Shown here: positions 1 to 64,000 of the stretch, piece after piece
Position numbering within the stretch: the first letter of the stretch is position 1
Layout: each line of letters begins with the position of its first letter
NCBI GenBank assembly: GCA_013112585.1
Contig: JABFGH010000012.1
Span: forward strand, 62,001-126,000
Direction: 5' to 3'
Source of the DNA: Ignavibacteriota bacterium
Lineage (GTDB): Bacteria > Bacteroidota > Ignavibacteria > Ignavibacteriales > Melioribacteraceae
Length of the DNA: 64,000 nucleotides
Made by a program: the position numbers and the translations under genes
Notes under the pieces: generated by a model
Seen by the model: only the letters and a program-made list of their open reading frames with translations
What the model was told of the DNA's origin: nothing
The model's database searches: none

Positions 1-2
1 AT

Positions 3-1430
3 GAAAAAAATAACAGCAAAGCAGAAAAGTTTTATAAGATCAGAGAGATCGAGGAACCATTTTCCGATTCGTGGATTCGCTGGATAGATGCTGTAAATTT
101 CGGGGCAGGATTTTACGATGGAAATAAGGATGGAATTTATAATCCCGTTGACTTAAACTCCGACAATAAATGGGATTATAACGAAGATAGACCCGATAAT
201 TTTTTAGGTACGCAAGCATGGTGTGTTTATCACGATGGCGTAAATAAAGATCTAAGACGGTTTTCCGTTTACCCCAAAGGTATTGAAATTAGGCAAACAG
301 TTTTTGCAAAAAGTTTCACAAACCAATTAAACAATATTTTGTTTGTTCGATATGCGCTGCTGAATACAGGAATTGCAGCTGATACACTTCATGACCTATA
401 TTTTTCAGTTTTTTCAGATCCCGATATTATTGATGATAATAAGAATTTAATCGGTTGCGATACCGTTTATAATCTGGGTTACAGCTATTATCCCGAGGGC
501 GACACACTGCCTAATGAAAAATATGCTGCCTTCGGTACAGTGTTGTTAAAAGGACCAACGGTAAAAATTCCCGGTGTAACATATTTTGATAATAATAGTG
601 ATAAGATTTTTGATCCGGATATAGATACACCTTTAGATTCTGCTATTAATTATAAAGGTTATTTAGGTATCGATACGGTAGCCGGAGCGGTAAATTTAGA
701 AATGACATCATTCAACCATGGTCCTTCTACGATAAATCCCTGGCATGACCCAACTATTGCCGAACATAGAAAATGGCAGTATGGTGAAACTATGCATGGA
801 CCAATACATATAAGCACATGGGAGTTTGGTAATGGAGCGGAGCTGGGTGAAGATACTGTTGGCATCAACACAAAATTTATGTACTCAGGCAACCCCGTTA
901 CGGGAAAAGGCTGGCTGAACACAGAACCGATTGATCAAAGATTTCTGCAAACTACCGGAACATTTAATTTAGTTAAAGATGAGCCGCAAGAAATTTTCGT
1001 GGCGTATATTGCTTCTGCAGATACGAGTTTTGATCAAACAATTATTCAATTGAAACAAACCGCAGAGTTAGCTCACAAAGCTTATCAAAGAAACTTTGGA
1101 ATTGAGCCTCCTCCCCAAAGTAACATTTCAGCACCGACAGTTATTAAGAGTTATAAATTATTTCAAAATTACCCTAATCCTTTTAACCCTACTACGAAAA
1201 TAAAATTTAGCATTCCCGGCAGCGAAGAGATGTTTGGGAATACATCTCAGGTAAAACTAAAAGTTTACGACATACTGGGAAATGAGATTACAACGCTTGT
1301 AAATGAAAAGAAAGCACCCGGCAATTACGAAGTAGAGTTTGACCCCGTGGGGCTTGCCAGCGGAGTATATATTTACAGATTGGTAACCCCGGAATTTAGT
1401 AGATCGATGAAAATGTTATTGATGAAATAA
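3..1430 (+). CDS. Type IX secreted protein, 5' end outside window (partial)
   Basis: The frame is open from the first full codon at base 3 to the stop at 1430, about 475 residues. The first ATG at 339 lies in mid-protein and is not the start. An Asp/Asn-rich stretch near the visible N-terminus (GNKDGIYNPVDLNSDNKWD) resembles calcium-binding loops of dockerin or thrombospondin-3 type. The last ~90 residues are a type A type IX secretion sorting domain, with QNYPNPFNPTTKIKF, a VYDILGNEITTLVN strand and a final ASGVYIYRL...MLLMK. The protein should be exported and then anchored or released by the Por machinery. The body shows no catalytic family I recognise. It is the first of five such cargo proteins in the left third of the window. 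Confidence 0.85.
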   Translation, partial: EKNNSKAEKFYKIREIEEPFSDSWIRWIDAVNFGAGFYDGNKDGIYNPVDLNSDNKWDYNEDRPDNFLGTQAWCVYHDGVNKDLRRFSVYPKGIEIRQTVFAKSFTNQLNNILFVRYALLNTGIAADTLHDLYFSVFSDPDIIDDNKNLIGCDTVYNLGYSYYPEGDTLPNEKYAAFGTVLLKGPTVKIPGVTYFDNNSDKIFDPDIDTPLDSAINYKGYLGIDTVAGAVNLEMTSFNHGPSTINPWHDPTIAEHRKWQYGETMHGPIHISTWEFGNGAELGEDTVGINTKFMYSGNPVTGKGWLNTEPIDQRFLQTTGTFNLVKDEPQEIFVAYIASADTSFDQTIIQLKQTAELAHKAYQRNFGIEPPPQSNISAPTVIKSYKLFQNYPNPFNPTTKIKFSIPGSEEMFGNTSQVKLKVYDILGNEITTLVNEKKAPGNYEVEFDPVGLASGVYIYRLVTPEFSRSMKMLLMK

Positions 1431-1471
1431 CGACATAAGCCGGAATTGTAATTACAACATTAAAGCACAGA

Positions 1472-2845
1472 TCAATTCAAATGAACCGCTTCAATCAAAT
1501 TCAAGCCGCGGGTAATTGTAAAATTTTCAACAACTTTTTTACTCAAAATATTTCCGTTCCCGCCTAAAAACCTGATTTCAATATTATATTTTCCGGGCTC
1601 AAGATCATACTCCCCAACAAAGGAATAACCGGGCATTGTCCGCCATGAGCGCAAGTCGGCGTTTTCGGTTGCATCAACAGCGGCATTTGCAATTCCCGCT
1701 AAAATATCTCCGAATAATCCGTCGGCTTCTTTTTTAATTGTTCTTCCCAATGCTGATGAACTTATACCTTTTGCAATTGCTCTTGTAATAGTTTTGAAAA
1801 AAATCAAACTCTTATTCGATTCAAAAGTTTTACGGGCAACGCTGCTCATGTTTTCAAGCAGTTCAAGCTCTCCATATTTCTCACCATTTATGTAAACTTC
1901 AATGTCATAAACCTCTGTGCCTTCTTCATGCAGAGTAGGAAACTCAAATTTAAAGTTCCATCCGTATTTTATACCCGGGATAATTATCGGCTGAATGTGA
2001 AACTCTGTTGGATCGGAAATTATAACATAATCATTAAAGGTTGTTATGCGTGCGCCAATAGGTTCTTTCGAAGGTCCGGTGCCGGTAAAAGCGAGTATAT
2101 TTAAATATGTCCCTCTTTCCGAGGTTGTATTTGAAACTGCTGCTGGCATTTCAAAGTTGTAAACATCGGGGTAGGTTTGCCAAGCCTCTTTAAGTTTATC
2201 TAAAGATATGCGGCTGCCGTCATAACTGCCGTCAGCGCGGTAAATCAAATGACTAATATAATGCGATAGTGCATTGCTGTAATAATCCAAATCGGCTGCT
2301 TCAATTTTAAATTCTTGATCCTCCGAACTGTTTAAACTTGCAACTTCCTCTTCCAGTTTTACTTCGTAATATTTTAATTTGTTATTAACCTTTTGCGATT
2401 CTACATAAGCACCGTCAAAGTCTTTCAGTTTCAAATAATTTATTGCTTTAAAAATATTGATATATAGATTTTCGTAAACTTCACCGCTGTATGCAAGTGC
2501 ATTGTCGTTAAGCAGAATAGACATTGCACCTTTTGAAATACTTTTTGTATAGAGTTCATCAATAGCGTCTTCGGCTTTGGTTAGTTCCTCGCTGCTCCTT
2601 TTGTAGTCCCCTTCATAATGATAAATAATACCTTTATCCAGATGAAGTAAAACCCTGTCTTTATCGGCATACTCGCCCTCAAGTTCGGCGTTATCAATTT
2701 TGATTGCTGCTAAATTATAATCTCCCCTTTTAAGATCAGTTAATATTGGAGTATAAAAATTAACATTTGTACTAATTGATGCGCAGCCGTTTACAAGTAC
2801 GATAAAAATAACAGTGATAATAATATTGTATCGATTTGTTTTCAT
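1472..2845 (-). CDS. COG3014-like outer-membrane lipoprotein with helical repeats
   Basis: A 457-residue lipoprotein: the N-terminal hydrophobic segment ends in a lipobox with Cys at residue 21 (VNGCAS). The first half is helical and TPR-like (LHLDKGIIYHYEGDYKRSS, YLKLKDFDGAYVESQKVN). The second half is beta-rich, ending in a segment (EPGKYNIEIRFLGGNGN) that looks like a small Ig-like domain. This matches the uncharacterised COG3014 family, which is often encoded next to LpoB-type lipoproteins, as here: an LpoB-like gene lies 187 bases upstream on the same strand. A role in cell-envelope synthesis is inferred from that pairing only. The molecular function is unknown. Confidence 0.7.
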   Translation of the reverse strand: MKTNRYNIIITVIFIVLVNGCASISTNVNFYTPILTDLKRGDYNLAAIKIDNAELEGEYADKDRVLLHLDKGIIYHYEGDYKRSSEELTKAEDAIDELYTKSISKGAMSILLNDNALAYSGEVYENLYINIFKAINYLKLKDFDGAYVESQKVNNKLKYYEVKLEEEVASLNSSEDQEFKIEAADLDYYSNALSHYISHLIYRADGSYDGSRISLDKLKEAWQTYPDVYNFEMPAAVSNTTSERGTYLNILAFTGTGPSKEPIGARITTFNDYVIISDPTEFHIQPIIIPGIKYGWNFKFEFPTLHEEGTEVYDIEVYINGEKYGELELLENMSSVARKTFESNKSLIFFKTITRAIAKGISSSALGRTIKKEADGLFGDILAGIANAAVDATENADLRSWRTMPGYSFVGEYDLEPGKYNIEIRFLGGNGNILSKKVVENFTITRGLNLIEAVHLN

Positions 2846-2924
2846 TGGAAGTTGTATTTTGAATTAATGCGGTTGACTAAAAATCAAAAGTTGTTATGCT
2901 GAAACAGCCGGTCGGCAAGCGGGT

Positions 2925-3032
2925 TTATCTCAGCATCTGTATAAAAAAACAATAAAATAGAATCCCCAAAAAACTTACTGCCGCAAGAAGGTTCGGAAAA
3001 ATATTGTTTAATACAACCGCAGCTATTATCAA
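2925..3032 (-). other. In-frame hydrophobic extension after the lpoB stop codon
   Basis: Directly after the lpoB TAA, in the same frame, a TTG codon opens 35 codons encoding one likely membrane helix (PNLLAAVSFLGILFYCFFIQ) before a stop at 2925-2927. It could be a tiny TTG-initiated membrane peptide, a stop-readthrough tail or chance. No strong ribosome-binding site precedes the TTG. LpoB proteins normally end near where this one stops, so readthrough is not expected. Confidence 0.2.
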
Positions 3033-3641
3033 TTAATAACTGTAATCAGCTCGACCGATATACTTTTTAATTTTTTTATTTCCAATCCATACTTTTTGAT
3101 TTGTTTCGATATCAATAAGTTCAAGATCAACTTGGTATAACGTTACTTTATCCCCTTCGTAAGCATCCTCAATAGTATTTATAACGCCGCCCATTAAATA
3201 ATCAGCGCCAAGCTCCTGGTAAAATTTTTTCTTCGATTCGGCAGAAGCAAATTCCTGCTGATCTCCGCGTTCTTCTCTTACCTGTTCTCTTTCTTCCGCA
3301 GAAGCAACAAAGCTGACTTTACCCGAGTTAATTAACTCACGTTCGATATCTTTAGAAAAAACTTCCATTGCAATATGTTCGCTGCTTTTGTTTCTAATCT
3401 TACCAACAATAACTACGGGCTTTGTACCGTTTGCCTGCATAAAATCGGTAAGCCATGGTCGTGCTAAAGCGTCTGTTATCATTGCTTCTGCTGTCAATCG
3501 GCTATCTGTATCATTCCACTTGCCGCTTAAGTCAACCACTTCTTTCGAATCAATTCTTTGTACCTCCCTGCTGCTTCCGCATCCGCTTATAATAAATGTG
3601 CTTATTAAAATTAGAATAAAATATTTTCCTAATGATTTCAT
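3033..3641 (-). CDS. lpoB: LpoB-like penicillin-binding-protein activator lipoprotein
   Basis: A 202-residue lipoprotein with lipobox ISGC at residues 18-21. The mature part matches the LpoB family: an R..AEAMITDAL...PWL segment, KPVVIVGKIRNKSSEHI, a conserved QEFASAESKKKFYQELGADY block, and the closing strand ...VDLELIDIETNQKVWIG. LpoB proteins sit in the outer membrane and stimulate the glycosyltransferase of a class A penicillin-binding protein. The length is typical. It is first in a leftward pair with a COG3014-like lipoprotein. The start is supported by the signal peptide and an AGGAG-type ribosome-binding site upstream (ctcctaaa in plus orientation at about 3651). Whether the partner is PBP1b-like cannot be seen here. 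Confidence 0.85.
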   Translation of the reverse strand: MKSLGKYFILILISTFIISGCGSSREVQRIDSKEVVDLSGKWNDTDSRLTAEAMITDALARPWLTDFMQANGTKPVVIVGKIRNKSSEHIAMEVFSKDIERELINSGKVSFVASAEEREQVREERGDQQEFASAESKKKFYQELGADYLMGGVINTIEDAYEGDKVTLYQVDLELIDIETNQKVWIGNKKIKKYIGRADYSY

Positions 3642-3911
3642 TTTTTATTCTCCTAAATATTATTTGTTAGGTAAATTTTTATTTTTGTTAAATAAATATA
3701 AGTCAAATTCAATTAAATTAGTTGAACTATAAGGTGAATTGTTCCCTAAATAAATTGTAAAATTATACACATGTTATTTTAATATGTTTCTAGAAAATGA
3801 ATTTGGATGCTGACAGTTTGTTTCTATTTCCTAGTTTTTTCATTTTGCCTTTTTAATTTTTCCTTATGCATATTAGTTAACTTATTTTAATGAATTATAA
3901 TTTTCTAATCG

Positions 3912-4145
3912 ATGTCCAATTTCCCTTTCGGTTTTAAACATACAGAACATACATGCAGCGATGGCAGCGAGAATAAAAACCATCCCGTTGATTTTGAATG
4001 CACTTACTCCGGTTTAGGCTGGCTGCTTTTTTCAATTGGTATGAGCGCAAAGCCAACCCGTGTTGATTTTATTTGTACTAATTGTAAAAAGATTATTTAT
4101 ACAAGTACCGATTCTAAAATTCTTAATAAATATGTCGGCAGATAA
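3912..4145 (+). CDS. Small Cys/His-containing protein, unknown
   Basis: A 77-residue protein of unknown function. It carries HTCSDG near the N-terminus and a later CTNCKKI pair; with nearby His residues these could bind zinc. A central segment (YSGLGWLLFSIGMS) is moderately hydrophobic. It stands alone between the divergent lpoB unit and gdhA. No convincing Shine-Dalgarno sequence precedes the ATG, as is common in this phylum. The composition looks coding and no other frame is open, but this is the weakest of the free-standing genes in this part. Confidence 0.5.
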   Translation: MSNFPFGFKHTEHTCSDGSENKNHPVDFECTYSGLGWLLFSIGMSAKPTRVDFICTNCKKIIYTSTDSKILNKYVGR

Positions 4146-4265
4146 ACTTTTCCCGGCATAGCTTTGCTCGCTATTCACTTTTCAAAATTATTTACTTTGT
4201 TATAAAGATTTACTATTCTTAATTCAACTAACCTACTAAAGTAATAGACTAAGGGAGTTCAAGTT

Positions 4266-5699
4266 ATGGCAAAACTAAAATCTAAAAACAACCACACAAG
4301 TTTTTTTGAAAATGTATTAAACTTTTTTGACACTGCGGCAAAACACACTAAACATCCTGAAGGCTTACTTGAACAAATAAAATACTGCAACAGTGTTTAC
4401 CGAATGACGTTTCCCGTGCGCGTTGGTACTGACAACTACAAAGTAATAGAAGCCTATCGTGTTGAGCACAGCCACCATAAGTCTCCGGTAAAGGGCGGTA
4501 TAAGATACAGCGTTTCAGTAAATCAAGATGAGGTGATGGCTCTTGCTGCTTTAATGACATTCAAGTGTGCAGTGGTTGATGTACCGTTCGGCGGAGCTAA
4601 AGGGGGTATAAAAATTGACCCTAAGGAATTTACACTGCCGCAGTTGGAAAGAATTACGAGAAGATATACCGCTGAACTTATTAAAAAAAATTTTATCGGT
4701 CCGCAAATTGATGTGCCCGCACCGGATTATGGAACGAGTGCCCGGGAAATGGCGTGGATTGCCGATACTTACAGTCAAATTAAATATGATGCTGTTGACC
4801 CGGCGGGATGTGTAACGGGTAAACCTATTTCGCAAGGAGGAATTAGAGGCAGAAAAGAAGCAACAGGCAAAGGCGTATTTTACGCCACCCGCGAAGCTGT
4901 ATCTGTTGAAGAGGATATGAAAAAATTAGGTCTTTCTACCGGAATTGAAGGTAAGAAAATTATAATACAAGGAGTTGGAAATGTAGGTTATTATGCAGCT
5001 AAATTTTTAGAGGAAGCCGGTGCTGTAATTGTTGGTATCGCTGAATATGAAGGCGGAATATATAACAAAAACGGATTGAAGTTAGATGAGGTAGTTAAAC
5101 ATAGAAAATCGACCGGTTCAATATTAGGCTTTAAAAATGCTGCTGATTTTAAAAATACTATAAAAACCCTTGAACAGAGTTGTGACATATTAATTCCCGC
5201 AGCACTTGAAAATCAAATTACAAAAGATAATGCACCAAGAATAAAAGCTAAATTAATTACCGAAGGTGCAAACGGACCTATAACCCCGGCTGGTGAAAAA
5301 ATTCTACTCGAAAAAGGAGTTATTATTGTTCCCGATTTATATGCAAACGCAGGCGGTGTTACTGTTTCTTATTTCGAGTGGCTAAAAAATTTATCGCATG
5401 TAAGGTTCGGCAGAATGGGTAAAAGGTTTGACGAAGCAGCATTTAAAAATATTGTTGAAACAATGGAACAACTTACCGGAAAAACGATCAATTCGGCACG
5501 CAGGAATTTACTAATCCACGGAGCAGATGAAATTGATTTAGTAAATTCAGGGCTTGAAGATACAATGTGTTCCGCTTATCATGAAATTAGAGAAATTAAA
5601 ATGCGTAATAAAAAAATAAAGGATTTGAGAACTGCAGGTTATGTAGATGCAATCGATAAAGTTGCCGACAGCTATTTGGCTTTGGGAATTTTTCCGTAA
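4266..5699 (+). CDS. gdhA: Glutamate dehydrogenase (Glu/Leu/Phe/Val family)
   Basis: A 477-residue Glu/Leu/Phe/Val dehydrogenase that should interconvert glutamate and 2-oxoglutarate plus ammonium in the cytoplasm. The dimerisation/substrate domain shows PVKGGIRY (Lys76), [18 protein letters not shown] (Lys100 and the catalytic-type Lys112) and PAPDYGTS with the conserved Asp. The Rossmann domain shows [14 protein letters not shown] and [13 protein letters not shown], then [12 protein letters not shown]. The size and the [17 protein letters not shown] tail match the longer Bacteroidota-type branch. The ATG at 4266 has a good AGGGAG site eight bases upstream. The M24 peptidase starts 42 bases downstream and may be cotranscribed. 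Preference for NAD or NADP cannot be decided safely. Confidence 0.92.
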
Positions 5700-5741
5700 T
5701 TTAATTTTGAAATTATTTTAAAAAGTTAATGAGGATGAATT

Positions 5742-6935
5742 ATGTCAAAAGAAATGATACTCGCCAAACAAAAACAGGCAGTTGAAATACTAAACGAAAA
5801 AGATATTGATATGTGGCTGACCTTCGTTCGCGAAACGGGGAATATGCAGGACCCAATGATGGATATGATTGTCGGCACCGGTGCAACTTGGTTTTCGGGA
5901 TTTATAATTACAAAAAACGGTGATACCACTGCCGTTATTGGTTCACTGGAAGAAGCTAATATGAAAACCGTTGGAACTTATAAAAACATTGTAAGCTATT
6001 TGAAATCGGTAAAAGAAGATTTAGTAAAAGTAATTGAAAAATATGATCCGAAGAAAATTGCGGTAAACTTTTCACGTAACTCAAGTTTGGCTGATGGATT
6101 AACATACGGATGCTACCTTGAACTGATGGATATTTTGAAAGATACTCCATACAAAGATAGATTAGTTTCTTCCGAAGAAATAGTCGGCGCGCTTAGAGGA
6201 AGAAAATCTCAAATTGAAGTTGATCATATAAAAAACGCTATTAAAGAAACACTAATTATATTTGATGAAGTTACCGATTTCCTTGCTGTAGGAAAATCAG
6301 AATTGGATGTGGCAAATTTTGTAAGGAATATTGTTAAAGAACGCGGATTTGATTTTGCCTGGGATGAAGAACACTGTCCTGCCGTTTTTACAGGTCCCGA
6401 TACTGCAGGCGCACACGCCGGTCCAACTGATAAACAAATTCAGCCGGGTCATGTTATCAACATGGATTTTGGCGTAAAGATCAACGGTTACTGCTCCGAT
6501 CTTCAGCGTACATGGTACGTTTTAAAGGAAGGTGAAACTGAAGCACCTAAAGAAGTGATGAAAGGTTTTAACGTAATTAAAGATGCAATTCAAATGGCGG
6601 CTAAGGAAATTAAACCGGGCAAACAAGGCTGGGAGATTGACGATATTGCCCGAAGCTACATTGTTAAAAATGGATACGAAGAATACCCGCACGGATTGGG
6701 TCATCAGGTAGGCAGAGTTGCGCACGACGGCGGCTCCTTGCTTGGACCAAAATGGGAACGGTATGGAAATATTGTTTATTTACCGATTGAAGTCGGCAAC
6801 GTTTTTACAATTGAACCAAGATTAACAATACCCGGCTACGGCATTGCCACAATGGAAGAAATTGTTTGGGTTACCGAGGATGGATGCGAGTTTTTATCCG
6901 AACCTCAAACTGAGATTTATTTGGTTAAGCCGTAA
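5742..6935 (+). CDS. M24 family metallopeptidase (Xaa-Pro aminopeptidase-like)
   Basis: A 397-residue cytosolic pita-bread metallopeptidase. An N-terminal creatinase-like domain (about residues 1-160) precedes the catalytic domain. The five metal ligands of the M24 family are visible: Asp in NMDFGVKINGYCSDLQRT (two Asp), His in HGLGHQVGR, Glu in FTIEPRL and Glu in ATMEEIVW. Family members remove N-terminal residues, often before proline; substrate specificity cannot be read here. A GAGGA ribosome-binding site at 5731 lies the right distance from the ATG. It follows gdhA closely, so both may serve amino-acid catabolism. Confidence 0.9.
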   Translation: MSKEMILAKQKQAVEILNEKDIDMWLTFVRETGNMQDPMMDMIVGTGATWFSGFIITKNGDTTAVIGSLEEANMKTVGTYKNIVSYLKSVKEDLVKVIEKYDPKKIAVNFSRNSSLADGLTYGCYLELMDILKDTPYKDRLVSSEEIVGALRGRKSQIEVDHIKNAIKETLIIFDEVTDFLAVGKSELDVANFVRNIVKERGFDFAWDEEHCPAVFTGPDTAGAHAGPTDKQIQPGHVINMDFGVKINGYCSDLQRTWYVLKEGETEAPKEVMKGFNVIKDAIQMAAKEIKPGKQGWEIDDIARSYIVKNGYEEYPHGLGHQVGRVAHDGGSLLGPKWERYGNIVYLPIEVGNVFTIEPRLTIPGYGIATMEEIVWVTEDGCEFLSEPQTEIYLVKP

Positions 6936-7060
6936 AGACACAGAGGGTGATTGAATGGCTGCATGATTGCATACTCAATTTACGAGTAATAAAATAATTT
7001 AATTTATTATTTATATTTCATCAGTCGTATAGTTATTCAAGCCGCCCTTCATTTTAAAAA
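6936..7060. other. First part of a 394-base intergenic gap: no gene seen
   Basis: AT-rich sequence after the M24 peptidase stop, with no open frame of note and no clear hairpin terminator. The rest of the gap holds a GC-richer RNA candidate (7073-7144) and then the promoter region of the next gene. Confidence 0.5.
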
Positions 7061-7072
7061 TTTTAGTAATTC

Positions 7073-7144
7073 AAAGTCACACCGTGCAGAACCCGTCAGC
7101 CTTTGGCAGATCGAACTACGGCAGCAAGGAAGTGGAATACTTTT
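7073..7144 (+). ncRNA. Possible structured RNA with an SRP-RNA-like core
   Basis: A GC-richer island of about 70 bases in an AT-rich gap. It contains GTGCAGAACCCGTCAG followed 18-20 bases later by GGCAGCAAGG. These resemble the two strands of the apical helix of bacterial small SRP RNA (GTGaAC..cUCAGG and GGCAGCAAGG). Short flanking complementarity exists (AAGTCAC with GTGGAATACTT). The usual GGAA tetraloop is not present between the strands; an extended segment including GCCTTTGGC is there instead. The identification is therefore tentative, and the plus strand is inferred. Confidence 0.3.
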
Positions 7145-7329
7145 AAGTAACCTACAGTATAAGCACATATCAGACCCCATAGCTTTTCATCATTTCAAAA
7201 TTTTTTATGAATTGTTTAAATAGGGTTACAATTAAAACCGGCTGAATGTTGCTTTATAATTAATATTTATTATGTTGATTATTATAGAATAATTAACATC
7301 TATGAATTTTAATAAGAGGAAAAAACAAA

Positions 7330-9132
7330 ATGAAAAAAGTACTAATGTTTTTATTATTTGTTTCAAGCTATACGCTGGCACAATACACAACTCCCGGTAC
7401 CGGTGTTGATTGGAACCTTGATGACCTTGTAACAAATTCAGCAGGAACAGTAACGGGCGTTTCTCCAAATTATACTATTAACGAACTGGTAACGGTTTCG
7501 GCGAGTGACAAAATTTCCATAGCAGCGGGTGTTACCGTAAACTTTACAACAGCAAATGCCGGCTTTGAAGTTGACGGATCGCTTACTGCAATAGGAACAA
7601 ACTTAGCCGAAATAACCTTTACCTCACCAACCCCCGATTCCACGGGCGCATACGAAGGTTTTCGATTTAATGAAACAAGCGTTGATGCAGAGTGTATTTT
7701 TAACTATGTACGAATTGAATATGCCTACTACGGCTTTCGTGCTGTAGGTGCTTCACCGACCATCACAAACTCAACTTTATATAAATGCCGCAGAGGGGTT
7801 AATTTAAGCAACTCCGATGCTGTAATTCAGTTCAACATAATTGAAAGGTCTTATGAAAACGGTATTAATATGACGCTCGGTTCTAATGCATTAGTTGAGA
7901 ACAATATTCTAGCTTCTAATAACACACGGGCAGTATCGGCAAGAAATCAAATCAGTGTTGGACTGCAAGGCACAAACTCACCTATAATAAGAGGCAATAC
8001 AATTTACGACGGTCAGGGAATTAGAACCGGCGGTATTAGTTTGTGGGTTAGCGGAAGCAGTAATAATTCCGATGCTATAATTGAAAATAACACTATATAC
8101 GATAACAGTTTCGGTATAGCTCTTTACAGCTCAAACGATGGAAACTTAAACGCTATTGTTAGAGGCAACACAATTTACAATAACACAAAAAATCCTGATG
8201 CTTCTGTTTCCGGAAGTGGAATAAATGTTAATGGAAGTCCTTTTAATCAGCCTATAATTACCCGTAACACAATTCACGACAACTGGTGGGGTATTACAAT
8301 TCAAAGCGGTACAAGTGTAGTTCCCGGACCGCAGCCTAATGTAGGTAACATTTTTAATGCCGATACTTCCGATGACGGGTGGAATAAAATTTACAACAAC
8401 ATTCAAGGCACGGATGCTTTTGATCTGTACAACAATTGCACAAATGATATTTTCGCGCACAATAACGATTGGGGTGTTTATGATTCCGCTTCAATCGAAA
8501 ACAATATCTTTCACAAAGTTGATGACCCCGCTCATGGCAGCGTTTTCTTTGTTCCGTTCTGGAACGGAGTAATACCTGTTGAACTGACATCATTTACGGC
8601 AGCCGCTTCAGCCGAAGGGATATTGCTAAACTGGTCAACTGCAACTGAAGTAAATAATTTAGGCTTTGATGTTGAGAGGAATACAAATAGCAGTTGGGAA
8701 AAAATTGGCTTTAAAGAAGGCGCAGGCAGTACAACGAACCCGGTGAATTACTCATTTGTTGATAAAGATAATTTAACCGGTAAGGTCAGTTACAGACTTA
8801 AACAAATTGATTATGACGGTACCACTGAATTCAGCAAAGTAGTTGAAGTTACAATTGATAATGTTGTTAAAGATTTTAATCTTGAACAAAACTACCCGAA
8901 CCCGTTTAACCCAACAACTATAATAAAATTCAGAAGTCAGAAATCAGAATTTGCAACACTAAAAGTATTTGATGCGCTTGGAAGCGAAGTGACAACCCTG
9001 GTAAATAAAATATTACCGGCGGGTGAACATTCCTTTAATTTTGATGCGAGTAATTTGCCAAGCGGAATTTATTATTATAAAATTAATGCAGGTGATTACT
9101 CTCAAACACGCAAAATGATGCTTTTGAAATAG
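7330..9132 (+). CDS. Secreted right-handed beta-helix protein with type IX sorting domain
   Basis: A 600-residue exported protein. A signal peptide covers residues 1-18 (MKKVLMFLLFVSSYTLAQ). Residues ~60-400 are parallel beta-helix repeats of NosD/pectate-lyase style, with recurring units such as ENNTIYDNSFGIAL and RGNTIYNNTK. A linker domain follows (VELTSFTAAASAEGILLNW to the SYRLKQIDYDG region) that often precedes sorting domains in this group. The C-terminus is a type A type IX sorting domain (QNYPNPFNPTTIIKF ... MMLLK). An AGAGGA site precedes the ATG. It is probably a carbohydrate-binding or carbohydrate-degrading surface protein, but catalytic residues cannot be assigned. No obvious operon partner. 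Confidence 0.85.
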   Translation: MKKVLMFLLFVSSYTLAQYTTPGTGVDWNLDDLVTNSAGTVTGVSPNYTINELVTVSASDKISIAAGVTVNFTTANAGFEVDGSLTAIGTNLAEITFTSPTPDSTGAYEGFRFNETSVDAECIFNYVRIEYAYYGFRAVGASPTITNSTLYKCRRGVNLSNSDAVIQFNIIERSYENGINMTLGSNALVENNILASNNTRAVSARNQISVGLQGTNSPIIRGNTIYDGQGIRTGGISLWVSGSSNNSDAIIENNTIYDNSFGIALYSSNDGNLNAIVRGNTIYNNTKNPDASVSGSGINVNGSPFNQPIITRNTIHDNWWGITIQSGTSVVPGPQPNVGNIFNADTSDDGWNKIYNNIQGTDAFDLYNNCTNDIFAHNNDWGVYDSASIENNIFHKVDDPAHGSVFFVPFWNGVIPVELTSFTAAASAEGILLNWSTATEVNNLGFDVERNTNSSWEKIGFKEGAGSTTNPVNYSFVDKDNLTGKVSYRLKQIDYDGTTEFSKVVEVTIDNVVKDFNLEQNYPNPFNPTTIIKFRSQKSEFATLKVFDALGSEVTTLVNKILPAGEHSFNFDASNLPSGIYYYKINAGDYSQTRKMMLLK

Positions 9133-9173
9133 CAGAAGTCAGAATCCAGAATTCAGAAGTCAGAAGTCAGTAG
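9132..9173. repeat. Short tandem repeat of a CAGAAGTCAG-type unit
   Basis: Starting at the stop codon, the sequence repeats cagaagtcag and variants (cagaatccag, aattcagaag) about four times. A related patch, gcagaagacagaag, follows the GH13 gene at about 16709. Non-coding; no function is apparent. Confidence 0.55.
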
Positions 9174-9227
9174 AAAGATAAAACTATATATTTTCTTTGT
9201 GTCCTTTGCGTGGCTTTTCTCAGTGTC

Positions 9228-9257
9228 CTTTGCGGTTAAAGGCTTTTAACCGCAAAG
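9228..9257. terminator. Strong hairpin between convergent genes
   Basis: CTTTGCGGTTAAA (9228-9240) and TTTAACCGCAAAG (9245-9257) form a perfect 13-bp stem with a GGCT loop. GTG and CAC just outside could extend it across a two-base mismatch. It lies between the 3' ends of the beta-helix gene and the flavoprotein gene, so it could end transcripts from both sides. The CCTTTGCG units to its left (9203-9210, 9227-9234) suggest a dispersed repeat family. Confidence 0.6.
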
Positions 9258-9280
9258 AGCACGAAGAACAAATTACATTT

Positions 9281-10258
9281 TTACTTTTCAACGCCTCCAC
9301 ATAAATACCCAATAATATTCTCTGCGTGGCGGCGGGCATTTTCAATAAACCATCTGCCCGTTTCCATTCCTCCGCATACAACACCGGCGAGAAAAATTCC
9401 TTTAATGTTAGTTTCAAATGTTTCTTCGTTGTACTGCGGAATTTTTGAACTGTCATCACTGATATTTATACCGATGCTCGCTAAAAACTTTAAGTCAGGT
9501 TTATAGCCCGTCATAGCAAGAACAAAATCATTTTCAATTGTAACCTTGCCTTCGGGTGTTAATAGGTCAACTTCCTTTTCTCTAATTTCAGTCACTGATG
9601 AGTTGTAATAGGTTTTAATTGAGCCTTCATTGATTCTGTTCTCAATATCGGGCAGCACCCAGTATTTAACATTTTTCTCCAGCCGGTCTTTATTCAAAAC
9701 CATTGTTACCTCCGCACCTCTTCTGAATGTTTCGAGAGCAACATCAACACCGGAATTACCGCCGCCAACAACTAAAACTTTCTGATCGGCGTAAGGATGC
9801 GGTTCATCATAATAGTGTTTTACTTTTGGCAATTTCTCACCGGGTACATTCATATAATTTGCAAAATCAAAAAAGCCTGTTGAGATGATAACATTTTTTG
9901 CAGAGTATTTTTCTTTATCGGAAGTAACGGTAAAATTATTTTTACTGCCGGAGATATCTAATACTTTTTCATAAGTATTAACCTTAAGATTCCATGAAGT
10001 TTTAACTCTGCGATAATACTCAAGCGCCTCTGTGCGTGTAGGCTTAACTCCATGCGAGATAAACGGAACCTCACCAATCTCCAATCGCTCGGACGTAGAA
10101 AAGAAAACCATATTAGTCGGATAATGAAAAATAGAATTCACTAAACATCCTTTTTCAATAATTAAATATTTTAGTTTTCTCTTTTCGGCTTGTATTCCGC
10201 AAGCAAGCCCTATTGGTCCGGCTCCAATTATTATAAGGTCTAATTTTTCAAATGACAT
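9281..10258 (-). CDS. ypdA: YpdA/Bdr-type bacillithiol disulfide reductase-like flavoprotein
   Basis: A 325-residue FAD/NAD(P)H oxidoreductase of the YpdA family. The FAD site is IIIGAGPIGLACG (residues 9-21), the NADPH site VVGGGNSGVDVALE, and the closing FAD motif TNIKGIFLAGVV. The segment VNSIFHYPTNMVFFSTSERL is characteristic of YpdA. The CxxC redox pair of thioredoxin reductase is absent. Firmicute YpdA has a Cys in GGGPCG that is implicated in bacillithiol disulfide reduction; here that position is Ile16, and the nearest Cys is Cys20. Thiol maintenance is likely but the mechanism may differ. The gene stands alone. Confidence 0.8.
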   Translation of the reverse strand: MSFEKLDLIIIGAGPIGLACGIQAEKRKLKYLIIEKGCLVNSIFHYPTNMVFFSTSERLEIGEVPFISHGVKPTRTEALEYYRRVKTSWNLKVNTYEKVLDISGSKNNFTVTSDKEKYSAKNVIISTGFFDFANYMNVPGEKLPKVKHYYDEPHPYADQKVLVVGGGNSGVDVALETFRRGAEVTMVLNKDRLEKNVKYWVLPDIENRINEGSIKTYYNSSVTEIREKEVDLLTPEGKVTIENDFVLAMTGYKPDLKFLASIGINISDDSSKIPQYNEETFETNIKGIFLAGVVCGGMETGRWFIENARRHAENIIGYLCGGVEK

Positions 10259-10428
10259 AATTTCATTTTTTTCGTTTATGATAAAATTAAATTTGTAATT
10301 AATAAGCCCAGCAAAAATGAAATAATAAATAATAAAATCAGCAACAATATTTTCTTCAGCATGTTTATCTAGTCTTAAATAATTAAATTGAATTAACGAA
10401 TAAAACTTTAATCACAAAATACAAAAAC

Positions 10429-10977
10429 ATGCAAACATTTGAATATCCTTGGCTGGCAAAAATAGTTTATCGTTATGCTAACATTCCTGTTACTTTTATT
10501 TTACTCATCTACTTTTTAGTTAGTTTAGGTGCGCTTTCAAAATCCTGGTTTTGGGTTATTCTGGCAATCGTTCAGGCTTTGCTTATATTTTTTGTTAACC
10601 GTTACTATTGGCGTTCCTATAAAAGCTTTCCTTATAAAATTGAGGCTGATAATGAAAAGCTGATCTGTTCAAATTTTTTTATGAGCAGGAAAAAAGTTGA
10701 GGTAAAACTGAGCGACATTGAATTACTGCGAGGCGGAATATTCAGCAGTTCATTGACCAAACCGATATTTTTGAAAATTAAAAACCATGATTCAGAAATC
10801 GGTTTTCACTATCACTTAAAAAATTATAACAAGCTGCTTACATTAATACTCAGCAATATTGATCAAGAGCTTTACAATAGTCTTCTTGAAAAAATGAAAG
10901 ATGCAACGGTTGAAAAAAGACAGAAGCGGAAAGATAAAAGAGAAAGTAGAGTGAATAAAAAAAGTCCCGTTAAATAA
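10429..10977 (+). CDS. Membrane protein with two N-terminal helices and a PH-like tail
   Basis: A 182-residue protein. Two transmembrane helices lie at about residues 18-35 and 41-57. A cytoplasmic domain follows (YKIEADNEKLICSNFFMSRK ... VKLSDIELLRGG) whose pattern resembles bacterial PH/YdbT-like domains. The C-terminus is strongly basic (KRQKRKDKRESRVNKK). Function unknown. A perfect terminator hairpin overlaps its stop codon, so it is probably monocistronic. It is convergent with the HU gene. Confidence 0.65.
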   Translation: MQTFEYPWLAKIVYRYANIPVTFILLIYFLVSLGALSKSWFWVILAIVQALLIFFVNRYYWRSYKSFPYKIEADNEKLICSNFFMSRKKVEVKLSDIELLRGGIFSSSLTKPIFLKIKNHDSEIGFHYHLKNYNKLLTLILSNIDQELYNSLLEKMKDATVEKRQKRKDKRESRVNKKSPVK

Positions 10978-10988
10978 CGGGACTTTTT
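10959..10988. terminator. Bidirectional terminator shared with HU gene
   Basis: GTCCCGTTA (10964-10972) pairs with TAACGGGAC (10975-10983), flanked by A-run 10959-10963 and T-run 10984-10988. It works in either direction. It includes the stop codon of the plus-strand membrane protein and follows the minus-strand HU gene. Confidence 0.85.
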
Positions 10989-11008
10989 AGTTAAGCAAAT
11001 TCATCCAA

Positions 11009-11308
11009 CTATTTAGGTGGATAAACAGCATCCTGAGCTGCTTTTGAAACTCTGAATTTAACTTTGTTTTTTGCTGGAATTACAATTGCTTCACCTGTAG
11101 CAGGGTTTCTGCCGTTTCTCTTTTTAGTTCTGGTAGTATAAACTTTACCTAAACCCGGAATTGTAAAACCTTTTTTAGCTTGTTTGTAAGCTAATGCATT
11201 TAATTCATTCAAGAAATCATTAGAAAGCTTTTTAGTAGTTCCTAATTTTTTTGAAAGATGATCAACGATCTCACCTTTGGTCATTTGTTTTGGGGCAGCT
11301 TTAGCCAT
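11009..11308 (-). CDS. hup: HU-family nucleoid DNA-binding protein
   Basis: A 99-residue HU/IHF protein. The helical N-terminal half (TKGEIVDHLSKKLG) leads to the DNA-binding beta arm with GRNPATGE and IPAKNKVKFR. The family Pro that intercalates DNA lies in the RNPATG tip. HU bends and compacts DNA and acts as a dimer. The N-terminus carries a short extra MAKAAPKQ segment compared with the ~90-residue E. coli form. A GGGA site precedes the ATG (gagggattcATG in gene orientation). The gene is monocistronic, with a terminator directly after it. HU or IHF also assists spacer integration in some CRISPR systems; no link is shown here. Confidence 0.93.
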   Translation of the reverse strand: MAKAAPKQMTKGEIVDHLSKKLGTTKKLSNDFLNELNALAYKQAKKGFTIPGLGKVYTTRTKKRNGRNPATGEAIVIPAKNKVKFRVSKAAQDAVYPPK

Positions 11309-11562
11309 GAATCCCTCGTCTATTAGTTAATAAATTAGTGTGCAGAAAAAATAATTATTTTTTTTGATATTCAAAATAGAAATCTTCTTTTTTATTGCTG
11401 CAATTCAATTTTTTTTGCTTTAAATGCTCTCAAATACCCATATAGTAGCACCAAACGCATTACAACCTAACTTTATCATAGTATTACTGCAATTTCTTAC
11501 ACCTTTGTTCTGTTTGTTTTATTTAAGTATTTTTGGTCTAACTAAAAAATAATTTAATCTAT

Positions 11563-13725
11563 ATGAAGTTAAATTTTTCACCGGTATCTGTTTTATCAAT
11601 TATGCTATTGCTTTTAAGCGCATCGGCTAATTTTTTGATTAGTCAAAGTACCGACAGTTTAAAAACAAATAACGTTAATGCCTCTGATACTCTAACCGCT
11701 ATAAGCGATACCACACTCTCTGCCCTAAACAGTGCAGCAGATAGTTTAACATTATCCGACTCGACAGCACTGCCCCCTGCCGATACTCTTAATCCAATTT
11801 ATAATAAAGCTTTTTCCGGTACCGGCAGCTACAGTTCAATTTTATCGCCGGGCGAAATTAAAAAACTGGATTATAGATATACCGGCAACTTCATTTCATA
11901 CTTACCCGGCGGATACCTTTTCGACCTTGGACATATCGGTCAGCCCAACGAAGCTTCTTTTTACGGCATGGGGTTCAACAACATATCATTTATGATTGAC
12001 GGCTTAACGCGAACCAATAGACTGAAAAATTCTTTCGATCTAAATTTAATTCAATCCCAGTATGTAGATTCCTTAGAGGTTTTTTCATTACCGCGAGGAT
12101 TTTTGTATAGCAGTTTTAACAATCCGGTAACTGTTAATATTAATACCGTTGATAAAATTGCAAATGTACCTACAACAAAAATCCGCTTCTTTCAGGGACC
12201 GGATGACGAAGGTTACATTGGCGCTGCTTTTAGTGCCTATCTTATGAACAGACTTGCAGGCTCTATTGATGTTACTACATACCGCGCTGAAGATAGATTT
12301 ATAAATAGCGAATCGGTTAACTGGAACCTGGCTGCAAAGCTGCACTACATGCCCTCAAATAAAATAAATATTTTAGGCAGCTATAACTATAACGAAACCA
12401 CAACTAATTTATTCGGCGGTATTGATGTTGATTCAATGCGTACTCTTTATAACGCAGCCGAGCTTGAAGATGAAATATTTAATCCGCTAAGCTCCATTGT
12501 TCAATATGGTACTGAAAGCAATCACTCACTCCGCTACCAGAAAATTACTGCACATAATATTGCAGTAAAGGTTTTAGGTAAATTCAATCAATTTAACTCC
12601 GATTTAAGTTTGTACTATCAATTCAATAATAATGAGTTTAGGCAAAATGAATACGGCAGGGTTGAAGGTATAAGAAAAATATTTAACGATAACCGGTTTA
12701 AAGTATTTGGTATCAGTTTAAAAGGTGATTACAAAATTTCAATTTTTGATTTACAGTTACTTTCAGTTTACGAAACCACCCGGTTTAAGTCCCCGTTAGC
12801 TGAAGCATATAAAGAGAGAAGCAGTTTTTCAATTGGCGGAATTGGAAGTGCCAGACTTATTGACAGCTTACTAGTTCCTTCGGTTTTTGCAAAAAGTCTA
12901 AACTATAACGGCAGTAACTTTTTAGCATTCGGCATTGATGCCGGGTTAAACCTTTGGGATGAATTAACATTTTATGCCGGAGCCTCTTACATTGAAAAAC
13001 CATTAAACATAATTACCGAGACTTCGGTTAATCCCGATTACAGATTATTTGCCTTATACGACCCTATCTTTTTTCCGGCGGTAGAAAAAAATAAAATTGA
13101 TCTGCTTGAAGTAGGTGTTAAAGTTAAAACTGAAATACTGAAGGGAAAAATTTTGTTCTATCAAAACAATACTAATGGATTAGAGCCAATACAATTTTTA
13201 AATGATAATTTTGAAAAACAGAATGAGACAGGTTTTTTTAGAGAAGCCGATATTGAAACTCAAGGGCTTTCAGCTACATTTAGTTTTCACATTTCAAAAG
13301 TATTATTAACATCAAACTTTAATTGGAATTTAAGTTTTAACAATCAACTAAATGCTGTACCGGAATTTAATTTTAAAGGCGGCATTTATTATGTTGATTC
13401 TCTTTTCAATAATAATCTCGATCTAAAAACCGGTTTTAGCTTTACTCTGCTTGGCAAACGCAATTCCTTTATTTATGATTTTGAAACCAGCAGACAAATA
13501 TTTTATCAATATACAAGCAGCACACAATCTTTTAGCTTAATTAACAACGAAGTCCTCGGTACAGATTATCAAATTGATTTTTTCTTAGCAGGCACAATTC
13601 AAGAGGCGGCAACTGTTTACTTTGTGTGGGAAAATTTATTAGGTGAAAATTATTTTCAAGTTGCCTATTATCCCCAACGAGCCAGAGGAATTAGGCTCGG
13701 TGTTACATGGACACTTTTTGATTAA
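11563..13725 (+). CDS. TonB-plug-containing outer-membrane beta-barrel protein
   Basis: A 720-residue outer-membrane protein. After a signal-like N-terminus comes a Ser/Thr/Asp-rich linker to ~residue 80. A plug-like domain follows (FMIDGLTRTNRLKNSFDLN; SLEVFSLPRGFLYSS), then amphipathic strands to a C-terminal GIRLGVTWTLFD barrel end. TonB-dependent receptors import large nutrients. The conventional TonB box is not evident and the length is short for a full receptor, so it may be a specialised porin or receptor with a reduced plug. It sits upstream of a secreted GH13 enzyme, so glucan uptake is a reasonable but unproven guess. Confidence 0.7.
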   Translation: MKLNFSPVSVLSIMLLLLSASANFLISQSTDSLKTNNVNASDTLTAISDTTLSALNSAADSLTLSDSTALPPADTLNPIYNKAFSGTGSYSSILSPGEIKKLDYRYTGNFISYLPGGYLFDLGHIGQPNEASFYGMGFNNISFMIDGLTRTNRLKNSFDLNLIQSQYVDSLEVFSLPRGFLYSSFNNPVTVNINTVDKIANVPTTKIRFFQGPDDEGYIGAAFSAYLMNRLAGSIDVTTYRAEDRFINSESVNWNLAAKLHYMPSNKINILGSYNYNETTTNLFGGIDVDSMRTLYNAAELEDEIFNPLSSIVQYGTESNHSLRYQKITAHNIAVKVLGKFNQFNSDLSLYYQFNNNEFRQNEYGRVEGIRKIFNDNRFKVFGISLKGDYKISIFDLQLLSVYETTRFKSPLAEAYKERSSFSIGGIGSARLIDSLLVPSVFAKSLNYNGSNFLAFGIDAGLNLWDELTFYAGASYIEKPLNIITETSVNPDYRLFALYDPIFFPAVEKNKIDLLEVGVKVKTEILKGKILFYQNNTNGLEPIQFLNDNFEKQNETGFFREADIETQGLSATFSFHISKVLLTSNFNWNLSFNNQLNAVPEFNFKGGIYYVDSLFNNNLDLKTGFSFTLLGKRNSFIYDFETSRQIFYQYTSSTQSFSLINNEVLGTDYQIDFFLAGTIQEAATVYFVWENLLGENYFQVAYYPQRARGIRLGVTWTLFD

Positions 13726-13726
13726 C

Positions 13727-13755
13727 ACTACTATTATGGGTAGTAGTATTTATTT
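13727..13755 (+). terminator. Terminator after the TonB-plug protein
   Basis: ACTACTA (13727-13733) pairs with TAGTAGT (13741-13747) around a 7-base loop, followed by a T-rich run (atttattttattt). It lies directly after the stop codon. Confidence 0.65.
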
Positions 13756-13862
13756 TATTTAATGCCCATTTTATTAGTATAATTATTTCATTTGTCTCAA
13801 TTACATATAATAAATTAAAGCGTAATTGATGAAAACTTGAATTAAACTATTAAGAGAAAATC

Positions 13863-16691
13863 ATGAAATTACGATCATTCATTTTTGCATTATTGTTGTT
13901 TTCCTCAGCATTGAGTGCACAAGTTCTGGTCTCTGTACCAACTCTTCCAACCGAAAATGATTCTATAAAAATTATCTTTAATGCGGCAGAGGCAACAAAC
14001 ACAAGTCTTGTTGGTTACACAGGAACTCTTTATACCCACACCGGAGTTAATACAAATTTGGGAACCTGGCAGCATGTAATCGGCTCATGGGGAAGTTCAA
14101 GTCAACCCCAGCTTACCAAAATTGGAACAGACTTATACGAATTGGTGATCGGGTATCCAAGACAGTTTTATAGTGTTACAAATCCAAATGAGCATATAAC
14201 CTCGCTAAATTTTGTTTTCCGAAGTGCCGATGCCTCTCAGCAAACAGAGGATATTTTTCTCACCATTTACCAAGAAGGCTTAAACGTTGTAATGTTAGAG
14301 CCAGCGGATAATCTTTTAATAACCTGGGTGGAAATAAATGAACCGGTAACAATTAAAGCAGCAAGCTCCCTTGCAGATACTTTGTCGCTCTGGTTGAACG
14401 ATAGTCTATTAGCCCAAACAACAGAAGATACAATTTCACATGTTTTAATTTCCCCCCAGCCCGTCTCCGGATATATTATTGCCCGTGCGGTGGATTCGCA
14501 GCAAAATGTTGTAGCAGATTCAGCGCGCTTGGCTGTAAGTCCTGAAACGCAGATAGCCGAATTACCAGCAGGTTTAGTTCAGGGCATAAACTATACTAGT
14601 GCAACTTCCGTTTCGCTTGTTCTTTTTGCTCCACTTAAAGAGTTCGTTTATGCCGCAGGTGATTTTAATAACTGGGATGTTGAATTAGATTATTATATGA
14701 AAAGAACTCCAAATGATTCAACGTATTGGCTGGAAATCGATGGGCTAACAAGTGGGGAGGAATATGCTTTTCAATATATAGTAGATGGTGAAATAGCAAT
14801 CGCTGATCCATATACTGAAAAAATTCTTGATCCTTGGAATGACCAATATATTTCAAATCAAACTTATCCAAATTTGAAAGAATATCCTCATGGAAAAACA
14901 TTTGAGGCTGTTTCAGTTCTTCAAACAAACCGGCAGCCGTATAATTGGCAGGTAACAGACTTTGAGCGACCGGCAAAAACTGATCTGGTAATTTATGAAC
15001 TGCTGCTGCGAGATTTTCTTGCAACACACAATTATCAAACATTAATTGATACTTTAGATTATTTAGAGACACTGGGAGTTAATGCAATTGAGTTAATGCC
15101 CGTTTCGGAATTTGAAGGAAATCAAAGCTGGGGTTACAATCCTTCATTTCATTTTGCTTTAGATAAATATTACGGCACTCCCCAAAAATTTAAAGAGTTT
15201 ATTGATGAGTGTCATCTGCGCGGCATAGCAGTTATTATGGATGTTGTGCTTAATCATGCATTTGGGCAAAGTCCGTTTGTTAGATTATATAATGAAGGAG
15301 GCTACAGCAGACCAACGCTCGATAACCCCTGGCTTAATCAAACTGCAAGGCATCCGTTTAATGTAGGCTACGATTTTAATCATGAAAGTCCTCACACAAA
15401 ATATTTTGTAGATAGATTCAACAAGTTTTGGATTGAGGAATACAATATTGATGGCTTCCGCTACGATCTTTCAAAAGGTTTTACACAAGTAAACAGCGGG
15501 AACAATGTTGGACTTTGGGGACAGTATGATCAGTCCAGAGTAAATTTACTTACACGAATGGCAGATGAAATTTGGAGCTATGATTCCACCTCGTACTTAA
15601 TACTTGAACACTTTGCCGATAACGGCGAAGAGACAGTGCTCTCCGATTACGGCTTTATGCTTTGGGGTAATATGAATCATAATTACAGCGAAGCAGCAAT
15701 GGGTTACCATGATAACAATAAATCCAATTTAACATGGGGCTCATATCAAGCACGTAATTGGAATGATCCGCATCTCGTTACATATATGGAAAGCCATGAT
15801 GAAGAGCGGATGATGTATAAAAATTTGGAATTTGGAAACTCTAACTCCGGCTACAATATTAAAGTTTTACGAACTGCCTTAGAAAGAATAAAGCTTGCCG
15901 CCGCTTTCTTTTTCACCATTCCCGGACCCAAAATGATTTGGCAGTTTGGCGAGATGGGTTATGATTATTCAATTAATTATCCATCCGGCACAGGTGATGA
16001 CAGATTAACTCCCAAACCAATTCGATGGGATTATCTGCAGAATAATGACAGATATAACCTTTACAGAGTTTTCAGCGAATTGATAAATCTTAAAAAGAAT
16101 TATGATGTTTTTAAAACTGATAATTATTCCCTAGATGTTGCAGGGGCGTCAAAAACAATTAAGCTTTTCAGTGATTCGGGTAATGTCGTGATAATCGGTA
16201 ATTTTGATGTCGTTCAAAAACCATTCTTTCCCGGATTTTCACCATTCGGAAAGTGGTATGATTTCTTTAGCGGCGACAGCTCAATGTTTAATGATCCCGG
16301 AGCGTCTGTTACGCTTGCACCGGGTGAGTTTAGAATTTTTTCAACACAGAAATTTCCAACACCGGAAGGCGAGCCATTAGTTAATGTTGAGGAAACAGAA
16401 AACACGGAAATTATTAACTCGTTTAATCTGCAGCAGAATTACCCAAATCCGTTTAACCCCACAACCCAAATAAAATTTGCTATTGCCGATCATGAATTTG
16501 TATCACTAAAAGTTTTTGATATGCTCGGCAGGGAAGTCCAAACCTTGATAAATGAAACCAAAGCGCCGGGCACATACTCAATAACCTTTGATGCCGCGTC
16601 CGTCAGCCGACGGATTTCAAGCGGCGTTTATTTTTATAGAATTGAGGCTGGAAAATTTAATCAGATCATGAAAATGGTTTTGCTGAAATAA
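13863..16691 (+). CDS. Secreted GH13 alpha-amylase-family enzyme with type IX sorting domain
   Basis: A 942-residue exported glycoside hydrolase. The signal peptide ends at ~residue 19. N-terminal beta domains include a CBM48-like segment (FVYAAGDFNNWDVE, ~residues 260-325). The GH13 barrel shows region I DVVLNH (Asp460), region II GFRYDLSKG (nucleophile Asp535), region III LILEHF (acid/base Glu582) and region IV ESHD (Asp646), so it is probably active on alpha-glucans. The C-terminus is a type IX sorting domain (QQNYPNPFNPTTQIKF). Within it, residues SVSRRIS are encoded by a 16-bp palindrome inserted in frame. Substrate (starch, glycogen, maltodextrin) is not determined. Confidence 0.92.
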   Translation: MKLRSFIFALLLFSSALSAQVLVSVPTLPTENDSIKIIFNAAEATNTSLVGYTGTLYTHTGVNTNLGTWQHVIGSWGSSSQPQLTKIGTDLYELVIGYPRQFYSVTNPNEHITSLNFVFRSADASQQTEDIFLTIYQEGLNVVMLEPADNLLITWVEINEPVTIKAASSLADTLSLWLNDSLLAQTTEDTISHVLISPQPVSGYIIARAVDSQQNVVADSARLAVSPETQIAELPAGLVQGINYTSATSVSLVLFAPLKEFVYAAGDFNNWDVELDYYMKRTPNDSTYWLEIDGLTSGEEYAFQYIVDGEIAIADPYTEKILDPWNDQYISNQTYPNLKEYPHGKTFEAVSVLQTNRQPYNWQVTDFERPAKTDLVIYELLLRDFLATHNYQTLIDTLDYLETLGVNAIELMPVSEFEGNQSWGYNPSFHFALDKYYGTPQKFKEFIDECHLRGIAVIMDVVLNHAFGQSPFVRLYNEGGYSRPTLDNPWLNQTARHPFNVGYDFNHESPHTKYFVDRFNKFWIEEYNIDGFRYDLSKGFTQVNSGNNVGLWGQYDQSRVNLLTRMADEIWSYDSTSYLILEHFADNGEETVLSDYGFMLWGNMNHNYSEAAMGYHDNNKSNLTWGSYQARNWNDPHLVTYMESHDEERMMYKNLEFGNSNSGYNIKVLRTALERIKLAAAFFFTIPGPKMIWQFGEMGYDYSINYPSGTGDDRLTPKPIRWDYLQNNDRYNLYRVFSELINLKKNYDVFKTDNYSLDVAGASKTIKLFSDSGNVVIIGNFDVVQKPFFPGFSPFGKWYDFFSGDSSMFNDPGASVTLAPGEFRIFSTQKFPTPEGEPLVNVEETENTEIINSFNLQQNYPNPFNPTTQIKFAIADHEFVSLKVFDMLGREVQTLINETKAPGTYSITFDAASVSRRISSGVYFYRIEAGKFNQIMKMVLLK
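16599..16614. repeat. 16-bp palindromic element inside a sorting domain (copy 1)
   Basis: TCCGTCAGCCGACGGA lies in frame in the GH13 gene and encodes SVSRRI. Related sorting domains in this window lack these residues. The same element occurs at 21398-21413 and, reversed, at 39357-39372 and 39378-39393. Confidence 0.8.
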
Positions 16692-16942
16692 CGACATTTG
16701 ACGGAAAAGCAGAAGACAGAAGTTAGGAGCAAGAATGCAGCATAAATGGCAACAAATGACGTTTCATCATAATGACAATAAATGACTATTAAATTACCAT
16801 CGAACAACAACCGAATTTCCACCGAATAACCACTGAACAAAACCGGACACAACATCCAATAACCTTACAAATCTTATCAGTTGAAAATTAAACAAAAGTT
16901 TTTAACTTACAGTCAGCCAATAATTATAATTAAGGGCATAAT

Positions 16943-18694
16943 ATGAAAAAGTTATTTTTAATTTTTCTCCTCACACTCACCTACACCATAAACCTAACCA
17001 CCAATGCCGAAGTACGCTTTGTAAACAAAACAGGCAGCAGTACACCTCCCTACACAAGCTGGGCAACTGCGGCAGATAGCATACAGAAGTGTATAAACAT
17101 AAGCCAGAGCGGTGATACAATTTATGTAGCTAACGGAACTTATAAAGAATACGTAAGGATGACTCCAAACATATCATTGATTGGTTCCGGAATTGATAGT
17201 TGTGTGATTGATACAAGAGGATTAACATTGCCACAATTTCGGGCAGTAATTATAAAAGATAGCTGCTTGGTTGAGGGATTTCAGATCGTTGTACATTATA
17301 ACACGGAAAATTTTGCAGGTATTTATGGTAATGGAGTTGGAAAAGAAACTGTTATAAGAAATAATTTAATTAAAGATTGTACTATTGGAATCTCATTTAT
17401 TCAAACTAGTGCACTAGTACAAGACAATATTATAAGGAATACCCGTGATGGTATTCAAATATTCCCAGTCTTTTCAGATGAATATCCTATAGTAGAAAGA
17501 AATTATATTTCAGATAGCGAATTTGGTATTTCAGTAGAGTGGCCATTAAAACCAACAATCACAAATAATACCATTTATTTTCAAGAGGGTTTTTCTGGGA
17601 TAAAAGTTTTTGCACCAGAATCAAGCTTCTGTGCAAATAATATTGTAATAGTTGAACAAGCTGTAGATGGGATAAGTTATGAAGACACAAACGGACCATT
17701 TTTTAATAATGCTGTAATTGGTAATTGCAGTTTTCAAGCAATGAGGTTTTGGAAACCAAATGAAATTTATAACAACATTGTTGCAGATGGAGATAGAGGC
17801 ATTGAAGTTGTTGATAATGAAGGAGTAGTCATTCAATATAATAACGTATGGAATATGAATACACCCTACATTAATTACTCTCCAGATTCTACAAATTTAT
17901 CTGAGAATCCCATGTTTGTTGATAAAAACAATTATGATTTTCATCTTCAAATGTTTTCTCCATTAATTGATGCAGGAAACCCAACAATATTGGATAAGGA
18001 CGGAAGCCGAAGCGACTTAGGAATATACGGAGGTCCTTTGGGAGATATCTATCACTATTTGGATTTACCGCCTGCAATACCGGAAAGTTTTATAACCAAT
18101 ATATTCGGTGATACAGCCATTTCAGTATCTTGGGAACTAAATACGGAAGCAGATTTTAAGTATTACAATATATATCGTGATAGTATTTCGGGTTTCATTC
18201 CGGACAGTATTACTTTCTTGAGTTCAATAGATACTTCTTACTTTGAAGATGTAATCAAAGGAATTGGAAAAAATATTTATTATAAAATAACGTCTGTTGA
18301 CAGTCAATTCAATGAAAGTATTGCCGGAGAAGAGATAGCTGTTATTCTAACCGGCATTGATAGCCCTACAATAAATACAATTGCTCATTATAATTTATTT
18401 CAGAATTATCCAAATCCCTTTAATCCTGAAACAATAATTGGATATAGGTTAAAAGAACCGGGCTACGTTAAACTAACTGTATATGATATTAAGGGTGAAC
18501 TTATAGAAAAGCTGGTAAATGAATATAAGGACAAAGGTTACCACGAGGTTAAGTTTACTGCATATGGAAGCGAAGGTTGGAAAAATAAGTTGATCGGGTT
18601 AGCAAGCGGAATATATCTATATAAATTAGATGTGATTGACAGCAGACACATTCCAGTCTATTCACAAATAAATAAAATGATACTTGTCAAATAA
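16943..18694 (+). CDS. Secreted beta-helix protein with FN3-like and type IX sorting domains
   Basis: A 583-residue exported protein. The signal peptide (~residues 1-22) is followed by a DUF1565-like start of a right-handed beta-helix (SWATAADSIQKCINISQSGD; DTIYVANGTYKEYV). Helix repeats run to ~residue 340, ending in SDLGIYGGP. A fibronectin-III-like domain (~residues 373-465, ISVSWELNTEADFKYYNIYR) precedes the type IX sorting domain (QNYPNPFNPETIIGY). That domain has its own extra residues (YGSEGWKNKL) in the last loop. The next gene begins 15 bases downstream with an AGGGAG site, so the two form an operon. Polysaccharide binding or cleavage is likely, but the catalytic residues are unclear. 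Confidence 0.85.
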   Translation: MKKLFLIFLLTLTYTINLTTNAEVRFVNKTGSSTPPYTSWATAADSIQKCINISQSGDTIYVANGTYKEYVRMTPNISLIGSGIDSCVIDTRGLTLPQFRAVIIKDSCLVEGFQIVVHYNTENFAGIYGNGVGKETVIRNNLIKDCTIGISFIQTSALVQDNIIRNTRDGIQIFPVFSDEYPIVERNYISDSEFGISVEWPLKPTITNNTIYFQEGFSGIKVFAPESSFCANNIVIVEQAVDGISYEDTNGPFFNNAVIGNCSFQAMRFWKPNEIYNNIVADGDRGIEVVDNEGVVIQYNNVWNMNTPYINYSPDSTNLSENPMFVDKNNYDFHLQMFSPLIDAGNPTILDKDGSRSDLGIYGGPLGDIYHYLDLPPAIPESFITNIFGDTAISVSWELNTEADFKYYNIYRDSISGFIPDSITFLSSIDTSYFEDVIKGIGKNIYYKITSVDSQFNESIAGEEIAVILTGIDSPTINTIAHYNLFQNYPNPFNPETIIGYRLKEPGYVKLTVYDIKGELIEKLVNEYKDKGYHEVKFTAYGSEGWKNKLIGLASGIYLYKLDVIDSRHIPVYSQINKMILVK

Positions 18695-18709
18695 TTAGAG
18701 GGAGTTGAA

Positions 18710-21490
18710 ATGAAACGCCAAACATTAATTCTATTGATCTTAATAATATCAAGTCTTTCCATAGCACAGACAAATGAATTCCCTATTGGTGTCTATATCT
18801 CGAGTGGGGATACAGCAACAAGATTTTCAAATGGTGATTACCCCGGGATTAAAAATCTTGGAGTAAATTTAGTGCTTCAGTATGCTTCAAATAATCCAAG
18901 CAATTATGATTCGCTTTCCTCTTTTGACAAGCTTATTGCATTAAATGCAGATGATTCACTAGATTTTATTCATCATTACACAGCGGGGTATTATAAAAAA
19001 TGGCAGGATGATGAAACAGCAGAAGAGGCTAATACGCCTGGATTTAAATCAAATAGCTCAACAACTGGTTACTACTCCTCAAATTATAAAGTAGCAGAAT
19101 TGGATATATCTACACCTGGTAAATATTTGCTCTTAGGACCTGACTATGATCAAGATAGATTATATAGACTTTTATATGGTTGGTACTACAAGCGATTAAT
19201 TCAGTATAAAGTAAATTTTAATATGAAGATAGATGGAAACACAACACAGGCTGATGATGTCTGTATTATTTCCGTAAAATATACATCGAGAGAAGGAAAT
19301 GATACGACAATTGTCTCAGATACCTTGCAGGCAGATGTAATGTACAATCAGTTTACAAATCATTCTTTGGTGTATAGCCTTCCTAAAAGTATTGCAGGCA
19401 CAAAGCTACCAAGGAATCAGACTGCTGAGTTTTCAGTCAGAAATGATGCTGAATTTGCAGGTACGACTGAAAGTTACACTGGGCCCTATGGTGTTCAATT
19501 TAATATTAAATGGTTAGGTAATAGAAATTTATATGTGGATTTTGTTGAAGTATATGATATAAGTATTGGTAAGTTATTTTCAAATCCAATAGATTTACAG
19601 ACTTTATATAACAGGTGCAGCACTTATGCTTCAAATTATAGCAATTGGAGCAATTTAAAGTACTGGTATAGTCTGGATGAACCACATAGTATTGATAATT
19701 ACGAGCCATATAGAATCGTAGATTCAATATTAAATACAACAAGCAATACAAGATTAATTACAGCATTTTATCCTGAATGGAATGGTCTGAGAAACAATGA
19801 GAACGCAATGGGAGATTTTGTTCGCAGAGCTAAACCATACAAAACAATGCCATATTACTATCCTTACTGGCCCGGTGCAGACAAGTACAACCACAATGGT
19901 TTGTATGGACAAAAAGTAGTTTTACAGGCTCCTTACCTTTCCTCTGGCTACGATGTTGGCGATTATTGGTTTATTGCCCAGGCAATGGGTTTTTGGGATG
20001 TTGATGAGAACGATGATTTAGTTCCGGTGAGAAGAAGAGTTAAACCTGCGGAGATGAATGCGTCAGTAATGCTTGCTTTAGCGCATGGCGCAAAAGGAAT
20101 AATCTTTTGGAATTACTATTCTTACTATAATAGCAATAATCGGTATCGTTGCTATGGGATTGTAAAAGCAAGGGACTCGCTCTATGCGAAAACTGATCTC
20201 TATTATAAAATTAAAGATAATATTGCACCACGATTAACTGGAACTCTTGGTAATACCTTGAAGAAAATTAAGTATGAAGGAGATTATGCTCATAATAGAT
20301 ATGGATTGGGAAGTGCGATATCAGATGATTATTTGCCTTATTTAGATATTAGCAGTACCGCAACAGATTCAGCAAATTTCCATGCCGGATTACTAATGGA
20401 TTCAGTGATTACAGATAAAAGATACTACATGATTGTAAATCTTGTTGCTTTTGACAGTTCTATGACAAGGGATTTAATTTTAGAATTAAAAAACCCATTA
20501 AACAAGTACTGTAATTATAATTTCAACAATATTGAATCAAGCTACAGTGATAATAAAACTGTGAATTTAAATGGGACTAGTAGCTTCATTGACACAATAA
20601 CCTTTTCAGCAGGTGACGGACATTTATATGAACTGAAGCCTGTTCTTAAATACGGCGGCAACTTAGTTTATGATGATACAGTAAAAACTGCTATATCACT
20701 AAATGATGAAATTACAATTAAGCCAAATGCTGATTTAGTAGTTGAAGCGTTATACAATATTGCTTCAGATATTTATGTAGAGGATGGGAGAACGATTAAA
20801 ACCCAACATCCCGGCGGTATAACTTTTAGTAACGAAGCTAAGTTTAACTTTGAGGATTGGAGCGATTGTTTGGTTGTTTCACAAAATAGCGGGCATCCAA
20901 AACTTCACTGGAATGAATATGTCGGCGAAAGTCAAGAAATTAGATATGAAATTTACAGAAAGAAAAACACTTCATCCTTTGAGCTAATACATACTATTTC
21001 AGATAAGTCTGCTACGGAATATATTGATAACGGAGTTCAGATAATATTTTCACAGCAGGCGAACATGACAACTGCTGAATATTACATCAAACTGTATGAA
21101 CTTCCATCAAAAAATTGGGTGCAAACAGATCAAACAAATATTGCAATTGTAAACCAAGTGCAGGGGATAGCTCCTGATAAGAAGGGCGCTGAAGGAAACG
21201 AAATAATAAAACCACATACCTTTGCGTTAGAACAAAATCATCCAAATCCGTTTAACCCAACTACAATAATAAATTATCAAATACCGGAACTAAGTCATGT
21301 AACTATAAAGGTTTATGATATACTTGGGAAAGAAATAGCAGAATTAGTAAATACAATAAAAGACGCTGGGTTTTATTCAGTAAATTTTGATGCAACATCC
21401 GTCAGCCGACGGATTTCAAGCGGCACATATATTTATAGAATGGAAGCGGGTAAATATGTGGAGAGCAAGAAGATGATAATTTTGAAATAG
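18710..21490 (+). CDS. Large exported protein, possible TIM-barrel glycosidase, type IX sorting domain
   Basis: A 926-residue exported protein (signal peptide ~residues 1-19, SLSIAQ). I cannot place it in a known family. A TIM-barrel fold is suggested by FPIGVYISSGD at the start, LKYWYSLDEPHSID (Asp323-Glu324), MPYYYPYWPG and AHGAKGIIFWNYYSYY. A beta-sandwich (~residues 120-290) is inserted between the first barrel strands. An Asp-Glu-Pro motif at a strand end recalls GH123/DUF4091-like enzymes, but this is only a resemblance. A beta domain and a type IX sorting domain (QNHPNPFNPTTIINY) close it. The sorting domain carries the in-frame SVSRRIS palindrome. AGGGAG precedes the ATG. Confidence 0.75.
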   Translation: MKRQTLILLILIISSLSIAQTNEFPIGVYISSGDTATRFSNGDYPGIKNLGVNLVLQYASNNPSNYDSLSSFDKLIALNADDSLDFIHHYTAGYYKKWQDDETAEEANTPGFKSNSSTTGYYSSNYKVAELDISTPGKYLLLGPDYDQDRLYRLLYGWYYKRLIQYKVNFNMKIDGNTTQADDVCIISVKYTSREGNDTTIVSDTLQADVMYNQFTNHSLVYSLPKSIAGTKLPRNQTAEFSVRNDAEFAGTTESYTGPYGVQFNIKWLGNRNLYVDFVEVYDISIGKLFSNPIDLQTLYNRCSTYASNYSNWSNLKYWYSLDEPHSIDNYEPYRIVDSILNTTSNTRLITAFYPEWNGLRNNENAMGDFVRRAKPYKTMPYYYPYWPGADKYNHNGLYGQKVVLQAPYLSSGYDVGDYWFIAQAMGFWDVDENDDLVPVRRRVKPAEMNASVMLALAHGAKGIIFWNYYSYYNSNNRYRCYGIVKARDSLYAKTDLYYKIKDNIAPRLTGTLGNTLKKIKYEGDYAHNRYGLGSAISDDYLPYLDISSTATDSANFHAGLLMDSVITDKRYYMIVNLVAFDSSMTRDLILELKNPLNKYCNYNFNNIESSYSDNKTVNLNGTSSFIDTITFSAGDGHLYELKPVLKYGGNLVYDDTVKTAISLNDEITIKPNADLVVEALYNIASDIYVEDGRTIKTQHPGGITFSNEAKFNFEDWSDCLVVSQNSGHPKLHWNEYVGESQEIRYEIYRKKNTSSFELIHTISDKSATEYIDNGVQIIFSQQANMTTAEYYIKLYELPSKNWVQTDQTNIAIVNQVQGIAPDKKGAEGNEIIKPHTFALEQNHPNPFNPTTIINYQIPELSHVTIKVYDILGKEIAELVNTIKDAGFYSVNFDATSVSRRISSGTYIYRMEAGKYVESKKMIILK
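21398..21413. repeat. 16-bp palindromic element inside a sorting domain (copy 2)
   Basis: The identical 16-mer to the one at 16599, in the same frame and at the same place in the sorting domain of the preceding gene. It again encodes SVSRRI and is followed by TTTCAAGCGGC in both. Confidence 0.8.
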
Positions 21491-21500
21491 AAATCACAAT

Positions 21501-21527
21501 AAAGCCCCGCAAACACGGGGCTTTTTT
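21501..21527 (+). terminator. Rho-independent terminator after the beta-helix operon
   Basis: AAAGCCCCG (21501-21509) pairs with CGGGGCTTT (21516-21524), loop CAAACA, with a T-run to 21527. It ends the 16943-21490 two-gene unit. Confidence 0.9.
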
Positions 21528-21580
21528 ATACCGCATAATTAAATATGTTGAGGAGTAAGCATATTTATTAAGAATGGGGT

Positions 21581-21835
21581 TTATCTTTTTACGGCATAAA
21601 CAATTTTACGAATTGTATCGAACTGCAGATACGGGTGTTCTTTTCTGATTGCGTCAATTGCATCACCGGCACTCATTTTAGTTGATCGCAATTCTTTAAA
21701 CTTTGCCCTTATTAAATGATCCCTTACCGATGTTTCATTTATTAATCCTTTAGCATTTAGCAAGTTGTAAATATCATCGCTAATTAAATCCGCTAAAGGG
21801 TTTCCGCCGCTTTCGCCAATAAATGCTGTGTTCAT
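21581..21835 (-). CDS. Small conserved-looking helical protein, unknown
   Basis: An 84-residue protein, probably all helical, with ISDDIYNLLNAKGLINETS and DAIDAIRKEHPYLQFDTIRK. The spacing suggests a small helical bundle or helix-turn-helix-like fold, but no family is recognised. A GGGGAA site precedes the ATG in gene orientation. It stands alone and points away from the MscS gene; the 274 bases between them should hold both promoters. Confidence 0.65.
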   Translation of the reverse strand: MNTAFIGESGGNPLADLISDDIYNLLNAKGLINETSVRDHLIRAKFKELRSTKMSAGDAIDAIRKEHPYLQFDTIRKIVYAVKR

Positions 21836-22109
21836 AATTTCCCCTTTTTAATTTAATTGATAATTATTCTTATCCCAAAATCACAACTAAAAAGACAAAA
21901 GGTATGCCATGCAATTAATTAGTACTGCTCAAAAGGCATTGTTTCAAAATGATTAAAATTCAAAGGGAGTGAACTTAAAATAAATATTACAACAATTTCA
22001 GTATGCATAATTTGCATATCATACGAAAAATATTCGCATTACATATTTATGCAGTTATTAAATTTTGTATCTTAAAAATAAAAGGAATAAAAATTTTAAG
22101 GATTGGTAA

Positions 22110-23009
22110 ATGTCAAATCTAATTGAACAATATCTTGGTATTGGTCCTGCACTTCAATCTAAACTTTTGGCAACATTCATCATTATTCTTGCTGTTTACA
22201 TTCTACAAAGATTGGTAGTTAAATTTTTACTGAAAGCCATTGATGAAATTACAATTAGATATCAATGGCAGAAAATCATTCTTTATACTTCGGTTATAAT
22301 TGCCGTAATTTTATTGATAAGGGTTTGGTTCGGCGCATTCGAATCATTAGGAACGTACTTTGGTCTTTTAACCGCGGGTTTAGCAATTGCGCTTAAAGAC
22401 CTGCTTGTGAATTTTGTGGGCTGGGTTTTCATTCTCATCCGAAAACCATTTAATGTTGGTGATAGAATTCAGATTGGCGACATCACCGGTGATGTTATTG
22501 ATTTAAGAATATTTCAGTTTTCAGTTATAGAGGTCGGCAATTGGGTAGATTCAGATCAAAGCACGGGTAGGATAATTCACATTCCTAACGGACATGTGTT
22601 TACAAAATCGCAGGCAAATTATACCGCCGGATTTGAATATATCTGGAATGAGATTCCTGTATTGATAACATTTGAAAGTGATTGGAAGAAAGCAAAAAAG
22701 ATTTTACTTGATGCGGTCAATAAACATGCTATCCATTTTAATGAAGAGGCGGAAAGGCAGATCAAAGCCGCCGCAAGAAAGTTTCTAATTTTTTATAAAA
22801 CTCTTACTCCCATTGTTTATACTGCTAAAAAAGATAGCGGAGTAATGCTTTCCATGAGGTACTTATGCAAAGTTAGGATGCGCCGTTCTACCGAGGAAGC
22901 TATTTGGGAAGAAGTACTCGAACAGTTTACTCATCATGATGATATTCATTTCGCATACCCAACACAAAGGTTTTATAATAATATGCAAGAAGGGAAAGGG
23001 GGAAAGTGA
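22110..23009 (+). CDS. mscS: MscS-family mechanosensitive ion channel
   Basis: A 299-residue MscS-type channel that opens under membrane tension to release solutes. Three transmembrane helices are visible: ~residues 17-40, 57-75 and the pore helix ~80-105 (GLLTAGLAIALKDLLVNFVGW). The beta domain signature follows (RKPFNVGDRIQIGDITGDV ... VDSDQSTGRIIHIPNGHVF), then a soluble alpha/beta C-terminal region. The length fits the small MscS class. The last codons (QEGKGGK) run into a purine-rich repeat tract. Probably monocistronic. Confidence 0.9.
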   Translation: MSNLIEQYLGIGPALQSKLLATFIIILAVYILQRLVVKFLLKAIDEITIRYQWQKIILYTSVIIAVILLIRVWFGAFESLGTYFGLLTAGLAIALKDLLVNFVGWVFILIRKPFNVGDRIQIGDITGDVIDLRIFQFSVIEVGNWVDSDQSTGRIIHIPNGHVFTKSQANYTAGFEYIWNEIPVLITFESDWKKAKKILLDAVNKHAIHFNEEAERQIKAAARKFLIFYKTLTPIVYTAKKDSGVMLSMRYLCKVRMRRSTEEAIWEEVLEQFTHHDDIHFAYPTQRFYNNMQEGKGGK

Positions 23010-23098
23010 AAGGTGAGAAGGGGAAAGTGAAAGGGGAAAGGTGAAAGGGGAAAGGTGAAAGGAAAAATTAAAAAGGAAAAAGAGAAAGGAGAGATTTT
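22989..23098. repeat. Purine-rich GGGGAAAGTGAAAGGTGAAA tract
   Basis: About 110 bases made almost only of A and G, built from units such as ggggaaagtgaaagg and ggtgaaagg. It begins inside the last codons of mscS. A shorter copy lies at 23279-23301. One strand is therefore a long polypurine run that could form triplex or unusual structures. Confidence 0.6.
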
Positions 23099-23345
23099 TT
23101 TTGCTTAAATACCTTCTTGAGCTTTTCTAATCATTTAAAAATTTCTGCTAATCTGTTGTTCGCTAACTGAATTGGTTACTTTAGCTCTTTCGGTCTGCTT
23201 GTTGACCGCTTAGCGGTCAAATGTTTGTAGAATAAAATTGATATGTTGAAATGAACCGCGTTAGTGGTTCAACGGCTAAAAGGGGAAAGTGAAAGGTGAA
23301 ACATGCCTGCCGGGAGGCTGGGGCAAAAGGGGAATACGATTACAT
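23099..23345. repeat. Intergenic palindromes between mscS and the MFS gene
   Basis: No gene is seen. TTGACCGC/GCGGTCAA (23202-23209 and 23213-23220, loop TTA) forms a perfect stem. GAACCGC/GTGGTTC (23253-23259 and 23264-23270) forms a second stem with one G-U pair. Both share an ACCGCnTTAGnGGT pattern and look like members of one small repeat family. CATGCCTGCCGGGAGGC at 23303 is a further GC-rich patch. Confidence 0.5.
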
Positions 23346-24548
23346 TTAATTTCGTTTATTCAAATAATTATTCAATAATAAAAATCCGCCCGCTACAAAA
23401 ACTCCTAATACACCGCAGGCATACCACAAATTTTCCGGTCCGAATTTTTCATAAATATATGTTCCTGCTGTAGGACCAATAATAAAAGATAGTGCAAAAG
23501 AGAAGGTAAACAAACCCATATACTTTCCGCGGTTATTTTCATCTGCCCTGTTGGCTACAAAGCTGGAAGCAAAAGGAAAAACAAGTATTTCTCCTAATGA
23601 CCAAATAATAACTGTAGCTGCAATATATAGGTATGCGTTACTAAACGGCATTATTGCAAATCCTCCGAAAAAAAGCAGCGAGCCTAATGCCATTAATTTT
23701 AGCTGTCCGCTTCCCTCAACCTTGTGAACTATCGGCATCTCTATAAGCACAACCAATAAAGCATTTAGTGCAATCAGCAGCCCAATGCTGTCTTCATTAA
23801 ATTTTGTTATACTTTTTAAGTATAGCGGGTATGCATTAAAAATTTGAACAAAAACTGATCCCATAATCAGTAACAGAAAAAGCATAAATAAATATGGAAT
23901 ATCTTTAAATGGTGAAATACCAATTTTAACATTTACTCTGTTCGTTGTTTTTCTAAACTCCATTTTATTATTGAAAAAATAGAGCACAAAAATTGAAGCA
24001 GCGATACATGTTACCCCGTCTGCCCAAAATAAAAAATCATAATTTATAGTTGCGAGAAGTCCGCCAACAGCAGGACCAATTGTAACACCAAGATTAATTG
24101 CTAATCTATTTAATGCAAATGCCCGTGCACGTTTTTCGGGCGGTGCCGCTATTGCCAAAGCTGATGCATTTGCGGGTCTAAATGATTCGTGCACGGCAGC
24201 TATAAAAAATAAAAACAGAGCAATCTCAATTGCTGTTTCAAAATAATTAAGCAGAATAAAACCTATGCCCGAAATAAAGAGACTTAATGCTTGAACTTTT
24301 GCTGTACCGATTTTATCAGTTAACCAGCCGCCAAGTACCGCACCTCCCATTGCACCTAATCCATATACGCTTATCATCTGCCCTGCTTCGGTAACGGAAA
24401 AATTTAATTCTTTGGTGAGGTAGAGAGTCATAAAAAATAAAACCATGGAGCCGCTTCGGTTTATTAAAACAACTACCGAAAGCAGCCATACATTGCGGGG
24501 CAGCCCTTTAAAGGATGATTTATAATGACTGATTATTCCTTTTAGCAT
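23346..24548 (-). CDS. MFS transporter (drug/metabolite efflux type)
   Basis: A 400-residue major facilitator with 12 predicted transmembrane helices. The loop 2-3 motif appears as GAMGGAVLGGWLTDKIGTAKV, close to the G-x-L-x-D-R-x-G signature, and helix 5 carries NLGVTIGPAVGGLLA. Family members export drugs or metabolites with proton exchange; the substrate is not predictable. There is no operon partner; the gene on its right starts more than 200 bases away. Confidence 0.85.
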   Translation of the reverse strand: MLKGIISHYKSSFKGLPRNVWLLSVVVLINRSGSMVLFFMTLYLTKELNFSVTEAGQMISVYGLGAMGGAVLGGWLTDKIGTAKVQALSLFISGIGFILLNYFETAIEIALFLFFIAAVHESFRPANASALAIAAPPEKRARAFALNRLAINLGVTIGPAVGGLLATINYDFLFWADGVTCIAASIFVLYFFNNKMEFRKTTNRVNVKIGISPFKDIPYLFMLFLLLIMGSVFVQIFNAYPLYLKSITKFNEDSIGLLIALNALLVVLIEMPIVHKVEGSGQLKLMALGSLLFFGGFAIMPFSNAYLYIAATVIIWSLGEILVFPFASSFVANRADENNRGKYMGLFTFSFALSFIIGPTAGTYIYEKFGPENLWYACGVLGVFVAGGFLLLNNYLNKRN

Positions 24549-24753
24549 TAGTTTCTTTTTCTTACTAAAATATTGTATGATGAATCGTCGAAATTCTTAC
24601 GATCAATTGCATAATTAAAATAAGAATTAACAAATTTATTTACTTGGAATATTGTTTTAATAAGAAGGTATAAAATTTAATAAAGGATAAAGAAAAGAAG
24701 GCAGAATTCATCTGATTATTTACCAGGTTCATTTGCCTTTTTGGAGAAACTCT

Positions 24754-25692
24754 TTAAAGAATTAAATAGTTAACGCCAATTCCAATTTTGGAAAAAGTAT
24801 AGTCTGTTTCAAATTTTTCAGCAAATGTTTTCATGTAGGGAACCGAGCTTGTTTTATAAAAGGCTTTAAAAAATAAATTCTTAAGAAATTTTCTCCTATA
24901 ATCAAAAGGGAAGTAACTTAATTCAACCGTTAACTTATTGCCGTCAAAAAATGAATTGTCCGGAACCCCTTTAATAAAATAGTACCAGTCATACTGAACT
25001 AAAAGCATTGCAAGATCCCCCTCAAAAATTTCAGTTACATAACCAACATTTGCACCAAAGTACAAATCAACAGTTTCGTTGAAATTAACCAAACCTGTAT
25101 GATCATTATTTAATTCTGTCGTTTCATGCCCCGGCTGAACTTTTGCAAAGTGAACTCCAAAGTTTCCGAGACCGCCTTGGGCACCAAGCATAAGGGGAAC
25201 ACCAATCACTTTATTCAATGACCCGGAATAAACCAATCTAACTAAATCCAAATCTTCAAAGCTGGCTTCAAGCCCCTTGTTAGTGTTGAAGTTTTTATAT
25301 TCAGCACCAACGCTGCCTGCATTATCAAAAACAGGGGTGTATCCATCTGCGTATGAATCGCCGGAATAAGTTTTGTCGGTTGTAAACACATATTCTTTGT
25401 TAGAACTCAGTAAATTCATTCCGCCTACTGCCAGCATGTGAAATGCATAAGTTGAAAATTCAGAGTACCCTTTTTTTGAATAATTTACATATCCGAATGG
25501 GAAATAAACCTGGCTGGTATTATCTTCAAAACCCTTTACGGATATGGGATTAAGTTGATCAGTTCCCTCAACAAAAACGTATGGGTTTGTGTGTGATGTC
25601 ATTTCATACTGAACACCAATTTGTAAACCTGACCTCTCTTGGCAGACAATAATTGTTGTCCATAATAAAAATAATATAACTATTGCTTTCAT
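24754..25692 (-). CDS. Exported, probably outer-membrane beta-strand protein, unknown
   Basis: A 312-residue protein with a signal peptide (~residues 1-17). Alternating strands such as AMLLVQYDWYYFIKG and KLTVELSYFPFDYR suggest an outer-membrane barrel. The family is unknown. The start at 25692 has an AAGGAG site (ctaaggagaaaaaATG in gene orientation). The gene follows another exported unknown by 33 bases, so the two are probably one operon, itself downstream of the response regulator and kinase on the same strand. Confidence 0.6.
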   Translation of the reverse strand: MKAIVILFLLWTTIIVCQERSGLQIGVQYEMTSHTNPYVFVEGTDQLNPISVKGFEDNTSQVYFPFGYVNYSKKGYSEFSTYAFHMLAVGGMNLLSSNKEYVFTTDKTYSGDSYADGYTPVFDNAGSVGAEYKNFNTNKGLEASFEDLDLVRLVYSGSLNKVIGVPLMLGAQGGLGNFGVHFAKVQPGHETTELNNDHTGLVNFNETVDLYFGANVGYVTEIFEGDLAMLLVQYDWYYFIKGVPDNSFFDGNKLTVELSYFPFDYRRKFLKNLFFKAFYKTSSVPYMKTFAEKFETDYTFSKIGIGVNYLIL

Positions 25693-25725
25693 TTTTTCTC
25701 CTTAGTTCAGTTTAAGTTGATCTTA

Positions 25726-26742
25726 TCATCCTTCAATTTCATCTACTATGTCGTCAAACTCTTTGTCCATTTCATTTAAAAAATCTTCCATAAAATCTTC
25801 AAAGTAGTCTTTCAAATCATCACCTGTAAAAGAGTTATTAAACTTGTAAATTGCTTTAACGCAAATATTGCCGGTGAAGTATTCCGGTACAAAAATTTCT
25901 AATTCCGGATTTCCCTCAAGCTGATAATCATTTGCAGCGGCAGATAATTTTTTTATAATTTTTTTAGTGTTATCATCAGAGATATCATCAGGTAAAAAGT
26001 CCTCATAGATAAACTCTATTCTGCTGCCGTAGTTTTTCACTTCTACATCAATTTCTCTAAGAGTATATCCGTATGCACCTTCGATAGCTTCTGAATCTTC
26101 CATTGTCCAATTCTCAAATTCTTCGCGCGGCATTAAGCAATTTAGGTCTAATCGACTTAGATAACTTAAGCTGCTATCTTCAAGGTCGTCCCTTCTATCA
26201 TTTTTCGCGCTTTCAGTTTCTTTCAATATTTCTGTTACTAATCTTTGGGAGAATCTCATTAAAAAAGCTAAACGATTTTGAATATCTCCGCCATCGGCAT
26301 CGTTATAAATGTAATTAGCAGTTATTGCAATTTGATTGTTCACAATTGTCCAAGCCGCATTTATATCATCATATTCCTCAATAAAATCATTTTTAAAGTC
26401 CTTAATTTCCTCAAATATTCTTTTTTGAAATTCAGCAGGTACTACTTGCGTAAGCATAGCATACTCAAATCGGTTACCATAATTAAGAATAACAGCAGGC
26501 TGCTTAATTGTTAACACTTCTACAACGCCATACCCCGGATACTCGTGCTGCCCAATTATAACTGCACTATAAGCATTTTGCGTATTCGGCTGGCTGATTG
26601 GCTCATTCGGCAGATTTTTAATTTTGCCGCACGCTCGTCCAAATGCATCTGCAAAGTCTCTTTGATTGAAGAAATTAACCTGAGCTGTAATTGAGGTTGT
26701 GATTATTACGAGCATTACAGACAATAGAACATATTTTTGCAT
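25726..26742 (-). CDS. Exported acidic protein, unknown
   Basis: A 338-residue protein with a clear signal peptide (residues 1-20, ...TTSITAQ). The C-terminus is strongly acidic (DFMEDFLNEMDKEFDDIVD), and the middle has pairs such as DDISDDNTKKI. No family is recognised. It lies between the response regulator (117 bases upstream) and the beta-strand protein (33 bases downstream). Co-regulation with the two-component system is possible but not shown. Confidence 0.6.
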   Translation of the reverse strand: MQKYVLLSVMLVIITTSITAQVNFFNQRDFADAFGRACGKIKNLPNEPISQPNTQNAYSAVIIGQHEYPGYGVVEVLTIKQPAVILNYGNRFEYAMLTQVVPAEFQKRIFEEIKDFKNDFIEEYDDINAAWTIVNNQIAITANYIYNDADGGDIQNRLAFLMRFSQRLVTEILKETESAKNDRRDDLEDSSLSYLSRLDLNCLMPREEFENWTMEDSEAIEGAYGYTLREIDVEVKNYGSRIEFIYEDFLPDDISDDNTKKIIKKLSAAANDYQLEGNPELEIFVPEYFTGNICVKAIYKFNNSFTGDDLKDYFEDFMEDFLNEMDKEFDDIVDEIEG

Positions 26743-26858
26743 TTTGTCATCTCTGTATTTGTTATGAAATTTTATAGGTTAATATCGGGGAGGGCAAGGC
26801 TGAATTCAATAAGGCATTTGTCGTATATTGATATTGCAGCTAAACTTTAACGGCTAAT

Positions 26859-27509
26859 CTAAATTATTTTATTTTGCATCGCTACCTTTACTGCTTTCAT
26901 TTTATTATTCACTTGCAGCTTTTTGTAAATGTTTTCGATATGCTTTCTAACCGTAGAAGGAGCAATATATAAATTTTTTGAAATCTCTTTATAATCCAAA
27001 CCCTGGCTTGTCTGCTCCAAAATTTCTATTTCCCTATTCGATAATCCGTAATCTGTTGTACCGGTGTTTTCAATTCTTTCAGGGTTCTTTAATAGTTTTA
27101 ATGTTTTTAATGCAATGGAGGGAGACATTGGGGCACCGCCGGTCATAACCATTTTAAGTGAAGTCAATAAAACATCAGGGGTTTCGTCTTTTAGTAAATA
27201 GCCCATTGCCCCGGCTTGTATTGCGCTGAATATTTTCTGATCATCATCGAATACGGTAAGCATTATAATTTTAATTTGAGGATACTTTTCAATAATATTT
27301 TTTGTTGCCTCAATGCCGTCCATTTCAGGCATTTCAATGTCCATTAAAATGGCGTCAACGCTATGGTCTTGTTCCAGCATCAACAGCATTTCTTTGCCGT
27401 TAGAAGCTGTAAATTTGTATTCAATTTCTTCTGCAAATAGTTCTAATTTTTCTTTTATACTTTTTGATAATAAATAATTATCATCAGTAATCGCTACTCT
27501 AATTTTCAT
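26859..27509 (-). CDS. NarL/LuxR-type response regulator
   Basis: A 216-residue response regulator. The receiver domain (~residues 1-125) has acidic Asp9/Asp10, phospho-acceptor Asp57 in AILMDIEMPEMDG, Thr in MLTVFDD and Lys in YLLKDE. The C-terminal LuxR helix-turn-helix (~150-210) shows LSNREIEILEQTSQGLDYKEI and STVRKHIENIYKKL. It should bind DNA as a dimer after phosphorylation by the kinase encoded 66 bases upstream. Likely targets are not visible, though two exported proteins lie directly downstream. Confidence 0.92.
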   Translation of the reverse strand: MKIRVAITDDNYLLSKSIKEKLELFAEEIEYKFTASNGKEMLLMLEQDHSVDAILMDIEMPEMDGIEATKNIIEKYPQIKIIMLTVFDDDQKIFSAIQAGAMGYLLKDETPDVLLTSLKMVMTGGAPMSPSIALKTLKLLKNPERIENTGTTDYGLSNREIEILEQTSQGLDYKEISKNLYIAPSTVRKHIENIYKKLQVNNKMKAVKVAMQNKII

Positions 27510-27575
27510 ACAACCTTCTCTATTATTATTTTTAACTTATTGTTAAAAGATTACTAACTCAATAAGTCATTTGCA

Positions 27576-29306
27576 CTAATTAATATTAAAACTACAGAAA
27601 ATTTCTGTTCCGCCTTTATTGCTATCCAGAATAAAAACTCCGCCTATCTCCTCACACCTGAACCGCATATTATTAATTCCATTACCAAGCTTAATTTCGG
27701 CAGTGTCAAAACCGATTCCGTAATCTTTAACTAAAAGATTAAACCCGTTATCCGTATCGGCAAAAACCACGTCTACTTTATCCGCCTTTGAATATTTGAT
27801 ACTGTTCTGAAGAGCCTCTTGAATTATTCTATAAATGTTAAGGATTTGGATTGATGAGAGAATAATTTCAGACGATACCTTGTTAATTACTTTGATATCA
27901 ATATCTGAAATGATATGATTTTTCAATTCATTAATTTTTAAAACTAATTGGTCCAAACTGCTCTCTCTGTTTTTAATTACCCAAATAGTTTGCCGCAGCT
28001 CATTTAATGCAGTTCTGCCGAAACTGCTCAGTTCTTTCAGTTTAGAAAAATCATTTGCGGGATTTTTTATATAAGTAAAATTATCAAGTGAACTAATTAA
28101 AAAGGTTAAATGAGAACCGGTATTGTCGTGCAGTTCACGGGATATCCTTAACTTCTCGTCGGAAATTTTATTCTCATATTCAACTTCAGCAAGCTGGTTT
28201 TTTAATTCAAATTCAATTTTAATTTGTTTACGCTTATATTTTTGAAACAGATAAATTGAAATAAGAACAATAGATAAAACGATCAACAACCCAACGGTAT
28301 AAATAATTAATTCTTTTTGATCTCTCATTATTAATTTTGCTTTCGCTATTTCCTTATCCTTCTTTTCGGTTTCAAATTTAATTTCCAACTGTGCAATTTT
28401 TTCATTTATTTCTGTGCTCGAAATACTGTCTCTGTAACTATTGTAATTTTTTAAGTTTGTAAATGCTTTTTTGTATGATTTTTCATTTTCATAAATATTG
28501 GCTAACTGCTTATAGTTATATTGAATCATATATTTATTGCCGATAGTTTTTGCGAGGGCTATACTTTTATTAAACTTTTTAACTGCATTTTTATTCTTTC
28601 CAGCCATTGCATATAACTCACCAAAAATAACGGCATTTTCGGCTCGTCCATAATTACTTTTTTCTTTAGCCCTGTATTCATCCGATATATGCATGATTTC
28701 AAATGCTTTATCAAGATTACCTAAATTAGCATAAATACCGGCAAGATGGTTTAAGCTATACGGAATGCCGATAGAATCAGAGAGAGCAAGTTTAAGGTCT
28801 AGTCCTTTTTCGTAGTAGTAGAGGGCACTATCGGCGTTTTCAAGTTGCTCGAAAATTGTTCCATAGTTATCATAAATTGCTGTTAGTTTTTTTTTAAGAT
28901 TATTTTTCTCACCCAAGCTGATTGCTAGCTGCATGTAATAAATAGCCTGCTTAATATTCGTTCGCCTTAAGTGATAACCAAATGAACCATACGCTGATGT
29001 TAATTCTATTTCATTATTTAGTTCTTCAAAAAGTTTAATTGCTTTAATTTGAGCTTCCCTATATTTATCCAGTTCTCCAATTGAAGAATAAGCCAATGCA
29101 AGATTACTATAAAGTTTTGCAGCATTATTTTTATTATCATTTTCTTCAGAAGAGGTTATTGCGGCTCGAAATTTTTGTATAACACTATTCGGTTCCGAAA
29201 CAATTACTTCATATGGTGTGGCAATAAGAGAATCAATTTCTTTACGGTTTTGTGAGGAATAGTTTTGAAATACTAAAAGCAGGACAATCAAATAAATTTT
29301 TTTCAT
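27576..29306 (-). CDS. TPR-containing sensor histidine kinase (HisKA_3 type)
   Basis: A 576-residue kinase. A signal peptide (~1-18) leads a periplasmic TPR array (~residues 60-310, e.g. ALYYYEKGLDLKLALSDSIG). One transmembrane helix follows (LIIYTVGLLIVLSIVLISIYLF), then a short coiled coil. The HisKA_3 domain has the phospho-acceptor His in RISRELHDNTGSHL. The HATPase domain has an N-box in RIIQEALQNSIKYSKA and the G motif KDYGIGFDTAEIKLGNGINN. This is the common Bacteroidota layout in which the TPR part senses a periplasmic or protein signal. It pairs with the downstream response regulator. Confidence 0.9.
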   Translation of the reverse strand: MKKIYLIVLLLVFQNYSSQNRKEIDSLIATPYEVIVSEPNSVIQKFRAAITSSEENDNKNNAAKLYSNLALAYSSIGELDKYREAQIKAIKLFEELNNEIELTSAYGSFGYHLRRTNIKQAIYYMQLAISLGEKNNLKKKLTAIYDNYGTIFEQLENADSALYYYEKGLDLKLALSDSIGIPYSLNHLAGIYANLGNLDKAFEIMHISDEYRAKEKSNYGRAENAVIFGELYAMAGKNKNAVKKFNKSIALAKTIGNKYMIQYNYKQLANIYENEKSYKKAFTNLKNYNSYRDSISSTEINEKIAQLEIKFETEKKDKEIAKAKLIMRDQKELIIYTVGLLIVLSIVLISIYLFQKYKRKQIKIEFELKNQLAEVEYENKISDEKLRISRELHDNTGSHLTFLISSLDNFTYIKNPANDFSKLKELSSFGRTALNELRQTIWVIKNRESSLDQLVLKINELKNHIISDIDIKVINKVSSEIILSSIQILNIYRIIQEALQNSIKYSKADKVDVVFADTDNGFNLLVKDYGIGFDTAEIKLGNGINNMRFRCEEIGGVFILDSNKGGTEIFCSFNIN

Positions 29307-29618
29307 AAAGTTAGTTTTAATAAAAATGAATTTTGAATACTATTGAATAATAAAATTTCCTTTCTATAGAATGCAGACTATGAAATAAGGATATTAGTAT
29401 GATTAGATTAAAGGAATAGCTGGCATTTTAAATACACTATTAAAATTTTAATTTTTGTTCGATTAATATAATTAGTTGTAATATTACTACCCTGTGGGGT
29501 AAAATTACAATTGATTTTTTCCATGAACTATATTTTAAAATCATTTTTTTTAATTGAAGAATTAAATTATTTAAACAATCATGCCGGAAAAAGTATTCCG
29601 GCATGCCGCATTTAATTA
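29307..29618. other. 312-base AT-rich gap with two hairpins
   Basis: No gene is seen. It must hold the kinase promoter at its left side. TACCC/GGGTA (29488-29492 and 29497-29501) is a small hairpin, and a stronger hairpin at 29580-29605 is listed separately. Confidence 0.5.
29580..29605 (-). terminator. Hairpin after the tricorn-like protease gene
   Basis: CATGCCGGAA (29580-29589) pairs with TTCCGGCATG (29596-29605) as a perfect 10-bp stem with a 6-base loop. It lies 14 bases past the minus-strand stop. No clean T-run follows, so termination is likely but not certain. Confidence 0.6.
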
Positions 29619-32600
29619 TTATTTACTTCTATCGGGATACTTTGGTTTAGCAATTTTCTTTGCCGGATTTTCCTTCATCATTTTTTGAATAACTTCAATT
29701 GCTTTATTTAGCTGTGCGTCTTTACCTTCAACTAATTCATAAGGGTCGTTTTCAACCTCGTAATCCGGTGCAACACCGTAGCCTTCTACCTGCCAATTTC
29801 CCTCCAGGTCGTAAAACCCGAATGAAGGTGCGGTAATAAACCCGCCGTCAATCGGCAATGGATTTCCGCTGTATCCAATTAATCCGCCCCAGGTTCTCTT
29901 GCCTATTAGCGGACCAAGTCCAGCCTCTCTAAAATAATAAGGGAAAGCATCGCCGCCGGAACCTGCCCATTGATTAATAAGCATTACCTTTGGACCAACG
30001 TGAGAGAGTGTAGGTGTCTGCCAATCTTTAAAATCTCTTCTTCCCCAATAATTATAAAGAGGTCTGTTAAGCAGTTCGACAAATCTATCAGGTATTTGCC
30101 CCCCGCCGTTAAACCTATCATCAAAAATTATTGCATCTTTATTAAACTGTGGTGTAAACTGCCGCACCAATTCATTCTGTCCTTCAATGCCGGTATTGGG
30201 AACATATACATACCCGACTTTACCGTCGGTTGCATCTTCAACTTTTTTGCGGTTGTTTTCAATCCAAGCTAAATGCCTTAGCCTGTATTCACTCTTCATG
30301 GGTACAATTAATATTTCTCTCGCACCTTCATTACCAGGTTTTGAATTTATTTTTAGCGTTACAACTTTTCCTGCAAGTCCCTGAAAAGCCGCCCAAGGAT
30401 CTTTAGAAACATCTACCGGCTGGCTGTTTACTTCTAATAGATAATCGCCTTCATTAACATTTATTCCTGCAGCTTTTAAAGGGGAGTGAGCCTCAGCATA
30501 ATCCCAATCGGCTGGTTCAATAATTTTACTGAATACATACTTTCCGTTTTTTACTTCGTAGTCGCATCCGAGCAGTCCGACATTAATTTTTTCTGCGTTT
30601 TCCATATCACCGCCGCGCACATAAGCGTGAGAAGCATTCAATTCAGCAATCATTTCACCAATTACATAATTTAAATCGTTTCGGCTTACAACATAGGGAA
30701 GCAGTTTTTCATAGCGCTCTTTCATTGCTTTCCAATCAACGCCGTGCATACCGGGATCGTAAAAATAATCACGTTCAACTTTCCAAGCATCATTAAATAT
30801 TTGCACCCATTCAATTTTTGGATCAATAAAAACTTCCATATCAGAAATTTTTAATTTTCCATCACCAACTTTTTTACCTTTTGCAATATCAATTATCCCG
30901 TAGGTTGAACCGCTTCTGTAAATTATATTTTTTCCATCAGCAGAAATATCGAATGCACTTATTCCCGACAGGATTGTTTCTTCTTCTCTTTTTTTAAGAT
31001 CGAAATATTTTAATGTACCGGAAGGTCCTTCTGACCTGCTTCCAGCCGCCGGGTTTGATAAATACAAAACCTTGCCTTCAACTGCTTTTAATCCGCCTAC
31101 ATTTCCAAGCTCGACCGGAACTTTAACAATACGTTTTTCTATTCCGGCAAAATCAATATTTACAGATTTAACTTTTTCTTTCTCGTTATCCTTCTCATCT
31201 TTTTTCTCTTTTTCTTCCTCTTCCTTTTTCATTTCAATTTCTTCTTCATCACTTTCTGCCGCTAATAAAGAGGCAGTGTCTTTTTGTAAAGTCAGCACAT
31301 ATAAATTTGTTGCATTGGGATAAACCCATGTTCTATCCATATCGCTGTAAACGGGAGAGAAAGTTCTATCGGAATAAAAGTATAAGTATTTTCCGGCGGG
31401 GTCAAAAACAGGATTAGTATCATTATAAAACTCACTTGTTACTCTCCTGCTTTTTGATTCGCTAACATTATAGATAAAAATTGAATGAAGATCATTATCA
31501 AGCGGTTTATCATAAGCCAGCCACTTGCTGTCGGCAGACCAGCTATAGTTAATAAACTCGCGCAGATCATCTTTATCAATTAAAATTTTATTGCCGTCAT
31601 CAATCGTAACAAAATAGAGCCTTCCGTCTTTATCTCTAAAGGCAATTTTTTTACTGTCAGGCGACCATGCCGGATCGAACATAAAAACATTATTTCCGCT
31701 GGTAATTTTTTTCTCTTCTCCTTTTCCGTCAGATGCTTTTATATAAAGCTCATACTCTCCCGATGCATCAGAAAAGTAAGCTATATACTTACCATCGGGC
31801 GACCAAGCAGGTGTTCTTTCGGCAGCCCCCGAACTGTTTGTAATGTTCCTTGCATTTCCCTTTTCTTTTGGAGTTGTGAAGACCTCGCCTCTAGCTCCGA
31901 ATAAAGCTCTGCTTCCTGAAGGTGATAATGAAAAATTATCAATACGTGAAGCAACTTTTTTCATTGAAGTTCTTACTTCCGGTAAATCCGCGGGAACTTG
32001 TACTGATATCGGCTGCGACTTTCCGCTTGCTAAATCCAGTACGTGAAGTTTGCCACCGTTTTCAAAAACTATTTCGTTAGGACCAATGCTGGGCCATTTA
32101 ACATCGTAAACATCAAAAAATGTTATTTGCATAAATTTATCAGCCGCAAAATCATAAGACCAAATATTTAATTTTTTATTTTCATCTCTATCCGATAAAA
32201 AATATAAAATATTATTATGCCACATAGGCAAGGCATCGGTTCCGTCAAATTCGGTAATCTGTTTTGATTTCTTTGCGTTAAAATCATAAACCCACAAATC
32301 ACTTGCCATACCGCCTCTATAGCGCTTCCATGTTCTTGTTTGGCGTGATATAATTTGAAACGCCAGCTTACTCCCATCAGCATTGTAAGCACCTGTTTCA
32401 CCATAAGCAAGCGGCAGCTTCTGCGGCAGTCCGCCGGAAATTGGCTGGAGATATAATTGACTGTAACGGCTTGACGGGCTTGTCATTCGTGTTCTGTACA
32501 AAACATTTTTATTATCAGGATTCCAATCAACAACAATATCGGCAGATGAATGATGAGTCAGTCTTTTTGGTGTTCCCCCGGCTGCGGGCATAATATAAAC

Positions 32601-32876
32601 ATCAGTGTTGCCGTCGTAGTTTGCACTAAATGCAATGTGTCTGCCGTCGAAAGAAAATTTAGGATACATCTCATCTCCCGCCGGGGAGCTAAGCTTTACT
32701 GCCATTCCTCCTTCCTTTGATACTTTCCATAAATCGCCTGCATAAACAAAAACAATTTCGTTTTTGCTGATATCCGGAAACCTTAACATTAGTGCATCGG
32801 GACTTGAAGAAGTTTGAGCAGATAATGAAATTTGAATTATGAATAAATAAATAATTGAAAGAATTTTTTTGAACAT
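29619..32876 (-). CDS. Tricorn-type S41 protease with beta-propeller and PDZ domains
   Basis: A large exported protease, 1085 residues from the start chosen here. The frame is open 40 codons further to 32996, but ATG at 32876 has a strong GGGGTGA site and begins a proper signal peptide (MFKKILSIIYLFIIQISLSAQ). The N-terminal part is a tricorn-like beta-propeller with repeated PAWSPDGKYIAYFSD blades. A Lys/Glu-rich segment (~residues 540-580, KKEEEEKEKKDEKDNEKEK) separates it from the second half. A C1 helix region (DWKAMKERYEKLLPYV), NASHAYVRGG with the catalytic His, a PDZ domain (GDYLLEVNSQPVD) and the S41 core with nucleophile Ser in WAGSGGDAFPY follow. It probably degrades peptides in the periplasm. 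Confidence 0.9.
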   Translation of the reverse strand: MFKKILSIIYLFIIQISLSAQTSSSPDALMLRFPDISKNEIVFVYAGDLWKVSKEGGMAVKLSSPAGDEMYPKFSFDGRHIAFSANYDGNTDVYIMPAAGGTPKRLTHHSSADIVVDWNPDNKNVLYRTRMTSPSSRYSQLYLQPISGGLPQKLPLAYGETGAYNADGSKLAFQIISRQTRTWKRYRGGMASDLWVYDFNAKKSKQITEFDGTDALPMWHNNILYFLSDRDENKKLNIWSYDFAADKFMQITFFDVYDVKWPSIGPNEIVFENGGKLHVLDLASGKSQPISVQVPADLPEVRTSMKKVASRIDNFSLSPSGSRALFGARGEVFTTPKEKGNARNITNSSGAAERTPAWSPDGKYIAYFSDASGEYELYIKASDGKGEEKKITSGNNVFMFDPAWSPDSKKIAFRDKDGRLYFVTIDDGNKILIDKDDLREFINYSWSADSKWLAYDKPLDNDLHSIFIYNVSESKSRRVTSEFYNDTNPVFDPAGKYLYFYSDRTFSPVYSDMDRTWVYPNATNLYVLTLQKDTASLLAAESDEEEIEMKKEEEEKEKKDEKDNEKEKVKSVNIDFAGIEKRIVKVPVELGNVGGLKAVEGKVLYLSNPAAGSRSEGPSGTLKYFDLKKREEETILSGISAFDISADGKNIIYRSGSTYGIIDIAKGKKVGDGKLKISDMEVFIDPKIEWVQIFNDAWKVERDYFYDPGMHGVDWKAMKERYEKLLPYVVSRNDLNYVIGEMIAELNASHAYVRGGDMENAEKINVGLLGCDYEVKNGKYVFSKIIEPADWDYAEAHSPLKAAGINVNEGDYLLEVNSQPVDVSKDPWAAFQGLAGKVVTLKINSKPGNEGAREILIVPMKSEYRLRHLAWIENNRKKVEDATDGKVGYVYVPNTGIEGQNELVRQFTPQFNKDAIIFDDRFNGGGQIPDRFVELLNRPLYNYWGRRDFKDWQTPTLSHVGPKVMLINQWAGSGGDAFPYYFREAGLGPLIGKRTWGGLIGYSGNPLPIDGGFITAPSFGFYDLEGNWQVEGYGVAPDYEVENDPYELVEGKDAQLNKAIEVIQKMMKENPAKKIAKPKYPDRSK

Positions 32877-33045
32877 CTGATCACCCCAGTTTATTATTAA
32901 AAACAATTTTGAAAGTAATAGTAAAATAAGAAAATCCTTAAAAAGGAAAATTATTTTTAGTTGATTCGCAAAACAATTTGACATCTGTAAGAGCAATATC
33001 TATTTTGAATTTAAATCATCTTCTTAAACAAATCTGATATTAAAA

Positions 33046-34611
33046 ATGAAAAACAATTTTTTTCTTTATTCAACAATTATTTTTTTAATCGTTTGTTCAT
33101 TTGCTTCTGCACAAAATGAAAACTCCGCCACTAATAAGCCGAACATTATTTTCATACTCGCGGATGACTTAGCCGTTAATGCACTTAGCGCTTATAATCC
33201 AAAATTATTTAACACACCCAATATTGACCGGCTGGCAAATGAAGGAATAAAATTTAATAACTGTCTGGTTACAAATTCAATCTGTGCGCCAAGCAGGGCA
33301 GTTATGCTAACCGGAAAATACAGTCACAAAAATGGCTTGCGCGATAACAGGGATGTGTTCAATGGAGATCAGCAGACTTTTCCGAAACTACTGCAGCAGG
33401 CAGGCTATACTACTGCATTGATAGGTAAGTGGCATTTGAAGTCAGCACCGCAAGGGTTTGATTATTGGAACATTGCAAAAGGACAAGGGTTGTATTACAA
33501 TCCAATCTTTATTGAGATGGGTGATACAACACGGCGCGATGGCTATATTACAGATTTAATAACAGACTATGTTTTTGATTACATAGAAGATGTAGATAAA
33601 GAAAAACCATTCTGCGTTTTATATCATCACAAATCACCTCATAGAAATTGGATGCCTAACTTAAAAGACCTTGCAGATATGAAAACACGACCGGAACCGG
33701 AAACCCTGCATGATGATTACTCGGGAAGAGTTGCTGCCGCTGAACAGGATATGGAAATTAATAATCTTTATAGGTCATTGGATTTAAAAATTCATTTACA
33801 AAAAGGTGAAGTGGAAAACTCAGGCGGTAAAGCCAGCTTTGATGCAACAGGTTCATGGCGGGCAACATATAACACTCTAACTCCACAACAGAAAAAAGAG
33901 TGGGATGAATATTATGAACCGATAAATAAAGAATTTAGAGAAGCAAATTTTTCGGACGAAGAATTATTCAAGTGGAAGTATCAAAGATATATTAATGATT
34001 ATCTGCTGTGTGTAAAATCGATAGATGATAATATTGGACGACTTTTTGATTACCTTGACAAAAATAATCTGTCCGAAAATACAATGGTGATTCTTTCATC
34101 CGATCAAGGTTTTTTTCTTGGTGAGCATGGCTGGTACGATAAAAGGTTTATGTATGAAGAATCAATTAAAATTCCCATGCTGATTCGTTATCCAAAGGAT
34201 GTACCTGCAAACCAGGTTAACGATAAAATAATTTTAAATTTAGATTTTGCCCCAACACTATTAGATTTTGCGGGAATCGAAATTCCGACCGACATGCAGG
34301 GAAGGTCTTTCAAAAAACTTATGCTCGGCAAGGATATTCCGAATTGGCGGAACTCAATGTATTACCATTACTACGAATACCCGCACGGCTGGCATGATGT
34401 AAAAAGGCATTACGGAATAAGAACTGAAAACTTTAAGCTAATTCACTTTTATTATGATATTGATGAATGGGAATTGTTTGATCTTGAAAGCGATCCCCAT
34501 GAAATGAATAATTTAATTGATGATCCGAATTATTCGGATTTAATTTTAAAGCTAAAAAATGAATTATACTATTTACAAGATTATTATGGAGATAATTCTG
34601 TAAGCAGATGA
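33046..34611 (+). CDS. Exported sulfatase (formylglycine type)
   Basis: A 521-residue type I sulfatase. A signal peptide (~1-22) is followed by the metal-binding FILADDLAVN and the active-site C-x-P-x-R motif CAPSR, where Cys80 should be converted to formylglycine. Further family parts are TGKYSHKNGLRDN, IGKWHLKSAPQGF and VILSSDQGFFLGEHGWYDKR. The C-terminal subdomain ends in WELFDLESDPHEMNNLIDD. The pattern is closest to N-acetylglucosamine-6-sulfatase or mucin-desulfating enzymes, so sulfated glycans are the likely substrate. The maturing enzyme is not encoded in this window. It diverges from the tricorn-like gene with 169 bases between their chosen starts. Confidence 0.88.
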   Translation: MKNNFFLYSTIIFLIVCSFASAQNENSATNKPNIIFILADDLAVNALSAYNPKLFNTPNIDRLANEGIKFNNCLVTNSICAPSRAVMLTGKYSHKNGLRDNRDVFNGDQQTFPKLLQQAGYTTALIGKWHLKSAPQGFDYWNIAKGQGLYYNPIFIEMGDTTRRDGYITDLITDYVFDYIEDVDKEKPFCVLYHHKSPHRNWMPNLKDLADMKTRPEPETLHDDYSGRVAAAEQDMEINNLYRSLDLKIHLQKGEVENSGGKASFDATGSWRATYNTLTPQQKKEWDEYYEPINKEFREANFSDEELFKWKYQRYINDYLLCVKSIDDNIGRLFDYLDKNNLSENTMVILSSDQGFFLGEHGWYDKRFMYEESIKIPMLIRYPKDVPANQVNDKIILNLDFAPTLLDFAGIEIPTDMQGRSFKKLMLGKDIPNWRNSMYYHYYEYPHGWHDVKRHYGIRTENFKLIHFYYDIDEWELFDLESDPHEMNNLIDDPNYSDLILKLKNELYYLQDYYGDNSVSR

Positions 34612-34676
34612 TGGGTTTTGTTTTTGGTATTGCAGCAGGTTTATTTTTTAGCGAACGAAGATATTAATTATTAATT

Positions 34677-34860
34677 GGGCTAAAGCCCAGGTTTTGGTAC
34701 GCACATTAACCTCCGGCTTAAAAGCCGGAGTTACTATTCCCGATCCTAGTCCCGCTAAAAAATCGATATTACTTTTAAACCCAATTGCTCCGCCATTTAT
34801 GGCGGGGTTTAATAAAGACGAAAATACAACGGGCTTTAGCCTGCCTTTGCCGGTGGGCAG
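34677..34860. repeat. Cluster of small palindromes (REP-like)
   Basis: Several palindromes follow the sulfatase gene: GGGCTAAAGCCC (34677-34688), CTCCGGCTTAAAAGCCGGAG (34711-34730), CCGCCATTTATGGCGG (34790-34805), GGGCTTTAGCC (34831-34841) and CTGCC/GGCAG (34841-34860). No gene is present. Related CTCCGG/CCGGAG and GGCTTTAGCC units recur at 40150-40200, which points to a dispersed repeat family. Confidence 0.6.
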
Positions 34861-34980
34861 GACCAACTTTTTTGGCGGGTTTGATAATCGATCCAATAAT
34901 AATTTACTTTAATGAAAAAAGGAGAATGAATTAACACTTGCAATTAAAACCTCACATTAGTATTATTGCATCCAATTAAT

Positions 34981-35127
34981 ATGAATCGCATAAATAAAAA
35001 TATCGTTCAGCAAAAATCAGTTAAAGCAATAGCTCTTAACATCGATTCGATATTAATTAACAACCCTTCAATTATCATTACCTTACTCGGGATTACTTTA
35101 CTTAGCCTCTTACTCCTTATCGGCTAA
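34981..35127 (+). CDS. Leucine-rich leader peptide candidate upstream of leuB
   Basis: A 48-codon frame from ATG 34981 to TAA 35125-35127. Its last 15 residues are TLLGITLLSLLLLIG, with eight Leu codons and a run of four Leu just before the stop. It ends 125 bases before leuB, the first leucine-biosynthesis gene. This is the expected layout of an attenuation leader, where ribosome stalling at Leu codons reports low leucyl-tRNA. It is longer than classical leuL (28 residues) and lacks a strong Shine-Dalgarno site. A small hydrophobic membrane peptide is the alternative. Confidence 0.45.
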   Translation: MNRINKNIVQQKSVKAIALNIDSILINNPSIIITLLGITLLSLLLLIG

Positions 35128-35252
35128 TACGTAGGTCATTCCCAAATTTCATAAAATCCAAAAACTATAACTTAAATTGAATTCGGGAACGACCCGAAGC
35201 GGGATTGTTATATCTGAAGGAATTTTTTGAAATAAAACCGAAAGGTGAATAA
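35128..35252 (+). promoter_or_regulatory. Candidate leu-operon attenuator region
   Basis: GGTCATTCCC (35134-35143), six bases past the leader stop, can pair with GGGAACGACC (35185-35194) in 9 of 10 positions. That pairing excludes two alternatives: TTCGGG/CCCGAA (35182-35187 with 35193-35198) and CCCG/CGGG (35193-35196 with 35200-35203). A ribosome on the leader stop codon would cover the first segment. The distal hairpins lack a directly adjacent T-run; the nearest, TTTTTT, is at 35224. The mechanism, if real, may therefore not be simple termination. Confidence 0.4.
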
Positions 35253-36350
35253 ATGAAAACAAGCATTACCCTCTTACCCGGCGACGGAATTGGACCTGAA
35301 GTTTGTGAGTCTGCCATTAAGCTTCTTCATTTTATTGCTGATAAATTTAATCTTTCATTTAGTGTAACAGAAAAAAGTATAGGCGGTGCCTCTTACGATA
35401 AATTCGGAACACCCCTTACGGAAGAAACTCTTCAGGCATGTTATGATTCCGATATTATTCTGCTCGGCGCAGTCGGAGGACCGCAATGGGAAGATTTGCC
35501 GCATCATCTTAAACCCGAATCGGCTTTGCTCAAACTTAGAAAGTCACTTGGACTCTTTACAAATATTCGTCCGGCAAAAGTTTTCTCATCGATGCTTTCT
35601 TCCTCATCATTAAAAGAAGATGTGCTTGAAGGTACTGATTTTGTTGTGTTCCGGGAATTAACCGGCGGAATATATTTCGGTGAACCGCGAGGTTATGATG
35701 ACAACAAGGGTTTCAACACAATGGTTTATACTCGTGAAGAGATCGAAAGAATTTCTCATCAAGCATTTAAAGCGGCTGCGGAAAGAAAAGGACCGCTGAC
35801 ATTGGTTGACAAAGCTAATGTACTTGAGTGCTCACAATTCTGGCGCAAGATTGCTGTAGAGGTTCACAATGATTATCCCGATGTTGAATTGAATTACATG
35901 TATGTTGATAATGCTGCAATGCAGATAGTCAAAAATCCGCGTCAGTTTAATGTGATTCTTACTTCAAATATGTTCGGCGATATTTTAAGCGATATAGCGG
36001 GAATGATAACCGGCAGCCTGGGGATGCTTCCATCGGCAAGCCTGGGCAGTGATTATGCTCTATACGAACCCGTGCACGGCAGCGCCCCGGATATTGCCGG
36101 AGAAGGAAAAGCTAATCCTATAGCTATGATCTGCTCGGTGGCAATGATGCTTGAATATTCATTTCAAATGAATCAAGCCTCAAGCGTAATCTATAAAGCA
36201 ATTGATAATGTTTTGAAAGAGGGATATAGAACAGAAGATATTTATTCTGAAGGAACGAAAAAAGTTTCCACTACTGAATTAACTAAAATCATCATTAATG
36301 AAATTGAAGAAGTTTGTAATCAAGAAGCGATTGGATTATTCCTTTTATAG
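35253..36350 (+). CDS. leuB: 3-isopropylmalate dehydrogenase
   Basis: A 365-residue decarboxylating dehydrogenase that converts 3-isopropylmalate to 2-oxoisocaproate with NAD, the third step of leucine synthesis. Signatures are PGDGIGPEV, GAVGGPQWED, LRKSLGLFTNIRP, VDKANVLECSQFWRK and the NMFGDILSDIAGMITGSLG metal/substrate block, followed by HGSAPDIAGEGKANP. Length and order are normal. An AAAGGTG site precedes the ATG. It is first in a leuB-leuA-leuC-leuD operon and follows a leucine-rich leader candidate. Confidence 0.95.
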   Translation: MKTSITLLPGDGIGPEVCESAIKLLHFIADKFNLSFSVTEKSIGGASYDKFGTPLTEETLQACYDSDIILLGAVGGPQWEDLPHHLKPESALLKLRKSLGLFTNIRPAKVFSSMLSSSSLKEDVLEGTDFVVFRELTGGIYFGEPRGYDDNKGFNTMVYTREEIERISHQAFKAAAERKGPLTLVDKANVLECSQFWRKIAVEVHNDYPDVELNYMYVDNAAMQIVKNPRQFNVILTSNMFGDILSDIAGMITGSLGMLPSASLGSDYALYEPVHGSAPDIAGEGKANPIAMICSVAMMLEYSFQMNQASSVIYKAIDNVLKEGYRTEDIYSEGTKKVSTTELTKIIINEIEEVCNQEAIGLFLL

Positions 36351-36430
36351 AAAGATGAGCGTGAGAGAATTACTTCACGATTTCCATTTTAACGTTTCTT
36401 CGTTTACACATAAAAATAAGGAAGATAAAA

Positions 36431-38011
36431 GTGAGTGAAAAAATAATTGTATTTGATACAACATTAAGAGATGGCGAACAATCACCCGGTGCATCCTTAA
36501 ACGAACATGAGAAGGTTGAAATTGCACATCAGCTTGCAAGATTAAGTGTTGATGTGATCGAAGCGGGATTTCCAATTTCATCCCCCGCTCAGTTTAATGC
36601 GGTTAACAATATTGCAAAAGAGGTTAACTGCAATATTGCTGCATTATCACGCGCTAATGAAAAAGATATCAAAGCCGCGGCAGATTCACTAATGCCGGCA
36701 AAGCGAAAAAGAATTCACACATTTACAAGCACCTCCGATTATCATATACTAGGCAAGTTTAGTCATGAGAGATACGGCGGCACAATTCAGGAGAAGCGCA
36801 AAACAATTTTGCAGATGTCTTATGATGCAGTTGCATACGCAAAAACATTTTGTAATGATGTTGAGTTTTCAGCAGAGGATGCGGGAAGAACAGATATTGG
36901 GTATTTATCGGAAGTGATTGAAGCCGCAATTGCTGCCGGAGCCACAACCGTTAATATCCCCGATACCACAGGCTACACAATGCCCTCCGAATTCGGTAAG
37001 AAAATCGCAACGCTGAAGAGAAGGGTCGCCAACATCGACAACGCAATAATCAGCGTTCACTGTCATAACGATTTAGGGCTTGCAGTAGCAAACTCAATCG
37101 CATCCCTCGAAAACGGTGCAAGACAAGTTGAATGTACAATTAACGGGATTGGCGAACGAGCGGGCAACGCATCGTTGGAAGAGTTAGTGATGGCGCTGAA
37201 GGTAAGGGAAGACTTATTTAATTTTTACACCGGCATACGATCAGAAGAAATTTACAACACCAGTAAAATGGTTTCTGCATTTACAGGAATTATGATTCAG
37301 CGAAACAAAGCTATTGTTGGCGAAAATGCTTTTTCGCACGAGTCCGGTATTCATCAAGACGGCATGCTTAAAAATCGGGAAACATACGAAATAATGACCC
37401 CCGAAACAGTCGGCGTTCCTAAAACAAAAATTGTATTGGGGAGGCATTCAGGAAGACACGGCTTAAAATCCCGCTTAGAAAAATTGGGCTACACTTTAGA
37501 TGACGAAGAGTTAAATAAAATCTATGAAAGCTTTACCGAGCTTGCTGATAAGAAGAAGGAAGTCTTCGATGATGATTTAAGAGTACTGATGGGTGATAAT
37601 GTTTTTCAGGAAGATGAATTTTTTGAATTGGATTACATTCAAATCAGCACCGGCACCAATTCAATTCCAACAGCAGTTGTTAGAATAAAAGAAGGAGAAA
37701 AAATTATTGAAGAGTCTTCCACGGGAGATGGTCCTGTTGATGCAGTTTTTAACGCAATTGAACGGGGACTAAATATAAAATCGGAAGTTGAATCATATCA
37801 GGTACGCTCTGTTACCTCAGGCAGACAGGCATTAGGCGAGGCACTGATCAGAATCCGGTCGAATGATAAATCCTTTAACGGTCGGGGAGTATCGACAGAT
37901 ATTATTGAAGCAAGTGCAGAGGCTTATCTTCAGGCTCTTCATCGTAAAAAATTATTTCTTGATGAAAAAGAAAATATTTCAAAATCTAAAAAATTGCAAA
38001 ATGCTGTGTAA
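36431..38011 (+). CDS. leuA: 2-isopropylmalate synthase
   Basis: A 526-residue enzyme that condenses acetyl-CoA with 2-oxoisovalerate, the committed step of leucine synthesis. The TIM-barrel domain shows FDTTLRDGEQSPGASL, the metal-binding HCHNDLGLAVANS and NGIGERAGNASLEEL. The C-terminal LeuA allosteric domain (~residues 385-510) is present (GTNSIPTAVVRIKEGEK; GPVDAVFNAIERG), so leucine feedback is expected. The start is GTG at 36431, supported by an AAGGAAG site seven bases upstream. It lies 80 bases after leuB. Confidence 0.95.
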   Translation: MSEKIIVFDTTLRDGEQSPGASLNEHEKVEIAHQLARLSVDVIEAGFPISSPAQFNAVNNIAKEVNCNIAALSRANEKDIKAAADSLMPAKRKRIHTFTSTSDYHILGKFSHERYGGTIQEKRKTILQMSYDAVAYAKTFCNDVEFSAEDAGRTDIGYLSEVIEAAIAAGATTVNIPDTTGYTMPSEFGKKIATLKRRVANIDNAIISVHCHNDLGLAVANSIASLENGARQVECTINGIGERAGNASLEELVMALKVREDLFNFYTGIRSEEIYNTSKMVSAFTGIMIQRNKAIVGENAFSHESGIHQDGMLKNRETYEIMTPETVGVPKTKIVLGRHSGRHGLKSRLEKLGYTLDDEELNKIYESFTELADKKKEVFDDDLRVLMGDNVFQEDEFFELDYIQISTGTNSIPTAVVRIKEGEKIIEESSTGDGPVDAVFNAIERGLNIKSEVESYQVRSVTSGRQALGEALIRIRSNDKSFNGRGVSTDIIEASAEAYLQALHRKKLFLDEKENISKSKKLQNAV

Positions 38012-38020
38012 GGAGAACTG

Positions 38021-39319
38021 ATGGGACAAACTATTACAGAGAAAATTTTAGCTAAGTCCGCCGGAAAAACATCGGTTAAACCCGGTGAAAATATTTGGCT
38101 TAATGTGGATGTACTAATGACGCACGATGTTTGCGGTCCGCCCACAATTGATATTTGGAAAAAAGAATTCGGGGCTGATGCAAAAATTTGGGATAAGGAT
38201 AAACTGGTTATCTTTCCCGATCATTACATTTTTACTGCCAACAAACACGCAAATAGAAATGTAGAACTTCTTCGCAAATTTGCAAAGGAACAAGATTTCA
38301 AAAATTATTACGATGTTAGAACCGATAGATACAAAGGGGTTTGCCACATTGCGCTGGCAGAAGAAGGCTTCAATGTTCCCGGTACTGTTTTGTTTGGAAC
38401 GGACTCACACACTTGTACATCGGGCGCCTTCGGTATGTTTGCCACCGGCGTAGGCAATACCGATGCTGCTTTTATTCTCGGCACGGGAAAAATTTGGGAA
38501 AAAGTTCCGCAGTCAATTAAGTTTACTTTTACCGGCAAGCTTCCACCCTATCTTACCGCAAAAGATTTGATACTTACGATACTTGGTGATATTAAAACAG
38601 ACGGAGCGACATACAGGGCAATGGAATTTGACGGTGAAGGAATTTTTTCGCTGAACATTGACGAACGAATGACATTAACAAACATGGCTATTGAAGCAGG
38701 CGGCATAAACGGAATTATCCCTGCGGATGATTTGACGGCAGAATATGTAAGAGTACGAACAGACAAAGAATTTGAAATTTTTAGAAGTGATGAAGACGCA
38801 GGCTACTTTAGCAAGTACCGGTATAACATGAATACTATTGAACCGACAGTTGCAAAACCTCATAGCCCGGATAATCGTGACACAGTAAAAAATGTTGAAG
38901 GAGTAAAGTTAACTAAATGTTATATCGGTTCATGCACGGGCGGCAAATTAACTGATTTTGAATACGCCGCTAAAATATTATTCGGCAAGGAAGTTAATGT
39001 GCCTACTTTTGTTGTACCCGCAAGCACACAGGTTGCAAAAGATTTAGAGCATACGGAATATCAAGGAGTGACGCTTAAAAAAATATTTGAAGATGCAGGA
39101 TGCGTGATTGCTCAATCATCATGCGCTGCATGTTTAGGCGGACCCGATGATACGATTGGTCGCGCTGTTGATCGTGATGTTGTTATCTCAACAACCAACA
39201 GAAATTATCCCGGCAGGATGGGCAGCAAGCAATCGGATGTATATTTGGCATCAGCATTAACCGTTGCTGCATCAGCTGTAACCGGAGTGATTACTGATCC
39301 CCGGAATTTTATAACGTGA
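38021..39319 (+). CDS. leuC: 3-isopropylmalate dehydratase large subunit (LeuC2/HacA type)
   Basis: A 432-residue aconitase-superfamily large subunit. With LeuD it isomerises 2- to 3-isopropylmalate. Iron-sulfur ligands are visible in IGSCTGGKLTDFE and SSCAACLGGPDD, and the substrate loop in FGTDSHTCTSGAFG. The length (~430) and sequence style place it in the short archaeal-type LeuC/homoaconitase branch, not the ~466-residue E. coli type. It starts nine bases after leuA with an AAGGAG site. leuD follows after a 210-base gap that holds a MITE-like element. Confidence 0.93.
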   Translation: MGQTITEKILAKSAGKTSVKPGENIWLNVDVLMTHDVCGPPTIDIWKKEFGADAKIWDKDKLVIFPDHYIFTANKHANRNVELLRKFAKEQDFKNYYDVRTDRYKGVCHIALAEEGFNVPGTVLFGTDSHTCTSGAFGMFATGVGNTDAAFILGTGKIWEKVPQSIKFTFTGKLPPYLTAKDLILTILGDIKTDGATYRAMEFDGEGIFSLNIDERMTLTNMAIEAGGINGIIPADDLTAEYVRVRTDKEFEIFRSDEDAGYFSKYRYNMNTIEPTVAKPHSPDNRDTVKNVEGVKLTKCYIGSCTGGKLTDFEYAAKILFGKEVNVPTFVVPASTQVAKDLEHTEYQGVTLKKIFEDAGCVIAQSSCAACLGGPDDTIGRAVDRDVVISTTNRNYPGRMGSKQSDVYLASALTVAASAVTGVITDPRNFIT

Positions 39320-39344
39320 ATTAATGTTTTGTATAACCAAAAAG

Positions 39345-39472
39345 TTGTCATTACGATCCGTCGGCTGACGGATGGGATCCGTCGGCTGACGGAGAAGCAA
39401 TCTCAAAGATTGATCCATCGTGGAGATCACTTCGTTATTCCTCCCTTCCGGTCGTCAACCTCGTGATGACAA
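39345..39472. mobile_element. MITE-like element between leuC and leuD
   Basis: TTGTCATTACGA (39345-39356) and TCGTGATGACAA (39461-39472) are terminal inverted repeats differing at one base. The 128-bp unit encodes nothing. Its interior (GAAGCAATCTC, GAGATCACTTCGTTATTCCTCCC) matches the widespread bacterial repeat beginning GTCATTGCGAGGAGCGAAGCAATCTC-like. Two copies of the 16-bp TCCGTCGGCTGACGGA palindrome are nested in its left arm. Confidence 0.6.
39357..39393. repeat. Two tandem copies of the 16-bp palindromic element (copies 3 and 4)
   Basis: TCCGTCGGCTGACGGA at 39357-39372 and 39378-39393, separated by TGGGA. They are the exact reverse complement of the copies at 16599 and 21398. They lie inside the left arm of the MITE-like element, where related elements read GAGGAGC. 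Confidence 0.75.
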
Positions 39473-39529
39473 TTAAAAAAGGTTAAAAAAATTTTTAGCA
39501 GAGAATAATAGAATATCAAAAGGAATAAA

Positions 39530-40087
39530 ATGAACAAAAAAATAATAGGCAAAGCATACATCCTCGGAGATAATATTGATACCGATCAAATAATCCCAGC
39601 CGAGCATTTGGTTTACAGCATGAGTGATACCGAAGAATCAAAACTGTACGGAAAGTTTGCATTGTCGTCTGTCCCCCCAAAACAAGCCGGACTGCCCAAC
39701 GGAAACATTCCATTTATTGAGGATGGTAAATTTGATTCTGAGTTCAGCATAATTATAGGCGGTTCAAATTTCGGATGCGGTTCTTCGAGAGAGCATGCCC
39801 CGTATGCTTTACAGAAAGCCGGCGTCAAAGCCATAGTGGCAGAATCATACGCGAGAATATTTTATAGGAACTCTGTTGACGGGGGATACTTAGTGCCAAT
39901 TGAATCGGCTGAGCGATTGATAGACAAAATTAAAACGGGCGATAATATTGAAATTGATTTTGAAAATCATACAATCAAAAACTTAGACAACGAAGATGAT
40001 TTTAAAATTTTACCCGTTGGCGATTTAATGCCGATAGTTGAAGCGGGCGGGCTTTTTGAATATGCTAGAAAAAGCGGGATGATATAG
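39530..40087 (+). CDS. leuD: 3-isopropylmalate dehydratase small subunit
   Basis: A 185-residue swivel-domain subunit partner of LeuC. Signatures are GDNIDTDQIIPAEHL, the substrate-binding IIGGSNFGCGSSREHAP and IVAESYARIFYRNSVDGGYL. The length fits the short archaeal-type LeuD matching the LeuC branch present. A GGAAT-containing site precedes the ATG. It is last in the leucine operon. Confidence 0.94.
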   Translation: MNKKIIGKAYILGDNIDTDQIIPAEHLVYSMSDTEESKLYGKFALSSVPPKQAGLPNGNIPFIEDGKFDSEFSIIIGGSNFGCGSSREHAPYALQKAGVKAIVAESYARIFYRNSVDGGYLVPIESAERLIDKIKTGDNIEIDFENHTIKNLDNEDDFKILPVGDLMPIVEAGGLFEYARKSGMI

Positions 40088-40149
40088 GTTTAAACATATT
40101 AGTATCATTTTTATTTTTGCATTGCAGTACAATTTCAGTAAAATAATTG

Positions 40150-40284
40150 CTCCGGTACTTATGCCGGAGAAAAAACATCAAATTAATATCGGCTTTAGCC
40201 AAAATCTATAATTTTGGGTTAACACCCATGCTCTTTTGTTTTCGGTTCACCGACATACCTGCCTACCGGACGGACAGGAATGTC
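40150..40284. repeat. Palindromes between leuD and the cupin gene
   Basis: CTCCGG/CCGGAG (40150-40155 and 40164-40169), GGCTTTAGCC (40191-40200) and GACATACCTG/CAGGAATGTC (40252-40261 with 40275-40284, one mismatch). The first two match types seen at 34711 and 34831. The last could end transcription between these convergent genes. Confidence 0.5.
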
Positions 40285-40298
40285 AGTGCAATTAATAA

Positions 40299-40661
40299 TT
40301 ACTCATCACGATGAACCGTATCCGGTGAAAAAGCAGGCAGGCACACGGCAATATATTCCGCACCGCCCGGTTCGGGTGTTGAGTATTGCACCCATTCCCC
40401 TGCTTTAGTTATTATTGCCTGCCCTGCTTTTACTTCATAATTTTTATCTTCAACTTTTACATTTATTTTACCTTTAAGTACAACTGTATATTCATCAAAC
40501 TCCGGCTTCTGTCCGGGCTCGGTCCATCCTTCGGGGCTCGTCATTTTTGCAATGCTCAAAGATGAAGTTTTTGAATTTACCCTTCCGATATACTCTTCAA
40601 TAATTTTCGGCTTATTTCCAGCTGCTTCAATTACACTTGGTTTGTTAATAATAATTGGCAT
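40299..40661 (-). CDS. Small cupin-domain protein
   Basis: A 120-residue single-domain cupin. The barrel core shows PEFDEYTVVLKGKINVKVEDK and KAGQAIITKAGEWVQYSTPE, the two cupin motifs in weak form; the first has Glu and Asp but only a poor set of His ligands. Related proteins act as sugar isomerases, oxygenases or binding proteins. Function here is unknown. AAAGGAAACC upstream serves as the ribosome-binding site. Monocistronic. Confidence 0.75.
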   Translation of the reverse strand: MPIIINKPSVIEAAGNKPKIIEEYIGRVNSKTSSLSIAKMTSPEGWTEPGQKPEFDEYTVVLKGKINVKVEDKNYEVKAGQAIITKAGEWVQYSTPEPGGAEYIAVCLPAFSPDTVHRDE

Positions 40662-40693
40662 TTATGGTTTCCTTTTTTTGATGTTAAAATGTG

Positions 40694-40755
40694 GAGACGT
40701 AGAGACGTAGAGACGTAAGATCGTTAATCGTATAATCGTGTAATCGTGTAATCGA
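40694..40755. repeat. Minisatellite-like tandem repeats
   Basis: GAGACGTA is repeated three times (40694-40717). It is followed by about four TAATCGTG-type units to 40755. Non-coding. A pyrimidine-rich tract of CTTCCAAC, CTTCTAC and CTCCTAT-like units continues at 40825-40900 and runs into the 3' end of the next gene. Confidence 0.65.
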
Positions 40756-40890
40756 AAATATTTTATTAGGAATAAAAGTTATTCTCAATAAAGTCTCACA
40801 AGTTCATCTAATAAAAATTATATTCTTCCAACCTTCCAACTTCTACATTCTACACTTCTCAACTCCTATACTCCTCCACTTCTATCCTTC

Positions 40891-41451
40891 TCAGCTTCTT
40901 TCGTACGCCCGCTTTAACCATGAGACCAGTTCTTTATCCACTTCTTTTTTATCGCTTACTTTTACTCTGTGACTAACCATTGCATTAAAGCTGCCTGATT
41001 TTTCCAGCCGACCTTTCGGCGGAACATCCTTGAAGTTTATTCCTACATCAACACGTGTTTTAGTTGATGGCTGAATAATTGCAAATTGTTTTTTACGGCG
41101 GATGCTTACATAAGCTTTCTTCGGTGCAAGTTCAACATCACTGCCGAATTTATTAATCTCTTTTACCAAGGCATCATAAATTGGCTTGAGGTTTGCTTTA
41201 TCTCCAGAATACTGATCGGCTACAAGATCGCCTGATTCAGCGGAGCCGGCATCGGTTTTACGGGCTTTTAACGAAACTAAGTTTGCATAACCATGCGTAA
41301 ATCCGTGTTCAGATTTTAAGTATTTTAAAATTTCGCCATGTTTGGTTAAACCTTTTTTATTTACATCTTTAATCCATTCGTCAAGTGACTTGCCGAATTT
41401 ATCTTTAAGGTTTTTAACCATTGTTGATTCAGCATCTTGCGGTGAAGACAT
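40891..41451 (-). CDS. DUF4287 and DUF5655 domain protein
   Basis: A 186-residue protein. The N-terminal half (~residues 10-65, GKSLDEWIKDVNKKGLTKHG; HGFTHGYANLVSLKA) matches DUF4287. The second half (~80-185, LKPIYDALVKEINKFGSDVE; KKAYVSIRRKKQFAIIQPS) matches DUF5655. This combination is common in soil and sediment bacteria and is uncharacterised. The C-terminal ERS and stop lie in a pyrimidine-rich repeat tract. Monocistronic. Confidence 0.8.
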   Translation of the reverse strand: MSSPQDAESTMVKNLKDKFGKSLDEWIKDVNKKGLTKHGEILKYLKSEHGFTHGYANLVSLKARKTDAGSAESGDLVADQYSGDKANLKPIYDALVKEINKFGSDVELAPKKAYVSIRRKKQFAIIQPSTKTRVDVGINFKDVPPKGRLEKSGSFNAMVSHRVKVSDKKEVDKELVSWLKRAYERS

Positions 41452-41657
41452 ATTATTTTTCCTTTCTTGTTGTGGTTGAGATGAGGCAAAATAATAAATT
41501 TTTTATTATTGAAAAATTGAAATTTTATGGGCGAATATTTATCGTATTTGCTTTAATTAAAATAATTAACAATGTTTGAAATATCTGTTGATGAATTAGT
41601 TGCAGTAATATTTGTATAGGCAATAATTTAATACACATAAAGAGGAATGAGGACAAA

Positions 41658-41870
41658 ATGGAAACATTGTTTTATATTTTTGTAATTGTGATTGGGCTTT
41701 TTTTTATTTACATGTTTTTATTCAAATTATTACCTGCGCTAATTATTACAATACTATCCTTACCTAAAATTTTATTAGATATGACAAAAGAAGATAAAGA
41801 CAAAGCTGCAAAAGAGATTAAAAGAAGTGCCAAGGTAGGACTGAGGCAAATTTGGCGGTTTTGGGTTTGA
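41658..41870 (+). CDS. Small single-helix membrane protein with basic tail
   Basis: A 70-residue protein: one long hydrophobic segment (~residues 4-40, possibly two short helices), then a charged cytoplasmic tail with KEDKDKAAKEIKRSAKVG. The ATG at 41658 has GAGGA (41642-41646) upstream at a somewhat long spacing. No family is known. It opens a group of four tiny membrane-protein frames on the same strand. Confidence 0.55.
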   Translation: METLFYIFVIVIGLFFIYMFLFKLLPALIITILSLPKILLDMTKEDKDKAAKEIKRSAKVGLRQIWRFWV

Positions 41871-42075
41871 GGAACCGGAATGATGCGGTTTTTATGAAAG
41901 CCGGACAGGGTTTACTCTATTTATTCTAGTTGGTTTAACTATTCAATCTAACATTAACGGGATTTTTTATTTAATCTATCTGAAATTCGGATTGTTTTTT
42001 TATAGGCGGCTGCTTAATTAGTATGTAAAATAATTGCTAAGCAAGAAACTGGCATTTTAAACTAAAGAGGTTATT

Positions 42076-42252
42076 TTGATTACAGAAGAAATGAAAGATG
42101 GAGCAAAAATGTTAGCGGCTTTTATTATTGTTGTTCTAATAGGATCATTTTTTGTAAAGCATTTACCAAACCTAATGTGGATTTATTTATTGGTTTCAGT
42201 AGGATGGTTTTGCAGTTATACCGGTAAAATTATAAAAAAGCATTACCCGTAA
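42076..42252 (+). CDS. Small two-helix membrane protein, TTG start
   Basis: A 58-residue frame from TTG 42076. An AAAGAGG site at 42064-42070 lies five bases before the TTG, whereas the first ATG at 42091 is too far away, so TTG is preferred. Two transmembrane helices are visible (MLAAFIIVVLIGSFFV; LMWIYLLVSVGWFCSYTG), with a basic KIIKKHYP end. Unknown function. Confidence 0.5.
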   Translation: MITEEMKDGAKMLAAFIIVVLIGSFFVKHLPNLMWIYLLVSVGWFCSYTGKIIKKHYP

Positions 42253-42293
42253 AATATTAGTTGACTAACAAATATTTATTATTTTTTTATCTA

Positions 42294-42395
42294 ATGGATA
42301 CAATTATTTTAATAGTGTGCGCAATTATTGCCGGGTACTTGGTTAACAAATACTGGCGCCCCGGTCACTCGGATACCAAGGACGATAGAGATTGA
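42294..42395 (+). CDS. Tiny membrane protein, 33 residues
   Basis: ATG 42294 to TGA 42393-42395. One transmembrane helix (MDTIILIVCAIIAGYLV) is followed by a polar tail (NKYWRPGHSDTKDDRD). The helix-plus-charged-tail design is coherent, but the length makes chance a real possibility and no clear ribosome-binding site is seen. Confidence 0.35.
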   Translation: MDTIILIVCAIIAGYLVNKYWRPGHSDTKDDRD

Positions 42396-42452
42396 TATTT
42401 TTTATTTTAAGAATTATTATTACAATAACTTCACTCAGGCAGTATTATTTAA

Positions 42453-42614
42453 GTTAAAACTCACATAATCATATTCATTGCTGTATTAGCATTTGGGCTG
42501 TTTTTAAATGAAATTTTTCACCTTCTGCAATACACATATTTCTTATTTGTTTCGTTAATTTATACAAGCTGGCTTTATATAAAATTCGATCATTATTTTG
42601 GGAGGGGTTTGTAG
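42453..42614 (+). pseudogene. Membrane-protein-like frame without a start codon
   Basis: A frame between TAA 42450-42452 and TAG 42612-42614 encodes THIIIFIAVLAFGLFLNE and YFLFVSLIYTSWLYIKFDHY, two good membrane helices like the frame at 42076. It lacks ATG, GTG or TTG near its beginning; GTT stands where a start would be expected. It is probably a decayed copy or uses a rare start. Confidence 0.3.
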
Positions 42615-42672
42615 ATAGTCTTCCCACTGTCGGTTATTTCTTCAATGTAAAAATTATTTTTTTATTTGCCTA

Positions 42673-44100
42673 TCAAAACACTCTAAACTTTTTATTCAGT
42701 ATTTCCATCATAGCGGGGCGATTTTTATAAGTTGTACGAAAATAATTTATGAGAGAAATTACCTTTTCTTTTCCGCCTTCAATTTCATTTAATTTTATTA
42801 AATATTTACTCACTTCATTATATGAAGCACGACCGGTAATTTTTGCTAATTTCTTAATTCCTTCTGCATAAAATGCCGTTATCTCTTTTGGATAGTCATC
42901 CTTCAGATTATTAGCATATTGATCAATAAAATTAATTTTTACAGAATTAATTTCTAACAATTTAAGCAAGCGCAATTTGTAATTTTCTTCAATAAATATT
43001 TTTGCTAAAATATCCGCCTCGTCATAACCGCCGTATCTATCTTTGCTCTTTATTCTTTCAATTATGCTTTCACTAATTTTTTCCCACTCATCCGGCTTGT
43101 ATGTTCCTTTCATTATTCTATAATACTTTATCTCGTTTCTATTAGAATTGAACAGCTGTTTTGCATATTTTCTAATATTCTCAACGTCTCCTTTAGTTTC
43201 GTAAATTGATAATAATTTTATTTGCCAATTAGTTATATGCCCCGGCGCTGATTGTTTTTGAGCAATTTGTATTCCCTCAATAGCAATGGTAATCGCTTTA
43301 TTATAATTTTTATTCACTAGCTCTTCATTAAAAAGTATTTCTCTGAAATCAAATTCATCAATATTTGCTTCAATAATTTTATGTGCTTCTTCATTTCTAT
43401 TAATCTTATTTAAGTAATATATTTTTTCTTTTAAAAGATTATTTATTCTAAACGGCGATTTATCTTTTCTTTTTTCAAACTCTATAAGTTTATCAATAAT
43501 TTGAAAGTATATTTTTTCTTGTTCCTCCAGAGTAATTAATTTGGGAATTATAACAAAAAACCCCTCATCAAAATCAAAGTCGTGATACTTTTCCTTTTGA
43601 ATTTCATCAATACAATAATTAAAAAGTTTGTCTTTTAATTGAGGCGGTGCTTTTTCAACCGCCATTAATAAAATATCGAATGCGGCTTCATATAGTTCGG
43701 TAATGTATCCCCTTGAATCATCCATGTAGTTTATCAAGTGTGGAATCTCTTCAATGATGGTTGTACAAATCGCAATACTATCTATAATGCTATCATTTAT
43801 TTTCTGTTCAGCTTTGACTAATAAATTACTTAGCTCTCTATCTACATTAGCAGAGGCACGATAATCGATAAATCCAAAATTATTCTCGTAGGAGCTGATA
43901 ATACTCTTAACCAATTTGTTATATTTTTTGTCAGGGCTTTCATCTATTAACTCAGCGTAGTATGCAATAAAACTATTTTTTATTTCCGGATTACCGGTAA
44001 AAACATATTCAATAAATTTTTTAAGGTCATCTTTAGAAACCTTATCAAATATTGTTTTGATCTGTTCTTTTTTTCTACTTGCTGATTTCTTTTTAGCCAT
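42673..44100 (-). CDS. Helical protein like the C-terminal part of SWIM zinc-finger proteins
   Basis: A 475-residue, mostly helical protein. The end (EVSKYLIKLNEIEGGKEKVI, then YFRTTYKNRPAMMEILNK) has the Y..V..YL..L..I.GG pattern and the RPA(L/M) tail seen at the C-terminus of SWIM zinc-finger proteins. The middle repeats are TPR-like (HKIIEANIDEFDFREILFNE). No SWIM zinc finger (CxCx...CxH) is present. The N-terminus is basic (MAKKKSASRKKEQ). Function unknown. It lies on the same strand as the CRISPR array and ends the locus on its trailer side; a link to CRISPR is not indicated. Confidence 0.6.
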   Translation of the reverse strand: MAKKKSASRKKEQIKTIFDKVSKDDLKKFIEYVFTGNPEIKNSFIAYYAELIDESPDKKYNKLVKSIISSYENNFGFIDYRASANVDRELSNLLVKAEQKINDSIIDSIAICTTIIEEIPHLINYMDDSRGYITELYEAAFDILLMAVEKAPPQLKDKLFNYCIDEIQKEKYHDFDFDEGFFVIIPKLITLEEQEKIYFQIIDKLIEFEKRKDKSPFRINNLLKEKIYYLNKINRNEEAHKIIEANIDEFDFREILFNEELVNKNYNKAITIAIEGIQIAQKQSAPGHITNWQIKLLSIYETKGDVENIRKYAKQLFNSNRNEIKYYRIMKGTYKPDEWEKISESIIERIKSKDRYGGYDEADILAKIFIEENYKLRLLKLLEINSVKINFIDQYANNLKDDYPKEITAFYAEGIKKLAKITGRASYNEVSKYLIKLNEIEGGKEKVISLINYFRTTYKNRPAMMEILNKKFRVF

Positions 44101-44331
44101 TTCAATTTTTCTAAATTAAAAATAATTTTATTGAATGAAATATAATTTGAGCTCAATTAAAAAACATAATTAGCATTTTATTAACCTAAGTACAAAATTT
44201 TTATAATTCTAATTCATTTGTTTTGTTTGAATTTATAAACCACACCAATAATTTTAATTTATAACCAATCTCTTACGTACTCGTCTGTGGACGATACTTA
44301 TTTACTGGGTGCTTGATACCTGTTACTGGGA

Positions 44332-47300
44332 GTTTCAATCCGCGCACCCGTGATGGGTGCGACAGTACCGCCCATCCAATTGGACCCAATGAAGCAAGTT
44401 TCAATCCACGCACCCGTGATGGGTGCGACTCGATATCGCCGGTTTCGGTGATTTGTTTATCGGTGTTTCAATCCACGCACCCGTGATGGGTGCGACATTT
44501 ATTCCTATTCTGTTATTTGTAGCATCTATTGTTTCAATCCACGCACCCGTGATGGGTGCGACTTGAGATAATCGATACTGGTTTAGACTTATTAGGTTTC
44601 AATCCACGCACCCGTGATGGGTGCGACTTCGGGTCAATCCTTAATTGGTTTGACTCAAACGATGTTTCAATCCACGCACCCGTGATGGGTGCGACTTCTT
44701 TGTTTTTTTTATCTATGTAATCTTTTATTGTTTCAATCCACGCACCCGTGATGGGTGCGACTTCCTGCCGCCAATTTACCTACATTGTAGAAATCGTTTC
44801 AATCCACGCACCCGTGATGGGTGCGACCCCATTAGTGAGATTATTCGTACGCGGTAATCGGTTTCAATCCACGCACCCGTGATGGGTGCGACATCGAGAT
44901 GGATGCGGCGGCCGAGTATCATTAGGTTTCAATCCACGCACCCGTGATGGGTGCGACGAGCACAACCACATGGAAAAGATTAAAAGACCAAGTTTCAATC
45001 CACGCACCCGTGATGGGTGCGACTATATCCCTCGATTCCGCCGATGTAATTTGGAGTGTTTCAATCCACGCACCCGTGATGGGTGCGACGTTATCATATA
45101 TCGATAACTACAGCACCCAGCGCGTTTCAATCCACGCACCCGTGATGGGTGCGACCGGCTGCATTCCAAACCACACAATTTAAATTTGATGTTTCAATCC
45201 ACGCACCCGTGATGGGTGCGACCAAATGGGCTGCTACTAATAAAAACGGCAGAACAGTTTCAATCCACGCACCCGTGATGGGTGCGACCTGGCAGACGGA
45301 ACCGGACAAACCTTAAAAGACGGTTTCAATCCACGCACCCGTGATGGGTGCGACATGGTAACTTGCTTTTTATGGAAAACGCAGAAGGGTTTCAATCCAC
45401 GCACCCGTGATGGGTGCGACACGTTTTGTGGTGTGGGTAGTTTTTAAGGGAAGGTTTCAATCCACGCACCCGTGATGGGTGCGACGCAATCGAACAGTTT
45501 GTTAACTGATATAAAAAATGTTTCAATCCACGCACCCGTGATGGGTGCGACCAGGCGGGGTTAATGATACTTACACGGTAACAACGGTTTCAATCCACGC
45601 ACCCGTGATGGGTGCGACTAAATATTATTACAAATGGGCTGCTACTAATAAGTTTCAATCCACGCACCCGTGATGGGTGCGACGGTTAATTTCATAATTC
45701 TGTTTTGTGCTGATTGGTTTCAATCCACGCACCCGTGATGGGTGCGACTCGTACGCGTTATCAAAGGTACATCGGCACAAAATGTTTCAATCCACGCACC
45801 CGTGATGGGTGCGACACCGGCTTTATTTTGGTAGCTGGTATCTGCCGTGTTTCAATCCACGCACCCGTGATGGGTGCGACGGTGAAATTTGGTTCGGTAG
45901 TATTAGCCTTAAAGTTTCAATCCACGCACCCGTGATGGGTGCGACCACATTAAAAAACATAAACGATTATTCACTGAGGTTTCAATCCACGCACCCGTGA
46001 TGGGTGCGACATCCCATTAGTGAGATTATTCGTACGCGGTAATCGGTTTCAATCCACGCACCCGTGATGGGTGCGACCGTATATTCCAATACCGGTTATG
46101 CTTTCGACTGTGTTTCAATCCACGCACCCGTGATGGGTGCGACATAGATTCACTTGCTGATATCCATAAAGTAAATGTTTCAATCCACGCACCCGTGATG
46201 GGTGCGACCCGGTTAAGCTCTCAATTTGTTCCTCTTCTTTAATGTTTCAATCCACGCACCCGTGATGGGTGCGACCTCAAGGTGCTGTAATAGCACTTGA
46301 ATTGGTTGTGTTTCAATCCACGCACCCGTGATGGGTGCGACAATCTGCACAAGCAATAACTAAACAAAACAAAAAGTTTCAATCCACGCACCCGTGATGG
46401 GTGCGACAGAACTGAGTAACCCATATATAATCACAGCAAAGGTTTCAATCCACGCACCCGTGATGGGTGCGACTATATCCCTCGATTCCGCCGATGTAAT
46501 TTGGAGTGTTTCAATCCACGCACCCGTGATGGGTGCGACACCGGTGTATTTTATCGTAAAGCCAAGTATCGTGTTTCAATCCACGCACCCGTGATGGGTG
46601 CGACTGGTATTACATCACTTAACCCTAAAAAGGTTGACGTTTCAATCCACGCACCCGTGATGGGTGCGACTGAAGAAACATGCAAAGAGCTTAAAAACTA
46701 TATTGTTTCAATCCACGCACCCGTGATGGGTGCGACTTAACCCACTCACTTGAGTTGGGTTATTATTTTTGTTTCAATCCACGCACCCGTGATGGGTGCG
46801 ACCCGTATATTCCAATACCGGTTATGCTTTCGACTGTGTTTCAATCCACGCACCCGTGATGGGTGCGACACTGCCGGTAAGTAAGTTTACCGGCAGTAGT
46901 TATAGTTTCAATCCACGCACCCGTGATGGGTGCGACGCAAAGGTACCGTAAAACAATTAATAGCATTCGGGTTTCAATCCACGCACCCGTGATGGGTGCG
47001 ACACGATAGGAACGCCGATGTCTTTGGCAGCTAACTGTTTCAATCCACGCACCCGTGATGGGTGCGACATTCCCTACTAATGCTTTTATGATTATTTGCA
47101 ATGTTTCAATCCACGCACCCGTGATGGGTGCGACTGGATTCCCAGACATTTGTGTAGGTGCTTACGGGTTTCAATCCACGCACCCGTGATGGGTGCGACA
47201 GTAATGGGCAGACGTTTTGTTTGTGTAGGAAGTGTTTCAATCCACGCACCCGTGATGGGTGCGACTAAGTCACAATTCAAATACAAACCATGTTTCTTAT

Positions 47301-47528
47301 GTTTCAATCCACGCACCCGTGATGGGTGCGACTAAATAGTCATTTTAATAACTCCTTAATTAGTTGTTTCAATCCACGCACCCGTGATGGGTGCGACTTA
47401 GGCGGCAAATTATTTGCCACATCGTTATAAAGTTTCAATCCACGCACCCGTGATGGGTGCGACAGAATTGGAGTAAAAAATGGACACAACAAAAATGTTT
47501 CAATCCACGCACCCGTGATGGGTGCGAC
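44332..47528 (-). CRISPR. Type I-C CRISPR array, 49 repeats and 48 spacers
   Basis: I counted 49 repeats of 32 bases, beginning GTTTCAATCC and ending GGGTGCGAC on the plus strand, with spacers of 33-35 bases. The internal CGCACCC/GGGTGCG stem with GTGAT loop is typical of subtype I-C. The crRNA orientation is the minus strand (repeat ends GTGGATTGAAAC), so the leader is at the right, next to cas2. The leftmost repeat (44332-44363) carries an A-to-G change, as expected at the trailer end. All other repeats look identical. Spacers 8/26 and 27/38 are near-identical, 11/33 are identical, and 14/20 overlap, so some targets were sampled repeatedly. Confidence 0.98.
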
Positions 47529-47699
47529 TGTGTATATACTAACTTCTTAAATTTAATAAACTTACGTACTACATTCTGCTACTTAAAAGCATATTTTAAT
47601 TTATTGTTAAGTTTTATAAAAAAAATGGTTTTTTATCTGTTTTTTTAAAGGCTAACCTTCTTAACAGATTATGTATGCTTAGTTTAGCGTTTGTAAAAT
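47529..47699 (-). promoter_or_regulatory. CRISPR leader
   Basis: 171 AT-rich bases between the last repeat and the cas2 stop, with A- and T-runs (aaaaaaaatgg, ttttttatctg). By position this is the leader that should carry the array promoter and integration signals for the minus-strand transcript. Individual promoter boxes could not be fixed. Confidence 0.65.
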
Positions 47700-47990
47700 T
47701 TACAAAATAAAATCATCATCAAAACTTAAGTTTTTATTTGCGCCGTATCTTTCTAAGCGCCTCTGCCAATTTGCTCCTAAATGATAAAACCGTAAACTAT
47801 CTTCTTTTTCATCAAAGATCGTAAGGAGTTCATCTTTTAATATTTCCCATTGTGCCGGTTCCACCACGCATTCAAATACTGAGTTCTGTGCACGGATACC
47901 AAAATTTAAACAGGTTTCAGCAACTTTTTTCAGTCTTTTTTGACCGCTTGATTTTTTTGTTGAGACATCATAACAGACTATGACCATCAT
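47700..47990 (-). CDS. cas2: CRISPR endonuclease Cas2
   Basis: A 96-residue ferredoxin-fold Cas2. MVIVCYDVSTKK carries the conserved Asp of the first strand, and NSVFECVVEPAQWEIL is the family's central segment. Cas2 dimers bridge two Cas1 dimers in the spacer-integration complex. It is last in the cas operon, five bases after cas1 and 171 bases before the array. Confidence 0.96.
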   Translation of the reverse strand: MMVIVCYDVSTKKSSGQKRLKKVAETCLNFGIRAQNSVFECVVEPAQWEILKDELLTIFDEKEDSLRFYHLGANWQRRLERYGANKNLSFDDDFIL

Positions 47991-47995
47991 AATTT

Positions 47996-49024
47996 TTACC
48001 TTAAATAAAATGGTGTATATTTTTCGATATCGCCTCTAATATATCGGGCTAATAATTTTGCTTGAATATGCGGCAGTAAACCGATTGTCATTTTTTCTTG
48101 TAGGAATGGATGTGTTATTGTTTCTTGCTTTCGTTTTTGATAGGCTGCAAGCACAGCTTTTCTTGCTTTATCTGACATTCTTATTTCACCGGATTCTCTT
48201 TTTTCAAAATCTTTTATGTTCACTTGTTTTAGGTTTATTAGGTTCAGCATTATTCTGTCTCCCATGTAGGCTCTAAATTCTTCCATCACATCAAGCGCTA
48301 AGCTGGGTCTGCCGGCACGTAGTTGATGTAGGAACCCCACCTGCGGGTCCAGCCCTGTAGTTTCTAATGCTGACCTTACATCATTTACAAGTATTGCATA
48401 GATAAATGACAGCAGTGAGTTGGCTGCATCTAATGGCGGACGCTTACTTCTATTTGCAAAAACGAAATCACTTTTTTGAGCAACAATTAATTCGGAGAGT
48501 ACTGAAAAATATATTTGTGCACTTTCTCCTTCGTAGCCGCGCAGTTCATTCAGGGAATTGCTTTTTTCGATATTAGATAATCTTTTGCCCATTGCTGCAA
48601 TGGCTTTTATAACTGTTTCCGGACATATATCAGAATGATTACGCTGGTGTCTTTGCAGTATGTACCTATAGTTTGAAACTTTTGCGGCTATAATCGGGCG
48701 CGCTATTTCCATCGATAGAAATTCGTCATCCGAAATTAAATATTGTTGTTTTCGGATTAGCACATTACCCTTTTGTGCACCGTAAACTTTAGCTAAAAAC
48801 TTTCCGTTTGGCGATAGGTAGCAGATGCCTATATTGTTTTCTGCACAGTATGCCATTAGCGATGGTGATATAATTTTATAGCCGAAGCAAACTATGTTTT
48901 CTATTGAATGAACCGGTGCTTGGAATACTTTTTTATTGTCAATCTCTACTATAAAGGTTTCGTGGTCTTTATGAATATAGGCATCGTCGGAGGTAATATA
49001 TAGTGTGTTCAGATGTTTTTTCAT
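47996..49024 (-). CDS. cas1: CRISPR integrase Cas1 (subtype I-C)
   Basis: A 342-residue Cas1. The N-terminal beta domain (TLYITSDDAYIHKDHETFIV) precedes the helical catalytic domain with metal ligands Glu in LRGYEGESAQIYF, His in FLHQLRAGRPSLALD and Asp/Glu in DVMEEFRAYMGDR. It inserts prespacers at the leader end of the array. Its start overlaps the cas4 stop by four bases, indicating translational coupling. Confidence 0.97.
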   Translation of the reverse strand: MKKHLNTLYITSDDAYIHKDHETFIVEIDNKKVFQAPVHSIENIVCFGYKIISPSLMAYCAENNIGICYLSPNGKFLAKVYGAQKGNVLIRKQQYLISDDEFLSMEIARPIIAAKVSNYRYILQRHQRNHSDICPETVIKAIAAMGKRLSNIEKSNSLNELRGYEGESAQIYFSVLSELIVAQKSDFVFANRSKRPPLDAANSLLSFIYAILVNDVRSALETTGLDPQVGFLHQLRAGRPSLALDVMEEFRAYMGDRIMLNLINLKQVNIKDFEKRESGEIRMSDKARKAVLAAYQKRKQETITHPFLQEKMTIGLLPHIQAKLLARYIRGDIEKYTPFYLR

Positions 49025-49644
49025 GGTGTGTATAATCCTTTTATATAATTTTCTACTTTGCGCCGATTAAGTAATTTGGGCTGGCATATTTGCTGCAACG
49101 AGCAATTTTTACATTTAGAACTATATTCTTCGCGGGGAATTTTTTTATTATCAACTATTTCTCTTACAGCAGTAATTGTATCGGATGTTATTTTCCTAAG
49201 TTCTTCGTCTATTTCTATTTTTTCTCTTCTGCGTATTTTTGCATAATAAAATTCAGCACGCTTAATTTTAACGGAAAGCATTTCCTCTAAACAAATTGCC
49301 TGTGCACATAGTTGTATTTTATCACTAAAGTCATTTTTAGGTTTTCCCGCTTTATATTCTACAGGCAAAACTGTGTTTTCTTTTGTGCTATTGTTAAATT
49401 CTACAACATCACATCTGCCCACTATGCCGTATTTATATGAGTGAATGCGCAGCCCTCTTACCGTTTTTATATTTCCTCGCGTTTCGTATGTGTCGGTATC
49501 TACTTTTTCATGCAGCAGATTTCCCCGTGTTGTGTATAGGTTTTCCTGCCATACGTCATCTACGTGTATTAGTCCGCATTGCCTGGGACAGTAGATGTAG
49601 TGCTGCAAAGCGCTGATCATTATGAATTCTTCTTCCTTGTGCAT
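49021..49644 (-). CDS. cas4: CRISPR exonuclease Cas4
   Basis: A RecB-like nuclease that trims prespacers and selects PAMs with Cas1-Cas2. It has a first Cys pair in YCPRQCGL and a C-terminal CKNCSLQQIC for a 4Fe-4S cluster, plus GRCDVVEF and LPVEYKAGK of the nuclease core. The frame is open to 49677, but the extra 11 residues (MKRRGWGMSRV) come from the flanking palindromic repeat. The start MHKEEEFIMISALQH at 49644 matches the family, giving 207 residues. GGGGATGAG from the repeat may now serve as its ribosome-binding site. Confidence 0.93.
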   Translation of the reverse strand: MHKEEEFIMISALQHYIYCPRQCGLIHVDDVWQENLYTTRGNLLHEKVDTDTYETRGNIKTVRGLRIHSYKYGIVGRCDVVEFNNSTKENTVLPVEYKAGKPKNDFSDKIQLCAQAICLEEMLSVKIKRAEFYYAKIRRREKIEIDEELRKITSDTITAVREIVDNKKIPREEYSSKCKNCSLQQICQPKLLNRRKVENYIKGLYTP

Positions 49645-49648
49645 TACT

Positions 49649-50077
49649 CTACTCATCCCCCAACCCCTTCTCTTCAAAGAGAAGGGGGGTTTTATATTTG
49701 ATTTCTTTTTTGATCTTGTTTAGTACGCTGTTTATGTTTTTTTCTATTTCTTCGTTTTTGAATCTCATTACTTTTATTCCAAGGTTGTTGATTATTTCAG
49801 TTCTTTGTTGATCGTTTTCTTTTTGTCTTTCATGATATCCCCCGTCTATTTCAATTACTAACTTTTCTTGATGACAATAAAAATCAGCAATATAAAAACT
49901 CTCTTTGCCGTTTAGATCATAGTATATGGGAAATTGCCTGTTAAACTTTTTCCCAATAAATTTTCTATTCCTTACATTTTCCCAAAATAATTTTTCAGCC
50001 GGTGTTGAATTTTTTCGCAACTCCCTACAAAGGTTTGTCGCTATTCGTCTTAATTTTGATTTTGAATTTAAGCTCAT
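49649..50077 (-). CDS. DUF559 endonuclease-like protein (PD-(D/E)XK / Vsr-like fold)
   Basis: A 142-residue protein of the DUF559 family, related to very-short-patch-repair-like nucleases. The helical start TPAEKLFWENVRNRKFIGKK leads to the nuclease core: Asp in YIADFYCH, then Glu and Asp in LVIEIDGGYH, and a later strand VMRFKNEEIEKN. The last 13 residues (TPLLFEEKGLGDE) and the TAG stop are encoded by the left palindromic repeat. It interrupts the cas operon between cas7 and cas4 and is not a known cas gene. It may move or protect its own repeats, or be a passive passenger; biochemical function is unproven. Confidence 0.85.
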   Translation of the reverse strand: MSLNSKSKLRRIATNLCRELRKNSTPAEKLFWENVRNRKFIGKKFNRQFPIYYDLNGKESFYIADFYCHQEKLVIEIDGGYHERQKENDQQRTEIINNLGIKVMRFKNEEIEKNINSVLNKIKKEIKYKTPLLFEEKGLGDE

Positions 50078-50188
50078 AATAATATTTAACTCATTCTAAA
50101 ACCCACTCCGCCTGCCAAGAAAAGCGTGGGACAGCTCTTGGACTATTAAAAGCCCTTCTCTCTGGAGAGAAGGGTTTGGGATGAGTAG
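49649..50188. mobile_element. 540-bp nuclease-carrying palindromic element in the cas operon
   Basis: The unit is bounded by inverted copies of one palindromic repeat. The left copy, 49649-49687, begins CTACTCATCCCCCAA and has the stem CCCCTTCTCTT/AAGAGAAGGGG. The right copy, 50153-50188, has the stem CCCTTCTCTC/GAGAGAAGGG and ends TTTGGGATGAGTAG. Between them lies only the DUF559 gene. Removing the unit would leave about 70 bases between cas7 and cas4, a normal operon gap. No target-site duplication is apparent. A solo repeat lies at 56436-56472. Confidence 0.6.
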
Positions 50189-50254
50189 GTTTTTGTTGAT
50201 GTAAAAAATTTTATTTCCTTCTTATTCATTCAAATACTCTAACAAATTTATTGA

Positions 50255-51160
50255 TCACTTTACTTCAACGACTTTAAATATTTCAGGGAATGTTTCGCCG
50301 TCAAGGAGTATTTCGTAATCGGTGTAGTCTCTTGCGGGTTTAAACTGATCATTAGTTCTTTTCCAGGTTACTCTTTCAAAAAGTTCGTGAGCCGGTTTGT
50401 TACCAAGAGCATTATCATGTTTAAAGACAATTAATTTTCTTGTACTCATTAAACCGCGTGCAGCAGAGTGATCGTGTTCAAACATTTGCTGCATTGCATT
50501 CCAAAATAATTCAAGATCTTCTGTTGAAAAGCCGGTCTGCTCGGCAAGATGTGCCGAAATAAAACCATGAGCACGATATAGACCATAAGGCACTGTATAT
50601 TTCCGACCCATTTCAGAACCACCTGTTTCTGCACGTTCTTCAGTGGTTTTTGCAACTCTTGTAATACTATGTTCAAGGGCAATTATCGGCTCAACAGATC
50701 TTGCAAAAGTCATTTGGATTGGACCACGAACTTGCCCTGCATTAGCTCCAGTACTCATAACAGCACCAAATGTTCTTACGTCAAAAAAATCTTCACACAT
50801 TTTCTTGCGTCCCTTTGAGATTTCACTCCCCTGTGCTTCTCCCTTTTTATTCCTCTTCTTTCCGTCTTTTTCATCAGCGGGTATTTTTTCAAGATCTATC
50901 TCCAGTTTAGCGTAAGCATCAGAAATCAAGTTATTCAAAACAGCTTTTTCTTTAATGAAAATATCATAAGGTGCTTCGCACCTTTTAACTACTTGAACAA
51001 AATTTCGAACTTTTCTCTTTAAACAAACATCAGTTGTTAATCCCATTCCTGTTTCTGCATCAATTCTTGGTAAATTGCCTGCATCTGGATCACCGTTTGG
51101 ATTACCATCTTTTACATCAAAAAAGAAAACAAAGTCATACCGATTATTAATTACAGCCAT
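50255..51160 (-). CDS. cas7: Type I-C Cascade backbone protein Cas7 (Csd2)
   Basis: A 301-residue Cas7c. It begins with the RRM-type strand DFVFFFDVKDGNPNGDPDAG, typical of Csd2/Csh2 proteins. Further features are FDVRTFGAVMSTGANAGQVR, the thumb-like GPIQMTFARSVEP and FEHDHSAARGLMSTR. Several copies coat the crRNA in the effector complex. AAGGAG lies ten bases before the ATG. It follows cas8c by 28 bases; downstream the operon is interrupted by the DUF559 element. Confidence 0.96.
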   Translation of the reverse strand: MAVINNRYDFVFFFDVKDGNPNGDPDAGNLPRIDAETGMGLTTDVCLKRKVRNFVQVVKRCEAPYDIFIKEKAVLNNLISDAYAKLEIDLEKIPADEKDGKKRNKKGEAQGSEISKGRKKMCEDFFDVRTFGAVMSTGANAGQVRGPIQMTFARSVEPIIALEHSITRVAKTTEERAETGGSEMGRKYTVPYGLYRAHGFISAHLAEQTGFSTEDLELFWNAMQQMFEHDHSAARGLMSTRKLIVFKHDNALGNKPAHELFERVTWKRTNDQFKPARDYTDYEILLDGETFPEIFKVVEVK

Positions 51161-51188
51161 TTTATTGCTCCTTATTTTTTATTTAGAT

Positions 51189-52937
51189 TTAATTTTCATT
51201 CTCGTTTTGATTCTTGTTTTTCTTACTTGTGAAGAAATCTTGTCGCTGATGGTAGTAACCAACGGAAAAATATGCTTGCTCATTAAGCGGAAGATGATTC
51301 GGAAATGATGAAAGTTCGGAGATTACTTCAGCAATAAGTTTTTCAAAAAATATTTTTCTTCCTGGCGTTAATTTTGGCATATGATGATTTTTTAATTTCA
51401 GTAATTGCGAAAATACTGCAACAGGGCTGCTAGATGCCGCTCCATAGAAGCGGTCTCGAATAGTCGTATTAATACCAGGGTTTGCTTCTTCTTGAATTTT
51501 TTCGAGAACTGCAAAAAGTCTGCCCATCCGGTAGCCCGAATTTGAATTAGTTAAATCGAGAGCCATTGTTATCTCCTTTTCTTGTAAGTTGTAAAATCTA
51601 TTTTTCCGGTTAATGTATGCTTTCAAAATTGCAGCACGCGCGCGGTTAACATGCTGCTCTGCCCTTATACGCCTAATGCATTGATGCATTAAAGTTATTG
51701 GATAAGGTTTACCGTCAATAATACTTTCTATTACCGCACCGGCTAAATTTGGAGGAACATTTTCCATTTTATATTGAAGGGCTGTTGAAGATAAAATTTG
51801 ATAAAGCGATAGATGCTGATACTCTTTAGGTCCGTGTACTATTGAAAAATCATCGAAGTGTTTTTTTATGTTTTCGCCGAATTCTTCAACAGTTTGAATC
51901 TTCCAAAAACGGACTGATATTCTTGCGGCATTGGGTGATAAACCTAAAACGTAAAAATAATTATCTCTTTCTTGAGGCAGCTTACCTGTATGTATTGCAT
52001 CGTAGAGTGAACTGATAATTTCAACTCCTCTATCCGGATCATCTTCCTTGGCAGATTGTGTTGCAATAACCCATGAAAATAATTCTTCGGGATCAATTAT
52101 TTGTGTTTCCTTTTCCACCCAAAAAACTATTGTTGAATCACTTATTATTTTTTTGTTAGTTCGAGAACTTAATAAATGTTTCAGTGCTGTGCTGAAAGCA
52201 GCTTCAGCTTTTATTGAAACTGGTGCATTAAATGCCTGTTCTTTCCCATAAGAATCAAACCCTGACTTTTTTTGGAAAGCGACGATTTTGGAATTGCTTT
52301 TTGAACCCAGAATTGGGGTTGCAGTATGTAAGCGAGATAATGGTTCAATATTTCCTGTAATTAAGCACTTGCCTACAATTGAGCTATTGTTTTCTTCTTC
52401 TATTTCATATAATGATTTTTGATAAGCAACTATCATTTCCCTTTGAGGAATAACTTCGGTATCTCCATTAAGCCTAAAAGTTAAATTACAGCCTGGAATT
52501 TTGGAACATTCTACCCAGTTTGTATGACCTTTAACATCTTCAGCATTATTTTTTTCATAAAACAATAATATTGCTTTTACTCCAATATCTTCTTTTAATC
52601 TTTGTGGTAATTCATTCAGAGATTTAACAAATACCTCGTTTTGTTTTTCTGCCATTTTAATTGAAGCCGAAGAAGAATCCTTGGGATGCTGTAACAAATA
52701 ACCATAATGATCCCACAACAGAAAAGTTTTTTGCCAAGAGTTTTTACCCGAGCGCGCAATAGCTTTAGGCAGCAGGAATAACTTTCCCTTTTTCTTTTCT
52801 CTTAAATCAACAAGGTCAACAAATTCACCATCTGTATTAATTTCAATTAAAAATTTTATTTCTTTCAATTCAAATCCTTCAGCAGGCAAAGTTTCTTTTT
52901 TTCTTTCATAATATTCATACAGCGATTGCAATATCAT
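51189..52937 (-). CDS. cas8c: Type I-C Cascade large subunit Cas8c (Csd1)
   Basis: A 582-residue Csd1 protein, the subtype marker of I-C. Recognisable segments include MILQSLYEYYERK, FLLWDHYGYLL, SKIVAFQKKSGFDSYGKEQ, FYVLGLSPNAARISVRFW and ALDLTNSNSGYRMGRLFAVL, all in family order. It recognises the PAM and helps load target DNA; in this subtype an internal start within cas8c can also yield a small subunit, which I did not map. It overlaps the cas5 stop by four bases. Confidence 0.96.
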   Translation of the reverse strand: MILQSLYEYYERKKETLPAEGFELKEIKFLIEINTDGEFVDLVDLREKKKGKLFLLPKAIARSGKNSWQKTFLLWDHYGYLLQHPKDSSSASIKMAEKQNEVFVKSLNELPQRLKEDIGVKAILLFYEKNNAEDVKGHTNWVECSKIPGCNLTFRLNGDTEVIPQREMIVAYQKSLYEIEEENNSSIVGKCLITGNIEPLSRLHTATPILGSKSNSKIVAFQKKSGFDSYGKEQAFNAPVSIKAEAAFSTALKHLLSSRTNKKIISDSTIVFWVEKETQIIDPEELFSWVIATQSAKEDDPDRGVEIISSLYDAIHTGKLPQERDNYFYVLGLSPNAARISVRFWKIQTVEEFGENIKKHFDDFSIVHGPKEYQHLSLYQILSSTALQYKMENVPPNLAGAVIESIIDGKPYPITLMHQCIRRIRAEQHVNRARAAILKAYINRKNRFYNLQEKEITMALDLTNSNSGYRMGRLFAVLEKIQEEANPGINTTIRDRFYGAASSSPVAVFSQLLKLKNHHMPKLTPGRKIFFEKLIAEVISELSSFPNHLPLNEQAYFSVGYYHQRQDFFTSKKNKNQNENEN

Positions 52938-53698
52938 TTTCTTATCTCCTCACTATTTATGTGGGGAATTTCAACAACTCCATTTTCAATTTTTGCTTGG
53001 AAAAACAATGGTTTCGGATCATTCAAATCTGTGAAGTCCATATCATAAAGCATATAACCAAGTTCTCTTGTTTCATCAATTGTTTCAATCTGTTCATCTT
53101 CATGATTTTTTATAAGACGAAAGTTGCAGCTAAACTCTCTAGTACCAAGATATGGCTGATTGAAACATTGTCCTTTGGTCGCACGGCGTTCAAAGATCGA
53201 CAAATACTTGCCAGGCTTCTCATCTTTTCTAACAGTGTCTTGCTTTTCTTCCCATGCTTTTATTTCTTCTTTCATAAATTCTTTTTCGTTCGGCTCCCAA
53301 AGAAATTCAGGTGCCGCAGCATGCTCATTGTTCTTTCTTTTTTCTGTAGGAATGTATTCAAGCATTGCAAAAAAACGATATCTAACATCTTTGAGAAATA
53401 AACCTGCTCGCTGCTGGCGATAGTTTTCTATCATTATTCCTTCTTTACTTTTCGGACTCATCACCGTTCCCACTTCGTTTCTTCTAACCGAAACCCATTT
53501 GATTGGATTTAGTACTTCAATTTTTTTAACGTGCCATCGGATAGCGGGTTTCCAGAATATAGCCTCAAAGACAGCACGCACAGCCGATGGCGTAGGGACA
53601 TCATAGCTTACACGTTCTACTTTCATCTCGGGTCTGGTAAAGCAAGCATAATCTCCCCAAACCTCGAGACAGAAGGGTTTGTAATTAATTTCGTTCAT
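52934..53698 (-). CDS. cas5: Cas5c crRNA-processing endonuclease
   Basis: A Cas5d-family protein, 254 residues from the start used here. The open frame reaches 53710, but MNEINYKPF at 53698 has a GAGG site seven bases upstream, while the first ATG has none. It has the strand VWGDYACFTRPEMKVERVSY, the PSAVRAVFEAIFWKP helix, and VSVRRNEVG and GQCFNQPYLGTREF of the catalytic area. In type I-C it cuts pre-crRNA in place of Cas6, which is absent here, and stays on the 5' handle. Confidence 0.95.
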   Translation of the reverse strand: MNEINYKPFCLEVWGDYACFTRPEMKVERVSYDVPTPSAVRAVFEAIFWKPAIRWHVKKIEVLNPIKWVSVRRNEVGTVMSPKSKEGIMIENYRQQRAGLFLKDVRYRFFAMLEYIPTEKRKNNEHAAAPEFLWEPNEKEFMKEEIKAWEEKQDTVRKDEKPGKYLSIFERRATKGQCFNQPYLGTREFSCNFRLIKNHEDEQIETIDETRELGYMLYDMDFTDLNDPKPLFFQAKIENGVVEIPHINSEEIRK

Positions 53699-53759
53699 AA
53701 TTTGCCTCATTTTTTAATAAATAATTTTTCAGTATCGAGTAGGAATTTAAGAGTACTAT

Positions 53760-56078
53760 TCAAACAACACCATCTCCATAAATAAAATTACTTTCATTTA
53801 CCATTAGTCCCAATCCTTTTACATATAAATTGGGATCATTCTGAACATAGTAACCATGGATTACCTCAATATAATTTTGAGGAATTTTTTCAAAAACATA
53901 TTGAGGAACATTAACAATAAATCGCTGTAATTTTCTACCAAGATTTTTTGAGGGACCGGCATGGCGTAATTGGTTTATCAATTCTTCACTGCCATATCCG
54001 CTCTCTTCGTTTTTATACCAAACCACAATACTCTTTTGAGCCTTATCATCAATTAGATGAAAATCCTTTGAAAATGATCGAAACTTGAATTCAAAATTTT
54101 GTGAGTCTTTTACCAAGTGATCATAAAATCTTGGTTTGTCAAAAGTATTTAGATTTTTATAGAAGTAAGAAAAGTATTTCTTGTAAAGCAGAGGAGTTAA
54201 TTCAAGATTGTTTGTATTACGGATTATTGATTTACCGGCATCTTCACCCTTACGCAGCAACCCGCGGGGTGCAGCTTTTGGTGGATTAAACACAACAACT
54301 TTTCCAATTTGACCTTGGTTTGCTAATTTATTTTCGCGGTTACATCGCCCGGCCGCTTGAGCAATTGAATCGAGCCCGGCAAGCGCACGGTAAACAACCG
54401 GAAAATCAATATCAACGCCTGCTTCAACAAGCTGTGTGCTTATAACTCTTATTGCTTCTCCTCTTTTCAATTTCAATTTTATTTTAGATATAATTTCGCT
54501 TCTTTCCTCGCCGCACATATAGCCTGAAAGATGAACAGTTTCTTCAGGCATAAGTGAATGCAACTCTCTACAATCATCTCTACGATTTACTATACATAAA
54601 ACTTGATCGAAATTAATTAGTTCACTGGCTATTTCCGTCCATTCCTTTCGCAAATTCAAATCTTCAGGAAACGAAATTTCGACTCGTTCAAAGCTTTTGG
54701 ATAGTGATTCCGGGTTATCAATAATGTGGCTGATATTTTTGATTCCTTCAATTTCATCAGGTTTACTTCCGATTGTTCCTTCAAGAGCAGGCTGGGTTGC
54801 TGTCATAAGTAAGACGGTAACGCTAAAATGCTCAACCAACCCCTTCAATACAGAAAGGATAGGTTTCAGGTATTCTGGTGGAATCATTTGTGCCTCGTCT
54901 AATATAATTATACTGTTAACAATGTTATGCAGTTTTCGACAAGGAGATGTTCTGCTCGCAAACAGTGATTCAAACAATTGAACATTTGTTGTTACAATAA
55001 TTGGAGCATCCCAGTTTTCCGCTGCAAGCCTATTTTTTGTGGTTTCTTTTTCCGGATCAATATTACTGTGATGTTCAATAACTTGCTCCTCTCCGAACAA
55101 TAGTTTTCCACTCTTTAATCTTTCTTGAATTTCTTTTTCATCATCGCTTCCATATTTAAACACCTTTGCAGTCTGTTCAATTATGCTTGTATATGGTATT
55201 GCCATAATAATTCGATCTTTATTGTGTTTAATAGCATGTTCGAGAGCAAATGCAATTGAAGATAAAGTTTTTCCACCGCCCGTTGGAACATTCAGCGAAA
55301 AAAAGCCGGGCGGCAATTCTGCCTTTTCTCTACACAGTTGTAAAATTTTGTGTCGTTTTTTATTGATTTCAGAATCAATTTTTTTTTCTTGCATGTAATC
55401 AACAAACTTTTCATTAAGTGCTTCCAGTGATAAATACTCACCTCGTACTTTATAATCCATATATTTTTCAGTATCGATAAAGTCAGCATCAACAAGAGAA
55501 GAAAACAGCATACGAATCCAAAGGTGAAGGTGCTCTGATGCTTTCTTATAGTCATTTTTTGATTTTGCGTTTGCGAATATTATTGGAGTAGATTCAGGTA
55601 TTTTTTTGCTAATAAATTTCTGTGCTTCCGCAATTTTCTTAATTTCATTAAGGTCATCTGTGTTGAGTATTTTTCTCTTTTTAAATAAACGAGCATCAAG
55701 ACCACCTACCCAATCATTTAAACCTGCATGATGCCCTGCTATTGTATAAGCGGCAATCCTTGCGGCAGGGGAATTATTAAACCGCTCAAATGCCAGCACA
55801 GCGCCGGGGGTACTATGATGAATAGACCCCTTTTGATTTTCGAGATGAGCATCTTCCGGATAGCCGGTTTCTCTTCTAATATAATTTTGCCAATCAGGGT
55901 GATACTTTCCTAGGTCATGCCAATATCCTATTAAATGTCCCCAATCTTCATTGTTAAATTTTTTTGAATACTTACCTGCTATTTTTCCAACTGAGTTAAG
56001 GTGGTTATTTAATAGGTGGGGAGCTACCCAGGTGCCATCGTTATTCTGTTTAACATGCGCAATAAAATCTTTAAACAT
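53760..56078 (-). CDS. cas3: CRISPR helicase-nuclease Cas3
   Basis: A 772-residue Cas3 with fused domains. The N-terminal HD nuclease has the His-Asp pair at residues 54-55 (GYWHDLGKYHPDW) and a later IAGHHAGLNDW. The helicase shows Walker A VPTGGGKTLS, DEAQ box IILDEAQMIPP, motif III LLMTATQPAL and motif VI AAGRCNRE. It unwinds and degrades DNA bound by Cascade. It is the first gene of the cas operon; its promoter should lie to the right of 56078. Confidence 0.97.
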   Translation of the reverse strand: MFKDFIAHVKQNNDGTWVAPHLLNNHLNSVGKIAGKYSKKFNNEDWGHLIGYWHDLGKYHPDWQNYIRRETGYPEDAHLENQKGSIHHSTPGAVLAFERFNNSPAARIAAYTIAGHHAGLNDWVGGLDARLFKKRKILNTDDLNEIKKIAEAQKFISKKIPESTPIIFANAKSKNDYKKASEHLHLWIRMLFSSLVDADFIDTEKYMDYKVRGEYLSLEALNEKFVDYMQEKKIDSEINKKRHKILQLCREKAELPPGFFSLNVPTGGGKTLSSIAFALEHAIKHNKDRIIMAIPYTSIIEQTAKVFKYGSDDEKEIQERLKSGKLLFGEEQVIEHHSNIDPEKETTKNRLAAENWDAPIIVTTNVQLFESLFASRTSPCRKLHNIVNSIIILDEAQMIPPEYLKPILSVLKGLVEHFSVTVLLMTATQPALEGTIGSKPDEIEGIKNISHIIDNPESLSKSFERVEISFPEDLNLRKEWTEIASELINFDQVLCIVNRRDDCRELHSLMPEETVHLSGYMCGEERSEIISKIKLKLKRGEAIRVISTQLVEAGVDIDFPVVYRALAGLDSIAQAAGRCNRENKLANQGQIGKVVVFNPPKAAPRGLLRKGEDAGKSIIRNTNNLELTPLLYKKYFSYFYKNLNTFDKPRFYDHLVKDSQNFEFKFRSFSKDFHLIDDKAQKSIVVWYKNEESGYGSEELINQLRHAGPSKNLGRKLQRFIVNVPQYVFEKIPQNYIEVIHGYYVQNDPNLYVKGLGLMVNESNFIYGDGVV

Positions 56079-56435
56079 TTCCGCCTCCTAGTTGGTCCTT
56101 CGGTATGTGACTCACATCTTTAGATGTTTCTCAAATATCATTTCAAAAATTTAAGTGCGTTATTTTAGCTGTTAAAAAAAATTATAACAAACCCTAAGCA
56201 CTCATTCATCTCTTCATACAATATTCAATGGAATTTTTTCTTTTCTGCTGATGAATTTTTGAATCAACTTTTAATCGAACTTTTTTTTAGTGTGCAGCCG
56301 CAATAGATTAAAATCAAAATAATACTTTACGGTCAATAATTCAAATTTAGGATTTAGTAGATTTAAAGTTCTATACAAGCGAGAGATGGCAAAGAAATTT
56401 CTTTAAAATTCAAAACAAGCTTTAAATATAAACCT
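56079..56435. other. Upstream region of the cas operon, no gene seen
   Basis: 357 bases of mostly AT-rich sequence without a coding frame I can support. GGAGG (56087-56091 in plus orientation reads cctcc) is the cas3 ribosome-binding site, so the cas promoter should lie in this stretch. Confidence 0.5.
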
Positions 56436-56472
56436 CCCCTTCTATTTTTAAGAGAAGGGGCTGGGGGATGAG
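56436..56472. repeat. Solo copy of the DUF559-element palindromic repeat
   Basis: CCCCTTCT/AGAAGGGG (56436-56443 with 56453-56460) followed by CTGGGGGATGAG (56461-56472). Same orientation and end sequence (GGGATGAG) as the right repeat of the element at 49649-50188. No nuclease gene is attached. Confidence 0.7.
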
Positions 56473-56666
56473 TTATTTTTGTTGGGGTGCTGTGCAGCAA
56501 GCAGCGCTGCATTTTACATTAAACCCTCAAAACAATGCTTTATTATTAGATTTCGGTAATCTGCACTAAATATTCCGGCTTGGAGATCCCCAATTCATAA
56601 AAGGCAAATAATAAATAATAACCTTTTGTTTTCTTCACCTTCATACGGAACAGCTTCACCACTCAC

Positions 56667-56826
56667 CTAATAATTAAGCACCGGTGCCAACCACTTCTCA
56701 CATTCTTCAACGCTCATATTTTTACGTGCGGCATAATCTTGAACCTGGTCTTTACTTATTTTGCCTGTCGTAAAATATTTAGCATCAGGGTGAGCAATAT
56801 AAATTAGCTTACACTTTACAGACCCA
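56667..56826 (-). pseudogene. metH: Remnant of the 3' end of metH
   Basis: In gene orientation the last ~50 codons read [20 protein letters not shown], then [20 protein letters not shown], then LAPVLNY and a TAG stop at 56667-56669. This matches the C-terminal end of the activation domain of cobalamin-dependent methionine synthase (E. coli ends ...[30 protein letters not shown]-like). Upstream the frame is replaced by the end of the DGC zinc-protein gene in another frame, so the rest of metH is missing here. It has no start. Confidence 0.75.
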
Positions 56827-57207
56827 ATTGAAATTCATTTCAACTATATTCTTCACTTCCTGATATTCATCTTCAATTGTTCTTTCATCATAATCTTCAT
56901 GGAAAGTTTTTTTCAAACCTTCCTCCGTTAGGACTAAACTAACGTCTGGTTCAACACCAACATTCTTTAAACAATTTTTTGCACATTCAAGCGGGCAGCC
57001 GTCAATAACAATAATGGGTTTGCCGGATTGAGCCTTCTTCACTAAAGATTTTACTTTTCCGCCAACTCCGGCAACGCATGACATTTCAGCTACACCTTCT
57101 CTGTCTAATTTAACGGCTATATCATTTGCCATCTGTGCAATATTGCTGCAGCCGGAGCATGAATAAACCAAGGGCAGTTCTTTATAATTATTTTTATTCA
57201 ATTTCAT
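56809..57207 (-). CDS. DGC-domain putative zinc-binding protein
   Basis: A 132-residue protein of the DGC family. It has the Cys cluster [15 protein letters not shown], a CVAGVGGK segment and the name-giving [12 protein letters not shown]. The family is thought to bind zinc or another metal through these cysteines; no reaction is established. Its last codons overlap the metH remnant in a different frame, so its 3' end lies at a rearrangement point, though the C-terminus appears complete for the family. A cupin gene lies 133 bases upstream on the same strand. Confidence 0.8.
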
Positions 57208-57340
57208 TTTTAAACTACTTTCTATGATCAGTGTAAAAATTATCTTTCCGGTGTTAACACGTTAGATCTTTTATCACTTTTAATTTTCTTTTAAATGATT
57301 ACTCATGAAACGTATTTAACATTATGATCGACATTAATTA

Positions 57341-57718
57341 TTACGGCTGAATAATTGTGAGAATAAATGTTGAATCTTCCAATGCTTCAACATCATGTGG
57401 AATTGTCTTTTCCAAAACAATCATCCCATTAGCTTTAGCATTAACTTTGTCATCGCCAATAATAAAATTAATATTTCCCGATAGCACCAAAACTGTTATT
57501 GGTCCTTCTACTTTATGTTCAAGTAATGAGGCACCTTTTCGCAGCGATATTAACACTACCCGCAATTTCGGATTTTTCTGAAGTGTAACAGCATTACGGT
57601 CACCGTTTAGCCAGCCGGGTTCTTTTAATAATTTTTCTATCTCTTCATTAATTGAGAAACTCAGCATCGGTGCTCTGAGTTGTCTTTCTCCCAAACTTTC
57701 TCTATTTGATTTAGCCAT
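57341..57718 (-). CDS. Cupin-domain protein
   Basis: A 125-residue cupin. The barrel runs from LRVVLISLRKGASLLEHKVE through GPITVLVLSGNINFIIGDD to GMIVLEKTIPHDVEALEDS. His residues in LEHKV and PHDVEA fit the metal ligands of motifs 1 and 2. Such small cupins are common near redox and iron-sulfur genes. No specific function can be given. It is transcribed with the other leftward genes of this part, but 101-133-base gaps leave operon structure open. Confidence 0.75.
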   Translation of the reverse strand: MAKSNRESLGERQLRAPMLSFSINEEIEKLLKEPGWLNGDRNAVTLQKNPKLRVVLISLRKGASLLEHKVEGPITVLVLSGNINFIIGDDKVNAKANGMIVLEKTIPHDVEALEDSTFILTIIQP

Positions 57719-57819
57719 TTTACAACTCCATACTTTTAATTATTTCAAAAATATTTATTACCTAGTCATGTTCCATCAAGCAATTGTTATCAGCGTAAAC
57801 TCCTCTATAATTTTGATGG

Positions 57820-58152
57820 TTATGATTTATCCATCTCGTCCATAGCTATACCGGCGTGGGCGTAAGCTGCTCCTGCACGCATTTCGGCGGCTATCCAAAT
57901 CGCTTCCATTATTTCTTCTTTGCTTGCACCTTTTTGCATAGCCTGTTTAGTATGCGCCTTTATGCAATAGGGACATTGTGTTATGTGTGCAGATGCAACA
58001 GCAATAAGCTGTTTTGTCTTTTGAGAAAGCGCGCCTTCTTCAAATACTGTTTTACTAAAATTTCTCCACGCCTTAATATTGTTAGGAGCTAAAGCTGCTT
58101 TCTTATCATTCAATTCTTTACTTGCAATAGGATATAAGTCTTCGTTTTTCAT
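57820..58152 (-). CDS. AhpD-like carboxymuconolactone decarboxylase family protein
   Basis: A 110-residue, all-helical protein of the CMD/AhpD family. The redox motif CPYCIKAHTKQAMQKGAS carries the CxxC pair and the following His of AhpD-like peroxidases. QKTKQLIAVASAHITQ is the preceding family helix. Such proteins usually reduce peroxides or alkylhydroperoxide reductase partners. The context of redox and iron-sulfur genes agrees. Length is typical. Confidence 0.88.
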   Translation of the reverse strand: MKNEDLYPIASKELNDKKAALAPNNIKAWRNFSKTVFEEGALSQKTKQLIAVASAHITQCPYCIKAHTKQAMQKGASKEEIMEAIWIAAEMRAGAAYAHAGIAMDEMDKS

Positions 58153-58247
58153 AATGGATACCTTAACAATAGTTTAATTCATAAATATGTTTTTAATATT
58201 GAATGTGCAGTATTAAATTACACTTGTTTATTCAACTTTAGACTCAA

Positions 58248-58919
58248 CTAAAATTCTTCCTTAACAACTGCTTCTTTATCTACATTCAAATTTGCCAACT
58301 GTTTCTCTAAAGCATCCATCATCGGCGGAGGTCCGCAGAGGTAAAAGGTTTTACTAAAATCATCAACAGACGATTTTAGAAATTCTTCAGTGATAAATCC
58401 ATTAGCATAGCCATCTACTTTTTCATCGGATAAAATATTTATAAAATTATTTTCTAGTAAATCTTCAAACTCAGTTTTATGAATTATATCATCTTTAGTT
58501 TTATTGGCGAAAATTAGTTTGTTGTTGTCAATTTTATTTTTTGATTTTAAGTCTCTAAGAATCGCAATAAATGGTGTTACACCGGCGCCGCCTGCTATAA
58601 AAGTTCCTTCGCCTTTATATTCTATTGCCCCCCATGGTTCGCTGATAATAAGTTCGTCACCGGTTTTTAGTTTATCAATCTCTTTTGTAACGCCGTTATG
58701 GTCGTGATAAATTTTTATAGTAAACTCAAGGTAATCCCATTCATTCAAGCCGGTAAAGGTAAAGGAGCGTTTTTGTTCAATATAACCGGGCTTGTTTATT
58801 GCAACATCAGCTGCCTGCCCCGGAGTAAAGCTAAACCCTTCCGGTTTTTCTAACTTTAATAATTTTACATCGTGAGTAACATTTTCAATTTCGAGTATTT
58901 TAACTTTGTGATCACTCAT
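58248..58919 (-). CDS. FAD-binding ferredoxin/flavodoxin reductase
   Basis: A 223-residue ferredoxin-NADP reductase-fold protein. The FAD motif is seen in EQKRSFTFTGLNEW (R-S-F-T in place of RxYS) and the phosphate loop in KTGDELIISEPWGAIEYKG. The nucleotide domain shows FIAGGAGVTPFIAILRDL and the closing FYLCGPPPMMDAL. It lacks a ferredoxin or heme domain, so it must pass electrons to a separate partner, perhaps an iron-sulfur or stress protein encoded nearby. Confidence 0.88.
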   Translation of the reverse strand: MSDHKVKILEIENVTHDVKLLKLEKPEGFSFTPGQAADVAINKPGYIEQKRSFTFTGLNEWDYLEFTIKIYHDHNGVTKEIDKLKTGDELIISEPWGAIEYKGEGTFIAGGAGVTPFIAILRDLKSKNKIDNNKLIFANKTKDDIIHKTEFEDLLENNFINILSDEKVDGYANGFITEEFLKSSVDDFSKTFYLCGPPPMMDALEKQLANLNVDKEAVVKEEF

Positions 58920-59009
58920 TGGGAATCTCCTAAATTTTGATTAATAAACTAACCTATATCTTATTGATGTATTTAAAGTCTTTGGTTCTCGTATCATAAT
59001 TCATTCATA

Positions 59010-61823
59010 TTATTTTTTCTTTAAAAACTCTCTTAATACATATTGTAATATTCCGCCGTTTTTATAGTATTCTATTTCAATTTTAGAATCGAGTCTTGCA
59101 ATAACATTGAATTCTTTTTTAATCTTTCCCTTTTTGTTTACTGTTACTTTCAATTTTTTATTCGGAACTAAATCTTCTTCTAACCCAACAATGGTATAGT
59201 CTTCATCGCCAGTTAAAGAGAGGGTATTACAATTTTGGTCATCTTCAAATTTTAACGGCAGCACTCCCATACCCACTAAATTACTTCTATGGATTCTCTC
59301 AAAACTTTCTGCAATGATAGCTTTAACACCCAATAATGAAACACCTTTTGCAGCCCAGTCGCGTGATGAACCGCTGCCGTACTCTTTACCGGCGAGAATA
59401 ATTAATGGTGTATTATCCTTTTTATATTTCATTGCGGCATCAAATATCGTCATGGTTTTACCATCGGGGTGATAGATAGTCCAGCCGCCCTCTTTATCAA
59501 CTAATAGATTTTTTAATCGAACATTTGCAAATGTACCCCTAACCATTACTTCATGGTTTCCTCTTCTTGATCCGTATGAATTGAAGTCCGCTTTTTTAAT
59601 TCCGTTCTTTTTAAGATAAATGCCCGCGGGTGAATCTTCTGCGATTGCACCAGCAGGTGACACATGATCGGTAGTAACAGAATCGCCAAGCTTTAATAAA
59701 ACTGAGGCTGAGTTAATATTAGAAATTTCTTCCGGCTGTTCTGAAATATTCTTAAAGAAAGGTGTTTCTTTAATGTAGGTTGAATTTTTACTCCAATTAT
59801 AGATTTCACTTTTTGAGTCTTTAAGTGACGCCCAGTGCTCATCACCCTTGAATACACTCGCATAATTTTTTTTATAATCTTTTGAATCAAGAACCTGATT
59901 CATTACAGATTGAATTTCTTCCTGCGCGGGCAAAATATCTTTTAAGTAAACAGGTTTAAAATTCGGATCAAAACCAAGCGGTTCTTTTTCTAAATCAATA
60001 TCAATTCTGCCTGCTATTGCAAAAGCCACCACCAGCATTGGGGAAGTTAAAAAGTTCATTTTAATAAGCGGGTGTATGCGCGCTTCAAAATTTCTGTTGC
60101 CCGAAAGAATTGATGCGGTTACAAGATTATTTTTAATAACTGCTTTACTAATGTGCGGAGGTAATTGCCCGCTGTTGCCTATACATGTAGTGCAGCCGTA
60201 TCCAACTAAATGAAATCCTAAGGATTCTAGAAAAGGTTTTAATTGAGCTTTTTCTAAATACTTAGTAACAACTTTTGAACCGGGAGCTAAACTTGTTTTT
60301 ACCCATGGTTTTGTAGTCAGTCCTTTTTCAACAGCTTTTTTTGCCGCAAGTCCGGCTCCTATCATTACACTCGGGTTAGATGTATTTGTGCAGCTTGTTA
60401 TAGCGGCAATAACAATCGAACCATCACTTAAAAGAAATTCAGAGTTATCGACTTTTATACTCACACTCTTTAAGCCGTTTTTCTTTTGCCGGGCTTTTAT
60501 TTCCGCACCAATTTTTTCAAGCATTTTTTTATCGGGATAATCAACCGAGTCCCAAATTTGCCCGCCTTCGTTTAACCATCTCTGTTCAGCTCTTTCTTCT
60601 AATGTTAAATATTCTCTTTCATAACTTTCTTTAAGAACATCTATAAACTTATCCTTAGCATCCGATAAACGAATTTTATCCTGAGGTCTTTTGGGTCCGG
60701 CAATTGAAGGCTGAATATTATTTAAGTTCAATTTTACAATTTTTGTGTATTTAATTTTATCTTCATTTTTCCGCCACAATAAATTTGCCTTCAAATATTT
60801 TTCAACAGTACTAATATGCTGTTCGCTTCTTCCTGTGACTTCTAAGTACTCAAGTGTTTTTTTATCGGGAGGAAAATATGTAACGGTACATCCAAATTCG
60901 GGCGACATGTTTGAAATTGTAGCACGATCGGGAACAGTAAGGTTATCTAATCCATCACCAAATACTTCAACAAATTTTCCAACTACTCCTTCTTTTCTTA
61001 AAAGCTCGGCAATAGATAAAACTAAATCGGTAGATGTAGTTCCTTCTTTTAATTTGCCCGAAAGCCTTAATCCGATAACCTCGGGCAGCATAATATAAAT
61101 GGGTTGACCAAGCATTGCGGCTTCGGCTTCAATTCCGCCAACGCCCCAGCCTACTACTCCAATTCCGTTAACCATTGGTGTATGAGAGTCTGTTCCCACT
61201 AGAGTATCGGGGAATGCAGTGCCGTTCTTTATAGTTACAACATTTGCTAAATATTCCAAGTTTACCTGGTGGCAAATACCCATACCGGGAGGAAGAACTT
61301 TAAAATTTTTAAATGATGAATCTGCCCATTTTAAAAGGGAATATCTTTCTCTATTCCGCTTATATTCCATCTCAACATTTTTCTCGTATGAATAATCGGT
61401 GCCAAAATAATCAACCTGAACCGAGTGATCGATAATTAAATCTACCGGTATTTGCGGATTTATTTTATCGGAGTTTTTACCTTTACGCTCAACTTCGGAT
61501 CTGATAGAAGCAATATCTACAACGGATGGAACGCCGGTAAAATCCTGCATTAAAACTCTTGCCGGCAAATATGGTATCTCTTTTGCCTGCGGTTTCGGTT
61601 TCCAGTTTAATATTGTTTGAAGATGTTCTTCGGTTACATTAAATCCATTATAATTGCGAATAACATTTTCAAGTAAAATGCGGATAGTAAAAGGGAGCTT
61701 TTCGATATTGTAATCTTCATTATGAAAATCATTTAAACTATGGTATTTAATAGTTTTTGAAGAACTGGTTATAGTTCTGGTTTTGCTAACTATTTCGGCG
61801 ATACTTTTTTTTCTCTTTTTCAT
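59010..61823 (-). CDS. acnA: Aconitate hydratase A (AcnA type)
   Basis: A 937-residue aconitase of the AcnA/IRP1 type that isomerises citrate and isocitrate in the TCA cycle. The 4Fe-4S ligands lie in ITSCTNTSNPSV and YGCTTCIGNSG. Substrate and swivel parts are GTDSHTPMVNGIGVVGWGVG, GNRNFEARIHP, and GKEYGSGSSRDWAAKG near the C-terminus. The length is complete. It sits among Fe-S repair and stress genes, which suits AcnA, whose cluster is oxidant-sensitive. DUF488 lies 37 bases upstream. Confidence 0.95.
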   Translation of the reverse strand: MKKRKKSIAEIVSKTRTITSSSKTIKYHSLNDFHNEDYNIEKLPFTIRILLENVIRNYNGFNVTEEHLQTILNWKPKPQAKEIPYLPARVLMQDFTGVPSVVDIASIRSEVERKGKNSDKINPQIPVDLIIDHSVQVDYFGTDYSYEKNVEMEYKRNRERYSLLKWADSSFKNFKVLPPGMGICHQVNLEYLANVVTIKNGTAFPDTLVGTDSHTPMVNGIGVVGWGVGGIEAEAAMLGQPIYIMLPEVIGLRLSGKLKEGTTSTDLVLSIAELLRKEGVVGKFVEVFGDGLDNLTVPDRATISNMSPEFGCTVTYFPPDKKTLEYLEVTGRSEQHISTVEKYLKANLLWRKNEDKIKYTKIVKLNLNNIQPSIAGPKRPQDKIRLSDAKDKFIDVLKESYEREYLTLEERAEQRWLNEGGQIWDSVDYPDKKMLEKIGAEIKARQKKNGLKSVSIKVDNSEFLLSDGSIVIAAITSCTNTSNPSVMIGAGLAAKKAVEKGLTTKPWVKTSLAPGSKVVTKYLEKAQLKPFLESLGFHLVGYGCTTCIGNSGQLPPHISKAVIKNNLVTASILSGNRNFEARIHPLIKMNFLTSPMLVVAFAIAGRIDIDLEKEPLGFDPNFKPVYLKDILPAQEEIQSVMNQVLDSKDYKKNYASVFKGDEHWASLKDSKSEIYNWSKNSTYIKETPFFKNISEQPEEISNINSASVLLKLGDSVTTDHVSPAGAIAEDSPAGIYLKKNGIKKADFNSYGSRRGNHEVMVRGTFANVRLKNLLVDKEGGWTIYHPDGKTMTIFDAAMKYKKDNTPLIILAGKEYGSGSSRDWAAKGVSLLGVKAIIAESFERIHRSNLVGMGVLPLKFEDDQNCNTLSLTGDEDYTIVGLEEDLVPNKKLKVTVNKKGKIKKEFNVIARLDSKIEIEYYKNGGILQYVLREFLKKK

Positions 61824-61860
61824 AAAATCTTTCTTTTATATTGGAAGTTGTGTACTTCCT

Positions 61861-62220
61861 TTATATTACAAAATTTCTGAGTAAATATCTTTTAAGCACC
61901 GCAGCATTATTGTGTTCTTCATCTTTAGCAGCATAAACAAGTGTAATATTAACTTTTCCTTTACTTAGAATTTCTTCACACAAATCATTTTTATCTTTAA
62001 GTTCAGCCGAATATTTTTCTTTAAACTCATTCCATTTATTAGGATCATGACCAAACCATTTACGCAAATTATCAGAAGGTGCGATTTCTTTTATCCAAAA
62101 ATCAATTTTAGCTTTTTCCTTTTTAATTCCTCTCGGATAAAGCCGGTCAATCAAAATTCTTGCACCATCTTGCTTGCTGTACTCATCATAAACTCGTTTT
62201 ATTTTTATTCTCTTTTTCAA
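61861..62220 (-). CDS. DUF488 family protein
   Basis: A 119-residue DUF488 protein, complete from the basic N-terminus ([18 protein letters not shown]) through the signature [27 protein letters not shown] and the closing [15 protein letters not shown]. The family is widespread and uncharacterised; some members are found with heme or nitrogen-oxide stress genes. It lies 22 bases downstream of the DUF2249 gene and 37 bases before acnA, so cotranscription is likely. Confidence 0.88.
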
Positions 62221-62242
62221 AATTCAGCAGCTTCAAATATTC

Positions 62243-62485
62243 TTAAATAGTAAGTGATTTTTCAATTATAACTTTCCACTCATTGGGTCCCTCTTTTAAA
62301 GGAACCCAATGGAAACTTCCTCTCGTTTTAGAAAATAATTTATAGTATAATTTTTTCGGATCAGATTTTGTTAATAGAGCAATTTCATCACCTTCATTTA
62401 TTTTTTTATAAGTATTAAATATTTTTTCAGCTTCATAATCACCTTGATTTAGCCTGTGATCGAAAGTAATTTTATTTATAGCCAT
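62243..62485 (-). CDS. DUF2249 family small protein
   Basis: An 80-residue protein with the DUF2249 pattern: TFDHRLNQGDYEAEKIFNTY, a middle EGDEIALLTKSDPKKLYYKL and a closing WVPLKEGPNEWKVII. The family resembles TusA/SirA-like folds and is often encoded beside Ric/YtfE and nitric-oxide-related membrane proteins, as here. The TusA Cys is absent. The function is unknown. It lies 35 bases after ric. Confidence 0.8.
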   Translation of the reverse strand: MAINKITFDHRLNQGDYEAEKIFNTYKKINEGDEIALLTKSDPKKLYYKLFSKTRGSFHWVPLKEGPNEWKVIIEKSLTI

Positions 62486-62520
62486 GTTAATACCTCATAA
62501 ATATTAGTCTTGTATAATTT

Positions 62521-63243
62521 CTATGTCAGCCTTTGTTCGTATTCAATAGCTTTCGGGAACAAAATATTATTCTCTAAATGAATATGCAGATGCAGGTCAT
62601 CTTGGAATTCTTTAAGAAGAGAGAATGCAACCCGATAAGTATTACAGCCGTCATCGGGCACTGTGTAATTGTTAGATATTTCCGCAATTTTTTTAAATCG
62701 TTCTCCTTCAGTGTCATGCTCACTCATCATTAGTTGAATTGGATTCTGCACAGAACCGAATTGCGGCGAATCTACTTTTTCATTTTTTTGTTTTGCCGCT
62801 GCCATTTTTCTTATATGGGGAAATAAAATCAGCTCTTCTTTTTTCATGTGCATTGCCAGTTCTCCGGCAGATTGATTGAATTGTTCATTTATTTCAAAAA
62901 GTTCGGGGTGATTTTCACCATGCACTTTACAGAGCTTTGCAAGATATTGTTTTAGCTCAGGTGTTTTTGCCTCAACATAGCGGTGATGTTTCTTTTCAAT
63001 GTAGTCTGCTAACAAGTCAATTTCCCATGAATCAAAATCTACCGAACCATTATTGTTTCGTTTTGTAACAGAATCGAGCTCTGCAATTATTTTATCGGAA
63101 TCTATATTTTTCGCAGTCAGTACATCATTAAAATTTCTACCTCCGTTACAGCAAAAATCAATTTTGTAAGATTTAAATATTTCTGCTGTGCGGTAATCTT
63201 CTGTAACAATTTCTGCAACTGTTTTTTTCAATAATTCGTTCAC
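62521..63243 (-). CDS. ric: Iron-sulfur cluster repair di-iron protein Ric (ScdA/YtfE)
   Basis: A 240-residue protein that helps repair iron-sulfur clusters damaged by nitric oxide or peroxide. The N-terminal DUF542 domain contains YKIDFCCNGGRNF; the Cys pair is typical. The hemerythrin-like domain follows with metal-ligand His residues in KKHHRYVEAKTP, KVHGENHPELFE, HMKKEELILFPHIRK and MSEHDTEGERF, ending in DLHLHIHLENNILFPKA. Length and order match ScdA/YtfE. It lies 34 bases from the ferredoxin gene upstream. Confidence 0.93.
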   Translation of the reverse strand: MNELLKKTVAEIVTEDYRTAEIFKSYKIDFCCNGGRNFNDVLTAKNIDSDKIIAELDSVTKRNNNGSVDFDSWEIDLLADYIEKKHHRYVEAKTPELKQYLAKLCKVHGENHPELFEINEQFNQSAGELAMHMKKEELILFPHIRKMAAAKQKNEKVDSPQFGSVQNPIQLMMSEHDTEGERFKKIAEISNNYTVPDDGCNTYRVAFSLLKEFQDDLHLHIHLENNILFPKAIEYEQRLT

Positions 63244-63277
63244 TGATACTCCTTTAATTTGTTGTTATGTTTATTCG

Positions 63278-63508
63278 TTATTTTCGTTTAATTGAAGCCA
63301 TTGGACACACTGCACTGCATTTAGGTACAGTAAAATTTTCACATTCATCGCAAATAAATGATGCGATGTAGTAATGAACCGAAGAAATTGCGTCATGAGT
63401 TTTACCTTCAAATTTGTATTTTTTATTCGGTTCATAAATTGCATCCTCCGGGCATTCGAGTACACATGCGCCGCAGTTAATGCATTCGTTTGTAATGTAA
63501 TATCCCAT
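63278..63508 (-). CDS. Two-cluster 4Fe-4S ferredoxin
   Basis: A 76-residue dicluster ferredoxin. Cluster 1 uses CINCGACVLECPEDAIY. Cluster 2 uses the atypical CDECENFTVPKCSAVCPM spacing, as in the longer NifJ-linked or Allochromatium-type ferredoxins. It can pass low-potential electrons to partners such as the reductase or Fe-S repair proteins in this region. Its ATG and the upstream stop share one base (TAATG), so translation is coupled to the membrane-protein gene. Confidence 0.9.
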   Translation of the reverse strand: MGYYITNECINCGACVLECPEDAIYEPNKKYKFEGKTHDAISSVHYYIASFICDECENFTVPKCSAVCPMASIKRK

Positions 63509-63963
63509 TAAAATTTTTCTCCTCTTGCTTCTCTTATTTTACTGCCTACCGGTCTTATTCTTCCCCAAATAGAATAGAAAAATACTATCATCCCAATAAC
63601 TTGTAACGCAGATGTAATTGAAATGAGGATATCAAAATCGCTAATCCAGAACAGCCCTTTAATAGTTTGAAATATAAACCTTAAACTAGTTGAAAGAGTC
63701 ATCAGCCAATAAGTTACAAGTATCAAATCGGGGTTATATTTTTTATCTGTTTTATTCGGGCGCGGAAAAAACCAAAGTGCAACTCCCATAATCATCATCA
63801 TAACGGAGCCTACTAAAATAACATGCGTATGTGCCGAAAGGAGTTCGGGGCTATAGCCGGTTTTAGCAATATACTTTGTGTACGACATATAGAGTCCGGT
63901 TAAAATACCAAGCACCAAAAATGCTATACTTGTTTTTACAAAATATCTAACAGTTGTAAACAT
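63508..63963 (-). CDS. Small heme-copper-oxidase subunit I-like membrane protein
   Basis: A 151-residue protein with four transmembrane helices. SAHTHVILVGSVMMMIMGVA resembles helix II of cbb3-type oxidase or nitric-oxide reductase subunit I, where a His binds heme. Other helices are FLVLGILTGLYMSYT, LILVTYWLMTLSTSLRF and ALQVIGMIVFFYSIWG. It is far shorter than a full catalytic subunit, which suggests an accessory or sensor protein in nitric-oxide or low-oxygen response. A GAGAGG site precedes the ATG. Confidence 0.75.
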   Translation of the reverse strand: MFTTVRYFVKTSIAFLVLGILTGLYMSYTKYIAKTGYSPELLSAHTHVILVGSVMMMIMGVALWFFPRPNKTDKKYNPDLILVTYWLMTLSTSLRFIFQTIKGLFWISDFDILISITSALQVIGMIVFFYSIWGRIRPVGSKIREARGEKF

Positions 63964-63973
63964 AATAATCCTC

Positions 63974-64000
63974 TCACATTCCCAGCTGCTGTTTGGCTTC
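63974..64000 (-). CDS. 3' end of an upstream leftward gene (partial)
   Basis: In gene orientation the last codons read EAKQQLGM followed by TGA at 63974-63976. It is open to the window edge and lies ten bases before the next ATG. Too short to identify. Confidence 0.3.
   Translation of the reverse strand, partial: EAKQQLGM

Follow-up and report, generated by a model that had tools for sequence, protein, structure and literature searches.

A DUF559 nuclease gene paired with palindromic repeats: a probable selfish unit of REPtron-like architecture between two type I-C cas genes

MITEs are short gene-less elements with inverted ends that occur beside gene-bearing ones, and in the Rickettsia palindromic elements palindromic DNA is translated in frame inside unrelated proteins. 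Closer in architecture are the REPtrons (PMC3733652, PMC8266576) and the REPINs (PMC3116915), for which the accessible portions of these reports give the enzyme as an HUH tyrosine transposase and the tag of the repeat as GTAG. Excerpts of the same literature describe RAYT domestication (PMC8266576) and a set of CGTC repeats that are not associated with transposase genes (PMC3733652). The open-access literature, which was the scope of our search (subscription journals and preprints lay outside it), gave no report of DUF559 genes paired with palindromic repeats.

We analysed a window of 64,000 nucleotides from a member of the Melioribacteraceae (Ignavibacteriota), in which a DUF559 gene enclosed by hairpins lies in a type I-C cas operon. 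Its features are the following.

49649..50188, minus strand: the whole unit (tail and hairpin H1, spacer, DUF559 gene, hairpin H2, tail), between cas7 and cas4
49649..50077, minus strand: DUF559 (PD-(D/E)XK, Vsr-like) nuclease gene, 142 amino acids (Pfam PF04480, E 7.7e-34; PDB 3hrl, E 8.7e-15; predicted fold)
49649..49686, minus strand: downstream half repeat, made of H2 (49665-49686) and a tail box (49649-49659), encoding the stop codon and the 12 to 13 residues before it
50146..50188, minus strand: upstream half repeat, made of a tail box (50178-50188), H1 (50153-50174) and CTTTTAA at the start of the spacer (50146-50152)
56433..56474, plus strand: third, gene-less copy, one imperfect hairpin with the tail GGGGGATGAGTT, beyond the 5' end of cas3
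50255..51160, minus strand: cas7 (I-C), the upstream operon neighbour (Pfam Cas_Cas7, E 6.4e-105)
49021..49644, minus strand: cas4, the downstream operon neighbour (Pfam Cas_Cas4, E 3e-26, in a longer frame of the same ORF)

On the strand of the gene the unit reads tail CTACTCATCCC, H1, CTTTTAA, gene, H2, tail GGGATGAGTAG. The hairpin, CCCTTCTC-N6-GAGAAGGG, is found at 49665-49686 and at 50153-50174, with the outer boxes CTACTCATCCC at 49649-49659 and GGGATGAGTAG at 50178-50188. The repeat encodes the final 12 to 13 residues of the nuclease (TPLLFEEKGLGDE) and its stop codon (49649-49651), and the start codon of cas4 follows 4 nt past this stop. With the end of the cas7 frame at 50255 and the ATG of cas4 at 49644, removal of the unit would leave about 70 nt between these two genes. 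An earlier note, made from the letters of the window, had described the gene as enclosed by inverted palindromes with common outer ends, with its last 13 residues and stop codon inside one of them, about 70 bases between cas7 and cas4 once the unit is taken out, and a third, gene-less copy near 56436; all of this agrees with what we find. Elsewhere in the window, an open frame of repeated VAPITGAWIET units (46841-47149) looks like a translated I-C CRISPR array.

A search of the 4.94-Mb genome for the exact window hairpin gave three sites, two of which flank the window gene, and window-type copies of tail plus hairpin number six; the reversed control patterns gave none in either search. Besides the gene-less copy at 56433-56474, two window-type copies, on contig 29, are gene-less doublets like those of REPINs (L010; for example ACTCACCCC-AAA-H1-CTTTTAAAC-H2-CTGGGGGATGAGT). 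Such doublets, GAACTCACCC..H1..CTTTTAA..H2..GGGATGAGTTC, have common outer ends across several genera. They show the same layout as the window unit, so the gene occupies the position of the doublet's spacer. MITEs also have gene-less forms with inverted ends, but the DUF559 unit has no transposase and no target duplication was seen.

The likeness to REPtrons, with their RAYT (TnpA-REP) genes, REPs and REPINs, lies in a small gene between inverted hairpin repeats, in a short tag on one side of the hairpin, in repeat families that are specific to a gene, in gene-less doublets with inverted outer ends and in the presence of several families in one genome. The flanking of the gene by inverted hairpin repeats is seen directly in the window. 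The enzyme is different: Pfam assigns the window gene to DUF559, with no Y1_Tnp, and thus a PD-(D/E)XK enzyme stands where REPtrons have an HUH tyrosine transposase. The tag differs as well, being GGGATGAG, GGGTGAGG or GGGGTGTG in DUF559 units instead of GTAG; the window copies end in GATGAGTAG, those of relatives mostly in GATGAGTT or GATGAGTC, and other DUF559 clades carry GGTGAGG or GGGGTGTG. Because both the HUH transposase and GTAG fail, we do not file the unit as a REPtron and say only that it is built like one. A further difference is that DUF559 units also occur in frame inside proteins.

The structure predicted for the nuclease (AlphaFold2, from 37 aligned sequences, mean pLDDT 80, with the repeat-encoded tail at residues 130-141 under 50) has the PD-(D/E)XK, Vsr-like fold that is also found among homing endonucleases. 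Its matches by Z are 3hrl, a solved DUF559-like protein (14.5), the homing endonuclease I-Bth0305I (3r3p, 10.7), Vsr (8.8) and TnsA (6.9), with two mitoribosomal proteins (9.4 and 9.1) ranking between I-Bth0305I and Vsr. In Foldseek, 3hrl alone falls below E 0.001, and I-Bth0305I has E 0.012. The model suggests I-Bth0305I and Vsr as the nearest characterised folds. Invariant residues include E28, D65, D78, H82 and D89, and E76 is nearly invariant, a pattern that, judged from the alignment, would be expected of an active nuclease. Caulobacter VsrA is a DUF559 protein linked to cytosine methylation, according to the available part of its report (PMC12907096). The likeness to Vsr and VsrA mismatch endonucleases thus covers the fold and, in VsrA, the family, but genes of the window type are bounded by repeats; likewise, I-Bth0305I shares the predicted fold, but DUF559 units are found at many unrelated sites and are bounded by palindromes.

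The association with palindromes is not restricted to the window gene. A family search of the genome returned seven rows, corresponding to five genes, of which one is split over two rows, and a weak match (22 bits, in a 1466-aa frame, G000:C3). All five genes examined are flanked by palindromes, which are of three types: GATGAG with CCCTTCTC (window gene), GGTGAGG with CCCTCTCC (C21 and C27) and GGGGTGTG with TCCCCTC (C42 and C15). The C15 copy is frame-broken, as is a copy in a relative (L134).

DUF559 is present in 40 of 58 related genomes. The loci read are the best-scoring matches of this search and of a second one, not a random draw, and contain 112 unique genes as distinguished by their aligned segments. 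After the exclusion of five genes in long frames and six with short flanks, 101 standalone genes were scored for a GC-rich hairpin with a stem of at least 8 within 200 nt on either side, with 296 ORFs of the same loci as controls. Hairpins were detected at 74/101 DUF559 genes versus 33/296 control ORFs, and on both sides at 26/101 versus 4/296. We also searched other phyla (tblastn; 35 records of a plasmid collection and two of a phage collection) and picked 13 of these 37 records for variety, from cyanobacteria, alpha- and gammaproteobacteria, Deinococcus and one phage contig. Hairpins lie within 250 nt in 12 of the 13, compared with 6 of 39 control window pairs, and the tail boxes CTCACCC or CTCATCCC in 9 of the 13, compared with 3 of 39; at these settings one locus (L271) has neither. 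Flanking palindromes in relatives and in other phyla, for which the earlier note had proposed to look, are therefore present in both sets. The opposite cases named there, relatives' genes that lack the association or cas operons with the gene and no repeats, are not the rule, but no hairpin reached the threshold at 27/101 genes; within 260 nt, 12 of these have a 7-bp stem, 18 a tail box and 4 neither (counts without a control).

The type of repeat also varies with the protein. On a tree of 107 DUF559 proteins the repeat words follow the clades, and protein distance correlates negatively with the number of shared flank 8-mers (Spearman -0.33; none of 1000 permutations as low). When flanks were swapped among the genes of one genome, none of 300 trials reached the observed value. 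The flanks in this test can include some coding sequence, and for this reason the test was rerun with words from hairpin regions only, giving a Spearman value of -0.26 (0/1000 permutations; 8/1000 for the swap within genomes, with 49 genes in 19 genomes).

Across the class, the window-type (type-A) repeat is detected in 56/391 genomes (the reversed pattern has two hits, in two genomes). It is found in 26 of the 36 genomes that have a gene of the window clade, defined as 120 bits or more, a limit chosen after seeing the match scores, versus 30 of the 355 others (Fisher 2.8e-17). The 30 genomes that have the repeat and no window-clade gene at 120 bits, together with 10 that have the gene and no exact pattern, favour decay or other drivers. 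Type-A copy numbers are low in most relatives. For gene-less doublets 29 of 30 loci were scored, and a strict test recognised doublets in 7 of 21 gene-less copies of relatives (L361 among them is doubtful by eye), with at least two more by eye (L355 and L368). Nested inserts also occur: in L229, L248 and L350 a second short palindrome (like TCGAAGATCCCG..CGGG) interrupts some of the hairpin loops.

Some palindrome-bearing DUF559 genes lie inside long open frames, and their palindromes are translated as part of the protein. Four of these frames (L012, L014, L017 and L020) encode a MetH-type protein whose two B12-binding domains are separated by the DUF559 part; three others (L011, L013 and L015) encode an HsdR-type protein in which this part comes before the SWI2/SNF2-type helicase domain. 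The part read of a further in-frame case (L036) has no other Pfam domain, so its host protein is only a guess. We located the MetH region in 29 of 30 genomes: five have the in-frame unit, 23 a plain stretch of 96-105 nt and one (G035) what seems to be a gene-less remnant. These empty linkers vary too much to give the precise ends of the unit. Among the MetH loci L294 and L295, the second seems to retain a gene-less remnant only. In-frame palindromes are shared with the Rickettsia palindromic elements, but the insert here carries its own nuclease gene. Elsewhere, some units adjoin restriction-modification genes (L112, L118 and L126, by Pfam), and others sit, by our reading, in ordinary operons.

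Two of the distant loci are E. coli chromosomes filed as plasmids. We take their DUF559 gene to be ycjD, judging by the family and by a sapF-like neighbour; the available part of one report places ycjD between sapF and fabI (PMC12817139), and an excerpt of another shows that YcjD had been named a PD-(D/E)XK member by 2005 (PMC1189080). The pattern GAGAGGG-N3-GGGTGAGGG, with one mismatch allowed, has 33 copies in one of these chromosomes and 16 in the other, and its reversed control has none. We do not equate them with a named repeat family. Those of this ycjD type that lie at recA-recX and at araA-araD (L329 and L341) vary among strains, some having them and others not. A 501-nt stretch with the recA-recX copy is covered to at least 80% in 1623 of 5426 genomes, 5375 of which have any match. 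Strains MC4100 and 536 have no recA-recX repeat, yet the alleles differ by more than an insert, and no clean empty site with a target duplication was found among the recA-recX and araA-araD alleles, which differ beyond the repeat.

That DUF559 genes are paired with palindromic repeats is, in our judgement, very likely. The earlier note had proposed a REP/RAYT-like pair of gene and palindrome, and the flanking of most DUF559 genes by palindromes, the agreement of repeat type with clade and the existence of gene-less copies speak for it. Our main reading, to which we give a probability of roughly 0.6, is that of a selfish gene-palindrome pair with REPtron-like architecture and a Vsr-like PD-(D/E)XK nuclease, whose spread is driven by the nuclease. 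The nuclease would recognise its own tail plus hairpin, whether single-stranded and folded or in duplex form, and would cut beside it. Host repair could then copy the unit or doublet to a new place or, alternatively, copy the gene into an existing doublet, which would amount to homing. The RAYT units in the cas joints, the in-frame units and the folds nearest to that of the nuclease also favour this reading. Against it stand the 27 genes below the hairpin threshold, the genomes with only the repeat or only the gene, the low copy numbers, the failure to find a clean insertion with a target duplication and the link of Caulobacter VsrA to cytosine methylation. PD-(D/E)XK enzymes hydrolyse DNA and are not known to join strands, so insertion would need host repair.

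The pair may instead be domesticated, with a nuclease that moves nothing and acts on palindromes for the host (in repair, hairpin recombination or cruciform removal) at sites marked by the repeats. The few copies per genome in most relatives and the gene kept open in frame inside MetH in 5/29 genomes with a match are compatible with such a role, as is the domestication described for RAYTs in the accessible part of PMC8266576. We nevertheless consider this unlikely, as patchy presence, several repeat types per genome, frame-broken copies and shared slots fit selfish turnover better.

The cas operon itself could suggest another role, in which the nuclease was recruited by CRISPR as a cas accessory working with the adaptation genes, for example in prespacer trimming. 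Nine of 107 standalone DUF559 genes lie within 2.5 kb of cas genes, eight of which adjoin cas1, cas2 or cas4 or are close to them, in I-C, II-C and another type I system, and named genomes supply two further II-C cases (L170, Melioribacteraceae; L178, Ignavibacteriaceae). The cas labels come from tblastn with 15 cas proteins, a set that could overlook other cas types; confirmation by Pfam was obtained for cas9, cas1 and cas2 of L117, cas1, cas2 and cas3 of L111 and cas9 of L129. Between cas9 and cas1 of L170 there is a truncated second DUF559-like frame (8726-8974), the end of which is encoded by repeat-like sequence.

When the cas joints are compared, the gene is not a regular member of either operon. 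I-C cas7 matches occur in 22/391 genomes; we read the best 17 of 23 loci, and 15 show both cas7 and cas4. The DUF559 unit is at two of these 15 junctions (the source genome and G161), a RAYT-like unit at two (L249 and L253), a BRO-N or RhuM gene at three (L250, L257 and L258), a BRO-N-like fragment with repeats at one (L252, by eye) and gene-less CCCTACGGG-type repeats at three (L251, L254 and L262, by eye), and four have 134 nt or less. At the three gene-less junctions the joint is filled by CCCTACGGG / CCCGTAGGG repeats with TTTATAGA-like tails, and there is no DUF559 gene. The BRO-N and RhuM genes and the L252 fragment may represent another kind of lodger. Matches to II-C cas1 occur in 61/391 genomes, and 30 loci were read. 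DUF559 genes follow cas1 in six; four of these genes belong to the window clade, and those of L241 and L244 come from a different clade and have other repeats. A RAYT-like unit is present in two (L218 and L219, between cas1 and cas2), a gene-less window-type doublet in one (L229), and the remaining 21 have 3-216 nt between the aligned ends. At the I-C and II-C joints the RAYT-like genes matched Y1_Tnp and look to have their own palindromes. Two genomes of one genus with 91% identical cas1 (G056 and G305) have a DUF559 unit and a RAYT-like unit, respectively, at the same joint, and at the cas1/cas2 joint G030 and G241, which also share a genus, differ in carrying the gene-less or the gene-bearing form; a text search for the junction of this second pair matched in G030 only.

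Recruitment by CRISPR thus appears very unlikely to us: the gene is in few of the loci read, two of the six II-C genes belong to another clade with other repeats, and RAYT, BRO-N or RhuM genes or gene-less repeats occupy the same place. The cas residents are moreover not one clade, with five changes on the tree (weak support) pointing to several arrivals, and they have kept their palindromes. We dropped a cas-specialised DUF559 clade as a candidate on this fully labelled tree. The earlier note had offered recruitment as its alternative to an independent system that is no cas gene, and it is the independent system that the related I-C and II-C operons favour, as they hold the unit, other units or nothing at the joint. 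Its proposed comparison of I-C operons with and without the insert succeeded to the extent that the unit is present in some and absent or replaced in others, but no clean insertion or target duplication was found. The best reading of the window nuclease is that of a lodger at a permissive operon joint and no cas gene. Short inserts are, we propose, tolerated where the effector genes meet the adaptation genes, which would account for the presence of the unit in the cas operon.

The RAYT units in the same slots of relatives raise the possibility that both kinds of unit use the same kind of target, and that a RAYT or a transposase acts in trans to move the DUF559 unit, with DUF559 as a passenger or addiction gene. 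This is hardly likely, as the repeats beside RAYT genes differ by eye from the DUF559 types and the match between DUF559 and repeat holds within genomes. Least likely, and already disfavoured, is that the repeats are mere transcription terminators or RNA processing hairpins with an incidental link to DUF559: the hairpins are GC-rich and some come just after stop codons, but 26/101 genes have them on both sides, the asymmetric tail lies outside the stem, repeat type tracks the protein clade, control ORFs of the same loci rarely have hairpins, and some hairpins are translated in frame inside long proteins.

A broader form of the selfish reading is more tentative, and we would put it at somewhat less than an even chance. 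It supposes that a class of palindromic repeats found throughout bacteria, with the tail CTCACCC or CTCATCC and either a CCCTCTCC or a CCCTTCTC hairpin, has its missing enzymes in the DUF559 proteins, and that the GAGAGGGTTAGGGTGAGGG repeats beside ycjD in E. coli belong to this class. Each enzyme would be a Vsr-like hydrolase, and no transposase; it would disseminate the hairpins at its own ends, enter doublets by homing, and insert into operon joints and, in frame, into protein linkers. DUF559 enzymes might also be behind the CGTC-tagged REPs, for which the accessible part of PMC3733652 has no transposase.

Although DUF559 proteins are common, no role for the family is agreed on; the pairing offers one that can be tested, including in E. 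coli K-12. If the selfish reading is true, REP-like spreading has been reached by two unrelated enzymes, and palindrome families that have no driver gain a candidate. Genes between cas genes can be lodgers, as the I-C and II-C joints read here hold changing selfish units, and this matters for guilt-by-association searches around cas operons.
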